Virus record (IMG/VR): IMGVR_UViG_3300036939_000057 | Location: 1-40,377 of that record | Origin: a virus | Reading direction: 5' to 3' (one strand) | Length of the DNA: 40,377 nt | Part shown: one piece after another, positions 1 through 40,377 of the stretch | Layout: each line of letters opens with the position of its first letter | Numbering within the stretch: the first letter of the stretch is position 1 | The notes under the pieces: model-generated | The model's input: only the letters and a program-made list of their open reading frames with translations | Told to the model about the DNA's origin: nothing | The model's database searches: none | Made by a program: the position numbers and the translations under genes

Positions 1-36
1 TTGCCTGAGAAAGATGTGGAAGATTTGGAGCGTAAG

Positions 37-62
37 GAAAAACTAAAAGGCTTCGAAAAGCC
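37..62 (-). terminator. Host tRNA-Gly terminator, now left of attL
   Basis: On the minus strand a GGCTT/AAGCC stem with a TTCG tetraloop is followed by TTTTAGTTTTT. Before integration this would have ended tRNA-Gly transcription about 27 nt past the tRNA 3' end. In the lysogen it lies downstream of the leftward phage late operon. Confidence 0.7.
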
Positions 63-77
63 CTCTGATGCGCTAAG

Positions 78-127
78 GATTAGTATTGAAGCGGGCGACG
101 AGACTCGAACTCGCAACCCTCAGCTTG
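78..127. repeat. attL: 50-bp direct repeat with 3' remnant of tRNA-Gly
   Basis: Identical to 40251..40300. Positions 90..127 equal the last 38 nt of the tRNA (minus strand): discriminator U, acceptor 3' strand, T arm, variable loop, 3' anticodon stem and three anticodon-loop bases. Identity stops inside the anticodon loop, as is usual for tyrosine-recombinase crossover sites in tRNA genes. The 5' half of the tRNA is absent here, so this copy is not functional. Confidence 0.95.
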
Positions 128-189
128 ACTTGCAATGACGCTGCAAATAGCAGCAGGAAGAGGATTTATACTATGACCGTTTTAGGGTG

Positions 190-213
190 TCCACTTTTTC
201 GTCCACTATTTCG
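190..213 (+). repeat. Left arm-site candidate: two tandem 12-mers
   Basis: Two adjacent 12-mers, TCCACTTTTTCG and TCCACTATTTCG, differ at one position. The 16-mer CACTTTTTCGTCCACT at 192..207 recurs exactly at 40151..40166, just inside attR and in the same orientation. Paired repeats inside both ends of a prophage are typical integrase arm-binding sites. The repeat overlaps the end of the spike gene. Confidence 0.55.
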
Positions 214-2944
214 CGACCCACGCGGCAGACTCGCACACGTAATAACTCGTGCCCACGCCGCCGTCAGTCCGCGAATAAATCGAGCCGGTTGTGCAGACGC
301 CCGCCGGCGCGCCCGCGCCCCGCGTCCATGACGCCGTCCCACCGAGAGACACTGAGCTGAAAATTGTCGTCCCTGCGCCGAGCGTGGTGCCGTATTCAGA
401 TGATGACGCGCCACGGACGATTCCGATATTCGCATTGGCGTAGTTCAGGAAGTCGTTGTTCTTGTAGACGACCGTGTTCACTCCGGATTCCACAATTCTC
501 GGGTCGCCGTTGCCGCTCAGCAGAGCGATGAAATTGTCTGCGACTCGCCCGCCATCAACGCTCCCCATCTCGACCGAATAGCTGCCGCCTGCACCGGAGT
601 TCAGGATTTCATTATTACGAATCCTCGGCCGTAGGTGCGCCCCCGTCTCATAGAGACGAATGGCCGCGCTGTTCGCACCCTTAATGAAGTTGTCGGCTAT
701 CAGTAAATCCTCGGTCGTCCCCGAGACCAGTATTCCGAGCGTGAGGAAGGTCGAGGAAGAGTGCGCGCCGCCGATGATCTGGTTGCCCGTCACGGTGATG
801 CGCTTTGCCGTCGAGCCTGAGACGCCCTGCACACCTATCCCGTTAATCGCGCCGGCGTAGGTAGAGCCTTCCAGGTTGATCCAGTTCCCGGTTATCTCGC
901 CGTCAGACATGAGGTCTGTCGGTTCATTAGGCTCCAGGTCAATCACGGTGAAACTTTGGAAGCGAGAGTCCTGCTGCCAGAAATAATTCTTTCTGAAAGA
1001 GAAGTGTGAGCAGTTGACGCACGCGAGGCACTGGGAACGAACATTTTTAAAGGTCACGTTCTCAACCACTATTTCGGTTGCGTATCGTCCCAGACTCTCC
1101 GGGTCGGTGCCGAGGGTAGAGGATGCGCCGGCGGCGATGCCAATTGCCCGGACGCCGTCGATGGTCATGTTACGCACGCTGCAATTGTGGCAGTTGCCGA
1201 GCGTGATCGCGCCGGCCGCCGCGCCATGGTTGTTCCCTGCGCCCCTGATGGTGCCGCCCCGGATGTGGATGTTTTTGGAGGGGCGACCGTTCTCAGTGGC
1301 TGTGTTGTAAGCGACGATCACGTAGTAGTTGATCTCCATCGTCACGGTCGGGTTCTGCTCGATGACCGTGCCGGGCATGAGTTCGATCATGTTGTTGCCG
1401 CGCGGCTGGAGCGCCCCGTTCGTCGTCGTCGTGGTGTAGACTCCCGACAACACCAGGTTGTGGCCGACGGCCAGTTCGATAGGCGTGGAGATGACGCCAC
1501 CACCCGTATGGATGATAGTTCCCCGCGTCGAGCCGAGCGCCGCGCCTGCCGCGTTGACCTTCGCGCCAACGTCGCTGCCAGCGAGCAGGTCAGAGAAGAA
1601 GAGGCGTCCTGACACGCCCGAGGTGGATAGTCCCGCCGCGTTCACGCGCACCACCGTCTGATTTGCGATTTGCAGATCGATCACGCCGACGCCGTCGGTG
1701 TTAGTATCCGCGCCGATAGTGGTCGAGCCGGTGTTGGTCACGCCGCCCGTCGCTCCCGCCAGCCCTGTAATGCCAGCCCCGTTACCGACGAAGCTGTTCG
1801 CCGTCACCGTCCCGCTGGAGTTGATGTTGCCCACTGCGGTCGTGCCGGTGATGGTTGGATTAGTGATCGAAGGACTTGTGATCGAAGCTCCGGAGATGGT
1901 CGTGCCCGTCTGCGTCCCCCCGGTAATCGCCGGCGTCGTGATCGTCGGCATCGTGAGCGTTACGCCCGACTGCGTCCCGCCGGTAATGGTCGGGGCCGCG
2001 AGCGTCGCCGTGGTCAGAGTTTTACCGGAGAGCGTCGCCGGCAGTTCGGCGTTTTTGATGTTGCTGTAGGTCGTCGCCGAGAGCGTGCCGTTCACTGTTA
2101 CTGTTGAGCCGCTCTGACTGACAATCGAGTCGGAGAGGTTCACGCCGTTCCAGTATTGCAGTCGCCCCGTCGTGCGCCCTTCTCCGACGAGCTGCGAGAG
2201 CGCCGCCGCGGTCACCGCCGCGGTCAGGGACGCGACTCCGGCCTGCGACGCGAAGGTGTATTGCGCCGCCAGGTTCGTATCGAGAACTTTGTACGGGGCG
2301 AGGTTGATCGTCGTCGTCGAGAGCGGGATGTCGTAAACGCCGACGAAGGTCTGCTTGCCTGCGCCGCTCGTGTAATAGACCTGGTAGTAGGCCGCAGGCG
2401 AGAGGAGCCGCGAAGGGTAGACGGAGAGGTCGAAGACGCCGTTCGTGAGCGAGGCCGAGACGCTCGTGCCGACGGGAATTAAACCATCCGGCGCCGTCAC
2501 GGTCTGCGTCAGGATGAAGGTTACTTTGCCGCTCGCGGGGCCGCCGCCCGGATCTGTGATCGAGTCCCTGATGCGCGTCTTCGCGTTCGAGACGGTGAGC
2601 GTCACGGTGCCGGCCGCCGACGTGTCGCCGCCCGACGTGACCGTGTAGGTGAACGAGTCCGCGCCGACATAATTTGCGACCGGCGTGTAGATCGCCGTCC
2701 CCGTCGCGGCGTTGAAGCCGGAGAGAGCGCCGTGCGAGGGATTGCCCACTATTGCGTAAGTGAGCGCCGTGCCGTCCGCATCCGAGCCCTGCAGTTGGAC
2801 GATGTTCTGTCTATTGGCTGCCGTCGTCGCCGAGAACGACGTGGCCACCGGCGCGGCGAAGATCGGTGACGTGGCGGCCATTGCCACGGGCGCCTGCGCG
2901 AACGCCAGCAGCAGCACGAGTGTGAGCGATAGAATTTTATTCAT
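206..2944 (-). CDS. Exported beta-helix tail spike-like protein
   Basis: A 912-aa protein and the last gene of the late operon. Residues 1-23 form a clear Sec signal peptide (K near the start, Leu-rich core, AMA cleavage site). Residues about 27-115 resemble a cadherin/Ig-like tandem-repeat domain. Residues about 300-400 are Thr/Ile/Gly-rich repeats (TITGGTQ, SITNPTI), as in phage fibre shafts. Residues about 450-850 alternate short strands with Asn/Gly turns and read as a right-handed parallel beta-helix of the pectate-lyase/tailspike type. The C-terminus is a small Cys/Tyr-containing cap. The position after hub and fibre genes suggests receptor binding or polysaccharide depolymerisation. 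A signal peptide is unexpected for a virion protein assembled in the cytoplasm. It could instead be an exported surface protein. The RBS GAGGAAA is well placed for ATG 2944. Confidence 0.75.
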   Translation of the reverse strand: MNKILSLTLVLLLAFAQAPVAMAATSPIFAAPVATSFSATTAANRQNIVQLQGSDADGTALTYAIVGNPSHGALSGFNAATGTAIYTPVANYVGADSFTYTVTSGGDTSAAGTVTLTVSNAKTRIRDSITDPGGGPASGKVTFILTQTVTAPDGLIPVGTSVSASLTNGVFDLSVYPSRLLSPAAYYQVYYTSGAGKQTFVGVYDIPLSTTTINLAPYKVLDTNLAAQYTFASQAGVASLTAAVTAAALSQLVGEGRTTGRLQYWNGVNLSDSIVSQSGSTVTVNGTLSATTYSNIKNAELPATLSGKTLTTATLAAPTITGGTQSGVTLTMPTITTPAITGGTQTGTTISGASITSPSITNPTITGTTAVGNINSSGTVTANSFVGNGAGITGLAGATGGVTNTGSTTIGADTNTDGVGVIDLQIANQTVVRVNAAGLSTSGVSGRLFFSDLLAGSDVGAKVNAAGAALGSTRGTIIHTGGGVISTPIELAVGHNLVLSGVYTTTTTNGALQPRGNNMIELMPGTVIEQNPTVTMEINYYVIVAYNTATENGRPSKNIHIRGGTIRGAGNNHGAAAGAITLGNCHNCSVRNMTIDGVRAIGIAAGASSTLGTDPESLGRYATEIVVENVTFKNVRSQCLACVNCSHFSFRKNYFWQQDSRFQSFTVIDLEPNEPTDLMSDGEITGNWINLEGSTYAGAINGIGVQGVSGSTAKRITVTGNQIIGGAHSSSTFLTLGILVSGTTEDLLIADNFIKGANSAAIRLYETGAHLRPRIRNNEILNSGAGGSYSVEMGSVDGGRVADNFIALLSGNGDPRIVESGVNTVVYKNNDFLNYANANIGIVRGASSSEYGTTLGAGTTIFSSVSLGGTASWTRGAGAPAGVCTTGSIYSRTDGGVGTSYYVCESAAWVAK

Positions 2945-2958
2945 CTTAGGTTTCCTCT

Positions 2959-4338
2959 CTAGTTAATCAGTCGCCACGCGACGACGCCCGAGTCGTCACC
3001 GTTCGAGCTGGTGATGGTGAAAGAACTTGCCTCTGTGCGCGCCGAGATGCGCAGCGCCCCGGACGTGAAATCGTCTTGAGCCGTCAGGAAGATTTTGGAA
3101 GCGGAGGTGACATTTGCGTCCGAGACGACGCAAACGCCGGCATTAAGCGTGCAGGTGCCGAGGCGTTCGAGCGCGACGGCCGTCCCGTTCGTTCCCGTGG
3201 TGCGCGTGCCGTTGGCGTTGGCGAGCGTCGCCGCGCTGCCCGACGTGCCGCGATATTTGAGCGCGCCCGATTCCACGTAGACCTGCCCAATGCCAGCCGG
3301 GGAAGTGGTCGGCGCGGTGGCGTTGGCGAGCGAGAGCACGTTAGCCGCGGAGGTCCCGGCGGAGGCCGTCCCGATCCCGACGTTTCCGGAAGCATCTATG
3401 TGAAGTCTCGTTGTCGCTCCCGTCCCGAAAGTCCCGGCGGCGATGGTCGCCCGCGCGTTCGACTCGATCTTGAAGATGCCGGTGCTGTCGTAGGCGAGCG
3501 TGACCGAGGAGCCGGCGGCACCCATCGCCCCGATCTTTCCGTCCGTCCGATCCACGAGGAAGGCGCTGGAGCTGCCCGTATTCTGGAACAGCCCTCTCCC
3601 GACGACGTGCAGAGTTTGCGTGGGCCCGCTCGTGCCGACACCCAGGCGCTCGGTCGCGCTGTCCCAGAAAAACTTGCTGTTACTTTGCGAGTAGACGCCC
3701 GATGCTCCCGCGAATATGACGCTCCCCTGAGTGAAGGCCGTGCCCACACCCGTACCGCCGCGTAGCACGCCGAGCGTCCCGGTCGTGAGGTCGCCGGCCG
3801 AGCGCGTCGCCAGATCGGCGAGCGAAGATGTCGTCTTATCGATCTGCGCCCAGGTGTAATCACCCGACGCCGCGACGACGGCGCCCGCGCGCCCGAAGAC
3901 GGAAGTGACCGCGGCGGGAAGCGCCGCCCAGGTTTGATCGCCTCTCAGGTATGTGCTGCTCGATGCCGTGCCGCTTCCGAGCCGCGCCGTCGCGAAAATG
4001 CCGGAGGAAGTTTTCGCGGCACTCAGGCCCGGCAGATCGGCCTCGACGACGGCACGCCACGAGGGCAGCCCGTAAGAGCCGTCGGGCGATGCGTAGAAGA
4101 GATTTCCATTCTGCGACGTGGCCGTGCCTGAAGATGCGCCCGCGGTGCAGTTGATGACGGCCATGCGCCCTGAGAACGTGACGCAGCCCGGGGGCACGCG
4201 CAGCTCGTTGACGCCGTTGAAGCTCTTCTGGCCGTCGGAGACTTTGAGCGTCGGGGTCGTGGCGCTTCTGCCCTGCGCGAGCGCGGCGCCGCTGCAGAAC
4301 AGGAACAGGATGATCACGGAAACAATTGTTTTTCGCAT
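2959..4338 (-). CDS. Tail fibre-like protein with Sec signal peptide
   Basis: A 459-aa protein. Residues 1-21 form a signal peptide (RK, hydrophobic core, cleavage after ALA). The rest has the low-complexity Gly/Ala/Ser/Thr composition of fibre shafts, including LGVGTSGPTQTLHV and GNVGIGT motifs and a GQVYVESGALKYRG segment, which are common in phage fibre and S74-chaperone-type proteins. No S74 chaperone itself is seen. The start codon overlaps the upstream stop (TAATG), and AGGAG lies at suitable spacing, so it is translationally coupled to the upstream tail gene. That makes a virion role likely despite the signal peptide. The next gene also has a signal peptide, so the pair may share an unusual export route. 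Confidence 0.7.
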   Translation of the reverse strand: MRKTIVSVIILFLFCSGAALAQGRSATTPTLKVSDGQKSFNGVNELRVPPGCVTFSGRMAVINCTAGASSGTATSQNGNLFYASPDGSYGLPSWRAVVEADLPGLSAAKTSSGIFATARLGSGTASSSTYLRGDQTWAALPAAVTSVFGRAGAVVAASGDYTWAQIDKTTSSLADLATRSAGDLTTGTLGVLRGGTGVGTAFTQGSVIFAGASGVYSQSNSKFFWDSATERLGVGTSGPTQTLHVVGRGLFQNTGSSSAFLVDRTDGKIGAMGAAGSSVTLAYDSTGIFKIESNARATIAAGTFGTGATTRLHIDASGNVGIGTASAGTSAANVLSLANATAPTTSPAGIGQVYVESGALKYRGTSGSAATLANANGTRTTGTNGTAVALERLGTCTLNAGVCVVSDANVTSASKIFLTAQDDFTSGALRISARTEASSFTITSSNGDDSGVVAWRLIN

Positions 4339-5570
4339 TAGCTAAGCTCCTCATAATCGACTTTGAAGCGAGGTGTCGGGTCGAAGTCTCCGGTCGAGCC
4401 GCCGAGCGTCTCGCCTTCACTCGCGAAGGTCAGCGTCAGCACTTCGGACTCCGCTCCGTAAGCGCCGCCCGACGAGTGCGCGACTGTCACGTAGATCGTC
4501 CGTTCGAGCTTGACCGGCACGGGCGAGAGCGCGCAGGCGATGCGCCTCCAGACTGCGTCGGCGTCATCCGCCCCGGCCAGGTCGCCGAAGGCGAGGCGGC
4601 TCTCGCCCATCGCGGCCGCGCCCGCCGTGTTGTTCTCGATGAGCGTGTCGCCGATCCAGAGATCCGCGGTCAGGCCGCCCGCCGCGACGACGAGCCGCAC
4701 CTTCGCGTCGCCGTGCGCGTGTGACGTGCCGCCGTTCAACTTCACTTCATCGGCGTCGAAGGTCAGCTCGTACAGGTGCACCCCGTTTTCGACGACGACG
4801 GCGACGCATTCGGCCGGTCCCGCCGCCTCCGTGGCCGTCACGCCGGGCGCATCGAGTTCGAGCGTGACGCCGCCCGCGAAAGGAGCCGCGGGGAAATCGT
4901 CTTTCGTGTAGTAGGTGGCGGAGTTGAGGCCGGTCGAGTTGATGCGCCAGCCGTCGCCCACCGCTTCCGCCGGCGCGGCCCCGACTTTCGTGAATCCGCT
5001 CTCCGCCGGGTCGCCGCCGCTGAAGGAGAAGACTGGGGTGAACGTGCCCGTGCGCGAGATGTCGATATAGTCGCCCAACTGGCCGCCCACGGCGACGCTC
5101 TCGGCCGTCGTCGGATTGACGAGCGCGCCGCCGTCGAGGCTCTCGGCTATCTTCAGTCGGCGCTTGCTCGCGAATTTCGTGTAGCCGCTCACGCCGACGG
5201 TGACGCTCTCCGCAGTGGCGTCGCCGACCTGCCCGATTGCCGGCGCGGCCGTCTCACGCTTGAAGGGAACGCCCACCTGCACCGCGTCTTCGAGCGACGA
5301 GACATCGGGCGTCCCGTCCGCGGAGTAGGAGATGAAGTAGAAAAGCAGGTTCTTGTCCGTGACCGGGTTGTTCGGGATCGATAGTTTTCCAGTACTGGGG
5401 AAGCGGCCGAGCGAGACGGCCGCCCCGGCGAAGCGCCCGTCCGCATCGAGTTCCCTTCTGAAGACCTCGACCTCGACGGCCTCGCCGTGGGCCGGCGGAT
5501 ACCACGTCTCGCGCGCCTGCGGCCTGAGCACGACGTTCTGTCCTCCGCTCGGTTTGAGGATGATGTCCAT
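4338..5570 (-). CDS. Putative minor tail/fibre-base protein with lectin-like domain
   Basis: A 410-aa acidic beta-rich protein without signal peptide. The N-terminal part (about 1-150) looks like stacked small beta domains. Residues about 165-345 (YIDISRTGTF, WRINSTGL, LYELTFDADEVKLNGG, VRLVVAAGGLTADLWIGD) resemble a concanavalin/LamG-type jelly roll, a fold often used for glycan binding. It lies between the hub protein and the exported fibres, and its stop overlaps the start of the next gene. I do not recognise a named family. A role as adaptor or fibre base is inferred from position. Confidence 0.6.
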   Translation of the reverse strand: MDIILKPSGGQNVVLRPQARETWYPPAHGEAVEVEVFRRELDADGRFAGAAVSLGRFPSTGKLSIPNNPVTDKNLLFYFISYSADGTPDVSSLEDAVQVGVPFKRETAAPAIGQVGDATAESVTVGVSGYTKFASKRRLKIAESLDGGALVNPTTAESVAVGGQLGDYIDISRTGTFTPVFSFSGGDPAESGFTKVGAAPAEAVGDGWRINSTGLNSATYYTKDDFPAAPFAGGVTLELDAPGVTATEAAGPAECVAVVVENGVHLYELTFDADEVKLNGGTSHAHGDAKVRLVVAAGGLTADLWIGDTLIENNTAGAAAMGESRLAFGDLAGADDADAVWRRIACALSPVPVKLERTIYVTVAHSSGGAYGAESEVLTLTFASEGETLGGSTGDFDPTPRFKVDYEELS

Positions 5571-5813
5571 CTACACCGTCTCCTGTTCGGCAAAGCCGTT
5601 CAATCCGTCGGCGCGCGTCACGCTGAAGCGCACGAGGGTGCCCGCGTCCACGTCGAGCGCGCCGCCGGCGATGATGCCGAAGGCGTTCGATTGCAACGGG
5701 TCGAGCGCGACGTTGTTCGTCACGTCGTAGACCTGCACGGCCTGGTTCGGCACCGGCGTGAACGTCCCGTCGTTGTTGTCGATGCGAAGGGTGAACGCGT
5801 TGAAGCTAGACAT
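5571..5813 (-). CDS. Small tail-associated beta protein
   Basis: An 80-aa protein starting FNAFTLRIDNNDGTFTPVPNQ, with regular beta-strand periodicity and no membrane segment. Its ATG overlaps the stop of the hub gene (ATGA), and it ends directly against the next gene, so it is co-translated with tail-tip genes. No family recognised. It is probably a small structural or adaptor domain of the tail tip. Confidence 0.6.
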   Translation of the reverse strand: MSSFNAFTLRIDNNDGTFTPVPNQAVQVYDVTNNVALDPLQSNAFGIIAGGALDVDAGTLVRFSVTRADGLNGFAEQETV

Positions 5814-8026
5814 CAGAAAGTCCTCTGGAATTCGATCTCGATGGCGTCGTAGGAGAAGTCCACCCCGGTGATGAGCGGCGAGGGTGGCCGCTTCCAGCGC
5901 AGCAGCTCGTACGGGTCGAAATCTTCACCGCCGCCGTCGTCGTCCGGCGGCTCGATGATCTCTTCCATGTTTGCGTAATACTCGACCGGGTAAGCCTGCG
6001 CCGAGACTTCAACGAGGAGGTTCGGTAGCTGCCGGACGCTGCGCACGCGGAAGTACTCGAACTTCTGCACGCCCGTGCGCCGGTTGACGAGGCTCCGGGA
6101 GAGCACGCGGATGACCCGCGACTTGTAGAGCGAGAGCGCCTGCGTGAAGAAGGTCTGGAACCGGATGCGCTGGTTGTTCACGAGGCCGCCCTCGTCGAAC
6201 TCGCCGAGGTCGCGCAAGGTGACGCCGAGGCGCGACGCCTCGCCCTTCGTCGTCACGCCGAGCAACTTGTAGGGCTTCTCGACGACGCGCCGGCCCGTGT
6301 CGCCGAAAGCGCGGCCGGCGCGCAGTTGCGCCTCGACCGAATCGAAGGTGAGCGGGTGCTCCTGGTAGTCGCGCTCTTTATCGTCGAAGGTGACGACGAT
6401 GCTGTTCGGCAACTCACGGTCCGACATGCTCGTGCGCGTGAGCGTTGACTTCCCCGTCGTCTCATCCCGGATGATGTTCCGGTCGTCGCCGTAGTCGGTG
6501 AAGAGGAGCGCGGCGTCGAGTTCCTCCTGCGAGAGCCGCTTGAGCGGGAAGACGCGGAGCTTGCCCTGGTAGGGAAAGGGCACGGTGCAGCGGCCGGCGA
6601 GACAGATGTCGTTGATCTGCTGCTGCGCCGTCCGGTCAATCAGTTCCGCGTTGAAGGTCGAGCGCCGGCCGGTGTAGACGTTGCCCTCCGGGTCGGTGAA
6701 GCTCAGGTAGTCGTTGAACCACTCGTCGAGCGGGATGAAGTCCGACTCGATGGCGAAGCGCGCGACGTCCGAGCCGAGTCCCCATCGCTTGTTCCGGAGA
6801 GCTTCGAGGAGCCACCACGCGCGCGAAGCTGTGTAGGCCGGCGTGAATGTCGTCTCGTCCGTGTAGACGCGCACGTCGTTCTTGCCGCGCGCGTGGACCT
6901 CGGTCGGGATGCCCGCCGGGTCAACGTTGCGAAAGTCGCCCTGCAGCACGACCTGCAGCGTGGCGGTGCCGCTGTAGTTGTTCTCGCCGGGCGAGAAGCC
7001 GGAGCCGGGCTGGCGCAGCCAGCCGAGACGAACGCCCCAATGCGCTGGCTGAATGAGCGCGTTGTTGACGCGCGGCTGCGTGAGAGCGTCGAGGACTCCT
7101 TCGGAGACGCCGTATTTGAGTTTGATACTGCCCTTCTCCGGCTCCTTCGGATTGCCCACCTCGACGACGTGCGCGAGCAGGTCGAGGTCGCGCACGGTGC
7201 GCTCGCCGGCGATGACGCGCAAAGGGCGCTTCAGATTGTTCTCGTTGCCGCGCGTCGTGGCGATGACGCCGCGCGACCCGACCGGGTAAGACTTGGTGGC
7301 CGTGTCGAAGGCGAGGAAGGACGGAGCCTCGGTCGCCCCATCCGGTTCGAGCCGGGCGATGCAGGCCGCGCGCGTATTGCGCGGGCAGAAGGTGTAAGCC
7401 TGGCCGGTGTTCGGGTCGAGGTTGCCGACGTCGCCGCCGATGTGCCGGTTGTAAGGACAGTCGTGCTCGTCGATCTCTTCCTGCGTCGAGAGCAGCGCGC
7501 CGAAGACCGCCTGGCACGTGTTGAAGAAGGCGCGACGCGGGAGCGGGAGTTCGAGCGACATGAAGCCGTTCTCGGCGCTGGCCGTGAACCTTTCCTCGTC
7601 GGCATCTTCCGGCGGCCGCAGGTGCCCGAACCACATGCTCAGCAGTAAATCGACTTGCGGGAAATACAGAAACACCTCGATGCGCACGCCCTCGCCGTGC
7701 GTCTCGAAGAGGTCGGAGATGACGTGATCGCCGTCCCACAAATTGAGCGCGACCGAATCGTCGCTGGTGCCGCTGTCGCGCGTGACGTCGAGGAACTGGC
7801 CGCCCTCCAGCCGCGGCTCGACGACGGCGTCGCCGAGGTGCGCGCGCAGGCCGGGGAAGATGTCGTTGACGAAGGTGGAAGCGTAAAAGACTCGGCCGTC
7901 GGGCGACGGCCAATCCGCCGCGGCGAGTTCGGCGACCTGAACGGAAGGCCCGCCGGCGCGCGCGGCTGCGATGAGCCCCGTCAGGGCTTCGAGCTTGGCC
8001 TGGTCTAGTGCGCTCAGTTCCGGCAT
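5813..8026 (-). CDS. Tail hub/tip protein (gpL/gpJ-like)
   Basis: A 737-aa protein just before the fibre genes. The N-terminal ~280 residues resemble phage hub proteins of the DUF2163/BR0599 type, with a four-cysteine pattern (NTCQAVFG, EHDCPYN, TFCPRNTRAAC) like the metal/Fe-S-binding Cys cluster of lambda gpL. The middle and C-terminal part (about 300-690) resembles the gpJ-like tip: ASRAWWLLEALRNKRWGLG, then a domain in which an earlier polypeptide is probed (AELIDRTAQQQINDICLAGRC). The C-terminus has an acidic DDDGGGEDFDPYELLRW linker. It probably closes the tail tube and carries fibres. Fusion of the two roles in one chain is inferred from motif order. Confidence 0.7.
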   Translation of the reverse strand: MPELSALDQAKLEALTGLIAAARAGGPSVQVAELAAADWPSPDGRVFYASTFVNDIFPGLRAHLGDAVVEPRLEGGQFLDVTRDSGTSDDSVALNLWDGDHVISDLFETHGEGVRIEVFLYFPQVDLLLSMWFGHLRPPEDADEERFTASAENGFMSLELPLPRRAFFNTCQAVFGALLSTQEEIDEHDCPYNRHIGGDVGNLDPNTGQAYTFCPRNTRAACIARLEPDGATEAPSFLAFDTATKSYPVGSRGVIATTRGNENNLKRPLRVIAGERTVRDLDLLAHVVEVGNPKEPEKGSIKLKYGVSEGVLDALTQPRVNNALIQPAHWGVRLGWLRQPGSGFSPGENNYSGTATLQVVLQGDFRNVDPAGIPTEVHARGKNDVRVYTDETTFTPAYTASRAWWLLEALRNKRWGLGSDVARFAIESDFIPLDEWFNDYLSFTDPEGNVYTGRRSTFNAELIDRTAQQQINDICLAGRCTVPFPYQGKLRVFPLKRLSQEELDAALLFTDYGDDRNIIRDETTGKSTLTRTSMSDRELPNSIVVTFDDKERDYQEHPLTFDSVEAQLRAGRAFGDTGRRVVEKPYKLLGVTTKGEASRLGVTLRDLGEFDEGGLVNNQRIRFQTFFTQALSLYKSRVIRVLSRSLVNRRTGVQKFEYFRVRSVRQLPNLLVEVSAQAYPVEYYANMEEIIEPPDDDGGGEDFDPYELLRWKRPPSPLITGVDFSYDAIEIEFQRTF

Positions 8027-8029
8027 GAA

Positions 8030-8452
8030 TTACTTCGACGGCGCGACCGGCGACGGCGCGTCCTTGATGTTGAGGTAGATCTCTTCGGTGGCCACCGCGG
8101 CCAACAGCCGGGCGAAGAGTTTGTCGAACGCGGCGCGGCTCTCGCCGACGAAATCTTTCCCCTTGGTGCGGCCGACGAGGATGCAGCCCTCGGTGTCGGC
8201 CGCAACGTTCCCGGAGTGAATGCGCACGCCCTCGAACTGCGGGACGTTCAGGAGGAGCGGCAGCAACCGCTTGAAGCGGCGCGACTGGGTAATGATCACC
8301 CGGTATCTGCCGGCGGGGATGGCTGTCATCCCTTTGACCTTGACCGGGCGGATGCAGTCTTCGAGCGTGTAGCACTCGAAGACACCGTCGATGCTCAGTT
8401 CGCCGGTGGTTGACCTGCCGGTCAGATTTGTGCGCGCCAGTCGAAGCTCCAT
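8030..8452 (-). CDS. DUF5675 family protein, possible cell-wall-active protein
   Basis: A 140-aa protein starting MELRLARTNLTGRSTTGEL, matching the DUF5675 pattern: CYTLED near residue 30, IPAGRYRVI, then GVRIHSGNVAADTEGCILVG. The H-x-G...T-x-GC motif recalls L,D-transpeptidase-like active sites, but an enzymatic role is not established for this family. It sits between two tail genes rather than in the lysis cassette. No stand-alone endolysin is recognisable elsewhere, so this is one candidate for cell-wall access. There is no signal peptide or membrane segment. Confidence 0.65.
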   Translation of the reverse strand: MELRLARTNLTGRSTTGELSIDGVFECYTLEDCIRPVKVKGMTAIPAGRYRVIITQSRRFKRLLPLLLNVPQFEGVRIHSGNVAADTEGCILVGRTKGKDFVGESRAAFDKLFARLLAAVATEEIYLNIKDAPSPVAPSK

Positions 8453-8462
8453 CTCTCACTCC

Positions 8463-8924
8463 TCAAATACTGTCGTTGTTCTCCGTCAACCCCGGATCGC
8501 TCTGCGATTCGACGCCATGGACGCGCCGCTGCCGGAACGTCAGGCCGGTCGAGTAGGCGAGGCTGCAGAGCATCCCGTAATCGAGTTCCTCTTCCACGAT
8601 CTCGACGAGGAAGTCCTGCTTGAGAAAGGGATCTCTCAGCCAGAAAGGCTTGAAGGCGTTGGCGACGTTATGCCGGACGTAGAACTCCCAGAGGTACAGG
8701 GCGCGCGTCTGCAGGCCGTGCGCGCCCGCGTTGATGTTGTAATCCTCGGTGTGAGGCAAGACGGCTATCTTCACCTTCCACCTGCGCAGGCCGGCGGGCG
8801 AGCCGATGACGGCGCCCTCGGCGTAGCCATCGCCGTAAGAGGCGCGCAAAGTGAACCCGCGGACTGTCGTCCCCTCGAAGAGGAAGCCCTCCGTGTTCAG
8901 CCGCTCTGTCTGCTCGTCGCTCAC
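8463..8924 (-). CDS. Minor tail protein
   Basis: A 153-aa protein with GTG start overlapping the tape-measure stop (GTGA). It is soluble and beta-rich (FTLRASYGDGYAEG, RRWKVKIAVLP, KPFWLRDPFLKQDFLVEI). Its place directly after the tape measure is where lambda-like phages encode gpM-like distal tail proteins. The W-R-D-P-F pattern resembles short tail proteins of the DUF2460/gpM kind, but I cannot assign it firmly. Confidence 0.6.
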   Translation of the reverse strand: MSDEQTERLNTEGFLFEGTTVRGFTLRASYGDGYAEGAVIGSPAGLRRWKVKIAVLPHTEDYNINAGAHGLQTRALYLWEFYVRHNVANAFKPFWLRDPFLKQDFLVEIVEEELDYGMLCSLAYSTGLTFRQRRVHGVESQSDPGLTENNDSI

Positions 8925-11731
8925 GCCGCTCTCCTCCGCATCCAGTCAACCACCTTCGGATCGCGCGCGCCGGCGCGCATCATGCCGTCGCCGATGGCAC
9001 CTGGATTTTCTTTCGCGCCGGCCGCGAGCACGTCGCCCGGTCGCATCGAGGAAAGCCTGGAGGTGAGTTGTTCGAGCATCTCCAGTTGCCGCTGCATCAC
9101 ACTCGCCGCCATACCGCCCATGCCTCCGCGCTGCTGTTGCGCGCCGCCGCCGGACTTCCGCGAGAAGGCGTCCAGGCTCGGGTGTACATAACCGTCCTCG
9201 TCCGGAGTGAAGACTTCAGCGCGGCGCTCGCCGACGAGGTACGCACGGCCGCGCCTGACCGGGCCGCCGCGTTCGCGCGCACCGCTCAAATTGGTGTTGA
9301 TGGTGTTGCCCGTAGTGGAGATCGTCCCGGTCGCCGTGCCCGGGTTTGGCAGGTTGGTGCCGCCGACGCGCGTCGTATTGCTCGGGTTGCTGCTCCGGCG
9401 GAACGCGCCTCCGGATGAGAAGCCGGCCACGCCCTGAGTCAACACGCTGCCCCAGTCACCAGCAAGCGCGCTGCTGCCCATCCCGGCGAGTGTGGAGAGG
9501 ATCGGTCCCGCACCGGGGATGAATGAGAGAAAAGGAGCGGCCACGCCGAGCAGCTTCGAGAAGAAACCTCTCTTCTTCCCGACCTGTTGCTGCGGCATCA
9601 TGCCGCCGATCTGAGCGAAAGCCCCCTTCAAATCCCTGTTAGCCATGATGACGCTCTTAGCGAAGCTGCCGACCGCTACCTCTGAATTATTCAGGGCGTC
9701 GTTTGTTTTCTGAGCGGTGACGGGCAACGCCACCGCGAGCGGCGGCATGATGCTAAGGAAGTCATTGAAAGTTTTAAGCTTTCCCGTCGGGAGTTCGGGT
9801 GCGGCTGGGGTAGGCTCTGCCGCGTCGTAGCCGACGATTCGACCATTCTCATAGACAGGAGACTTGGTAAGCTGGATAGCGCCAGCGGGCGGCTTGAATC
9901 CGACCATGTCCTGAGCGTTCATCACCCGCACGGGCACAACATCTCCAGCGGACAGGGGCAAGTCGCTGCCGGTGACGCCGTTCCGGTAGACGCCGAGACG
10001 TTTGTTGAAGATCGCGAGCGCGCCCCGCATCGTCTGCGTTGGCTGGCCGTAGGGAGACCCGGGGAGGGACGCCCACTCCGGGCCGCCGCGCCGGATGGCT
10101 GTGGCCGCATCGCCGCGCAGGAGAGGCCCGAGCATCCCGCGTTGCCTCATCAGTTCGACCATGCCAAGCTGCTGGTCGTGCTGAGAAGAGAAGTCGAGCG
10201 GGCCGATAGAGCGTTCGACGCCCTTCCAGGTCTTCTCCAGGTACTGGCCTAAGCCCGACGCCGAGCTGGTCGTCATCTTCCCGGTGCGCGGGTCTCGGAA
10301 GGGCACGTAAATGCCAGGATGATCCTCTCCTAAAGCAACCCGACGCCCGCCGAAAATCTTGTTGTAAATCCGGTTGCCGCTCCGGGGATCGAAAGTGCCC
10401 TCTCCCTTTCCGATAGTGTCGATGAGCGCCTGCACGCGCGGATCGTTAAGGAGTGCTTCGAGCGCCTCGCGCAGTCTCCTCTTGCTCTCCTCACTGGCCA
10501 GACCGCCTCTGCCGTTCCTGCCATAAGCGAATCCCTCTATCGCGTTGCCCCCAAATTCCGCGAAGACTCTCGACGGCGAGTTGATGCCGAGCATCGACTT
10601 GAACGGCGAGATGACGGCGTCAAGCGCGAAGTCACCGACCGTTTGCGTCACGAGCGACTTGCCGGCGTTAATGCCCTCGCGCAGACCGCCCGTGAGACCT
10701 CCGCCAAGCACTCCGACCGCCGCCAGCCGGATCATCCCGCTGACCGGCGCGATGGCGGAATTGATGGTGCCGGCGAGTTCGTTTGTCAGGTTCCCGTTCT
10801 TAAGCGCCGCGGCAAGCGTGCGGTTGATGTCTCTCGTCAGTTCTTCGGTCGCCTTCGCCTGCGCCGACTGGATGTTGTCTGCGGCCGCGCTCTTCAGCCC
10901 CGATCCGGTGCCCTCCATCTCCTTCATCGTGCCGCCGTAACGGGCACGCATCTCGGCGCGGATCGCCACGACGGCGGCAGGCCCATTCAAGCGGCCAGTT
11001 TCGGAGAGCTTGCGGGTCTCGGCCACGGTCTTGCCGATAGCATGCGCGAGCATCTCCCACGCGGGGAGGTTCGCGTCGGTCAGCATCTCCATGCTCTCGG
11101 CGGTTACCCGGCCTTCCGACCTGATTTTCCCGAAAGCCCGGACGACCGACTGAACGGCCTCTTCGCTCAAGTCACCCGTGGCGGCGATGGCGTCGCCGAC
11201 ATCGGTCAGCACTTCTTTCACTTCACCGGCTTTAAAGCTGACTGCGCCCATGTACTGGACGGTCTTAATCAGCGGCTCGGTGCGGAAAGGCGTTGCGCCC
11301 GCGAAGCCCCGCATGTCTTTCAGGAACGCCCGCGCCTGGTCGAGATTGCCCTTGAAGAATGTCTTCTTAAGTCCGACCTCGGTAGTCTCAAGGAAGTCGT
11401 TGAACTGGATGCCGGCCTCGGCCGCGTCGGTGAGCGGTGAGACGAGCGAGTGCGCGAGTTGCCCGATCTGCGGCAATCCCTGAATGATCTGGCTGATGTG
11501 GGCGATGCCGGGCAGGAAGCTGCCGCCGCCCGCGCCGGAGGAGCTACCCTTCAGCGCGGACGTAACGCGGTTGAGACCCCTGGCGAACCTGCCGAGCGAG
11601 CCTTCGGCTTTACGGGCGTCCTGGTCTACCGCCTTCAGCTCTTTGTCAGTCGCTTTGAGCGCGGAAAGGCCCTTCGTGCCGTCCACGTCGAGCACGACGC
11701 CAAGTTTGTAAAGGTCGAGTTTTTTTGCCAT
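8921..11731 (-). CDS. Tape measure protein with embedded lambda-R-like transglycosylase domain
   Basis: A 936-aa protein. It sets tail length and is ejected at infection. The N-terminus has the DLYKLGVVLDVDGTKGLSALK pattern of tape measures, followed by helical sequence. INSPSRVFAEFGGNAIEG (about 383-400) is a common tape-measure motif. Residues about 430-580 match phage lambda R endolysin (GH104-type lytic transglycosylase) in order: ALIDTIGKGEGT with candidate catalytic E444, EDHPG, ASGLGQYLEKTW, LDFSSQHDQ, RQRGMLGPLLRGDAATAI, EWASLPGSPYGQ. The C-terminal part has hydrophobic stretches and the GGPVRRGRAYLVGERRAEVF motif. The domain probably opens peptidoglycan during DNA entry. ATG lies 3 nt after the stop of the frameshifted chaperone. 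Confidence 0.9.
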   Translation of the reverse strand: MAKKLDLYKLGVVLDVDGTKGLSALKATDKELKAVDQDARKAEGSLGRFARGLNRVTSALKGSSSGAGGGSFLPGIAHISQIIQGLPQIGQLAHSLVSPLTDAAEAGIQFNDFLETTEVGLKKTFFKGNLDQARAFLKDMRGFAGATPFRTEPLIKTVQYMGAVSFKAGEVKEVLTDVGDAIAATGDLSEEAVQSVVRAFGKIRSEGRVTAESMEMLTDANLPAWEMLAHAIGKTVAETRKLSETGRLNGPAAVVAIRAEMRARYGGTMKEMEGTGSGLKSAAADNIQSAQAKATEELTRDINRTLAAALKNGNLTNELAGTINSAIAPVSGMIRLAAVGVLGGGLTGGLREGINAGKSLVTQTVGDFALDAVISPFKSMLGINSPSRVFAEFGGNAIEGFAYGRNGRGGLASEESKRRLREALEALLNDPRVQALIDTIGKGEGTFDPRSGNRIYNKIFGGRRVALGEDHPGIYVPFRDPRTGKMTTSSASGLGQYLEKTWKGVERSIGPLDFSSQHDQQLGMVELMRQRGMLGPLLRGDAATAIRRGGPEWASLPGSPYGQPTQTMRGALAIFNKRLGVYRNGVTGSDLPLSAGDVVPVRVMNAQDMVGFKPPAGAIQLTKSPVYENGRIVGYDAAEPTPAAPELPTGKLKTFNDFLSIMPPLAVALPVTAQKTNDALNNSEVAVGSFAKSVIMANRDLKGAFAQIGGMMPQQQVGKKRGFFSKLLGVAAPFLSFIPGAGPILSTLAGMGSSALAGDWGSVLTQGVAGFSSGGAFRRSSNPSNTTRVGGTNLPNPGTATGTISTTGNTINTNLSGARERGGPVRRGRAYLVGERRAEVFTPDEDGYVHPSLDAFSRKSGGGAQQQRGGMGGMAASVMQRQLEMLEQLTSRLSSMRPGDVLAAGAKENPGAIGDGMMRAGARDPKVVDWMRRRAA

Positions 11732-11734
11732 TGC

Positions 11735-12288
11735 TCACTGTGGCTTCTGCCTGGCCCTTGCCTTGGCTTCTAGGTCGAGCACGAGACGGTTAATCCAGTA
11801 ACTGTCCTCGGCCAATATCTCGCTCGGCAGCCTCCCCGTTTCCCAGACCAGCATGATCACGTTCTGCTCCAGATCGGGCAGGGGATGTCTTACCTGCCCT
11901 CCACTCCTGTAATACTGGGTCAGGAGTTGGAGGGCTTCGTGTTTGGGTCGCGGTCCTCGGCGATGGCGTTCGAGATGGCGTCGATGTTCGCGTCCTCCAG
12001 GCCGCCGAAGAATTCCGCATCCGGCTTCTGCTCCAGATCTAGTCCGACGCCGAAGTCCGGGATGCCGGAGACGAGCATGGCGAGCTGCGCTTTGAGGACG
12101 TCGAGGCGATCCTGGCCTTCCTTGCCCTCGATGTCAGGAATCTGGCCGGTGGTATCCAGCGAGATCCCGCGGTAATAGACGTCGGTCTCGACGATCTGCT
12201 TATTGCCTTCGTCGTCACGGATGGAAAGTTTGACTTTGACTCTGTGCGGCGCATCGGCGCGTAATTGGCTGGGACTGTATTTAGGCAT
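11735..12288 (-). CDS. Tail assembly chaperone, -1 frameshift fusion (GT-like)
   Basis: Predicted 184-aa product. The first 116 codons are those of the short chaperone (12288 to 11941). A -1 slip at CCCAAAC then reads 68 further codons, starting HEALQLLTQYYRSGG and ending ARARQKPQ at stop 11735-11737. The extension has no start codon of its own, so it is expressed only by frameshifting, as for lambda GT. It contains LLTQYYRSG and DLEQNVIMLVWETG helices typical of T-like domains, which contact the tape measure. The stop is 3 nt before the tape-measure ATG. The frameshift is inferred from the heptamer, its phase and synteny. Confidence 0.8.
11920..12288 (-). CDS. Tail assembly chaperone, unshifted product (G-like)
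   Basis: A 122-aa acidic protein starting MPKYSPSQLRADAPHRVKVKL. N-terminal strands are followed by a helical acidic region (EGKEGQDRLDVLKAQLAMLV, EFFGGLEDANIDAISNAIAED). It sits between tail tube and tape measure, the conserved position of lambda G. It would coat the tape measure before tube polymerisation and be absent from the virion. The family was assigned from synteny and the frameshift site rather than from sequence identity. Confidence 0.75.
   Translation of the reverse strand: MPKYSPSQLRADAPHRVKVKLSIRDDEGNKQIVETDVYYRGISLDTTGQIPDIEGKEGQDRLDVLKAQLAMLVSGIPDFGVGLDLEQKPDAEFFGGLEDANIDAISNAIAEDRDPNTKPSNS
11941..11947 (-). promoter_or_regulatory. Slippery heptamer CCCAAAC for -1 frameshift
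   Basis: In the zero frame the bases read C CCA AAC, the canonical X XXY YYZ arrangement. It lies 18 nt before the zero-frame stop and opens exactly the frame that stays open to the tape-measure gene. Confidence 0.8.
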
Positions 12289-12308
12289 TGACTGTGGCTC
12301 CTGCTAGT

Positions 12309-12343
12309 GAAAACGCGGGACACCTCTCAGCAGGCATCCCGCG
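12309..12343 (-). terminator. Hairpin after tail tube gene, possible partial terminator
   Basis: On the minus strand CGCGGGA and TCCCGCG enclose 16 nt and are followed by TTTTC. It lies between tail tube and chaperone genes. The U tract is short, so it may only reduce read-through and keep tube protein in excess over chaperone and tape measure. Confidence 0.45.
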
Positions 12344-12382
12344 CGATCTGTGGTGTGGCTCACGCACGCTCGGTGCGCGGGA

Positions 12383-13150
12383 TTATTCGAGTTCCAGCAA
12401 ATTCCCGTAGCGACCCAACTCTCCGCTGTCTTCTTTGTTAGGGTCGGCCAGGCACTCGAATTCGAGTTCATAGGTCGAGAAGTCCTCGCCCTTCTCGTCG
12501 AGTTTCTTCGCCGGCATCAACGTGCAGTTGTAAAGCTCTTCGAGGAAAGCGCGCGCGCCGTCGTTGTTGCCGATGTTGATGCCCTCGAAGCGCACGAACT
12601 TGTTGACGACGCGCTTGGTCAGGATCGAGCTGCGCGTCGAGGCGGCGTTGGTGAACGAAGCCTTGAAGGGCTGCGTGAAGCCGGTGACGAGGATGAACTT
12701 CACGCGGCCATATTTGAGATCGACCGTGTAGTTCGTGCCGAGCGCGAGCGTCGCCGGCTCGGCCGCGCTGTCCACGATGGAAAGGGCGGACGCGATGCCG
12801 GTGAAGCCGGGCAACCGGTGCTCCTCGCCGGCGGCGATGCCCGCGGGGAAGGCTTGGGCCGCGACGGCGCCCCCCGCCTTCGCGGTCTTCGTGCCGTGCA
12901 GGATGTACTGGAGGAGCTTGGCCGTCCGCTCCTTGAGCGTGATGGTGCCCTTCACTTCCTGCGACACGGGTACGTGGGCGTCCTTTTCGTTGACCTCGTT
13001 GCGCGTTGAGTAATTGCTCTTGAACTCCTTCGTCACTTCCAGCGAGAGCATCACCTCGCCGACGTCTTCGAGCGCGCCGGGGTTGCCGTCGGCGTCGCGA
13101 TCCGCGACGAAGAGGGGGCCTTTGCCGATGTAATAATTTGTTTTACGCAT
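12383..13150 (-). CDS. Major tail tube protein
   Basis: A 255-aa protein from ATG 13150 (MRKTNYYIGKGPLFVADRDADG). An upstream in-frame start at 13177 would overlap the preceding gene and lacks family support. GALEDVGEVMLSLEVTKEF and KGTITLKERTAKLLQYIL fit siphophage tube proteins, which stack as hexameric beta-barrel rings. The C-terminal half carries YTVDLKYGRVKFI, likely an inserted or surface domain. It lies directly before the frameshift chaperone and tape measure, the standard order. Confidence 0.75.
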   Translation of the reverse strand: MRKTNYYIGKGPLFVADRDADGNPGALEDVGEVMLSLEVTKEFKSNYSTRNEVNEKDAHVPVSQEVKGTITLKERTAKLLQYILHGTKTAKAGGAVAAQAFPAGIAAGEEHRLPGFTGIASALSIVDSAAEPATLALGTNYTVDLKYGRVKFILVTGFTQPFKASFTNAASTRSSILTKRVVNKFVRFEGINIGNNDGARAFLEELYNCTLMPAKKLDEKGEDFSTYELEFECLADPNKEDSGELGRYGNLLELE

Positions 13151-13160
13151 GTCTTTTGCC

Positions 13161-13634
13161 TCACTGATAAGGGTCAAAGGTCGCCGTGTTGTAGACGACG
13201 ATAAATTCGACTGCCGCGCCCGCCACTTCCATCGCGTCGTTCGGGACGACGAAACCTTCCGAGCCGGGCTCCGTGTCTCTGGCCAGGTAGCCCCAGGTCA
13301 GATCCTTGCCGACGGCCGCGACGACGTCGCCGATCATCTTCCGCAGTTCCCTCGCCGGCGTCGCGCCCGTGATGAAGATGCGTACCTGCATCCGGAGCCG
13401 GTGCGTCGCGCCCGTGGAATGCAGGCTCTCCTTCGAGACGGCGTCGGGCAGGTCGTAGACGCCGAGGACGGCCTTACTCGGCTGCTCCTTCAGTTCCCGC
13501 TCGTCGAACCGCTGCGGCCAGTCTTCCACGCGCGCCCCGATCTCGGTCTGGTAGCCGTTCGCGACCCGGATAAGTCCCATACGGGCGATGACCGCATCGA
13601 CGATCTTTTGCCGTTTGGTGTCGCTGTCAGCCAT
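13161..13634 (-). CDS. Tail terminator/minor tail protein (gpU-like)
   Basis: A 157-aa protein starting MADSDTKRQKIVDAVIARM, a helix, then RVEDWPQRFDERELKEQPSKAVLGVYD. The remainder is beta-rich with RLRMQVRIFIT, as in tail terminator proteins that cap the tube. Start and upstream stop overlap (TGATGG). The place between head-tail joiner and tail tube supports the call; sequence alone does not prove it. Confidence 0.65.
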   Translation of the reverse strand: MADSDTKRQKIVDAVIARMGLIRVANGYQTEIGARVEDWPQRFDERELKEQPSKAVLGVYDLPDAVSKESLHSTGATHRLRMQVRIFITGATPARELRKMIGDVVAAVGKDLTWGYLARDTEPGSEGFVVPNDAMEVAGAAVEFIVVYNTATFDPYQ

Positions 13635-13936
13635 CAGATCTCCGCCAGGCGAACTATCGAGGTGCCGGTGCCGTCCGGGTGGATGCCCTCGACTCGATAA
13701 GTCGCGCCGTTCACTGTCGCCGTGTCCCTGCGCTTGAGAGCGACAAGAGACGCGGTCGGAGCCTGCAGGAACGGCGCGGGCTCCTCGATGTCGGTGTTGT
13801 TGATGTCCACCGAGTTCGAGGGGTCGTTAAAGATGACGGCTACGGTGGCGATTGTGGCCACGCCGCGGGTGAACACGGCGTCCACCGCGAAGCCGGTCGT
13901 TACGTCAAAGAACGGTGAGAGGTCTTCCTGAAACAT
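13634..13936 (-). CDS. Head-tail joining protein (gpFII-like)
   Basis: A 100-aa protein with the pattern of the phage attachment family of lambda FII: MFQEDLSPFFDVTTGFAVDAVF at the N-terminus, a central VAVIFNDPSNS, and a C-terminal GATYRVEGIHPDGTGTSIVRL. It would sit at the head-tail interface. The upstream RBS GAGGGAG is strong. Confidence 0.7.
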   Translation of the reverse strand: MFQEDLSPFFDVTTGFAVDAVFTRGVATIATVAVIFNDPSNSVDINNTDIEEPAPFLQAPTASLVALKRRDTATVNGATYRVEGIHPDGTGTSIVRLAEI

Positions 13937-13955
13937 ATCTCCCTCTCGGAAAAGT

Positions 13956-14058
13956 TTTCCGGGCCGGGGCGGGAGCGGCGAAGGCGGCGCTGGCTCGGTC
14001 GGTGTCGTGACCTGGAGTCTCGCAGCGCTGCTCGCCGGTGCCTGCTCCGGCCCGGAAA
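13956..14058. repeat. 12-bp inverted repeat spanning an intergenic gap
   Basis: TTTCCGGGCCGG (13956..13967) is the exact reverse complement of 14047..14058, enclosing 79 bp between decoration-like and joiner genes. A second palindrome, CGGAAAA-G-TTTTCCG, overlaps its left arm at 13947..13961. In the minus-strand mRNA this would make a long stable stem just before the joiner RBS. Confidence 0.6.
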
Positions 14059-14062
14059 TTCG

Positions 14063-14503
14063 TCAGACGATCAACTCCTGGGCGTAGCCGCGCTGCTCGG
14101 CGCTCGACGGCGTTTCCGATGCGCGCGACAGAATCGCGACGACGGAGGCGTAAGTGCCGGCCGCGCCGTCGCCGCCGGTCATCGTCAGATCGAGGTAGCG
14201 TTTGTGGCCGTTCAGGTTGACGTGGATGGCGACGAGCTTGTTGTCATCCGTGGCCGCCGGAAGCGTGGCCGGCGCGACGCTGAAGTCCGCGCCCTCGACG
14301 TCCGCCGCGTCCGACATGTCCGCCGCGTCGCCCTCGCGCAGCTTCAGCGCGGCGAGCGCGACATCGAGCGCGCCGAGCAGGATGATGATCGTCACGTAGC
14401 GGAAGCCGAGCGTGTCGATGGTGGCCGTGGTGAAAGCCGCGTTGTCCACAATCGCGCCGGGGTTGGTAACGGCGACGACCTTCTGGGCAAGACTGTTAAT
14501 CAT
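14063..14503 (-). CDS. Capsid decoration-like protein
   Basis: A 146-aa protein with the order seen in a widespread phage family next to capsid genes: ATIDTLGFRYVTIIILLGA, then LAALKLREGDAADMSD, ATDDNKLVAIHVNLNGHKRYLDL, AGTYASVVAILSRASETP. It is beta-rich, soluble and directly downstream of the capsid gene, consistent with a head cement or decoration role. That role is inferred. The RBS AGAGGT lies at good spacing. Confidence 0.65.
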   Translation of the reverse strand: MINSLAQKVVAVTNPGAIVDNAAFTTATIDTLGFRYVTIIILLGALDVALAALKLREGDAADMSDAADVEGADFSVAPATLPAATDDNKLVAIHVNLNGHKRYLDLTMTGGDGAAGTYASVVAILSRASETPSSAEQRGYAQELIV

Positions 14504-14587
14504 TTCAATTGACCTCTAAGCTGTGGGCGGAGGCCGTGCCTCCGCCCGGGTTCATGTTGCGCGCCGGAGTTGTGCCGGCCGGGACGG

Positions 14588-16621
14588 TTACGCGGCCTTC
14601 GTGATCAAGCCGATGACGGGGCCGGGCTCGCGGTCGTCGGCCGACGCCGCGACGTTGCCCACGTCGTGGTTGTTGATGTCGAAACGCTGCGTGCCTTTAA
14701 TGGACATGAGGTCTTCCTCGAAGTCCGTGTCGTTCGAGTCCGTGAGCTTGATCATGATGCCGCGGCGGTCGCCGAACATCGAAGACTTGCGCAGGTCGCC
14801 GAGGAAGCACGGGATCTGGCTCACGGCGGAAGACTTCGGCAGCACCTGCGCGACCTCGACCTGGTAGCCCATGAACGACTTGACGCGCGCGCCCTCGACC
14901 TCGGCCGCAGTCACGCCGCCGGCTTCGAGGATGATGCGCACCATCACTTCGGCCCAGAACGTCTTCGAGCAGAACCAGCGGGCGTTCGGCCCGTCGGCGT
15001 ACTGCGGCAGACGCCCGATGACCTTCAAAAAGTCGGCGCGCTGGATTCCGTCCCACGTGTCGTCCGAAGCTTCGATGAGTCCCGCGACGTGCCCGAGCGT
15101 CGGCACGACCTGAGCATTGTTCGGATTGCGCAGGCGTTTGGTGATGCCGACGATGCCGTGATAGTCGCCGGAGCCGTCGCCGATGAAGCCGGCCTCGTCC
15201 TCGCTCACCGAGAAGGCGTAAGCGATCTCATAGGCGAGGTCGTCGGCCATCGAGATGACCGCGTCTTCGGAAAGCTCTTCCTCGTACTTGGCAAGCACCA
15301 TCCACTTGCGAGCGAACAACTCGACCAGATCCCACTTCTTCTTCGACTCGGTGCCGCGGCGGCTCGCGCCCTTCGCGCCGACGGGCTTGGCCAGCAGGCC
15401 GCCCCTGCGCCGCGGCCGCGTCTTCGAGTCCGAGGCCATCGGCACGACATTGGCGAAGCGGCGGAAGACGCCGAACTGCTCGCGCAGGTCGATCATGACC
15501 GCCTCGAACTCCGTCGGCACGAGGAAGCCGCCCGATTCGTTGTCGCTCTCACTGTGGGCGCGCTCCAGAAGGATGCCCTGCTCGCGGCAGAAGTCCATCG
15601 CACGCTTGTGCAGCTTGGAACCGGCGGCGCGCGCCATCGGGCCGGCGATCATGAACATGCCGAAGCGGTAGGCCGTCTTGGCGGCGTCCTGACCGCGGAA
15701 GCTCTTGAGGCCGCCGGTGTAGGCGCCGCGCGCGATCTGCACGCTCTCGCCGCCGTTGCGCTCGGCGGCCGCGCCCGGCTCTTCCGTCGGCGTGGGCGTC
15801 TGCGCCTTTTTGCGCTTGGCCTGCACGGCGGCGCGGAACTCGGTCATGGTCTTCTCTTCGACTTTGCCGGCAGCTGCGAAATCGCGCGCCAGTTCAACTT
15901 CGCCGAGCAATTCGCCCAGTTTGATAAGTTCTTCTTCCACGGTTTTTGTCCTCACTTGAATGGTTGATTGTTCGGCGCGCCCTTCGGCGCTCAGGTCTTG
16001 GGTGGGCGGCTCATCCGCCGGCGACGCTTGTTCGTCGCGCTCTTCCGTCTCCAGCATCTCCGCGGCCAGCGCCTCGAAGTCGAGATCGCCGAGCTCGCGC
16101 CCGATGCCGGTCGTGACGTCCGCGGGAACGGAGACGAGGGAGTCTTCGATCATTTCCCAGTCGTCCGACTGGTAGACCGGCCCCTCTTCGTCCGTCTCGC
16201 GCACGAAGTGGAGTTCGTGAAGCATCGCCCCGACCGAGGTGTTACGGCGGATGCCGTCAATGACGTCCTGGAACTCCTGCTCGCCGAGCGGCGAGCGGCT
16301 GAAGCGGACCGTGCCGCGCGTCTTGTGCCCATCAGTCTTGACGGTGCCGTCAACGTGGACGCCGATCTGCTTGGAGCGGTCATGCTCGGAGAGGAAGGGG
16401 CCGCCATTGTTGATGCGGTCGAGGCGGACGCAGCCGGGCGCGTGGTTGAGGATGAGCTTGCCGAACCAGTGCTCGACCGGCAGGTCGGACGAGAAAGACA
16501 TCTCGACCGTGCGCGCCTCCTCATCGATAGTCATCTCGGCGCGCTGCAGGGGCATCGCCCGCTTCAGCTTTTTGCCGAGCAGTTTGTCGAGTTGCGCTCG
16601 TTGTAGTTGCTTCTTTGCCAT
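14588..16621 (-). CDS. Fused prohead protease-major capsid protein (HK97 type)
   Basis: A 677-aa protein from ATG 16621. Residues about 1-190 are an HK97-type (S78-like) prohead protease: AEMTIDEEARTVEMSFSS, then candidate catalytic His80 in FLSEHDRS and Ser129 in RRNTSVGAML, ending SLVSVPADVTTG. A polar helical linker (about 200-300) would act as the scaffold/delta region. The C-terminal ~330 residues are an HK97-fold capsid protein (SGGFLVPTEFEAVMIDLREQ, VFRRFANVVPM, VEVAQVLPKSSA). No separate scaffold gene is present. Self-cleavage must release the mature capsid domain. Earlier non-ATG starts up to 16669 exist but would overlap the promoter-like motif at 16658. Confidence 0.88.
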   Translation of the reverse strand: MAKKQLQRAQLDKLLGKKLKRAMPLQRAEMTIDEEARTVEMSFSSDLPVEHWFGKLILNHAPGCVRLDRINNGGPFLSEHDRSKQIGVHVDGTVKTDGHKTRGTVRFSRSPLGEQEFQDVIDGIRRNTSVGAMLHELHFVRETDEEGPVYQSDDWEMIEDSLVSVPADVTTGIGRELGDLDFEALAAEMLETEERDEQASPADEPPTQDLSAEGRAEQSTIQVRTKTVEEELIKLGELLGEVELARDFAAAGKVEEKTMTEFRAAVQAKRKKAQTPTPTEEPGAAAERNGGESVQIARGAYTGGLKSFRGQDAAKTAYRFGMFMIAGPMARAAGSKLHKRAMDFCREQGILLERAHSESDNESGGFLVPTEFEAVMIDLREQFGVFRRFANVVPMASDSKTRPRRRGGLLAKPVGAKGASRRGTESKKKWDLVELFARKWMVLAKYEEELSEDAVISMADDLAYEIAYAFSVSEDEAGFIGDGSGDYHGIVGITKRLRNPNNAQVVPTLGHVAGLIEASDDTWDGIQRADFLKVIGRLPQYADGPNARWFCSKTFWAEVMVRIILEAGGVTAAEVEGARVKSFMGYQVEVAQVLPKSSAVSQIPCFLGDLRKSSMFGDRRGIMIKLTDSNDTDFEEDLMSIKGTQRFDINNHDVGNVAASADDREPGPVIGLITKAA

Positions 16622-16657
16622 AATTGCCGGCGGAGAGTGATGTCCTCTCACACCGGC

Positions 16658-16684
16658 AACTATATTCAAATTTGAAATTCTAAG
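16658..16684 (-). promoter_or_regulatory. Promoter-like motif upstream of capsid gene
   Basis: On the minus strand CTTAGA-N14-TATAGTT lies 37 nt before the capsid ATG. Two further copies with identical 14-nt spacing precede other minus-strand units (21843, 23886). The distal part fits a -10 box; the proximal part is not a standard -35. An embedded palindrome TTCAAATTTGAA lies between the two blocks. Confidence 0.6.
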
Positions 16685-16694
16685 GTTTGGAACT

Positions 16695-18233
16695 CTATGG
16701 CGAGGTCTCTTCGTCGTCGGCCGGAGCGCCCGTGGGCGCTGGTTTCGCGGCGTTTAATTCAATCCCGGCCTCTTCCATGAGCTTCAATTCACGCTTGCGG
16801 GTGGCGATGAACTCCTCGATGTCTTTGCCCTGCTCGGCCAGTGTGTCGGTGATAGTGTCGAAACCGTTGTCGATGCCGGTGACGGTCGCGACTGCATCAG
16901 TCTTCGGATCAACCCACGCCCAGCCGCGGGGCTGGAAGAGCGGCTCCAGCAGCCGTTTGTAATCCATCACCCTGATGTTGAGCGCGCCGGAAAGCATCGC
17001 CGATTTGAGCCACATGAGATACACGGTTCGCTCGAAATGCTCGATCATGAATTGCTGGAGCGCACGCCACTGCTCCCGCTCCGACATCAGGCCGATGCGG
17101 GCGCTGGAGTAGTTGACGCCTTCGAGATCCTCGGCGAGGACGAAGTAGGCTACGTCGAGGCCAGCCGCGATACCGCGCAGCACGCCCTTGGTGAAAGGGC
17201 CATAGCTCTGGTTCGGGTGCGACGGATCCCACTTCTCGAATTCGTAATCCTCCGGGAGTTTGAAGAACGTGCCCGGCTCCGCACTCTCAATTAGGGCGCC
17301 GTCCTCGCCATCATCGTCATCCTTGCCATCGTAATCGTCGTCCTCGTCCGGAGAAGTCTTCTTAAAAAATCCCATCGCAGACGCACCGACGCGCGCGGCC
17401 ACGAGTTCGGCCTCCTCGTACGCCCCGAGAATTTTCAGGCGGTGCATGGCAGTGTGGATCCATGGGACGCCGCGCGTCTGACAGTCGTCGTCCGCGTTCT
17501 CGTCGTCAGGCAGGTAGAAGTGAATGATCTCCTCGGCGGGCACGCGCGTGCGCGCGCGCACGTTGTTGTCGAGGAACTGGTAATCAGATGTCGGAGGCGT
17601 GAGCCAGTAGGCGACGGGGCGGTCGTTGTCGTCTATCTCCACCGACATAATGATGCGGTTGCCGTTCGTCAATCGCTCGTTCAGAGTCTCGTCGAGCCAA
17701 TCCACCGAGATGAATTTCAAAGCGAATCCGAACTGATTGTCGGCTACGATGGCGCGCACTAAGACTTCGCCGTCGCGCGCGATGGTCGTACAGGCTTTGC
17801 GCTGGATGTCCGTCCATGACAGTTTGCCCGAGGCCGAGGCGGTCTCTTTGTGTGCCCATAGCTTCCAGGCCGTTTCGACTTTGCGATTCAGCAACTCGTC
17901 GAGATCGCCCTTCTGGTTGACGGCGCGCGCCTGCATCTTCATGCCGTGTGGCCCGGCGACGTTCGTGCGCACCATCGAGAGGAATTTCTTGACGTAATCA
18001 TTGTTCCGGGCCAGCCACTTGGAGCGAGCCCGTAATACCCGCAGGCTCCGGCGCAATTCCCAGTTGGCCGACGTATTGACTGTGGTCCAGTCGTTGGTCA
18101 GACGGCTGACGCGCGCCGCTTCGTAGGAACGCTTCAGCCGCTTCTTGTGGCGGCGGCGATCTTCGGCATCGGCCTGCGCCTTCTGTTCGTTGCGGATTTG
18201 GGAGTATGTCGGCAGTTCTAGGTTAAGAGTCAT
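16695..18233 (-). CDS. Portal protein (lambda GpB family)
   Basis: A 512-aa protein. The N-terminal SRLTNDWTTVNTSANWELRRSLRVLRARSKWLARNNDYVKKFLSMV region is characteristic of lambda-type portals, followed by NVAGPHGMKMQARA. Later motifs include EEIIHFYLPDDENADDDCQTRGVPWIHTAMHRLKILGAYEEAELVAARVGASAMGFF, also diagnostic. It forms the dodecameric DNA entry ring and docks the terminase. The ATG overlaps the stop of the upstream joiner gene (ATGA). Length is typical. Confidence 0.92.
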   Translation of the reverse strand: MTLNLELPTYSQIRNEQKAQADAEDRRRHKKRLKRSYEAARVSRLTNDWTTVNTSANWELRRSLRVLRARSKWLARNNDYVKKFLSMVRTNVAGPHGMKMQARAVNQKGDLDELLNRKVETAWKLWAHKETASASGKLSWTDIQRKACTTIARDGEVLVRAIVADNQFGFALKFISVDWLDETLNERLTNGNRIIMSVEIDDNDRPVAYWLTPPTSDYQFLDNNVRARTRVPAEEIIHFYLPDDENADDDCQTRGVPWIHTAMHRLKILGAYEEAELVAARVGASAMGFFKKTSPDEDDDYDGKDDDDGEDGALIESAEPGTFFKLPEDYEFEKWDPSHPNQSYGPFTKGVLRGIAAGLDVAYFVLAEDLEGVNYSSARIGLMSEREQWRALQQFMIEHFERTVYLMWLKSAMLSGALNIRVMDYKRLLEPLFQPRGWAWVDPKTDAVATVTGIDNGFDTITDTLAEQGKDIEEFIATRKRELKLMEEAGIELNAAKPAPTGAPADDEETSP

Positions 18234-18820
18234 TTCGGTGTATCGAACCTCACTTTGACAGTGGAGAATAGGGTGCCGCCGCGGCGCAGACGCGCCCGGC
18301 GCTGCTCGCGCGCGTAGATGCCCGCATAGTACTTGCGCAGCGTGACGAGCTCAGTGATGGGAATCTTCATGAGCATCCGGTAGCCGCCGCCGCCGCTGAT
18401 TTGATATTGCTGCTGGTCAGTCGTCGCGCGCCCTTCGATGGTGGCGTCAATGGCGTCGAGAATCTTCTTCGCCTGCGACCGGTTGTCCACCGTCGTCCCG
18501 GGCGCGACGGCCGCGAAGCCCTGCTTGACCGTGACCGAGCCTTCGCCGACCTGATACTTCTCGCCGTCTTTGTTGATCCACGCCTGCCAGAAGTAGTTAC
18601 CCGCCGTGAGAGCGTCCGTCGCGGCCGTCGGCACCGCGACGATAAAGTCGTCGCCGTCGGCGGTCGCCGCGACATCGAAGCCGGCCCCGGCCCCGCGGAA
18701 GTGATAATCGAGTGTCCACCCCTCGGAGGCCGGGTAGCCGTCGAAGCTCTTCGTCCATTTCGGCGTTTCGCCGGTCGAGAACTCGCGCGGTTCGTATGTT
18801 CGTAGCTCTGCCATGGTCAT
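18230..18820 (-). CDS. gpW-like head-tail joining protein with N-terminal beta domain
   Basis: A 196-aa protein. The C-terminal half (AKKILDAIDATIEGRATTDQQQY, ITELVTLRKYYAGIYAREQRRAR) resembles the helical gpW-type joiner encoded between terminase and portal in lambda. The N-terminal ~100 residues (FSTGETPKWTKSFDGYPASEGWTLDYHFRG) form a beta domain found with such phage proteins. Both ends overlap neighbours by ATGA, giving tight translational coupling with terminase and portal. Confidence 0.75.
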   Translation of the reverse strand: MTMAELRTYEPREFSTGETPKWTKSFDGYPASEGWTLDYHFRGAGAGFDVAATADGDDFIVAVPTAATDALTAGNYFWQAWINKDGEKYQVGEGSVTVKQGFAAVAPGTTVDNRSQAKKILDAIDATIEGRATTDQQQYQISGGGGYRMLMKIPITELVTLRKYYAGIYAREQRRARLRRGGTLFSTVKVRFDTPK

Positions 18821-20823
18821 CTCCAGTTAGTGGCGAAGTTTCTCTGCCCGCGGCGACGTGCGCGCCGAAGTGGCGGTCGAGCCTGTTCCTGCTCGTCAGG
18901 TGCAGACGTCTGTACATCCTCGGCGTCCAGGCCTGCGCTCTGCGGCGCGGGCGGCGTGCCGGCGGAGGCGGCTGCCCCCTGTGTTGCAGCTACTGCCTCC
19001 GCCTCGGCGCGCGTGCGCCGGGCGATGCTGCGGAATTTAGGGTTAAGGATGGCGCACGCGGCCATCGCGTAAACGCGCAGGTCGAGCGCCTCGTTGCGCG
19101 CCGACGCCTTGATCTTCTCCCACCGTCGATAGGTCTTGCCGCCGCTGGTGCGCATCACCGGCCGCTCGCTGCGGAGTTGTTTGAAGTAACTTTCGTCCCG
19201 CGTTAACGGGAAGTGGCAGTAGCCCGGGCCGGGATCGGTGATGAGCAGGTGCGCGGCGATGGTGTCTTTCGCCGTCTCCGTGCCGACGGTGTAGAGGCGC
19301 ACCGGCGGCTTGCCCTGCAGCGTGGGTTTCGAGATGAGCGGCTTACCGGGCGTGTTCGCGCCTTTGATGGCATAGACGCGCCGCCCCTTGTTTTCATGGC
19401 AGAAACGATAGACCTGCTTCGTGTGGTGGCCGCCGCTGTCGATGCAGGTGGCGCGCACCCGGGTCATCACGATCTGCGCCGCGTCTTCGTCCGTCTCGCC
19501 GCCGACGGGCACCTCGAACTCGTAATCGCGCGTCAGGAGTTCCTTCAGGTCTTCCCAGACCTGCGACTGCGCCGGGTCGCCTTCGAGCACGTGATACCCG
19601 ATTGACCATGACTCCTCGTCGAGGCCCCAGCCGACGATCTCGACTTCGAGACGATTGCCCTGCACGTCTACGCCGGCCGTGAGCACGAGCACGCCGCGCG
19701 GCACGGCGACGGCGAACTCCTCACACCGGTCAACCAGATCGTCCGTGCTCGCCTGCTCCGTCGTCTCTTCCCAGCCTTCGGCGAGCGAAGTATTGATGAA
19801 GACTTTGAGTGCCGACCTGCTCTTCTTCGCTTCGAGGAAGTTCAGCACCATCTCGCCCCAGGTGACGAACGGCGAGTAGCCTTCCCAGATGTGGAAGCCA
19901 GCGCGGCCGTTGAACTGTTTCTCCGCCCGCCATTCGCCGCGCGCCAGCATCTCCTGCTTGTGCTCGTGCTCGATGACACAACCGGAGACGCAAACGTAGT
20001 AGGCATTCGCCATGTCGTCATCATCCCACCTGATGACGTATTCGCCGTCGCGCTTCCATTCAAGCGCCTGATACTCGCCGCAGTGCGGGCACGGGACGAA
20101 GTACCTGCGCTTGTCGGAGTTCTCGTATTCGAGTTCGATGGGCGTATAACGCCGGGCGTCCGGCGGCGCGCCCGGCTCCAGTTCCAGCCGCTCGCGCGGC
20201 GTCGAGACTTTGAAGGTGATGGAGTCTGGAAAGGTTTTCGTGCGTGCCTCGGCGAGTTTCGCCGGGTCGCCTTCGCTCGTCGGTTTGAAGGCGTCGCGCT
20301 CGTCGAGGAGCATGACACGACGCGGCCGCGACGAGAGGGTCGCCGCCGACGTTGCCCACCCGATGGCCAGGTGGCCGCCAGGGAAACTCTTCTCCTCAAT
20401 CGTGTTGCTGCCGTCGCGAGAGCGGGGCTCCTCGATGAGGTTGGCGAGCACGGGCGTGTCGCGAATCATCGGCGTCAGCGACTCTGTTGACCAGGCTCTC
20501 GCCTTCGACTCGATCTCGCAGACGTACTGGATCGGCGACGGGTCGATGTGGATGTAGTAGCCGATAACGTTGTTGAGACATTCGGAGCCGGCGACCTGCG
20601 CCGATTTGACGAAGATGACTTCACGCACGCCGGGCTTCGACACCGCGTCCATGATGTCCACCAGGTACGGCACGAGTTCGTTGCGCCACTTGCCCGGGCG
20701 CGCGCTGCGCTCGGCCGAGACATAGCGATAGGTGCCCGCCCACTGGGAGACGGTCAAAGATGATTCGGGAATCGCCGAAGCTATCGCTTCAGAGAAAACG
20801 CGTGTGATCGTCTCTAAGCTCAT
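18817..20823 (-). CDS. terL: Terminase large subunit (GpA family)
   Basis: A 668-aa protein, the DNA-packaging ATPase and nuclease. SLTVSQWAGTYRYVSAERSARPGKW at the N-terminus is the hallmark of lambda GpA-type terminases. A Walker-A-like VKSAQVAGSE lies at about 72-81 and a Walker-B-like RRVMLLDERDAF at about 169-179. A Zn-binding-like stretch has CPHCGEYQ and CVSGC. The C-terminal nuclease begins LTAGVDVQGNRLEVEIVGWG. The last ~60 residues are Ala/Pro/Arg-rich. Lambda-like cos packaging is likely for this family, but no cos site was identified. Confidence 0.93.
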   Translation of the reverse strand: MSLETITRVFSEAIASAIPESSLTVSQWAGTYRYVSAERSARPGKWRNELVPYLVDIMDAVSKPGVREVIFVKSAQVAGSECLNNVIGYYIHIDPSPIQYVCEIESKARAWSTESLTPMIRDTPVLANLIEEPRSRDGSNTIEEKSFPGGHLAIGWATSAATLSSRPRRVMLLDERDAFKPTSEGDPAKLAEARTKTFPDSITFKVSTPRERLELEPGAPPDARRYTPIELEYENSDKRRYFVPCPHCGEYQALEWKRDGEYVIRWDDDDMANAYYVCVSGCVIEHEHKQEMLARGEWRAEKQFNGRAGFHIWEGYSPFVTWGEMVLNFLEAKKSRSALKVFINTSLAEGWEETTEQASTDDLVDRCEEFAVAVPRGVLVLTAGVDVQGNRLEVEIVGWGLDEESWSIGYHVLEGDPAQSQVWEDLKELLTRDYEFEVPVGGETDEDAAQIVMTRVRATCIDSGGHHTKQVYRFCHENKGRRVYAIKGANTPGKPLISKPTLQGKPPVRLYTVGTETAKDTIAAHLLITDPGPGYCHFPLTRDESYFKQLRSERPVMRTSGGKTYRRWEKIKASARNEALDLRVYAMAACAILNPKFRSIARRTRAEAEAVAATQGAAASAGTPPAPQSAGLDAEDVQTSAPDEQEQARPPLRRARRRGQRNFATNWR

Positions 20824-21247
20824 TGAAGATGCGCCCCAGCTCGCGCTGTAACGTCTCGGTGATGTGCGGCGCGGATTCCGCCTTGTAGAGTTGCGCGGCG
20901 ATGCTGCGCGGGAACTGCACGGCGACGCGGTTGTGCATCCCCTTAAATAGTCTCAGGGCGTAGTCGCCGACTTCCTTCGTCGAGACGACGTCGCCGCGCT
21001 CGCGCTCCAGGTCGAGTTCGCGCAGGCTGGCGTCGGCCTGCATCTTCCGGAGTTTCGCCGCGTCGAACTCAGCGGACTCTCCGGCGATGAGCGCCGGCAG
21101 GGCCACGTCGAGCGCGTAGGTCTTGGCGTTCTTCGCGCCTTCCTCGAAAGGGACTTCCGCGAGCCGCTTCGTGACGGTCGCTCGGTCGAGGCCGCTGAGG
21201 CCCGCGAGTTGCGAGATGGAATAGAGTTGCTGGTCTGCTGTGCTCAC
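20789..21247 (-). CDS. terS: Terminase small subunit (Nu1-like)
   Basis: A 152-aa protein. The N-terminal winged-helix motif YSISQLAGLSGLDRATVTKRLAEV would bind the packaging site. Residues AAKLRKMQADASLRELDLERERGDVVS are the helical oligomerisation segment typical of Nu1/DUF1441-like small terminases, then VGDYALRLFKGMHNRVAVQFPRSIA. It overlaps the large terminase by 35 nt and starts inside the stop of the upstream gene. Confidence 0.82.
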   Translation of the reverse strand: MSTADQQLYSISQLAGLSGLDRATVTKRLAEVPFEEGAKNAKTYALDVALPALIAGESAEFDAAKLRKMQADASLRELDLERERGDVVSTKEVGDYALRLFKGMHNRVAVQFPRSIAAQLYKAESAPHITETLQRELGRIFNELRDDHTRFL

Positions 21248-21816
21248 CTGGCTGACCTCAGTGCTTTCCTCAAATTCGCGTAAAACAGTTTGTCGAAATT
21301 CTTCTCGACGACGGTGATCGTCGGCTCAACGACGGTCGCCTGCTTCCGGATGCGTGCCCGTTTCGTCAGGGCGTAGAGGAAGACCAGCTTGCTGTTCGCC
21401 TTGCGCCCTTTGCGCTGGAAGAGGCCGAGGCCGCCGCCCTTGAGCAGCAGCAGGACGTCGCGCTTGCCGCGCAGCGCCTTCGGCCGCTGGCTCCGCTGGA
21501 TGATGTCGCGCTTCGTGCGGCGAACGTTCTTACTCGGAACCGCCAGCGCCCTGCCCTCCGGGACTTTGTCTTCGCCGTCCTCGTGCGGGATGAGCCAGTC
21601 GGCGCGGGTCACGAGCGCGGCGCTCAGGTCGGACTTCGTCGCCGGCAGCGCCTTGATGCCCATGGCGTTCCCGGGCTTGTCCCAGTTATTGCGCACGGTG
21701 AAGGTGCTCTCGATGTCCGAGATCACGACGCCCTGCGCCGCTTTCACCACGCCCGTGAGGGTCTGCGCCAGCGCGAAGGTGACTTGTTTGACTAGATTTG
21801 GTGGTTGACCTGCCAC
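21244..21816 (-). CDS. Phage protein of unknown function
   Basis: A 190-aa basic protein starting MAGQPPNLVKQVTFALAQTLTG, with STFTVRNNWDKPGNAMGIKALPA, then a Lys/Arg-rich middle and a C-terminal helix ending FYANLRKALRSAR. The FTVRNxW...GIKAxPA pattern recurs in phage proteins encoded near head or tail completion genes, but I cannot name a function. A promoter-like motif starts 27 nt upstream. It is the first gene of the terminase-portal cluster and is coupled to the small terminase. Confidence 0.6.
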   Translation of the reverse strand: MAGQPPNLVKQVTFALAQTLTGVVKAAQGVVISDIESTFTVRNNWDKPGNAMGIKALPATKSDLSAALVTRADWLIPHEDGEDKVPEGRALAVPSKNVRRTKRDIIQRSQRPKALRGKRDVLLLLKGGGLGLFQRKGRKANSKLVFLYALTKRARIRKQATVVEPTITVVEKNFDKLFYANLRKALRSAR

Positions 21817-21842
21817 GTTGAAACCGTTTCCCTCCCGGTCTC

Positions 21843-21869
21843 AAGGATAGTCAAATTGTGGAATCTAAG
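21843..21869 (-). promoter_or_regulatory. Promoter-like motif upstream of terminase unit
   Basis: On the minus strand CTTAGA-N14-TATCCTT has the same 14-nt spacing as the motifs at 16658 and 23886. It lies between two same-strand genes, immediately before the gene starting at 21816. Confidence 0.6.
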
Positions 21870-21875
21870 AATTTT

Positions 21876-22487
21876 TCACTCCGCCAGGGAGTCCATGAAG
21901 GTCTTGGTGCCGGAGGATTCGCGGCTCGGGGATGAGTAATTGGAACCGGCAGGCGAGGAGTTTTTCAGCTTGAAGAAATGTTCGATGCGACCCTTCGCCG
22001 GCATGATACGTCGCCCTGTCTGGAGGTGCTCTATGAGTTTGAGGGCGATTAACTCATTCAACACTTCCCAAAGTTTCGCTTCGGGCAAGACCATATCTGC
22101 CTGCAATTCTTCCAGGGTGAGACCGGTGACCGGTTTCAACAGATTGATGACCTGCTCGCGAGCTGACTTCGGAGTCCGGCGTAAGGAGATCTGTAGTGTC
22201 TCAATGGCCGACGCGAGGTGCTGCGCCAGTTCCGGGTAGAGTTCCGCGCGGAACATGAGTTCCTGCAGCAGGCTTTTCGTCGCACCCTCCGGGTCATCGG
22301 CGAAACTTGGCCAGGTCTCGTGCTCTGCGGGAGACGGCTTCGACGCTCGACCCGTCTGTGACGGCCCCGGCTCGACTAAGGAAAGAGGGGCGCGCTCGCG
22401 GTCAGACGGCGCGCCCGCATTGGTGGCAGGTGTGGTGGCGGGTGTTCTGGCGGACTTGCGTGTTTTTGGGGGAAAAACTGTTTTCAT
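21876..22487 (-). CDS. Putative winged-helix protein with disordered N-terminus
   Basis: A 203-aa protein. Residues 1-60 are Pro/Thr/Ala/Ser-rich and probably disordered. Residues about 65-110 are helical. Residues about 110-165 read as a winged helix: AREQVINLLKPVTGLTLEELQADMVLPEAKLWEVLNELIALKLIEHLQTGRRIMPA. It could be a DNA-binding regulator of late genes or a packaging accessory, since it lies directly upstream of the terminase unit. No family recognised. Confidence 0.55.
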   Translation of the reverse strand: MKTVFPPKTRKSARTPATTPATNAGAPSDRERAPLSLVEPGPSQTGRASKPSPAEHETWPSFADDPEGATKSLLQELMFRAELYPELAQHLASAIETLQISLRRTPKSAREQVINLLKPVTGLTLEELQADMVLPEAKLWEVLNELIALKLIEHLQTGRRIMPAKGRIEHFFKLKNSSPAGSNYSSPSRESSGTKTFMDSLAE

Positions 22488-22496
22488 TTAGCGCCC

Positions 22497-22631
22497 TTAG
22501 TTCGTGAGACAGGACAGCCCATAGAGGGCGAAGCAGCCGACGGCCCAGGCCGCAGCGGTGACGAATGAGAAAGTGACGAGGGAGAGACCGTCGCGCGAAT
22601 TGTCGTTCGTTTCCGGGGGAGAAGTTTTCAT
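22497..22631 (-). CDS. Small single-pass membrane protein
   Basis: A 44-aa protein starting MKTSPPETNDNSRDG, then one hydrophobic segment (about residues 16-40: LSLVTFSFVTAAAWAVG and on). Its ATG overlaps the stop of the preceding small gene (ATGA). Position within a run of tiny membrane genes suggests a holin or antiholin-like lysis role. This is inference from topology and position. Confidence 0.5.
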   Translation of the reverse strand: MKTSPPETNDNSRDGLSLVTFSFVTAAAWAVGCFALYGLSCLTN

Positions 22632-22750
22632 AGCATTGGCCCTAAATCGCGCAGGTAGATCGCGCCCTCCGCGGTCAGATAGACGCCCATCAGGTGCGCG
22701 ACGCCGGCGTCATCCTTGAGAGTTTCCGTATGTAAGAGCCGATCTTTCAC
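22628..22750 (-). CDS. Small protein of unknown function in lysis-like cassette
   Basis: A 40-aa protein from GTG 22750 (VKDRLLHTETLKDD) ending LRDLGPML. An AGGAG motif lies just upstream. Start and stop overlap both neighbours (GTGA and ATGA). It is soluble, with a short predicted beta hairpin (MGVYLTAEGAIYLRD). Coupled translation and frame integrity support it as a real gene; function unknown. Confidence 0.5.
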   Translation of the reverse strand: MKDRLLHTETLKDDAGVAHLMGVYLTAEGAIYLRDLGPML

Positions 22751-23094
22751 CGGCGCTCCTTCAACTGCAGCCGCAACAGTTCGTCCACCGTACGGTCGAT
22801 CTTCTCGACGGTCTTCCATTTCTCGTCGAGGATTTCCTTGGTGACGACGTCTTTGCGCAGTTCTTTGAACGTCTCGTCGCGCTCGCGCTTGTTGGTGTCC
22901 ACCCGCGCGTCGGTCGCCTGCTGCTGTTGCTGGAGGGTTTCGATCTTGTCGGTGACGCTCGCTTTCGCCAGCGTGATGAACGTCGCCCCGATGCTGATGA
23001 GCGCCGGGAACAAAACGGCGGAGAGCACCAGCGTGACAAGCTGGTGCTCGAACCATTTACGCGGGGGTGTCTGTGAGACGATATCGGGGGACAT
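22747..23094 (-). CDS. Membrane-anchored coiled-coil protein, putative lysis accessory
   Basis: A 115-aa protein. One membrane segment (about 18-42: LVTLVLSAVLFPALISIGA) is followed by a long charged helix with QQQQQ at about 56-60 and heptad-like spacing to the C-terminus. This topology resembles inner-membrane spanins or XhlA-like proteins. The neighbouring gene encodes a small lipoprotein-like product, so the two could form a spanin-like pair, but neither matches a named family. Confidence 0.55.
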   Translation of the reverse strand: MSPDIVSQTPPRKWFEHQLVTLVLSAVLFPALISIGATFITLAKASVTDKIETLQQQQQATDARVDTNKRERDETFKELRKDVVTKEILDEKWKTVEKIDRTVDELLRLQLKERR

Positions 23095-23106
23095 GGGAAA
23101 ACCTTT

Positions 23107-23601
23107 TTAATGCGTGCCGGATTGCGGCGCCGGGGTGGGACTCGCGGCCGGATTCTCCTTTTCGTCGGGGATGGCCGCCGCGATGATGCGCAGAGCGCCA
23201 AGTCCGCGCTGGAAGTTTCGCTTGAACTCCTCGACGCGCCAGCGAGACCTGGCGCTCTTGATGCCGAGCACGCCCGCCTCGTCGAGCCGCCGGGCGCTCG
23301 CCTCGAAGTAGCCGATCTGCTGGAGGATGGTGCGCCGCTTTTCCGCTCGCGCCATGGAGTTCCAGTTGACGATGAGGGTCAGGCCGTGCCCGTTCGACTC
23401 GACCTCGGAGAAGACGGCCGCGTATTGCCTGGCGGCGTCGCCTTCGATCTCGCCGGCCCGCCGCATGGACTCGATCTCGCGCTGCGCCTCAATGGCGCCG
23501 GCTTCGAGGCCGCGCCCGACGGCGCGCACGTTGGGGCTGCAGGCTGCCGTGACGACGGCGGCGAGCAGAGCGAAGAGGGGAAGCAGATGTTTTAGTCGCA
23601 T
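23107..23601 (-). CDS. Small putative lipoprotein in lysis-like cassette
   Basis: A 164-aa protein from ATG 23601, chosen because GGAGAAA lies just upstream; the in-frame upstream extension would run into the previous gene. Residues 1-21 are a signal sequence ending VVTAAC, a weak lipobox. The mature part is helical (EIESMRRAGEIEGDAARQYAAVF) and ends in a Pro/Ser-rich tail. Placement between a holin-like gene and a membrane coiled-coil gene suggests an outer-membrane spanin-like role. This is an inference. Confidence 0.55.
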   Translation of the reverse strand: MRLKHLLPLFALLAAVVTAACSPNVRAVGRGLEAGAIEAQREIESMRRAGEIEGDAARQYAAVFSEVESNGHGLTLIVNWNSMARAEKRRTILQQIGYFEASARRLDEAGVLGIKSARSRWRVEEFKRNFQRGLGALRIIAAAIPDEKENPAASPTPAPQSGTH

Positions 23602-23636
23602 TAAAGTTTCTCCGGGTGAATAGAATGGGGCGGACA

Positions 23637-23837
23637 TTACTTCGCGCCCACATCCTCCGACGATTTGTTGTTGTCGCGCGCCTGGATGAGGCCGATGCCG
23701 GTGGCGATAGTGCCTCCCGCAAACATCAGTTCGTCCGCCCCCGGCGCGCGCCGGTTGACGGCGGCCGAGATGGCGAGCGAGGCGAGCGCACCGACGATGA
23801 GCACCACGCCGATGACAGAAGTTCTCCAGCTAGTCAT
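23637..23837 (-). CDS. Holin-like small membrane protein
   Basis: A 66-aa protein from ATG 23837, preceded by AAGGGAGAA. One strong membrane segment (VIGVVLIVGALASLAIS) and a second weaker one (GGTIATGIGLIQ) are followed by RDNNKSSEDVGAK. This hairpin followed by a DNN-rich tail is common in small phage proteins thought to be holins. It is the first gene after the motif at 23886. Confidence 0.6.
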   Translation of the reverse strand: MTSWRTSVIGVVLIVGALASLAISAAVNRRAPGADELMFAGGTIATGIGLIQARDNNKSSEDVGAK

Positions 23838-23885
23838 GAAATTCTCCCTTGAGTGTGCGGCTCTACCAGTAGGCCGCCATTCCCC

Positions 23886-23912
23886 AAGCATAGCGAGATC
23901 TCAATTTCTAAG
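23886..23912 (-). promoter_or_regulatory. Promoter-like motif upstream of lysis-like cassette
   Basis: On the minus strand CTTAGA-N14-TATGCTT lies 49 nt before the holin-like ATG. Bases just upstream (AAACCTTAGAA) also match the copy at 16658. Identical spacing in three places argues against chance. Confidence 0.6.
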
Positions 23913-24267
23913 GTTTCGAGTCCACCGCCCCCGCCGCTTAAAGCATCCGGTTCGCCTGACGGCGAATCCGGGCACCACAAGGATGACGACTTGCGGGCCT
24001 CTCCTCCCTCGAATCCCACTTCAGCAACTCAGAGCCTTCGCACCCGCATATACGCCGCACTAAAACGCCTGCTGCTGATGAAATGAAATAAAATCCAGTC
24101 ACTAGCGACCCCTTGCGCGTGGCGCGTTACCCTCAGGGTTGAGAGGCGGGGGAAGGACCCGCGCGCCGAGAGCGCGCTGAAGAGACGAGGAGAGCGCGGC
24201 TGGTGATGTGAGGTGGTGTGGGGTGACGTGGGCTGTCACCCTGACACATCCAGTCACCTGTCCCTCA
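23913..24267. other. Non-coding interval with several inverted repeats
   Basis: No supported gene. It holds a GCGCGC-CGAGA-GCGCGC hairpin (24161..24177), a GGGTGAC-N7-GTCACCC inverted repeat (24221..24241), a GTG-rich stretch before it, and the 10-mer ATCCAGTCAC twice (around 24095 and 24249). None has a U tract on the minus strand. This could be a regulatory region separating the 24.3-25.6 kb genes from the late genes. Confidence 0.4.
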
Positions 24268-24498
24268 TCACTCTCTCTCCGGCCAATGCCAGTGGCCGCC
24301 CTTAGTGCCAAAGGGAACGTGCTGGTTGAAGAACATGCCCGTTGGATTGAGCACACATAAGCCGACGGCACTGTGCTCGTCATCCGGGTTGTCCACCTCG
24401 GTGATAATGGCCGCACGCTCGGCTGAGGGGTGTTCGCCGCTGGGCGTGCCATAAGCCACGTAACGCACAGTTCGTCCGATTGAAGGTTTATTCCTCAT
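24268..24498 (-). CDS. Conserved small phage protein of unknown function
   Basis: A 76-aa protein starting MRNKPSIGRTVRYVAYG, then AAIITEVDNPDDEHSAVGLCVLNPTGMFFNQHVPF and ending in a WHWPE motif. This is a widespread phage/prophage pattern with no assigned function; the small-barrel look is compatible with a beta-rich fold. It abuts the upstream nuclease-like gene with no gap. Confidence 0.7.
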   Translation of the reverse strand: MRNKPSIGRTVRYVAYGTPSGEHPSAERAAIITEVDNPDDEHSAVGLCVLNPTGMFFNQHVPFGTKGGHWHWPERE

Positions 24499-24807
24499 TC
24501 ATCCTTTCGTCTGTGTAGTTGAGATTGGTGCGCCGATGGCACGTAACGCCTGCTCAGGGTCTTCAACGACGACCTTCTGCCCGCGCCATGCGGCATGCCA
24601 CACGACTTGGTCAGGGTTGAGCTTTCGCTCGCTCGCCGCTTTCTTACCGTCCTTCACTTCGAGCAGGTAGTTTGCGCCCCTGTAGCCGACGAGCAGGTCA
24701 GGACATCCACCTCCGACGGCGTGCAGGTGCTCGACCGTCGCGCCGGCAGCACGCAGGGCGGCCACGATCTCGGGTTGGTTGCGGTCTACGTTGGCGGCTC
24801 GACGCAT
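24499..24807 (-). CDS. Predicted PD-(D/E)XK-type small nuclease
   Basis: A 102-aa protein from ATG 24807 (MRRAANVDRNQPEIVAALRAAG); a TTG at 24840 would add 11 residues that do not fit the family. The core has CPDLLVGYRGANYLLEVKDG, i.e. D...ExK spacing typical of VRR-NUC/Holliday-junction-resolvase-like restriction-fold nucleases in phages. Likely a role in phage DNA recombination or processing. A C-terminal WHAAWRGQKVVVEDPEQALRAIG helix completes the fold. Confidence 0.7.
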   Translation of the reverse strand: MRRAANVDRNQPEIVAALRAAGATVEHLHAVGGGCPDLLVGYRGANYLLEVKDGKKAASERKLNPDQVVWHAAWRGQKVVVEDPEQALRAIGAPISTTQTKG

Positions 24808-24868
24808 GGAGATAGAGTTGCCGTGTCCGCTACCGTACAAAGGGGCGCACTCGGCATCCGTACCAGGG

Positions 24869-25174
24869 TTAGATTGTCGTCAGGCTCGGCAGCAACAGGT
24901 CGAGCAGGGTGGTGTCGAACTGAACCTTTTGCTCCTCGGAGGTCGCGCCGTCCGCACCGGACACATCGACCTCCAGGCTACCGTCGAGCAACAGTCGGTT
25001 GACGATGGCGGACTTGGTGCCGAGCGGGACGGTAACGTTGCCCTTTTCGCTCAGGCGTCGATTGAGCCAGTTGGTGAAGACCTCGCCGGACCGGGCGTAG
25101 GGAATGGGCTGTTCGCCCTTAGCGGGTTCTTTGGCAGAGGCGGCACTTGCGCCGCCGGTGGTTTTGTCTTCCAT
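24869..25174 (-). CDS. Phage protein of unknown function
   Basis: A 101-aa acidic protein. The first ~25 residues are Ala/Lys/Glu-rich and probably disordered; the rest (SGEVFTNWLNRRLSEKGNVTV, KSAIVNRLLLDG, FDTTLLDLLLPSL) is helical with a short strand. No family recognised. Its Shine-Dalgarno sequence can be fully paired by an upstream 10-mer (see 25175..25252). Confidence 0.55.
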   Translation of the reverse strand: MEDKTTGGASAASAKEPAKGEQPIPYARSGEVFTNWLNRRLSEKGNVTVPLGTKSAIVNRLLLDGSLEVDVSGADGATSEEQKVQFDTTLLDLLLPSLTTI

Positions 25175-25252
25175 CTCATGCTCCTATGTCAAAGTGATTG
25201 ACGTACACAAGTTCAGCGACTTATGCTGTGAGTGAATAGGTCGGAGCATGAG
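25175..25252 (-). promoter_or_regulatory. 5' leader able to sequester the RBS of the downstream gene
   Basis: In minus-strand RNA, CTCATGCTCC (from 25252) is exactly complementary to GGAGCATGAG (25184..25175), which contains the RBS and touches the ATG at 25174. The arms are 58 nt apart. Pairing would hide the start site. Confidence 0.5.
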
Positions 25253-25276
25253 TTCTCAAGAAACTCATTTCATGGG

Positions 25277-25309
25277 TGCCCGCAGGTCAGCTACTCGCTA
25301 CTGCGGGCA
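25277..25309. repeat. 9-bp inverted repeat in intergenic gap
   Basis: TGCCCGCAG (25277..25285) pairs with CTGCGGGCA (25301..25309) across 15 nt. It lies directly after the stop of the leftward gene ending at 25319. There is no U tract on either strand, so it may be an RNA-stabilising or pausing hairpin rather than a terminator. Confidence 0.5.
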
Positions 25310-25318
25310 TTCGTGTGT

Positions 25319-25558
25319 CTAGGCCGCCTTGGGTGCAGCGTCTTCCTGTGCCCAAGCCTGAGCCAGCAAGCACTTCTTGCTGGAGATGGACTGCGCGGCG
25401 TTCAAGGCCCGGTGCGCAGCCTGCTTCCAGATGGAGGAATCACCTTTCGCTCTGAAATGCCGAGCAAGCCCCTCGGCTTTAGCCTGCAGTTCGTTGAACC
25501 CGGCGATGACCTCTTCGCGTTCGGGGGTGGCGAGATAATTGTCGAGATTTTCTTCCAT
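25319..25558 (-). CDS. Small helical protein of unknown function
   Basis: A 79-aa protein starting MEENLDNYLATPEREEVIAGF, almost entirely helical (LQAKAEGLARHFRAKG, WKQAAHRALNAAQSI) and ending Ala/Pro/Lys-rich. No family recognised. A perfect TATAAT lies 38 nt upstream on the same strand, so this is probably the first gene of the 25.6-24.3 kb unit. Confidence 0.55.
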   Translation of the reverse strand: MEENLDNYLATPEREEVIAGFNELQAKAEGLARHFRAKGDSSIWKQAAHRALNAAQSISSKKCLLAQAWAQEDAAPKAA

Positions 25559-25595
25559 ATTCCGTCCCTTCGGCTGAAAGTTCAGACTTTGTGCG

Positions 25596-25601
25596 ATTAT
25601 A
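25596..25601 (-). promoter_or_regulatory. -10 box TATAAT for the leftward small-gene unit
   Basis: A perfect TATAAT on the minus strand, 38 nt before ATG 25558. No convincing -35 is present, so an activator may be needed. The 318-bp gap 25559..25876 otherwise holds only the divergent promoter at 25712 and the leader of the thioredoxin-like gene. Confidence 0.45.
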
Positions 25602-25711
25602 CCTGACTGTGTAGAAAGGTGACAGTTATAAGTTTCGTATCTTCATCGATACAGAGGTGATACTACTTGCGTAGCCATGCAGGGGCCTTCTGCGAGGTGC
25701 TGATAAAAGTG

Positions 25712-25740
25712 TTGACGCCTATGAGAACTGAGAGTAGATT
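25712..25740 (+). promoter_or_regulatory. Sigma70-type promoter of the thioredoxin-like gene
   Basis: TTGACG-N17-TAGATT in plus orientation, 137 nt before ATG 25877. The consensus-like -35 and exact 17-nt spacing suggest constitutive expression in the lysogen, independent of the late promoters. Confidence 0.5.
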
Positions 25741-25876
25741 TCGCGGTGACACTCAGCGCAGATTTTGTTGTCTCGGCGGGGATTGGCGCATTAGTTGACG
25801 ACTTCCTCAAAGTCCCGTCACCTCACGCTCCAAACTAACAACGGAACACACTCCAGCTTTCTCACAGGAGATCCTC

Positions 25877-26404
25877 ATGACCAATTTAGCTAAAAAAATC
25901 GAACTGCTGGCCAACGTCGCGATCATTGTCGTCGCCCTTTTACTCGGGGTCGTTTTAGTTAAACGTTACCTGTTGCCGCAAGCTCAATCACCTCAAGCTC
26001 AAGCACGGATTCAGCCTGGGACTAAACTCTCAGTGCCGGGAATCGAGTGGGGCAAGAGTGAACGAACTTTATTGATGGTGCTTTCGACGACTTGCCGCTA
26101 TTGCACAGAGAGTGCCCCGTTTTATCGAAGGCTCGCGCAGGAAAAGGCGGGGAAGGGGAAGGTGAGCTTAGTGGCTGTCCTGCCTCAGAGCACCAGTGAT
26201 TCACAGAAGTACTTAAATGACCTCGGCGTCGCCGTTGACGACACCAGACAGGCTGCGCTCACGGAGGTGCAAGTCAGGGCGACGCCCACGCTCATCTTAG
26301 CCGACCAGACCGGTTCGGTGGTCGAGTCGTGGGTAGGAAAGTTACCGGACGAGCAGGAGGGTGACGTACTGAGGCGCTTCTTGGAGGAACGCCCCGGCAA
26401 GTGA
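25877..26404 (+). CDS. Membrane-anchored thioredoxin-like thiol-disulfide oxidoreductase
   Basis: A 175-aa protein. Residues about 12-30 form an N-terminal membrane anchor, so the rest would face the periplasm. The thioredoxin fold begins about residue 48 (GTKLSVPGIEWGKSERTLLMVLSTTC). The redox motif is C73-R-Y-C76 and the cis-proline is P137 in VRATPTLIL. It most resembles TlpA/redoxin-type reductants or isomerases. Two exported Cys-rich genes follow on the same strand and one faces it, which suggests they are its substrates. That link is inferred from neighbourhood only. RBS CAGGAG is well placed. Confidence 0.8.
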   Translation: MTNLAKKIELLANVAIIVVALLLGVVLVKRYLLPQAQSPQAQARIQPGTKLSVPGIEWGKSERTLLMVLSTTCRYCTESAPFYRRLAQEKAGKGKVSLVAVLPQSTSDSQKYLNDLGVAVDDTRQAALTEVQVRATPTLILADQTGSVVESWVGKLPDEQEGDVLRRFLEERPGK

Positions 26405-26434
26405 GGAAACGCTCACGGTCAAAATGTGTGAGAT

Positions 26435-26481
26435 AAGAAGGGGGAGTTAGGATACTTTATCCTAACTCCCCCTTCTTTATT
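26435..26481. terminator. Strong bidirectional terminator between convergent genes
   Basis: A perfect 20-bp inverted repeat (26435..26454 and 26458..26477) with a 3-nt loop, followed by TTATT on the plus strand. It sits between the thioredoxin-like gene and the opposing Cys-rich gene and would stop both. Confidence 0.8.
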
Positions 26482-26517
26482 GCGTCTCTGCTTGAACGCT
26501 GCTGTCTTTCGTGTCAA

Positions 26518-26790
26518 TTATTGAGGATTCTTTCCATGCCCCACCGTCCTCACTTTTCTTGACGATACTGATGACGCTCCACAATCCGGGAAGGTCACGT
26601 CCCACGCTTGCTCGCAGCATGACACTGCCCTGTCAATGTCTTGATCAGAGAGTGTGTCGCATACAGCTTCACACTCGGTACAGGAAGTAGCCGCACAAGA
26701 ACAGGCAACGACCGCGCTGGCTGGCTTTGAAGTGACAAAGGCCAGCGAGCAAAGCAGCACGGCTAACACTAAGAGGCGTTTCATTAACAT
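26518..26790 (-). CDS. Exported Cys-rich small protein (8 Cys)
   Basis: A 90-aa protein from ATG 26790, chosen for the strong GGAAGGAG RBS; a longer in-frame version lacks one. Residues about 1-25 are a Sec signal peptide (MKRLLVLAVLLCSLAFV, ending AVVA or ASA). The mature part has eight Cys: C-x-C-x4-C-x2-C-x3-C, then CC and a final C, followed by a basic Ser/Lys tail. It probably folds with disulfides outside the cytoplasm. No known family. It converges on the thioredoxin-like gene. Confidence 0.65.
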   Translation of the reverse strand: MLMKRLLVLAVLLCSLAFVTSKPASAVVACSCAATSCTECEAVCDTLSDQDIDRAVSCCEQAWDVTFPDCGASSVSSRKVRTVGHGKNPQ

Positions 26791-26814
26791 AGAATTCTCC
26801 TTCCGCAAGGTGGT

Positions 26815-26838
26815 AAGTGTCACTATAAATGGACACTT
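26815..26838. promoter_or_regulatory. Operator-like inverted repeat upstream of Cys-rich gene
   Basis: AAGTGTC-N10-GACACTT is a perfect 7-bp inverted repeat. Its spacer contains TATAGT on the minus strand, a plausible -10 box for the gene starting at 26790. A dimeric regulator bound here would cover the promoter. The rest of the 311-bp gap 26791..27101 holds only the plus promoter at 26976 and the repeat leader at 27057. Confidence 0.45.
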
Positions 26839-26975
26839 GGCTAAGTTGGGCCGGCGGGAGCGGAACTCTTCGGTAAGAGGAGGGTGAGACTCCCGTCAAC
26901 GTGAGGTGTGCGTCCGACGAGTCCAGAGTTGTCGAAGGACGGACACGGGCAATGCGCTCAGCATACATTAAGAGA

Positions 26976-27004
26976 TTGACAACTACAATTCACAGGAATA
27001 GGGT
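26976..27004 (+). promoter_or_regulatory. Promoter of the 18-Cys protein gene
   Basis: TTGACA-N17-TAGGGT on the plus strand: perfect -35 and optimal spacing, weak -10. It lies 98 nt before ATG 27102. Confidence 0.45.
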
Positions 27005-27056
27005 AGCGAATACAGATTCCTTAAACGGCAAGAGCCTCACTGCCTGTCGGGTCTCG

Positions 27057-27097
27057 CTCCTGCTTTAACCTCAACCGCAACGACACTCACCAGGAGA
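27057..27097 (+). repeat. Shared leader repeat, copy 1
   Basis: CTCCTGCTTTAACCTCAACC followed by a CACTCACCAGGAG stretch, immediately upstream of the gene at 27102. A near-identical copy (one T deleted, then diverging to an AAGGAG RBS) lies at 27608..27649 before the next Cys-rich gene. Confidence 0.6.
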
Positions 27098-27101
27098 AAA
27101 T

Positions 27102-27563
27102 ATGCAAACGATATACAAAAGGCTGATGATATTCGGTTTACTTTGTATCTGTCTGATTGTCTTCGGCCTCTCTGATGAGATCGAGACTGTTTACGCCAGA
27201 CCTTGCTTTCAGGAGTGTGATGCTAACAGAGCGATGTGCGAAGACAATTGCGCAGTTAATTGTACCGACAATGGCGACTTACCCTGTGATAGCTGCCTTG
27301 CAGATTGCCGGTATCACTATCAGTCTTGCGCGAGAGTCGCGATTTCCTGTTATGACTCCGGTCCGTCATATACTCCGAACTGCCAAGTTGATTTCACACC
27401 ACATTGCCCAGTAATTAATGGTCAGCCTAATTGTTCGCATCAGGACGCTCATTACGGGTATACGTTAACCTGTCAAACTCTCGGCGGAAACAACTGTGTG
27501 GCATGCCCTGACCACGACTGGCGTTGTACAGCCAACGGTGGTTTCACGCCCTCGTGTTATTAA
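27102..27563 (+). CDS. Exported Cys-rich protein (18 Cys)
   Basis: A 153-aa protein. Residues about 1-30 form a signal peptide (basic KRLMIFGLLCICLIVFGL core). The mature part carries about 18 cysteines in spaced pairs (CFQEC, CEDNC, CDSC, CVAC), with polar and aromatic residues between. It ends CTANGGFTPSCY. No recognised family; the spacing suggests a repeat-based disulfide-rich fold. RBS CAGGAG. It shares its leader repeat with the next gene, so the two were probably duplicated or are co-regulated. Confidence 0.65.
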   Translation: MQTIYKRLMIFGLLCICLIVFGLSDEIETVYARPCFQECDANRAMCEDNCAVNCTDNGDLPCDSCLADCRYHYQSCARVAISCYDSGPSYTPNCQVDFTPHCPVINGQPNCSHQDAHYGYTLTCQTLGGNNCVACPDHDWRCTANGGFTPSCY

Positions 27564-27607
27564 GCCGGCGTTCTTATCTTTGGAACATTTCCGTTGACAA
27601 CGTCACA

Positions 27608-27649
27608 CTCCTGCTTAACCTCAACCTCGGACAACTCTCACATAAGGAG
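27608..27649 (+). repeat. Shared leader repeat, copy 2
   Basis: CTCCTGCTTAACCTCAACC matches copy 1 (27057) except one missing T, then AACTCTCAC and the AAGGAG RBS of the gene at 27655. A TTGACAAC stretch lies about 10 nt upstream, as also occurs at the promoter at 26976. Confidence 0.6.
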
Positions 27650-27654
27650 CAAAG

Positions 27655-27936
27655 ATGAAAACGATATTGATGTCGAGAATTTCAAGGAAGGTCTTGATTC
27701 TTACCTTTCTCTTGGTCGGTTTAGTATTTGTTGGATCAAGCGGTAGCGTCCAACAGGCTGCGCCGGTTCGATGCTGTGAAGACTGCGCGCATGACCGAAG
27801 CGTTCCGTATGGGGATGATGAGGCAGCATATAGTTATTGCACCGCTCAATGCGGAGCTTCCTCCGGCACATGTTTCAACAACTGTCGGAATAGTATCTAC
27901 AGTTGTTGGTCTACTTGTGACACTGACTGTAACTAA
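27655..27936 (+). CDS. Exported Cys-rich small protein (10 Cys)
   Basis: A 93-aa protein. Residues about 1-36 form a signal peptide (MSRISRKVLILTFLLVGLVFVG). The mature ~57 residues contain ten Cys: CCEDC, YCTAQC, TCFNNC, CWSTC, DC, i.e. repeated C-x3-C units like its neighbour. It ends CDTDCN. Function unknown. A strong AAGGAG RBS and a shared leader repeat support it as a real gene. Confidence 0.65.
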   Translation: MKTILMSRISRKVLILTFLLVGLVFVGSSGSVQQAAPVRCCEDCAHDRSVPYGDDEAAYSYCTAQCGASSGTCFNNCRNSIYSCWSTCDTDCN

Positions 27937-28014
27937 CGGCAACAGATGCGTACCGTCAGGCTGCCACTTGACACCGTCCCGGAAATGAATAGAATCCGCG
28001 CCGGATGCTCACGA

Positions 28015-28057
28015 GTGGAGGCGACGCCCTTGGCAAGGACACGCCGCCTCCGCTTTT
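28015..28057 (+). terminator. Terminator after the 10-Cys protein gene
   Basis: GGAGGCG (28017..28023) pairs with CGCCTCC (28045..28051) across 21 nt, followed by GCTTTT. It closes the 27.1-27.9 kb unit. It lies upstream of the small peptide gene at 28120, which then needs its own promoter or read-through. Confidence 0.6.
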
Positions 28058-28119
28058 CTCAACCTATCCGCGCAGCACTCGCAAGTTGCCTCTCAACCCA
28101 GATTCTGAAGGAGTACGAA

Positions 28120-28257
28120 ATGAGAAAGTTAATGGCGACAGTAGTCAGCATTATCACTTCAATCTGTCACTCCAAGTGTCCGACCTGCAAAGAGCAATGT
28201 ATCGGTGGTGCCCACCCCGGCGGCTATCACGGCTGCTCCAATGGGCATGCTTGGTAA
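28120..28257 (+). CDS. Cys/His-rich mini-protein (45 aa)
   Basis: ATG 28120 follows GAAGGAG at good spacing. The product has a short hydrophobic start (MRKLMATVVSIITSI) and then CHSKCPTCKEQC, a GGAHPGGYHGC stretch and GHAW. Five Cys and four His could bind zinc, or form disulfides if exported. The hydrophobic stretch is too short for a confident signal peptide. It may be the fourth member of the Cys-rich set or an unrelated zinc knuckle. Confidence 0.5.
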   Translation: MRKLMATVVSIITSICHSKCPTCKEQCIGGAHPGGYHGCSNGHAW

Positions 28258-28277
28258 TGAAGTAAGGCAGTACGTAT

Positions 28278-29381
28278 TTACGATTTACGACGCCGTCGGC
28301 GACTCTTCCGGGCGCACTTCGGGGTGCGCTTTGGTCTCGGCCGCGGCCACGGCAGATTGAGCATGCTGATGACGCGCTTCTTGGCGCGCTCGCCGCCCCG
28401 CTTGTATCGTGCCGTCGTCGAGACGTCCGTGTGGCCGCACAAATCCCTGACGGTCTCGACGTCCGCCCCGGAGTCGAGCATGTTCGTGACGAGCGTCCGG
28501 CGCAGGTCGTGCGGCGAGAGGTGCGCGAGTCCGGCTTGGCGCGCGCGCCGCCCGAGCGCGAGATAGACAGCCGTCCCGGAGAGGGGGCGTAACAAAACCT
28601 CGCCGCCTTTCCTGACCGGGCACAGGAGCGCGCCGGGGCAGCGACCGCGCACGTCGAGCCAGCCATCGACGGCGCGCTCCACTCCCGCATCGAGCGGGAC
28701 CGTGCGTTCCTTCTGTCCCTTGCCCCGAACTCTGAGGCTCCCGCGCTCGCCCTGCACGTCGGCGAGCGTGAGCGCGGCGCACTCGGCCCGGCGCAGTCCC
28801 GAGGCGAGCAGGCCGATGAGGCAGGCGTCACGCGCGCCGGCTGGGCCGTCGTCGGCGGCGCAGGCGTCCAGCAGGACGGAGATCTCCGTCCGGGCGAGCG
28901 CGCGTCCGGCCGGCAGAGTCGTCCCGCGCACGCCGTGCACCTCGCGGATGCGGTCGTATTGCTCGACCGACATCTGGCCGAGGTTCTTCGCCGCCCGGGC
29001 GACGCTTCTCAGCGCCGAGAGCGTCATGTTGACGGTCGAGGGGGAGAGGTTCTGCGCCTGGAGATAAGTGCGCACGGCGACGACGTGCTCGAAGCGCAGC
29101 TCGTGCCAGCGCAAGCTGCCCAAAGTAGCACCGAGTAGGTGGGCGGCGCGGTCGAGGCGGGCGCGTGTCGAGCGGCGCCCGGAGGGCTGTAATTGAGCCA
29201 GAAAGCAGGCCGCCGGGTTGAGATCGGAGAGGTCCGGAGGGGAAATTGAAAGTGGCGCGCCAGTTGAAATGGAGGGTGACCGGGAAATGACCCCGGAAAC
29301 GGGCACTAAAGCGAGGCGGGGGCGCACTTTAGAGCCGTCGCCGCCTGTCGGCGGATTAGTTATGTGATTATATTTTCTCAT
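28278..29381 (-). CDS. Second tyrosine recombinase (Xer/integron-like)
   Basis: A 367-aa protein with all catalytic residues: R197 in SGLRRAECAALTL, candidate K221/K224 in GKGQKERTVPL, H291-x-x-R294 in HDLRRT, H317 in CGHTD and Y326 in TTARYKRG. The core-binding domain starts about 55; the C-terminus is a long basic tail. It is read with the early leftward genes, 9.6 kb from attR, and so is not the att-proximal integrase. Possible roles are dimer resolution of a circular replicon or a second integration specificity. Confidence 0.8.
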   Translation of the reverse strand: MRKYNHITNPPTGGDGSKVRPRLALVPVSGVISRSPSISTGAPLSISPPDLSDLNPAACFLAQLQPSGRRSTRARLDRAAHLLGATLGSLRWHELRFEHVVAVRTYLQAQNLSPSTVNMTLSALRSVARAAKNLGQMSVEQYDRIREVHGVRGTTLPAGRALARTEISVLLDACAADDGPAGARDACLIGLLASGLRRAECAALTLADVQGERGSLRVRGKGQKERTVPLDAGVERAVDGWLDVRGRCPGALLCPVRKGGEVLLRPLSGTAVYLALGRRARQAGLAHLSPHDLRRTLVTNMLDSGADVETVRDLCGHTDVSTTARYKRGGERAKKRVISMLNLPWPRPRPKRTPKCARKSRRRRRKS

Positions 29382-29427
29382 AACCTATCCGTGTCCTAAC
29401 CCGAACAGAAATGAGTGGCCGTCACGC

Positions 29428-29667
29428 CTAATCTTTCACCAGACGTAAATGCGACACTCCGGATGCCACCCGGGCGGGCGCGACCCCCTTCTCGATAGCG
29501 CAGGGCGGGCAGAACGCGACCGTGACGAAGACCGTCTCGCGCCCCGGGTGGACTTCGCACGGGCAAGCGATGCGAGTGTTGCAGCCGAAACAGACGTGCT
29601 CAAATCCGCAGTCGCGCGGCCGTGAGACTGCACCGACCATCCTGAATTGCACACCCGGTTTGTTCAT
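29428..29667 (-). CDS. Small zinc-binding-like protein
   Basis: A 79-aa protein with DCGFEHVCFGCNTRIACPC near the middle and AFCPPCAIEKG later: seven Cys, consistent with one or two treble-clef/zinc-ribbon sites. No signal peptide, so cytoplasmic. It lies just after the replication initiator in the early unit. Function unknown. Confidence 0.55.
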   Translation of the reverse strand: MNKPGVQFRMVGAVSRPRDCGFEHVCFGCNTRIACPCEVHPGRETVFVTVAFCPPCAIEKGVAPARVASGVSHLRLVKD

Positions 29668-29702
29668 TTACTCCTCGGTTTCTGTTAAGTGCTATCGACG
29701 CT

Positions 29703-30611
29703 TCAACCAGCCGCTGCCTCGGGTGAGCCGCGCGCTTCACCCGCCTCTGCATCAGCGCGCGCCTTCAGCCTCGCGACCAGTCCGTTGTGCGGGCACTTCG
29801 CCACTCCCTTTCCTCGCCCACCCGGCGACCAGAAGCCGGTTCCTTCACAATCCGGGCACTCTTTTGGATTAAGCAGCACGGAGGTTGGCGGCAGCGGCAG
29901 CGGCGGGTTGAGGTGCTGCTCGACCTGCCAGTCGTGCTTCCCCGTTTCGAGCGCCTGCGTCACCCACCCGTCGCCGAGACCTTTGGCGCGGGCGCAACTC
30001 ACGACCTGATCGAGCGTGAACCTGGTCTTCCAACTCGACACCGCCTCTCTCTCTTTCTCCGGTTCGTTACCCGTACCCTCGGAATTGCCCGCACGCGGAG
30101 AGAGAGAGAGTTCTTGAATGGTTCCTGCAGAAGGTTCTTCTAATGGTTCTTCTGTCCTTATAGGGGGGTGTGGGGGGATGATCACCTCCTGATCACTTTG
30201 ATCACCAGGTGAACACTTTGATCGTACAGTGATCACTTTGTTCACCTGGTGATCAGTTTGTTCACCTCCTGATCGGTCTGCCAGGCGCAAACTGAAGTGC
30301 TCGAGGTTCTGTTGCCAGATGTCGCAGACGGAAATCACGTCGCGCCCTTTGAGTTTGCGCACCTTAATTAACCCGCGCTCGACCAGCTCCCGCTTCGCCG
30401 TGCTGACCTGTCCGGCGCTCATCCTCGTAGCCTGGGCGAGTTCCCGACAATTTTCGTTGCACACCCCGTTGTCACCGGCGCGCCGTTTCACGTGGACGTA
30501 GAGAGCTATCTCGAAGGGACTAAGCCCCATATCGTCAATCGAGTTCGGAATCTCCGTCCGATACTTGTGGCTGGCGGCCGTGGCCTGCTGCGAGGCCGGT
30601 TGTGTTTTCAT
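29703..30611 (-). CDS. Replication initiator-like wHTH protein containing the putative origin
   Basis: A 302-aa protein from ATG 30611 (MKTQPASQQATAASHKYRTEIPNSIDDM). Residues about 25-100 form a winged helix typical of phage replication initiators: GLSPFEIALYVHVKRRAGDNGVC, LAQATRMSAGQVSTAKRELVERGLIKV. The middle (about 110-150) is encoded by five 20-bp DNA iterons. The C-terminal domain has VVSCARAKGLGDGWVTQALE and a CPDC...C motif. This is the lambda O-type arrangement, with the origin inside the initiator gene. No helicase or polymerase gene is present, so host replication proteins would be recruited. Confidence 0.7.
   Translation of the reverse strand: MKTQPASQQATAASHKYRTEIPNSIDDMGLSPFEIALYVHVKRRAGDNGVCNENCRELAQATRMSAGQVSTAKRELVERGLIKVRKLKGRDVISVCDIWQQNLEHFSLRLADRSGGEQTDHQVNKVITVRSKCSPGDQSDQEVIIPPHPPIRTEEPLEEPSAGTIQELSLSPRAGNSEGTGNEPEKEREAVSSWKTRFTLDQVVSCARAKGLGDGWVTQALETGKHDWQVEQHLNPPLPLPPTSVLLNPKECPDCEGTGFWSPGGRGKGVAKCPHNGLVARLKARADAEAGEARGSPEAAAG
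30181..30280 (-). repeat. Five tandem 20-bp iterons, putative replication origin
   Basis: Blocks at 30181, 30201, 30221, 30241 and 30261 are exactly 20 bp apart. Each is built from TCACC/GGTGA and GATCA elements with a CTTTG-like end. Twenty is not a multiple of three, so the repetition is at DNA level, not protein level. A purine/pyrimidine-biased tract with AATGGTTCTTCT-like repeats lies next to it at about 30115..30160, as an origin-unwinding region would. Confidence 0.7.
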
Positions 30612-30703
30612 CGTCACCGGGTTAAGCGGTTGGTCTGTTTGAAGCTGCCTAAAAGAAATGGCGCGTAATCCTCCGGCTGTCAGCCAGTCGCGCCCTTCGT
30701 CCT

Positions 30704-30943
30704 TTACCGCCGGACTTGTACCTGACGAATCTTCTCCAGCGCGCCCGGCGGCCACCGCTGCCGGAGGCCGTCGCCATGCATGAGGTTCGGGTCGGGGTCG
30801 AAGTATTCGGCCACGGTGTCCACGTAATCTATCGAGTAGAAGTTGATGGGTTTAGGGGTGCCGAGGGGTTCAGCGATCTGATGCCGCCCGCGCTGGTCGT
30901 CCACGCCCTCCTGCGGCGGGGCTGTCGGGTGCTGTGTGCTCAT
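30704..30943 (-). CDS. Small early protein of unknown function
   Basis: A 79-aa protein starting MSTQHPTAPPQEGVDDQRGRHQ, with a disordered N-terminus and a C-terminal region SIDYVDTVAEYFDPDPNLMHGDGLRQRWPPGALEKIRQ. A strong GAAGGAG RBS precedes the ATG. No family recognised. Confidence 0.5.
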   Translation of the reverse strand: MSTQHPTAPPQEGVDDQRGRHQIAEPLGTPKPINFYSIDYVDTVAEYFDPDPNLMHGDGLRQRWPPGALEKIRQVQVRR

Positions 30944-30964
30944 CGCGGTCAGGCTCCTTCGTTG

Positions 30965-31243
30965 CTACGCGGTCTTCCGGTGTTCGTCGAACTGCACTAC
31001 TTCGCTGGTGAGCGGCTGCGCCGAACGCTCCATATCCCTGTCGAGTCGTTCCATGTCTGTGCGTAGAATCACAGTGCGCCCGTTGGTGAGAGATACCCGC
31101 CGCAGCCGGGCAAAGACCCCGCGCCCTGCGCGCACCGTCTCTCGACCCACGCAGAAATGATCCGCGACCTCCTGAATCGTCGCCCACTTGTGTGAGGGCT
31201 TGCGCTGGCTCCGTTTCGGCTTCTTCTCGTTCTCTTCCGGCAT
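30965..31243 (-). CDS. Excisionase/MerR-like DNA-binding protein
   Basis: A 92-aa protein with a basic N-terminus and WATIQEVADHFCVGRETVRAGRGVFARLRRVSLTNGRTVILRTDMERL, a helix-turn-helix with wing resembling excisionase-type HTH_17 domains. Candidate functions are excision directionality or early gene regulation. It is the third gene of the Cro-like unit. Confidence 0.6.
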   Translation of the reverse strand: MPEENEKKPKRSQRKPSHKWATIQEVADHFCVGRETVRAGRGVFARLRRVSLTNGRTVILRTDMERLDRDMERSAQPLTSEVVQFDEHRKTA

Positions 31244-31257
31244 GATCGTCTCCCGGT

Positions 31258-31695
31258 TTAGCTCGCGCGCAGATGGCTGCCGCCCGTGCCGTGCTGTGCT
31301 TTACGCGTCTCCTGCTCGGCGAAGAGAAAGGCGATGTACTCGGCGTTCACTTCCTGGTGCTCGATGGCCTCGCGCAGTTTCTCGGAGATGTCAGCGTCAC
31401 TGACGGCCGCAGCGATGTTCTCGCCCGACTCGCGCGCGAGGGCGCAGACAATCTGCTGCTCGGAGCGCAGGGAGCGGGGCTTCGCCAGCGAGCCATGTAT
31501 CGAGTTAAAGAGATCGGCCATGCGCTGGGCGCGCTGCGGGTCAGCGGCGGCAAGGCCGCGGTGAACTCGGATGTAAGCGGCGAATGGGTCGTTAGCGAGA
31601 ATCTGGTGGACGCGCTGCGGTGAAACGCCGAGGTGGAAGGCGATAGTCTTAACGACTCCGTCGCACTCTTGCGCGAGGGCATTATCTTCAAGCAC
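31258..31695 (-). CDS. Putative HTH regulator
   Basis: A 145-aa protein from GTG 31695 with GAAAGGA upstream. The N-terminal CDGVVKTIAFHLGVSPQRVHQILANDPFAAYI reads as a helix-turn-helix, followed by helical sequence to a polar C-terminus. It lies second in the early operon, the place of a CII-like activator, but no family is recognised and the role is inferred from position. Confidence 0.5.
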   Translation of the reverse strand: MLEDNALAQECDGVVKTIAFHLGVSPQRVHQILANDPFAAYIRVHRGLAAADPQRAQRMADLFNSIHGSLAKPRSLRSEQQIVCALARESGENIAAAVSDADISEKLREAIEHQEVNAEYIAFLFAEQETRKAQHGTGGSHLRAS

Positions 31696-31774
31696 GGTCT
31701 TGATCCTTTCTCAGTCCAACAAGTTCACAGGTCGAGGCGAAGGCGATAGAGTGCGCGGCTGTGAAGCCGACGCC

Positions 31775-32017
31775 TCACACCGTCGCGAGTTCCACTTCTT
31801 CGACTTCCTGCTTGGGAGTGAATAGCTCCTGCATGCTCAGGCCGAGTGCTCCGGCGACTGTGATCAAATTAGTAAGGGTGATGTTGACTTCACCGTTCCT
31901 GATGCGTGTGAGCGTGTCTGTGGAAAGGCCAGTCGTCTCAGAGAGCTTTTTGGCGGTGATGTCATTCGCCGCCATAGCTCCCTTGATTAAATCGTTTCTA
32001 TAGGGCTTAAGGCTCAT
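31775..32017 (-). CDS. Cro-like XRE-family repressor
   Basis: An 80-aa protein with an HTH: GAMAANDITAKKLSETTGLSTDTLTRIRNGEVNITLTNLITVAGALG, typical Cro/C1-type. It is first in the leftward early unit and divergent from the repressor gene. RBS CAGGAG. The promoter TTGACA-N17-TAAATA lies upstream within the operator cluster. Likely the lytic-side regulator of the switch. Confidence 0.8.
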   Translation of the reverse strand: MSLKPYRNDLIKGAMAANDITAKKLSETTGLSTDTLTRIRNGEVNITLTNLITVAGALGLSMQELFTPKQEVEEVELATV

Positions 32018-32062
32018 TAACTAATCTCCTGTTCCTCTCGTGACGCATATACCGTCCTTGTT

Positions 32063-32146
32063 GGGCGATATATTTACCAAGACAAATCTTTTATGTCAAC
32101 CGATATTTACGGCGTATCGGCAGATATATCAGGCGGGCGATATATT
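32063..32146. promoter_or_regulatory. Operator cluster of the lysis-lysogeny switch
   Basis: GGGCGATATATT occurs at 32063..32074 and 32135..32146. CCGATA-N9-TATCGG is a perfect inverted repeat at 32100..32120, and ATATATC-N8-GATATAT at 32124..32145. These overlap the early promoter and the region before the repressor. Confidence 0.6.
32071..32099 (-). promoter_or_regulatory. Early leftward promoter (PR-like)
   Basis: On the minus strand TTGACA (32099..32094), exactly 17 nt, then TAAATA (32076..32071). It drives the Cro-like gene, whose ATG is at 32017. The -10 overlaps one GGGCGATATATT site, so repressor binding would block it. Confidence 0.7.
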
Positions 32147-32158
32147 AGCCTCCGTGGC

Positions 32159-32563
32159 GTGAATAAAGGACGCCCTGAACCTGAAGATTTGGCTGATTTC
32201 TCGAAAAGAGTCCGCTTTGAGAAAGGTCTTTCTCAGAGAGATGTTGAAATTAAAAGCGGGGGTGGTATTTCAAAAGGGTATATCGGGCAGATTGAGAACC
32301 GAACAGTTCTTGGTCACTCAGTAACGCCCCAGAAACTCAGTGCCCTCGCCAAAGGTTTACAGGTGTCCGAAGATGAAATATTTGCCGTCGCGCGCGGCAA
32401 GTCCTTGAATGGCGCGGAAGTCTTCGATTCGGAGATCGCCGTCCTCTTCAATGGATTCGATGAATTATCAGATGAAGACAAGTTGGAGTTGCTTGCAACG
32501 GTCAAGATGCTGGCGAATGAAGTGCAGCGTCGAAGGCCGCGCAACGGTAAGCCGAAGAAGTAA
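32159..32563 (+). CDS. XRE-family repressor (CI-like)
   Basis: A 134-aa protein if started at GTG 32159. An in-frame ATG at 32093 gives 156 aa but has no RBS, adds 22 residues foreign to the fold, and lies on the early -35 box. No strong RBS is seen for GTG either, so the start is uncertain. The HTH is FSKRVRFEKGLSQRDVEIKSGGGISKGYIGQIENRTVLGHSVTPQKLSALAKGL. C-terminal NGFDELSDEDKLELLATVKML is a likely dimerisation helix. No LexA-type peptidase; the next gene is an ImmA-like protease, implying protease-mediated induction. Confidence 0.75.
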   Translation: MNKGRPEPEDLADFSKRVRFEKGLSQRDVEIKSGGGISKGYIGQIENRTVLGHSVTPQKLSALAKGLQVSEDEIFAVARGKSLNGAEVFDSEIAVLFNGFDELSDEDKLELLATVKMLANEVQRRRPRNGKPKK

Positions 32564-32590
32564 CTGCAACTGAAACAGAGTGAAGCAGTT

Positions 32591-33040
32591 GTGAATCTTC
32601 TCGCGAAAGCGATCAGAGTGCACGTCCCTTATTGGAACGTGCGCCCGCTCACGGAAGACGATTTCTACCGACTTTGCCGGAAGTTCAAGGTTAGGGTGAT
32701 CGAGATTCCGTTGCGCGTACCCGGCCTCTTCATGCAGGTCGGAGGCAAGCGTTACCTGTTCGTGAACAGCAATCTCCGAGGCGTCGAGTGGCTGCGCGCA
32801 GCACTACACGAACTGGGTCATGCCATATTGCACACGCCGCCATCCGGCACCGTCGCCTATTTCTTTCGGCTGCCGCCCAGCTCCAAGCGGGAGCACGAGG
32901 CCGAGGCGTTCGCAGCCATCGCGCTCATCCCTTTGTGCATAGTTTTGAGCAAACTACCGTGGGAGATTCAAGAGGAGTACGGCTACTCGACCGAGTTAAT
33001 CGAACTGCGGAAGTGGATTTACGACAACTATAGGATTTGA
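32591..33040 (+). CDS. ImmA/IrrE-type metallopeptidase
   Basis: A 149-aa protein from GTG 32591, 27 nt after the repressor. The Zn-binding motif HELGH lies in LRAALHELGHAILHTP, with a downstream glutamate in REHEAEAFAAIALIP, the classical third ligand arrangement. Family members cleave XRE repressors upon DNA damage or signal. Gene order repressor-ImmA supports that role. The C-terminus contains EIQEEYGYSTELIELRKWIY. Confidence 0.82.
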   Translation: MNLLAKAIRVHVPYWNVRPLTEDDFYRLCRKFKVRVIEIPLRVPGLFMQVGGKRYLFVNSNLRGVEWLRAALHELGHAILHTPPSGTVAYFFRLPPSSKREHEAEAFAAIALIPLCIVLSKLPWEIQEEYGYSTELIELRKWIYDNYRI

Positions 33041-33106
33041 CTTGCTTCGCGCGCTGACTTCCCGACAGGCGCTAATATCAACCTCACTCCTGGAAAGGAG
33101 CCCTCC

Positions 33107-33142
33107 ATGTCTAACGGTGGATTTTCAATTTCCGCACCCTAG
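33107..33142 (+). CDS. Very short ORF (11 codons) with a perfect RBS
   Basis: GGAAAGGAG sits 6 nt before ATG 33107; the ORF encodes MSNGGFSISAP and stops. The 173-bp gap 33041..33213 contains nothing else clear. It may be a leader peptide or the stub of a lost gene. The leader (TCAACCTCACTCC) is reminiscent of the leader repeats at 27057 and 27608. Confidence 0.25.
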   Translation: MSNGGFSISAP

Positions 33143-33213
33143 TTAGAACCTCATGCTAGAAAGCAGAACATCTTGAAAAGATTTAAAAACGATTCCACGA
33201 GGTAAAGATTTTC

Positions 33214-33594
33214 ATGTATCAAACCCAACCATGCCCTAATTGTGGCGGGGTTAGCCGAGCCGACCAGCCCATTACCTTTTGCGGTCATTGTGGGACGAGA
33301 CTCGTGTCTAATGCTCAATCAACAATTCCGAAAGATATGTCCCTCCAGATCAACATTGGCACTGTCAGATCGGTCATCGGCCAACTTAACTTTACCTTTG
33401 TTGTTGGGAGTAGCGGGAACGGGCACCTTCAAATCATGGCTATTGATCCCACTAATCTAAGGAAGGCCGGGGTTTTTCTCACGCTTGGGGCTACCGAGTT
33501 CGAACAACTCAAACGGATAACTGCTGAAACAGAAGATGTCATTGCCAGACTTCAAGCCGCAAATCAGATGAACAGAATGCTTACACCTTACTAA
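33214..33594 (+). CDS. Zinc-ribbon protein of unknown function
   Basis: A 126-aa protein. N-terminal CPNCGGVSRADQPITFCGHCG is a clear double-CxxC zinc ribbon. Residues about 45-90 are beta-rich (LQINIGTVRSVIGQLNFTFVVG); the C-terminal part is helical (EFEQLKRITAETEDVIARLQAANQMN). It lies 11 nt upstream of the DUF4041/GIY-YIG-like gene, so the two are likely co-expressed. Confidence 0.6.
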   Translation: MYQTQPCPNCGGVSRADQPITFCGHCGTRLVSNAQSTIPKDMSLQINIGTVRSVIGQLNFTFVVGSSGNGHLQIMAIDPTNLRKAGVFLTLGATEFEQLKRITAETEDVIARLQAANQMNRMLTPY

Positions 33595-33605
33595 ATGAGG
33601 TAACT

Positions 33606-35012
33606 ATGCTCACATCCATCCTCATCGGACTTTTCCTGATCGCGGCGGCGGCTGCGGCCTTCTTATTCAACAGGCTGCGCTCCGCGGAAACTAAGCATCG
33701 AGCACTATCTGAGGAACATGCTGGCCTGAAGACTCGCTATCAAGGCATCATTGATGTGGAGACGGAGAAGCAACGCGTGCTTGGAGCACTAGAATTAGAG
33801 CGTTCCCGTTTACAGACAGACATTTCAACGCTTCAGGATAATCAGCGCGCCGTCGTAGGGGAGTTACAGGCACGCCAAAGGCAGGGCGAGTTTGAATTGG
33901 AAACCCTCCGTTCAAACATCGCGCGCATGCATGCCGATCTGAAGGCGCTTGAGGAAGTATCCGATCTGCAGTCTTTCGGCTTTTACAAACCCAAGTACAA
34001 CTTTGAATCTTCCCCACTTTACCTAGCCAAGCTCGAACAAATTCGCGAACAGCAGAAGCGGATGATCAAAGATAAGACTGCCGCCGTGGGCCTCATCGAG
34101 TGGACGGTCAACGGAAGCAAAACTGAAGGGCGCAAGCAAATAAATCAAACCTTGAAACTCATCCTGCGAGCTTTCAACGGAGAAAGCGATGCGGCCATCG
34201 CGAAGGTTAAATATAACAATATCGCTGTCATGGAGACTCGCATCCGCAAGGCTTGGGAAGCGATGGGTAACCTAGCGGCTGTCCAGCAATGCCATATCAC
34301 AAAAGGTTACTTGGATCTCAAGTTACAGGAGCTTTACCTCGTCCACGAGTATCAGGAGAAGGTACAAGAGGAGAAGGAAGAGCAGCGGCGCATCCGCGAG
34401 CAAATGCGCGAGGAAGAGATTGCCCAGCGTGAACTGGAGAAAGCAAAGCAGGACGCTGAGCGGGAGGAAGCTCGTTATGAAACCGCACTGCGCAAGGCTC
34501 GGGAAGAGGCAGAACGTGCCGTTGGAGACAAACAGCAAAAATTGCTCGGTCAGATCGAAGAACTAGAGCGTCGGCTCGAAGAAGCCCACACCATTAAGGA
34601 GCGGGCCATCTCGCGAGCGCAGATGACCCGCTCGGGGCACGTCTATGTCATCTCCAACGTCGGTTCTTTCGGCGAGCAGGTTTATAAAATCGGTATGACG
34701 CGCCGCCTTGACCCGCTCGACAGAGTTCGGGAACTTGGCGACGCCTCAGTCCCGTTTCAGTTCGACGTTCATGCGATCATCTACTCGGAAGATGCACCAG
34801 GACTTGAGAACAAACTCCACCGTATGTTCCATGATCGTCGTGTCAATCGCATAAATGAGCGCAAAGAGTTTTTCCGCGTGACTATTGAAGAAATCGCCGA
34901 AGCCGTACGCAGCAATCATGGTGAAATCGAATTCACCTTAGCTGCTGAAGCAGCGGACTATAGAAAGACCTTGGCGCTTCTGCAAGAGAGCAATGGAGCG
35001 TCAGCAGCTTGA
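33606..35012 (+). CDS. Membrane-anchored DUF4041/T5orf172 (GIY-YIG-like) protein
   Basis: A 468-aa protein. Residues 1-22 form an N-terminal membrane segment, then coiled coil to about 105. DUF4041 spans about 115-250 (LQSFGFYKPKYNFESSPLYLAKLEQIREQQKRMIKDKTAA). A second coiled coil (about 250-345) precedes the T5orf172/MUG113-type domain: GHVYVISNV, QVYKIGMTRR, LDRVRELGDASVPFQFDVHAI, ENKLHRMF, RKEFFRV. Candidate catalytic residues are Y of VYVI, R of DRVREL and E of LENKLH. This family is widespread in phages with unclear function. A membrane-tethered nuclease could act on incoming DNA, such as in superinfection exclusion. That is inference. Confidence 0.75.
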   Translation: MLTSILIGLFLIAAAAAAFLFNRLRSAETKHRALSEEHAGLKTRYQGIIDVETEKQRVLGALELERSRLQTDISTLQDNQRAVVGELQARQRQGEFELETLRSNIARMHADLKALEEVSDLQSFGFYKPKYNFESSPLYLAKLEQIREQQKRMIKDKTAAVGLIEWTVNGSKTEGRKQINQTLKLILRAFNGESDAAIAKVKYNNIAVMETRIRKAWEAMGNLAAVQQCHITKGYLDLKLQELYLVHEYQEKVQEEKEEQRRIREQMREEEIAQRELEKAKQDAEREEARYETALRKAREEAERAVGDKQQKLLGQIEELERRLEEAHTIKERAISRAQMTRSGHVYVISNVGSFGEQVYKIGMTRRLDPLDRVRELGDASVPFQFDVHAIIYSEDAPGLENKLHRMFHDRRVNRINERKEFFRVTIEEIAEAVRSNHGEIEFTLAAEAADYRKTLALLQESNGASAA

Positions 35013-35038
35013 TTTAAGCCAACTAATCGGAGGATGAC

Positions 35039-35320
35039 ATGGCGACCAAAAAAGTCTCGGGCAAAAAGGTTTCCACTAAGAGCGGCACTAAAAAACAGGC
35101 GCGGGGTTCAGGCAAGCGCGGACTCATCGAGAATGCGGCAGGGGACTTCTACGCGAAGCGAGACGGGAACGGCCAGTTCTCCGAGATGGACGAGCGCGGG
35201 CGCTCGCTGGCGGCCGACAGGCGCAAATCGGCGAAGACTAAAGTTAAGCCCGGCTATGGTGATCAGGGTGATCAGCCGCAGAGGAAACGGGGCGGTACGA
35301 AGGGTTCCAAGAAACGATAA
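35039..35320 (+). CDS. Small basic protein
   Basis: A 93-aa Lys/Arg/Ser/Gly-rich protein (MATKKVSGKKVSTKSG start) with a central DFYAKRDGNGQFSEMDERGRSLAADRR. GGAGGA precedes the ATG. Histone-tail-like composition suggests nucleic-acid binding; no family recognised. Confidence 0.5.
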   Translation: MATKKVSGKKVSTKSGTKKQARGSGKRGLIENAAGDFYAKRDGNGQFSEMDERGRSLAADRRKSAKTKVKPGYGDQGDQPQRKRGGTKGSKKR

Positions 35321-35361
35321 ACTCTTAGCCCGTACACGCGTCTGCACCTCGATATTGTAAT

Positions 35362-35376
35362 GTCACGAAATGTGAC
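35362..35376. repeat. Short inverted repeat upstream of a membrane protein gene
   Basis: GTCAC-GAAAT-GTGAC, a perfect 5-bp dyad 33 nt before ATG 35409. It is compatible with a small operator or hairpin. Confidence 0.3.
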
Positions 35377-35408
35377 TACCTTGAATATCTTGATTAAGGA
35401 GAGTCCCT

Positions 35409-35972
35409 ATGTTAGGGAGATTAATTTTGTTAATGGGTGCTGCCGTACTTGCGGCTGCCGCATGGTACATCTTCTTCAAACCAATCGGCCCGGTCGAACT
35501 GCCCGCCCAAATGGGAAATCTGCGAGTTGAAAAGGAGGCCAGCGAGCAAGCGGCAAGACAAGTCAAAGAGCTTCATAGGCAGCGTGTTTTCTCTGATGTC
35601 GATTTGCAACTAGGGCAGAACCTATACGAAGGCGCGCGCGCTAAGTTCTCCGGCTGTGTTCAAGAGTTGGACTCTATGCTGGTCTATGGCGCTCCGAATG
35701 AACAGACATGGGCCATGTTCCTAAAACGCGCTGGGGAGGCACGGGAGGCGAGTGACCAGTTTAGGAGGTGGTTTTTCGAGCGCCTACGGGGAGGCGGGCA
35801 GAGCGGAGCCCAGCAGGCCGCGAACGTGCCGCAACCCGGAGACTTCGTCTCTTTTTTCAAAGGCATGGCGGAGTGGGCGGTGAAAATGCGCCAAGAAGTT
35901 CAGCAGGGGAAGATTGACGAAATCAGGAGGCAACTCAGCACTCTGTATTGGGTACCGTTCGATAGCGTCTGA
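35409..35972 (+). CDS. Membrane-anchored protein of unknown function
   Basis: A 187-aa protein. Residues 1-22 form an N-terminal membrane segment (LILLMGAAVLAAAAWYIFF). The rest is helical and polar (EQAARQVKELHRQ, FLKRAGEAREASDQFRRWFFERL, MRQEVQQGKIDEIRRQLSTLY). RBS AAGGAG. It ends 47 nt before the nuclease gene of the defence-like pair. It might be an accessory to that pair, but its GC content is closer to the phage, so this is uncertain. Confidence 0.5.
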   Translation: MLGRLILLMGAAVLAAAAWYIFFKPIGPVELPAQMGNLRVEKEASEQAARQVKELHRQRVFSDVDLQLGQNLYEGARAKFSGCVQELDSMLVYGAPNEQTWAMFLKRAGEAREASDQFRRWFFERLRGGGQSGAQQAANVPQPGDFVSFFKGMAEWAVKMRQEVQQGKIDEIRRQLSTLYWVPFDSV

Positions 35973-36019
35973 AAGTTTCGCCTGTAGAGCGATCTCTCCA
36001 CACTCACCAAGGAACAGTT

Positions 36020-37144
36020 ATGAGATTAAAAGACTCACTTGTCAGCATCGCGGCTAGAGAAAAGAGCGGAGCTGATACATCTCGTAGATATGACTATCAA
36101 AAGAACTGGGCACTATGCCAAATTCTTGAGAAACATAAAACCGGGGATGACTACCTATTTATATTTGAACATCACGATGACGTCTTAATGCTTGATTCAG
36201 AAATTGAACCCCGAGAGGTATGTTTCTATCAGATTAAATCAAAAGACAGCGGCCATTGGAGTATGAGCAAATTATTGGAAAGGAAGAGGGGCAAAGACGG
36301 AACCCAATTATTCTCATATGTCGGGAAAATGTATGACAATAAAATCAAGTTTCAGGGGCAAACTAAATCACTTAACTTTGTCTCTAACGCGCGGTTTAAT
36401 TTCAACCTGAAGCCTGTTTTTGCGAGCAAGCCCTCACTCTCCAAGACCACCATTTGCGCAAAAGAGATAGAAGACGATGAACTCTCCAAGATCAAGGATC
36501 AACTTGTAGCCGAACACGCCCTGAAAGAGCTTCCTGAGTTCGAGGATATTACTTTCTTCATCGCTACGGATTTGAGTTTGGGAGATCACGAGAAACATAC
36601 TAAGGGCAAGCTTAGCGATTTTCTTGAAACTACTTTTTCTGAACGGAATTTTAAAGTCGGACCGATTCATCGAACGGTCTTTGATGAGATTAGACGCAAG
36701 AACAATTACAGTGAAGATATTAATTCTTTCGACGAGTTGGTTAAGCATAAGTCAATAGGCAGGAGTCGATTTGAAGAAATTCTCCAAACCATTGGTGTTC
36801 AGACCGATTTTGACGAAGCTTGGGCTACATTTGAGGCCCGACTAAACGTAGAGGGTTTTCCGTTTGGTCAGTTACTGAAAATCAAGAATGAGTGGAGAAG
36901 ATGTGAGGTTGATCGGATGGACAGTGGAAACCTTGTGATCCAACGTATCGTAACAACGGCGCGTACTGCAGTGCAGCAGGCTAAAGAGACAAAAACCTTA
37001 TCCAGTTTGGTGACTGAGGCATCTTTATACTGTGAGCAGAACTTACAAAAGTTCTCTACACTGCATAGCTCCGAATACATCATGGCGATGGTTTTGATGG
37101 AGTATTATGAGCAACAACTTCCAGCGACTGATTCGAAATCTTAG
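36020..37144 (+). CDS. Cap4/DUF4297-type nuclease (Lamassu LmuA-like effector)
   Basis: A 374-aa protein. Residues about 20-75 match the DUF4297 (Cap4-type) dsDNA nuclease: RYDYQKNWALCQILEKHKTGDDYLFIFE, then DDVLMLDS and CFYQIKSK (Q71, K73), the PD-(D/E)XK-type core. The remaining ~270 residues are an uncharacterised helical region. The next gene encodes an SMC-like ATPase 12 bp downstream. This two-gene pairing is that of Lamassu-type anti-phage systems with a Cap4 effector, in which the ATPase senses DNA ends and releases the nuclease. No third LmuC-like gene is recognised. The gene is visibly AT-richer than the phage core. Confidence 0.78.
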   Translation: MRLKDSLVSIAAREKSGADTSRRYDYQKNWALCQILEKHKTGDDYLFIFEHHDDVLMLDSEIEPREVCFYQIKSKDSGHWSMSKLLERKRGKDGTQLFSYVGKMYDNKIKFQGQTKSLNFVSNARFNFNLKPVFASKPSLSKTTICAKEIEDDELSKIKDQLVAEHALKELPEFEDITFFIATDLSLGDHEKHTKGKLSDFLETTFSERNFKVGPIHRTVFDEIRRKNNYSEDINSFDELVKHKSIGRSRFEEILQTIGVQTDFDEAWATFEARLNVEGFPFGQLLKIKNEWRRCEVDRMDSGNLVIQRIVTTARTAVQQAKETKTLSSLVTEASLYCEQNLQKFSTLHSSEYIMAMVLMEYYEQQLPATDSKS

Positions 37145-37155
37145 GAAAAAGAAAC

Positions 37156-38883
37156 ATGAAAAGCTTCGTCTTAAAAGAGATATTGCTCCTCTCAGCGATG
37201 GAAAGAAAGGCGAGACGAGTCAAGTTCGATCCTCGAACAACGATAGTCCTCGGAGCAAACGACACAGGTAAATCATCTTTATTAAAAAGTATCTATAGGG
37301 CCTTCGGAGCAGAGCCCGCAAGGACCCACCTCAAATGGAAGTCAGCGGAGGTTTATAACGTTGTACGATTTTCGTTAGATGGCGCAGATTACTCGATTTT
37401 CCAGCACAACAAATTGTATGCAATTTTCGATTCGGAAAATCATCTATTAAATATATTCACTAGCGTAACTAATGAACTAGGCCCCTACCTAGCTGATTTA
37501 TTTGATTTTAAAGTTAAGCTGAATAGTAAGACGGGTGAGTCCGTTACTCCTCCACCCGCATACTTCTTCCTGCCCTTCTATATCGACCAAGATAGCAGTT
37601 GGGTGCACAACTGGTCATCATTCGCACGCCTTCAACAATTCAGCAATTGGAAGGCTGGTTTGGCCGAATATCACACGGGCATTCGGCCGAATAAGTACTA
37701 CGAGTTTAAAGCTGAGAGTGATCGACTAAGTAAGGAAATCAAGGAAGCTATTTCAGAGTTGAACGCGCTTGAGGCCGCAAAGGAACGGATTAAGCGAGAA
37801 TTTCCTGCAGGTACTTTTGACGTTGATATTGAATCATTCAAGGTTGAAATAGAAAGACTCTTAACAGAGTGCCAAGAGCTCAACAAAATTGAAGAAAAGT
37901 ACAAAGAAGACCTTATAAGCTTAAGAAATGAGAAAACCATCATTGGATACCAAATTAAAGTAATTGAACACGCTATGAAAGAGAAAGCTGCTGACTACGC
38001 TTTCGTGACGGATGTACTGATTGACGAGCACGTAGATTGCCCAACATGCGGTGCCGTGTATGAGAATTCTTTCGCAGAAAGGTTTGCAATTGCTCAAGAC
38101 GAGGACCGATGTCGTGATCTTATATTGCAGTTAAAGCAGGATGAGATAGCGATAAGCAAAAAAATAGACGCTCTTAACGTCGAGTATCTAGCACACCGAA
38201 ACAAATTCAAGGAGGTCTCCAGAATTCTCGAAGCCAAACGAAGCGAGATTAGGTTACGTGATGTGATCGACTCGCACGGTAAGAAGGAAGTGGACCGATT
38301 ATTTGAAGAGCAGGTCACAAAGTACAAAGGCGAAATATTCAAAAAGGATATGGAACTCAATCAATATAAAGATTCGTTAAAACATCTTGAAGAGCAAACG
38401 AAGATGCTTAGAAGAGAAATTACAAACTTTTACATTGATCACATGCGCGCCAACCTAAGTAAGTTGGACGTGCTTACGTTAGCAGAGAGTTCATACAAAA
38501 AGGTCTCTAGTAACATCATTGAACAAGGAAGTGATCTGCCACGATCGTTGTTAGCTTATTACTACAGCATCCTCTACACGATGCGGAATTACTCTTCTGC
38601 AACATTTTGTCCAATTGTGATCGACTCTCCGAACCAGCAAGGACAGGACAGAGAAAGCCTGAAGAAAATGCTCCGCTTTATCTTGGAGCAGCAACCTGAG
38701 AATAGCCAACTCGTGCTGGGGCTCGAAGATTTGAGTGGCGTTGAACCGCGAGGCAAGGTCATTGAACTCAAAACAAAATATGGACTTCTCCGGAGAGAAG
38801 AATACAAAGCCATCGCTCAAGAGTTAGCTCCTCTGCAGAGTATAGTTATGGAATCACTGGTTAGACGAAAGGCTGATATTTAA
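37156..38883 (+). CDS. SMC/Rad50-like ATPase (Lamassu LmuB-like)
   Basis: A 575-aa protein. Walker A is GANDTGKSS (33-41). Two coiled-coil arms flank a CPTCG motif (295-299), a Rad50-like zinc-hook CxxC. An ABC-signature-like GSDLPRSLLAYYY (458-470) is followed by CPIVIDSPNQQGQD (485-498), the Walker-B region. Size and order (NTPase half, coil, hook, coil, NTPase half) fit SMC-like sensor proteins. Paired with the Cap4-type nuclease it resembles Lamassu LmuB. There is no visible frameshift. The gene is AT-richer than the phage core. Confidence 0.8.
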   Translation: MKSFVLKEILLLSAMERKARRVKFDPRTTIVLGANDTGKSSLLKSIYRAFGAEPARTHLKWKSAEVYNVVRFSLDGADYSIFQHNKLYAIFDSENHLLNIFTSVTNELGPYLADLFDFKVKLNSKTGESVTPPPAYFFLPFYIDQDSSWVHNWSSFARLQQFSNWKAGLAEYHTGIRPNKYYEFKAESDRLSKEIKEAISELNALEAAKERIKREFPAGTFDVDIESFKVEIERLLTECQELNKIEEKYKEDLISLRNEKTIIGYQIKVIEHAMKEKAADYAFVTDVLIDEHVDCPTCGAVYENSFAERFAIAQDEDRCRDLILQLKQDEIAISKKIDALNVEYLAHRNKFKEVSRILEAKRSEIRLRDVIDSHGKKEVDRLFEEQVTKYKGEIFKKDMELNQYKDSLKHLEEQTKMLRREITNFYIDHMRANLSKLDVLTLAESSYKKVSSNIIEQGSDLPRSLLAYYYSILYTMRNYSSATFCPIVIDSPNQQGQDRESLKKMLRFILEQQPENSQLVLGLEDLSGVEPRGKVIELKTKYGLLRREEYKAIAQELAPLQSIVMESLVRRKADI

Positions 38884-38963
38884 ATTAACTGCCTTGAGTT
38901 TTGTCGCACCTCCCGATGCGGCTTCACGGGTTCAACACACAACATTCGGAGTGAAGACCCAGC

Positions 38964-40145
38964 ATGGGAGTCAAACAGGAGTGGAGCGAGAAGCACCGCC
39001 GTAAAGTCTGGGGTTACGATGTGCGCATCCGCGTTGGCAACAAGGGCAAGCGTGTGCGCCGGTTCGGCTTCTCATCAAGGGCCGCCGCCGAACTGGCTCT
39101 GTCGAAAGTGCGCGTCACTGAAAACGAGCGGCGAGCCGGCGTCATCCCCGAGGAACCGCCTGCCATCATCACCATTCGGCAGCTCGTCGAGCGCCGCGTC
39201 AAAGTCCTGCCCGTTCCCAAAGGCGCACCCGGATACTACTCTCGCAACCAGGCCATCGGCGACCTCGAACGATTCCTCTCAATGACCGACGGCTCGATGC
39301 CGGTCGAGGGTCTTACCACGGCCCACGTCGCCGCCTACCGCGACGACCGTCTCGCCGCCGGGCTCCAGCCGCAGACCGTTGCTCGCGAGATCACGAACCT
39401 GCAGGCGTGCTTTAACGCCGCGAGCGAATACTTCCCGGAACTGGAGACGTGGCGGCCCCCGAAGCGCCCCAAGCTCAAAGTGCCGAAGGGCCAACGCGAG
39501 GCCACATTTGCCCCTGAGGACATCGCTCACCTCCTCGCCTACCTCAGGCGTCCCCGCGACGAGACACACGTGCGCTACAGCCGCGAGCCGATGCGCTCAT
39601 ATCGCGCCCGGCTCGATGCCGCCGATGCCTTCCAGATCGCCCTGCAGACGGCAGGGCGTTCGGGCGAAGTCTATAAGCTGCGATGGGCGGACGTGCTCTG
39701 GCATAAGGGTGCGCTCAGGGTAGATTCGACAAAGCTTGATGAGGAGGGGGTCATCTTCCTGCCCGAATCTCTGCTGGAGATGCTCAAGCGCAGGCGCGCC
39801 GAACAGCCGCCCGCGGGGAGATGGATATTCCCTTCCGACCTCCACCCGGATGAGCACGTCGCCCGCGGCTTCACCGCGCACCTCCGACGGGCCGCGCTCC
39901 ATCTCGGCATCCCCTGGGGCTATGAGACACCAAGCGGCGTCGTCTTCCACACAACGCGTCACACGGCGACTACGGCCATGCTCGACGCCGGCTATGATCT
40001 GCCGACCGTGCAGGCCCAGACCCGCCACAGCGACAAGACAATGCTCCTGCGCTACGGCCACGCCTCGACTCGCTCGCGCCGCGCGGCCGTTACTGCCCTC
40101 GACCAGTTCGCCCCTGCGGCTGCGGCCGACGAAGGACAGGAATGA
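38964..40145 (+). CDS. int: Prophage integrase (tyrosine recombinase)
   Basis: A 393-aa protein. Residues 1-60 are an arm-binding-type N-terminus (WGYDVRIRVGNKGKRVRRFGF); the core-binding domain spans about 70-165. Catalytic residues: R232 (TAGRSGEVYKLRW), K257 (VDSTKLDEEG), H329-x-x-R332 (FHTTRHTATTAM), H355 (QTRHSDKT) and Y364 (LLRYGHAS). The gene ends about 105 bp from attR and points towards it, the standard arrangement, so it is the likely tRNA-Gly integrase. RBS GGAG lies about 12 nt before ATG. GC-rich, unlike the defence pair upstream. Confidence 0.92.
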   Translation: MGVKQEWSEKHRRKVWGYDVRIRVGNKGKRVRRFGFSSRAAAELALSKVRVTENERRAGVIPEEPPAIITIRQLVERRVKVLPVPKGAPGYYSRNQAIGDLERFLSMTDGSMPVEGLTTAHVAAYRDDRLAAGLQPQTVAREITNLQACFNAASEYFPELETWRPPKRPKLKVPKGQREATFAPEDIAHLLAYLRRPRDETHVRYSREPMRSYRARLDAADAFQIALQTAGRSGEVYKLRWADVLWHKGALRVDSTKLDEEGVIFLPESLLEMLKRRRAEQPPAGRWIFPSDLHPDEHVARGFTAHLRRAALHLGIPWGYETPSGVVFHTTRHTATTAMLDAGYDLPTVQAQTRHSDKTMLLRYGHASTRSRRAAVTALDQFAPAAAADEGQE

Positions 40146-40148
40146 ATG

Positions 40149-40172
40149 GTCACTTTTTCGTCCACTTTTTAG
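40149..40172 (+). repeat. Right arm-site candidate: two tandem 12-mers
   Basis: GTCACTTTTTCG and TCCACTTTTTAG; the inner 16-mer (40151..40166) equals 192..207 at the left end in the same orientation. Confidence 0.55.
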
Positions 40173-40206
40173 GCAATATGGGCAACTTGGGTAACATGGG
40201 TAGGGT
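40171..40206 (+). repeat. Four degenerate 9-bp repeats beside attR
   Basis: AGGCAATAT, GGGCAACTT, GGGTAACAT and GGGTAGGGT lie in perfect 9-bp phase between the arm sites and the terminator. Possible binding sites for an excision factor. Confidence 0.4.
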
Positions 40207-40209
40207 CAA

Positions 40210-40240
40210 TAAAAAAGAAAGAACTCCGAAAAGCCCCTTC
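40210..40240 (-). terminator. Phage-borne terminator serving the tRNA in the lysogen
   Basis: On the minus strand AAGGGGCT pairs (with G-U pairs) with AGTTCTTT, followed by C and six T. It lies 23 nt past the tRNA 3' end, the same register as the host terminator beyond attL. Confidence 0.55.
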
Positions 40241-40250
40241 TTTAGTTAAA

Positions 40251-40300
40251 GATTAGTATTGAAGCGGGCGACGAGACTCGAACTCGCAACCCTCAGCTTG
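40251..40300. repeat. attR: 50-bp direct repeat within intact tRNA gene
   Basis: Identical to attL (78..127). Positions 40263..40300 are the 3' half of the functional tRNA. The integrase restores the tRNA by supplying this segment from the phage. Confidence 0.95.
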
Positions 40301-40334
40301 GGAAGCTGATGCGCTACCATTGCGCCACACCCGC
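40263..40334 (-). tRNA. tRNA-Gly (anticodon CCC)
   Basis: 72 nt without encoded CCA. Acceptor GCGGGTG/CGCCCGC with discriminator U, D stem GCGC/GCGC, anticodon stem TCAGC/GCTGA around loop TTCCCAA (anticodon CCC), variable GGGTT, T stem GCGAG/CTCGT with TTCGAGT loop. All stems pair (two G-U pairs). Its 3' half is the integration site, and the full gene is preserved at attR. Confidence 0.95.
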
Positions 40335-40377
40335 TCAAAGGGAATCGCCCGCACCGGCGGCACAAGCGTTTCAGGTG

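What the first reader, a model, noticed from the sequence alone, without database searches (positions are those of the whole stretch)
25877..28257. Cargo of a membrane thioredoxin-like protein with exported Cys-rich mini-proteins
Seen: a CRYC thioredoxin-fold protein with a membrane anchor, three proteins with signal peptides and 8, 18 and 10 Cys, and a 45-aa Cys/His-rich peptide, all between early and late modules with their own promoters and terminators. Inferred: the oxidoreductase may fold or protect these secreted disulfide-rich proteins. Functions such as toxin, bacteriocin-like factor, surface coat or metal-binding cannot be told from sequence. I know of no described system with this make-up.
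Basis: partly seen in the sequence, partly recalled or inferred. Interest (0 to 1): 0.75.

Follow-up and report, generated by a model that had tools for sequence, protein, structure and literature searches.

The report
Prophage cargo: disulfide-folding enzyme with clients
A prophage of a soil-type bacterium (phylum Acidobacteriota) carries a membrane-anchored thioredoxin-like enzyme together with three exported cysteine-rich mini-proteins, a pairing that recurs across the chromosomes of that phylum and looks like an undescribed 'folding helper plus fast-evolving secreted disulfide proteins' module.

Summary
In detail: TRX (25877-26404, CRYC, N-terminal anchor), three Sec-type Cys-rich proteins A, B and C (8, 18 and 10 mature Cys), and D, a 45-aa Cys/His peptide. 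They form a low-GC island in an apparently complete prophage (122-nt end repeats, tRNA-Gly). Relatives place the prophage in Acidobacteriota. The pairing is real. Of 63 chromosomal TRX relatives in the phylum, 50 have an exported Cys-rich ORF within 2.7 kb, about 80-fold over the flanks. All eight genome-wide matches to B, and the three best to C, lie directly beside a TRX gene. Client types track TRX clades; 48/53 clients have even Cys counts; CX3C spacing is enriched. All six chromosomal B loci form a TRX-B-VWFA operon; the phage lacks VWFA. Best reading: TRX is a dedicated extracytoplasmic oxidase/isomerase for these proteins, carried as lysogenic-conversion cargo at a variable spot beside a recombinase. 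The related G001 prophage has another secreted protein there; a prophage-like locus in G031 has none. D looks like a zinc-ribbon peptide outside the set. The clients' role (surface partners or antagonists) is open. No other carrier phage was found. New variant of a known kind; interest 0.62.

The parts
25877..26404 (+). TRX: 175-aa membrane-anchored, extracytoplasmic thioredoxin-fold oxidoreductase (CRYC; cis-Pro TPT)
   Evidence: Pfam Redoxin 4e-6; Foldseek to ResA/DsbE/CcmG; chromosomal relatives up to 71% identical; dN/dS 0.20 against L054
26435..26477 (.). perfect 20-bp inverted repeat between convergent TRX and A; probable bidirectional terminator
   Evidence: I8; fold -38.9 kcal/mol, z -8.0
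26518..26790 (-). A: 90-aa exported protein, 8 mature Cys
   Evidence: signal-like N-terminus; one homologue in G161 (L128), E 1.2e-6, all 8 Cys kept, no TRX beside it
27051..27104 (+). 5' region of B, shared with C
   Evidence: alignment score 44 against shuffled maximum 24
27102..27563 (+). B: 153-aa exported protein, 18 mature Cys, CX3C-rich; principal client
   Evidence: six chromosomal homologues, 17 invariant Cys, each next to a TRX gene
27602..27657 (+). 5' region of C, shared with B
27655..27936 (+). C: 93-aa exported protein, 10 Cys; second client
   Evidence: L081 E 9e-10, L066, L070, each about 20-30 bp downstream of a TRX gene
28120..28257 (+). D: 45-aa Cys/His peptide, probably zinc-ribbon-like and not part of the set
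   Evidence: homologue L161 with no signal peptide and no TRX nearby
28278..29381 (-). XerC-like tyrosine recombinase bordering the variable cargo spot
   Evidence: Phage_integrase 1e-28; 80% identical copy in the G001 prophage with other cargo beside it; 43% copy in G031 with none
6..127 (.). left attachment-type direct repeat of the prophage
   Evidence: D1, 77% identical
40179..40300 (.). right attachment-type repeat, overlapping tRNA-Gly 40261-40335

Best explanation
The island is a lysogenic-conversion cargo made of a dedicated extracytoplasmic thiol-disulfide catalyst and its exported disulfide-rich clients. TRX sits in the inner membrane with its thioredoxin domain outside the cytoplasm (inferred from the anchor and fold). 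Proteins A to C leave by the Sec route (inferred). TRX, with a C-x-[FY]-C centre rather than the CxPC of the ResA/CcmG reductases, introduces or shuffles their disulfides, and is probably re-oxidised by the host's VKOR (inferred). Shown: presence and conservation of the genes, linkage of B and C to TRX in chromosomes, co-segregation of client type with TRX clade, even Cys numbers, CX3C spacing, purifying selection on TRX. The module is native to Acidobacteriota chromosomes. The phage took up a TRX of the B-associated clade with B, added other clients under separate control, and keeps them at a variable spot next to a recombinase. Because chromosomal B genes always precede secreted VWFA genes, I favour a surface or extracellular partner function for B over a toxin, but only modestly.
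For: Linkage: 45 of 57 class loci and 50 of 63 phylum loci have an exported Cys-rich ORF within 2.7 kb; 0.74 per kb in the 500 bp downstream (20 of 21 on the same strand), against one in about 490 kb beyond 2.7 kb. Genome-wide B search over 162 genomes: 8 of 8 matches adjacent to TRX. C: the 3 best matches adjacent. Co-segregation on the TRX tree: 5 changes against 14.3 shuffled, 0 of 200. Even Cys count in 48 of 53 (p 3.5e-10 against one half; control ORFs 146 of 239); CX3C gaps 108 against 50 expected. 17 invariant Cys in B. C-x-[FY]-C in 54 of 58 family members. Fold and profile nearest ResA/DsbE/CcmG, all membrane-anchored extracytoplasmic thioredoxins. VKOR in 127 of 162 genomes of the class. 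Variable cargo spot.
Against: No biochemistry. ResA, CcmG and DsbE, the nearest solved relatives, are reductants, so a reducing or proofreading role is possible. 13 of 63 TRX loci show no client by my heuristic. In the phage TRX is separated from B by about 700 bp, gene A and a terminator, so there is no operon. A's homologue has no TRX beside it. The closest TRX relative (L054, 71%) has a different client. Signal peptides were called by a simple hydrophobicity rule. Even Cys counts would also fit metal sites.
Confidence: 0.62

Rival explanations
1. The Cys-rich proteins are secreted antagonists (bacteriocin-like or aimed at soil protists or fungi) that lysogens release, with TRX as their maturation enzyme, as in the SPbeta prophage's sublancin cluster.
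For: SPbeta carries a disulfide bacteriocin with thiol-disulfide oxidoreductases (PMC6391423). Clients are small, exported and change faster than TRX in most compared pairs. The leader is conserved above background signal peptides (cross-validated AUC 0.87) while mature parts differ.
Against: No immunity gene, processing transporter or peptidase in the cargo region. Chromosomal B is well conserved (17 invariant Cys) and tied to VWFA genes, which is unusual for a diversifying toxin.
Confidence: 0.25
2. Surface or extracellular partners: B and its kin bind or assemble with secreted VWFA proteins, and the prophage copy remodels the lysogen's surface (for example superinfection exclusion), using host VWFA proteins.
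For: TRX-B-VWFA(-VWFA) order in all six chromosomal B loci, VWFA near only 3 other TRX loci. Prophage cargo at this spot in G001 is also a secreted CarboxypepD_reg-type protein.
Against: TIGR03436 VWFA genes are numerous in Acidobacteria (own knowledge), so adjacency may be partly a matter of lineage. The phage lacks the VWFA gene. Other client types have other neighbours.
Confidence: 0.4
3. TRX is a reductant or repair enzyme that keeps exported thiol or metal-binding proteins reduced (metallothionein-like or redox-buffer role).
For: Nearest solved relatives ResA, CcmG and DsbE are reductants. D and some clients could bind metal.
Against: C-x-[FY]-C instead of CxPC; even Cys counts; no cytochrome c or DsbD-like gene recurs among the neighbour clusters.
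Confidence: 0.15
4. The genes are fortuitous bystanders picked up together from a chromosome, with no function for the phage.
For: Lower GC than the phage (0.49-0.54 against 0.63); only one phage seen with the set.
Against: Catalytic residues and all conserved Cys intact; dN/dS about 0.2 for TRX against its nearest relative; several clients gathered, good ribosome-binding sites, a shared 5' element for B and C.
Confidence: 0.12

Closest known systems
SPbeta prophage sublancin 168 cluster (sunA-sunT-bdbA-sunS-bdbB, sunI), PMC6391423
   Same: Prophage-borne secreted disulfide peptide with co-encoded thiol-disulfide oxidoreductases, carried for the lysogen's benefit.
   Different: No SunT-type transporter/peptidase, no glycosyltransferase and no immunity gene in the cargo region; clients use Sec-type signals; several clients per TRX; the enzyme is a ResA-like anchored TRX and BdbB was not compared.
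ResA/StoA/CcmG(DsbE)/TlpA membrane-anchored thioredoxins
   Same: N-terminal anchor, extracytoplasmic thioredoxin fold; nearest by profile and fold.
   Different: C-x-[FY]-C instead of CxPC; far below the curated cut-offs; neighbours are exported Cys-rich proteins, not cytochrome or spore genes.
Mia40/Erv1 oxidative folding of twin-CX3C proteins in mitochondria (reviews)
   Same: Works-like analogy: a dedicated oxidase for small CX3C proteins outside the cytosol.
   Different: Different fold (Mia40 is a CHCH protein) and route; no homology claimed or tested.
Prophage moron / lysogenic-conversion genes
   Same: Accessory genes of different GC with their own terminator at a variable spot between phage modules.
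   Different: This particular gene content is not in the 50,697 phage records or 72,556 plasmid records searched.

Membership tests
ResA/DsbE/CcmG-type anchored thioredoxin | N-terminal transmembrane anchor followed by a thioredoxin-fold domain with CxxC and cis-Pro | tested here: met
   Foldseek E 1e-6 to ResA, though the model is of low confidence (pLDDT 64)
ResA/DsbE/CcmG-type anchored thioredoxin | CxPC active-site motif | tested here: not met
   CRYC here; C-x-[FY]-C in 54 of 58 members, CxPC in none
ResA/DsbE/CcmG-type anchored thioredoxin | NCBIfam curated cut-off for StoA, ResA or DsbE | tested here: not met
   22 of 210, 20 of 170 and 15 of 123 bits
Sublancin-type prophage bacteriocin cluster | secreted cystine peptide plus thiol-disulfide oxidoreductase on a prophage | tested here: met
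   secretion and disulfides are predicted only
Sublancin-type prophage bacteriocin cluster | dedicated ABC transporter/peptidase and glycosyltransferase | tested here: not met
   no such ORF in 25.2-28.3 kb; the rest of the window was not exhaustively annotated
Sublancin-type prophage bacteriocin cluster | immunity gene and antibacterial activity | not testable with these tools
   no candidate gene seen; activity needs an assay
Chromosomal TRX plus exported Cys-rich module of Acidobacteriota (defined here) | TRX of the A4 family with an exported Cys-rich ORF within 2.7 kb | tested here: met
   window and 50 of 63 loci
Chromosomal TRX plus exported Cys-rich module of Acidobacteriota (defined here) | VWFA gene after B | tested here: not met
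   present in 6 of 6 chromosomal B loci, absent from the window
Prophage moron | accessory gene at a site that is empty or differently filled in related prophages | tested here: met
   G001 prophage has a 253-aa secreted protein there; G031 prophage-like locus has 118 bp between recombinase and next phage-type gene
Prophage moron | expression from the repressed prophage | not testable with these tools
   no transcriptome data

The most novel reading that the evidence does not exclude
Acidobacteriota possess an undescribed dedicated oxidative-folding module: a conserved anchored thioredoxin paired one-to-one with rapidly diversifying exported CX3C-rich mini-proteins that share a leader. A phage has turned it into multi-client cargo that reshapes the lysogen's surface or arms it against neighbours, functionally a bacterial counterpart of the mitochondrial Mia40 pathway for small CX3C proteins.
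Probability: 0.3. Interest if true: 0.82.

Novelty: new variant of a known kind. Interest (0 to 1): 0.62.

Why it matters
General oxidases (DsbA, VKOR-Trx) are thought to fold most exported disulfide proteins; dedicated enzyme-client pairs are few. Here a phylum-wide pairing ties one thioredoxin family to many unrelated Cys-rich exported proteins, so client specificity in disulfide folding becomes testable with natural pairs. It also gives a function-guided way into the unannotated small secreted proteins of abundant soil bacteria, and shows a phage trading in them.

Tried and rejected
Pfam, PHROGs and NCBIfam gave no family for A to D. Single-protein scans of IMG/VR with TRX, B or the recombinase, and a TRX-alignment scan, found no other phage with the set; tblastn in phages and plasmids found none. 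A profile of 20 TRX sequences was too diverse for the pattern scan. No solved structure resembles B by sequence. I considered that D belongs to the set and rejected it. I considered that the chromosomal TRX loci are themselves prophages; the closest (L054, L056, L057) show NRPS/PKS or housekeeping neighbours, not phage genes. Cytochrome-maturation function was considered and not supported (no such neighbour family). Most matches to A and C with E above about 0.003 look like chance and were not used.

Full report
WHERE IT LIES. The window is a whole IMG/VR virus record of 40,377 bp. A 122-nt direct repeat lies at its ends (6-127 and 40179-40300, 77% identical), with a tRNA-Gly(CCC) at 40261-40335 and a tyrosine integrase at 38964-40145 next to it. 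This is what an integrated, apparently complete prophage looks like. Late genes (terminase, portal, head, tail) run on the minus strand up to about 24.8 kb; the early/regulatory genes begin beyond the recombinase at 28278-29381. The closest terminases are two IMG/VR fragments (84% and 76% identical) that do not reach the cargo, and a prophage in an Acidobacteria MAG, JAIVJZ010000041.1 (67%). The host is therefore inferred to be an Acidobacteriota; it is not proven. The cargo has GC 0.49-0.54 against about 0.63 around it.

THE GENES. TRX 25877-26404 (+) has a hydrophobic anchor, CRYC and a cis-Pro TPT. A (26518-26790, -), B (27102-27563, +) and C (27655-27936, +) have signal-like N-termini and 8, 18 and 10 mature cysteines. 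A Shine-Dalgarno stands before each ATG. A perfect 20-bp stem lies between the convergent TRX and A genes. The 5' regions of B and C are alike over about 55 nt up to the start codon (score 44 against a shuffled maximum of 24) while their mature parts differ. D (28120-28257) is Cys/His-rich, but its nearest relative (48 aa, L161) has no signal peptide, shares a C..CPxC...C..H.GG.H.C...H.W pattern and has no TRX nearby. D looks like a small zinc-ribbon peptide and I leave it out of the set.

IS THE PAIRING REAL? Using the host MAG as centre, TRX relatives were found in 43 of 162 genomes of its class and in 20 of 396 sampled across the phylum. Around 57 class loci (18 kb each where contigs allowed) I counted exported Cys-rich ORFs (signal-like N-terminus, at least 6 Cys and 5% Cys in the mature part). 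45 of 57 loci have one within 2.7 kb. Density is 0.74 per kb in the first 500 bp downstream, 20 of 21 on the same strand. Pooled over both sides it is about 0.17 per kb inside 2.7 kb, against one hit in about 490 kb farther out, roughly 80-fold. Five of six further loci from outside the class also have one, making 50 of 63.

The reverse search is stronger, because it does not start from TRX. A profile of B run over all 162 genomes gave eight matches, six strong and two weak, and all eight lie directly beside a TRX relative. For C the three best matches do as well. A has one good homologue with all eight Cys kept (37% identical), but without TRX beside it.

DO THEY BELONG TOGETHER FUNCTIONALLY? 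On a maximum-likelihood tree the window's TRX falls in a supported set (99/93) with three B-bearing loci and L054. Four client arrangements need 5 changes on the TRX tree against 14.3 when shuffled, 0 of 200 as low. This may reflect shared descent as well as specificity, and the tree's bootstrap had not settled. The phage's C belongs to a client type that sits with another TRX clade, so the phage set is a composite. 48 of 53 same-strand clients have an even Cys number (p = 3.5e-10 against one half; other ORFs 146 of 239 even), and gaps of three residues between cysteines are twice as common as expected (108 against 50). Homologous clients are not independent, so these p-values are optimistic. 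B keeps 17 cysteines invariant among six homologues. TRX evolves under constraint (dN/dS 0.20 against L054), and clients usually change faster than TRX. Client leaders are recognised above background signal peptides by a cross-validated profile (AUC 0.87), with homologues across folds as a caveat.

WHAT KIND OF ENZYME. Profile and fold searches put TRX next to ResA, DsbE and CcmG. The active site is C-x-[FY]-C in 54 of 58 members and never CxPC, and no curated family accepts it. I therefore read it as an oxidase or isomerase rather than a CcmG/ResA-type reductase, on inference. A VKOR that could recycle it is present in 127 of 162 genomes of the class.

WHAT THE CLIENTS MAY DO. All six chromosomal B loci are followed by an acidobacterial VWFA gene, often two (TIGR03436), while only three other TRX loci have one nearby. 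This suggests an extracellular partner or surface role for B. The phage has TRX and B without the VWFA gene. A toxin role, as for the SPbeta prophage's sublancin, whose BdbB oxidoreductase forms its disulfides (PMC6391423), remains possible, but no immunity gene was seen.

A VARIABLE SPOT. In the related G001 prophage the recombinase (80% identical) and the flanking phage genes are kept, but the space holds a 253-aa secreted CarboxypepD_reg-like protein. A prophage-like locus in G031 with a 43% recombinase has only 118 bp there. So the set is accessory cargo.

LIMITS. Only one phage is known to carry the set; signal peptides were called by a simple rule; genome names are hidden in the survey; the literature library is open-access only and the searches there found no description of this pairing, which is weak evidence of novelty. 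No experiment has been done.

Noticed in passing
window 36020-38883: A complete Lamassu-type defence pair: LmuA-like Cap4/DUF4297 nuclease (E 6e-110) and LmuB-like ATPase (E 1e-205), at lower GC (about 0.42), beside the integrase.
   Followed up: partly
window 33606-35012: A PD-Lambda-1 defence protein (E 3e-170), so this prophage carries at least two known or candidate anti-phage systems besides the Cys-rich cargo.
   Followed up: partly
L056, L071, L075, L095, L101, L106: Conserved chromosomal order TRX - B - acidobacterial VWFA gene(s), found at every chromosomal B locus.
   Followed up: yes
L022, L060, L062, L069, L072, L077: A second chromosomal arrangement: TRX, a 243-265 aa exported protein without Pfam family, then a 350-470 aa Cys-rich exported protein; those read in full (L022, L072, L077) share a C-terminal domain (motif like DDAWLALDRNGNG..DNG.ELFGN) with no Pfam match.
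   Followed up: partly
L084, L086, L096, L099 and others: A third arrangement: small exported Cys-rich ORF about 2 kb upstream, a 600-700 aa protein of no known family, then TRX.
   Followed up: no
L054:1-8700: The TRX gene closest to the phage's (71%) lies just behind what looks like an NRPS/PKS gene cluster, with two small Cys-rich ORFs around it.
   Followed up: no
window 28278-29381 and 38964-40145: Two different tyrosine recombinases; the one at the cargo spot is conserved in related prophages, the other sits at the tRNA-Gly attachment site. Whether the first drives cargo exchange is unknown.
   Followed up: partly
window 30179-30274: Cluster of TGATCACC/TGTTCACC repeats with a 34-nt imperfect inverted repeat inside the 29703-30755 ORF, possibly a replication origin or operator.
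   Followed up: no
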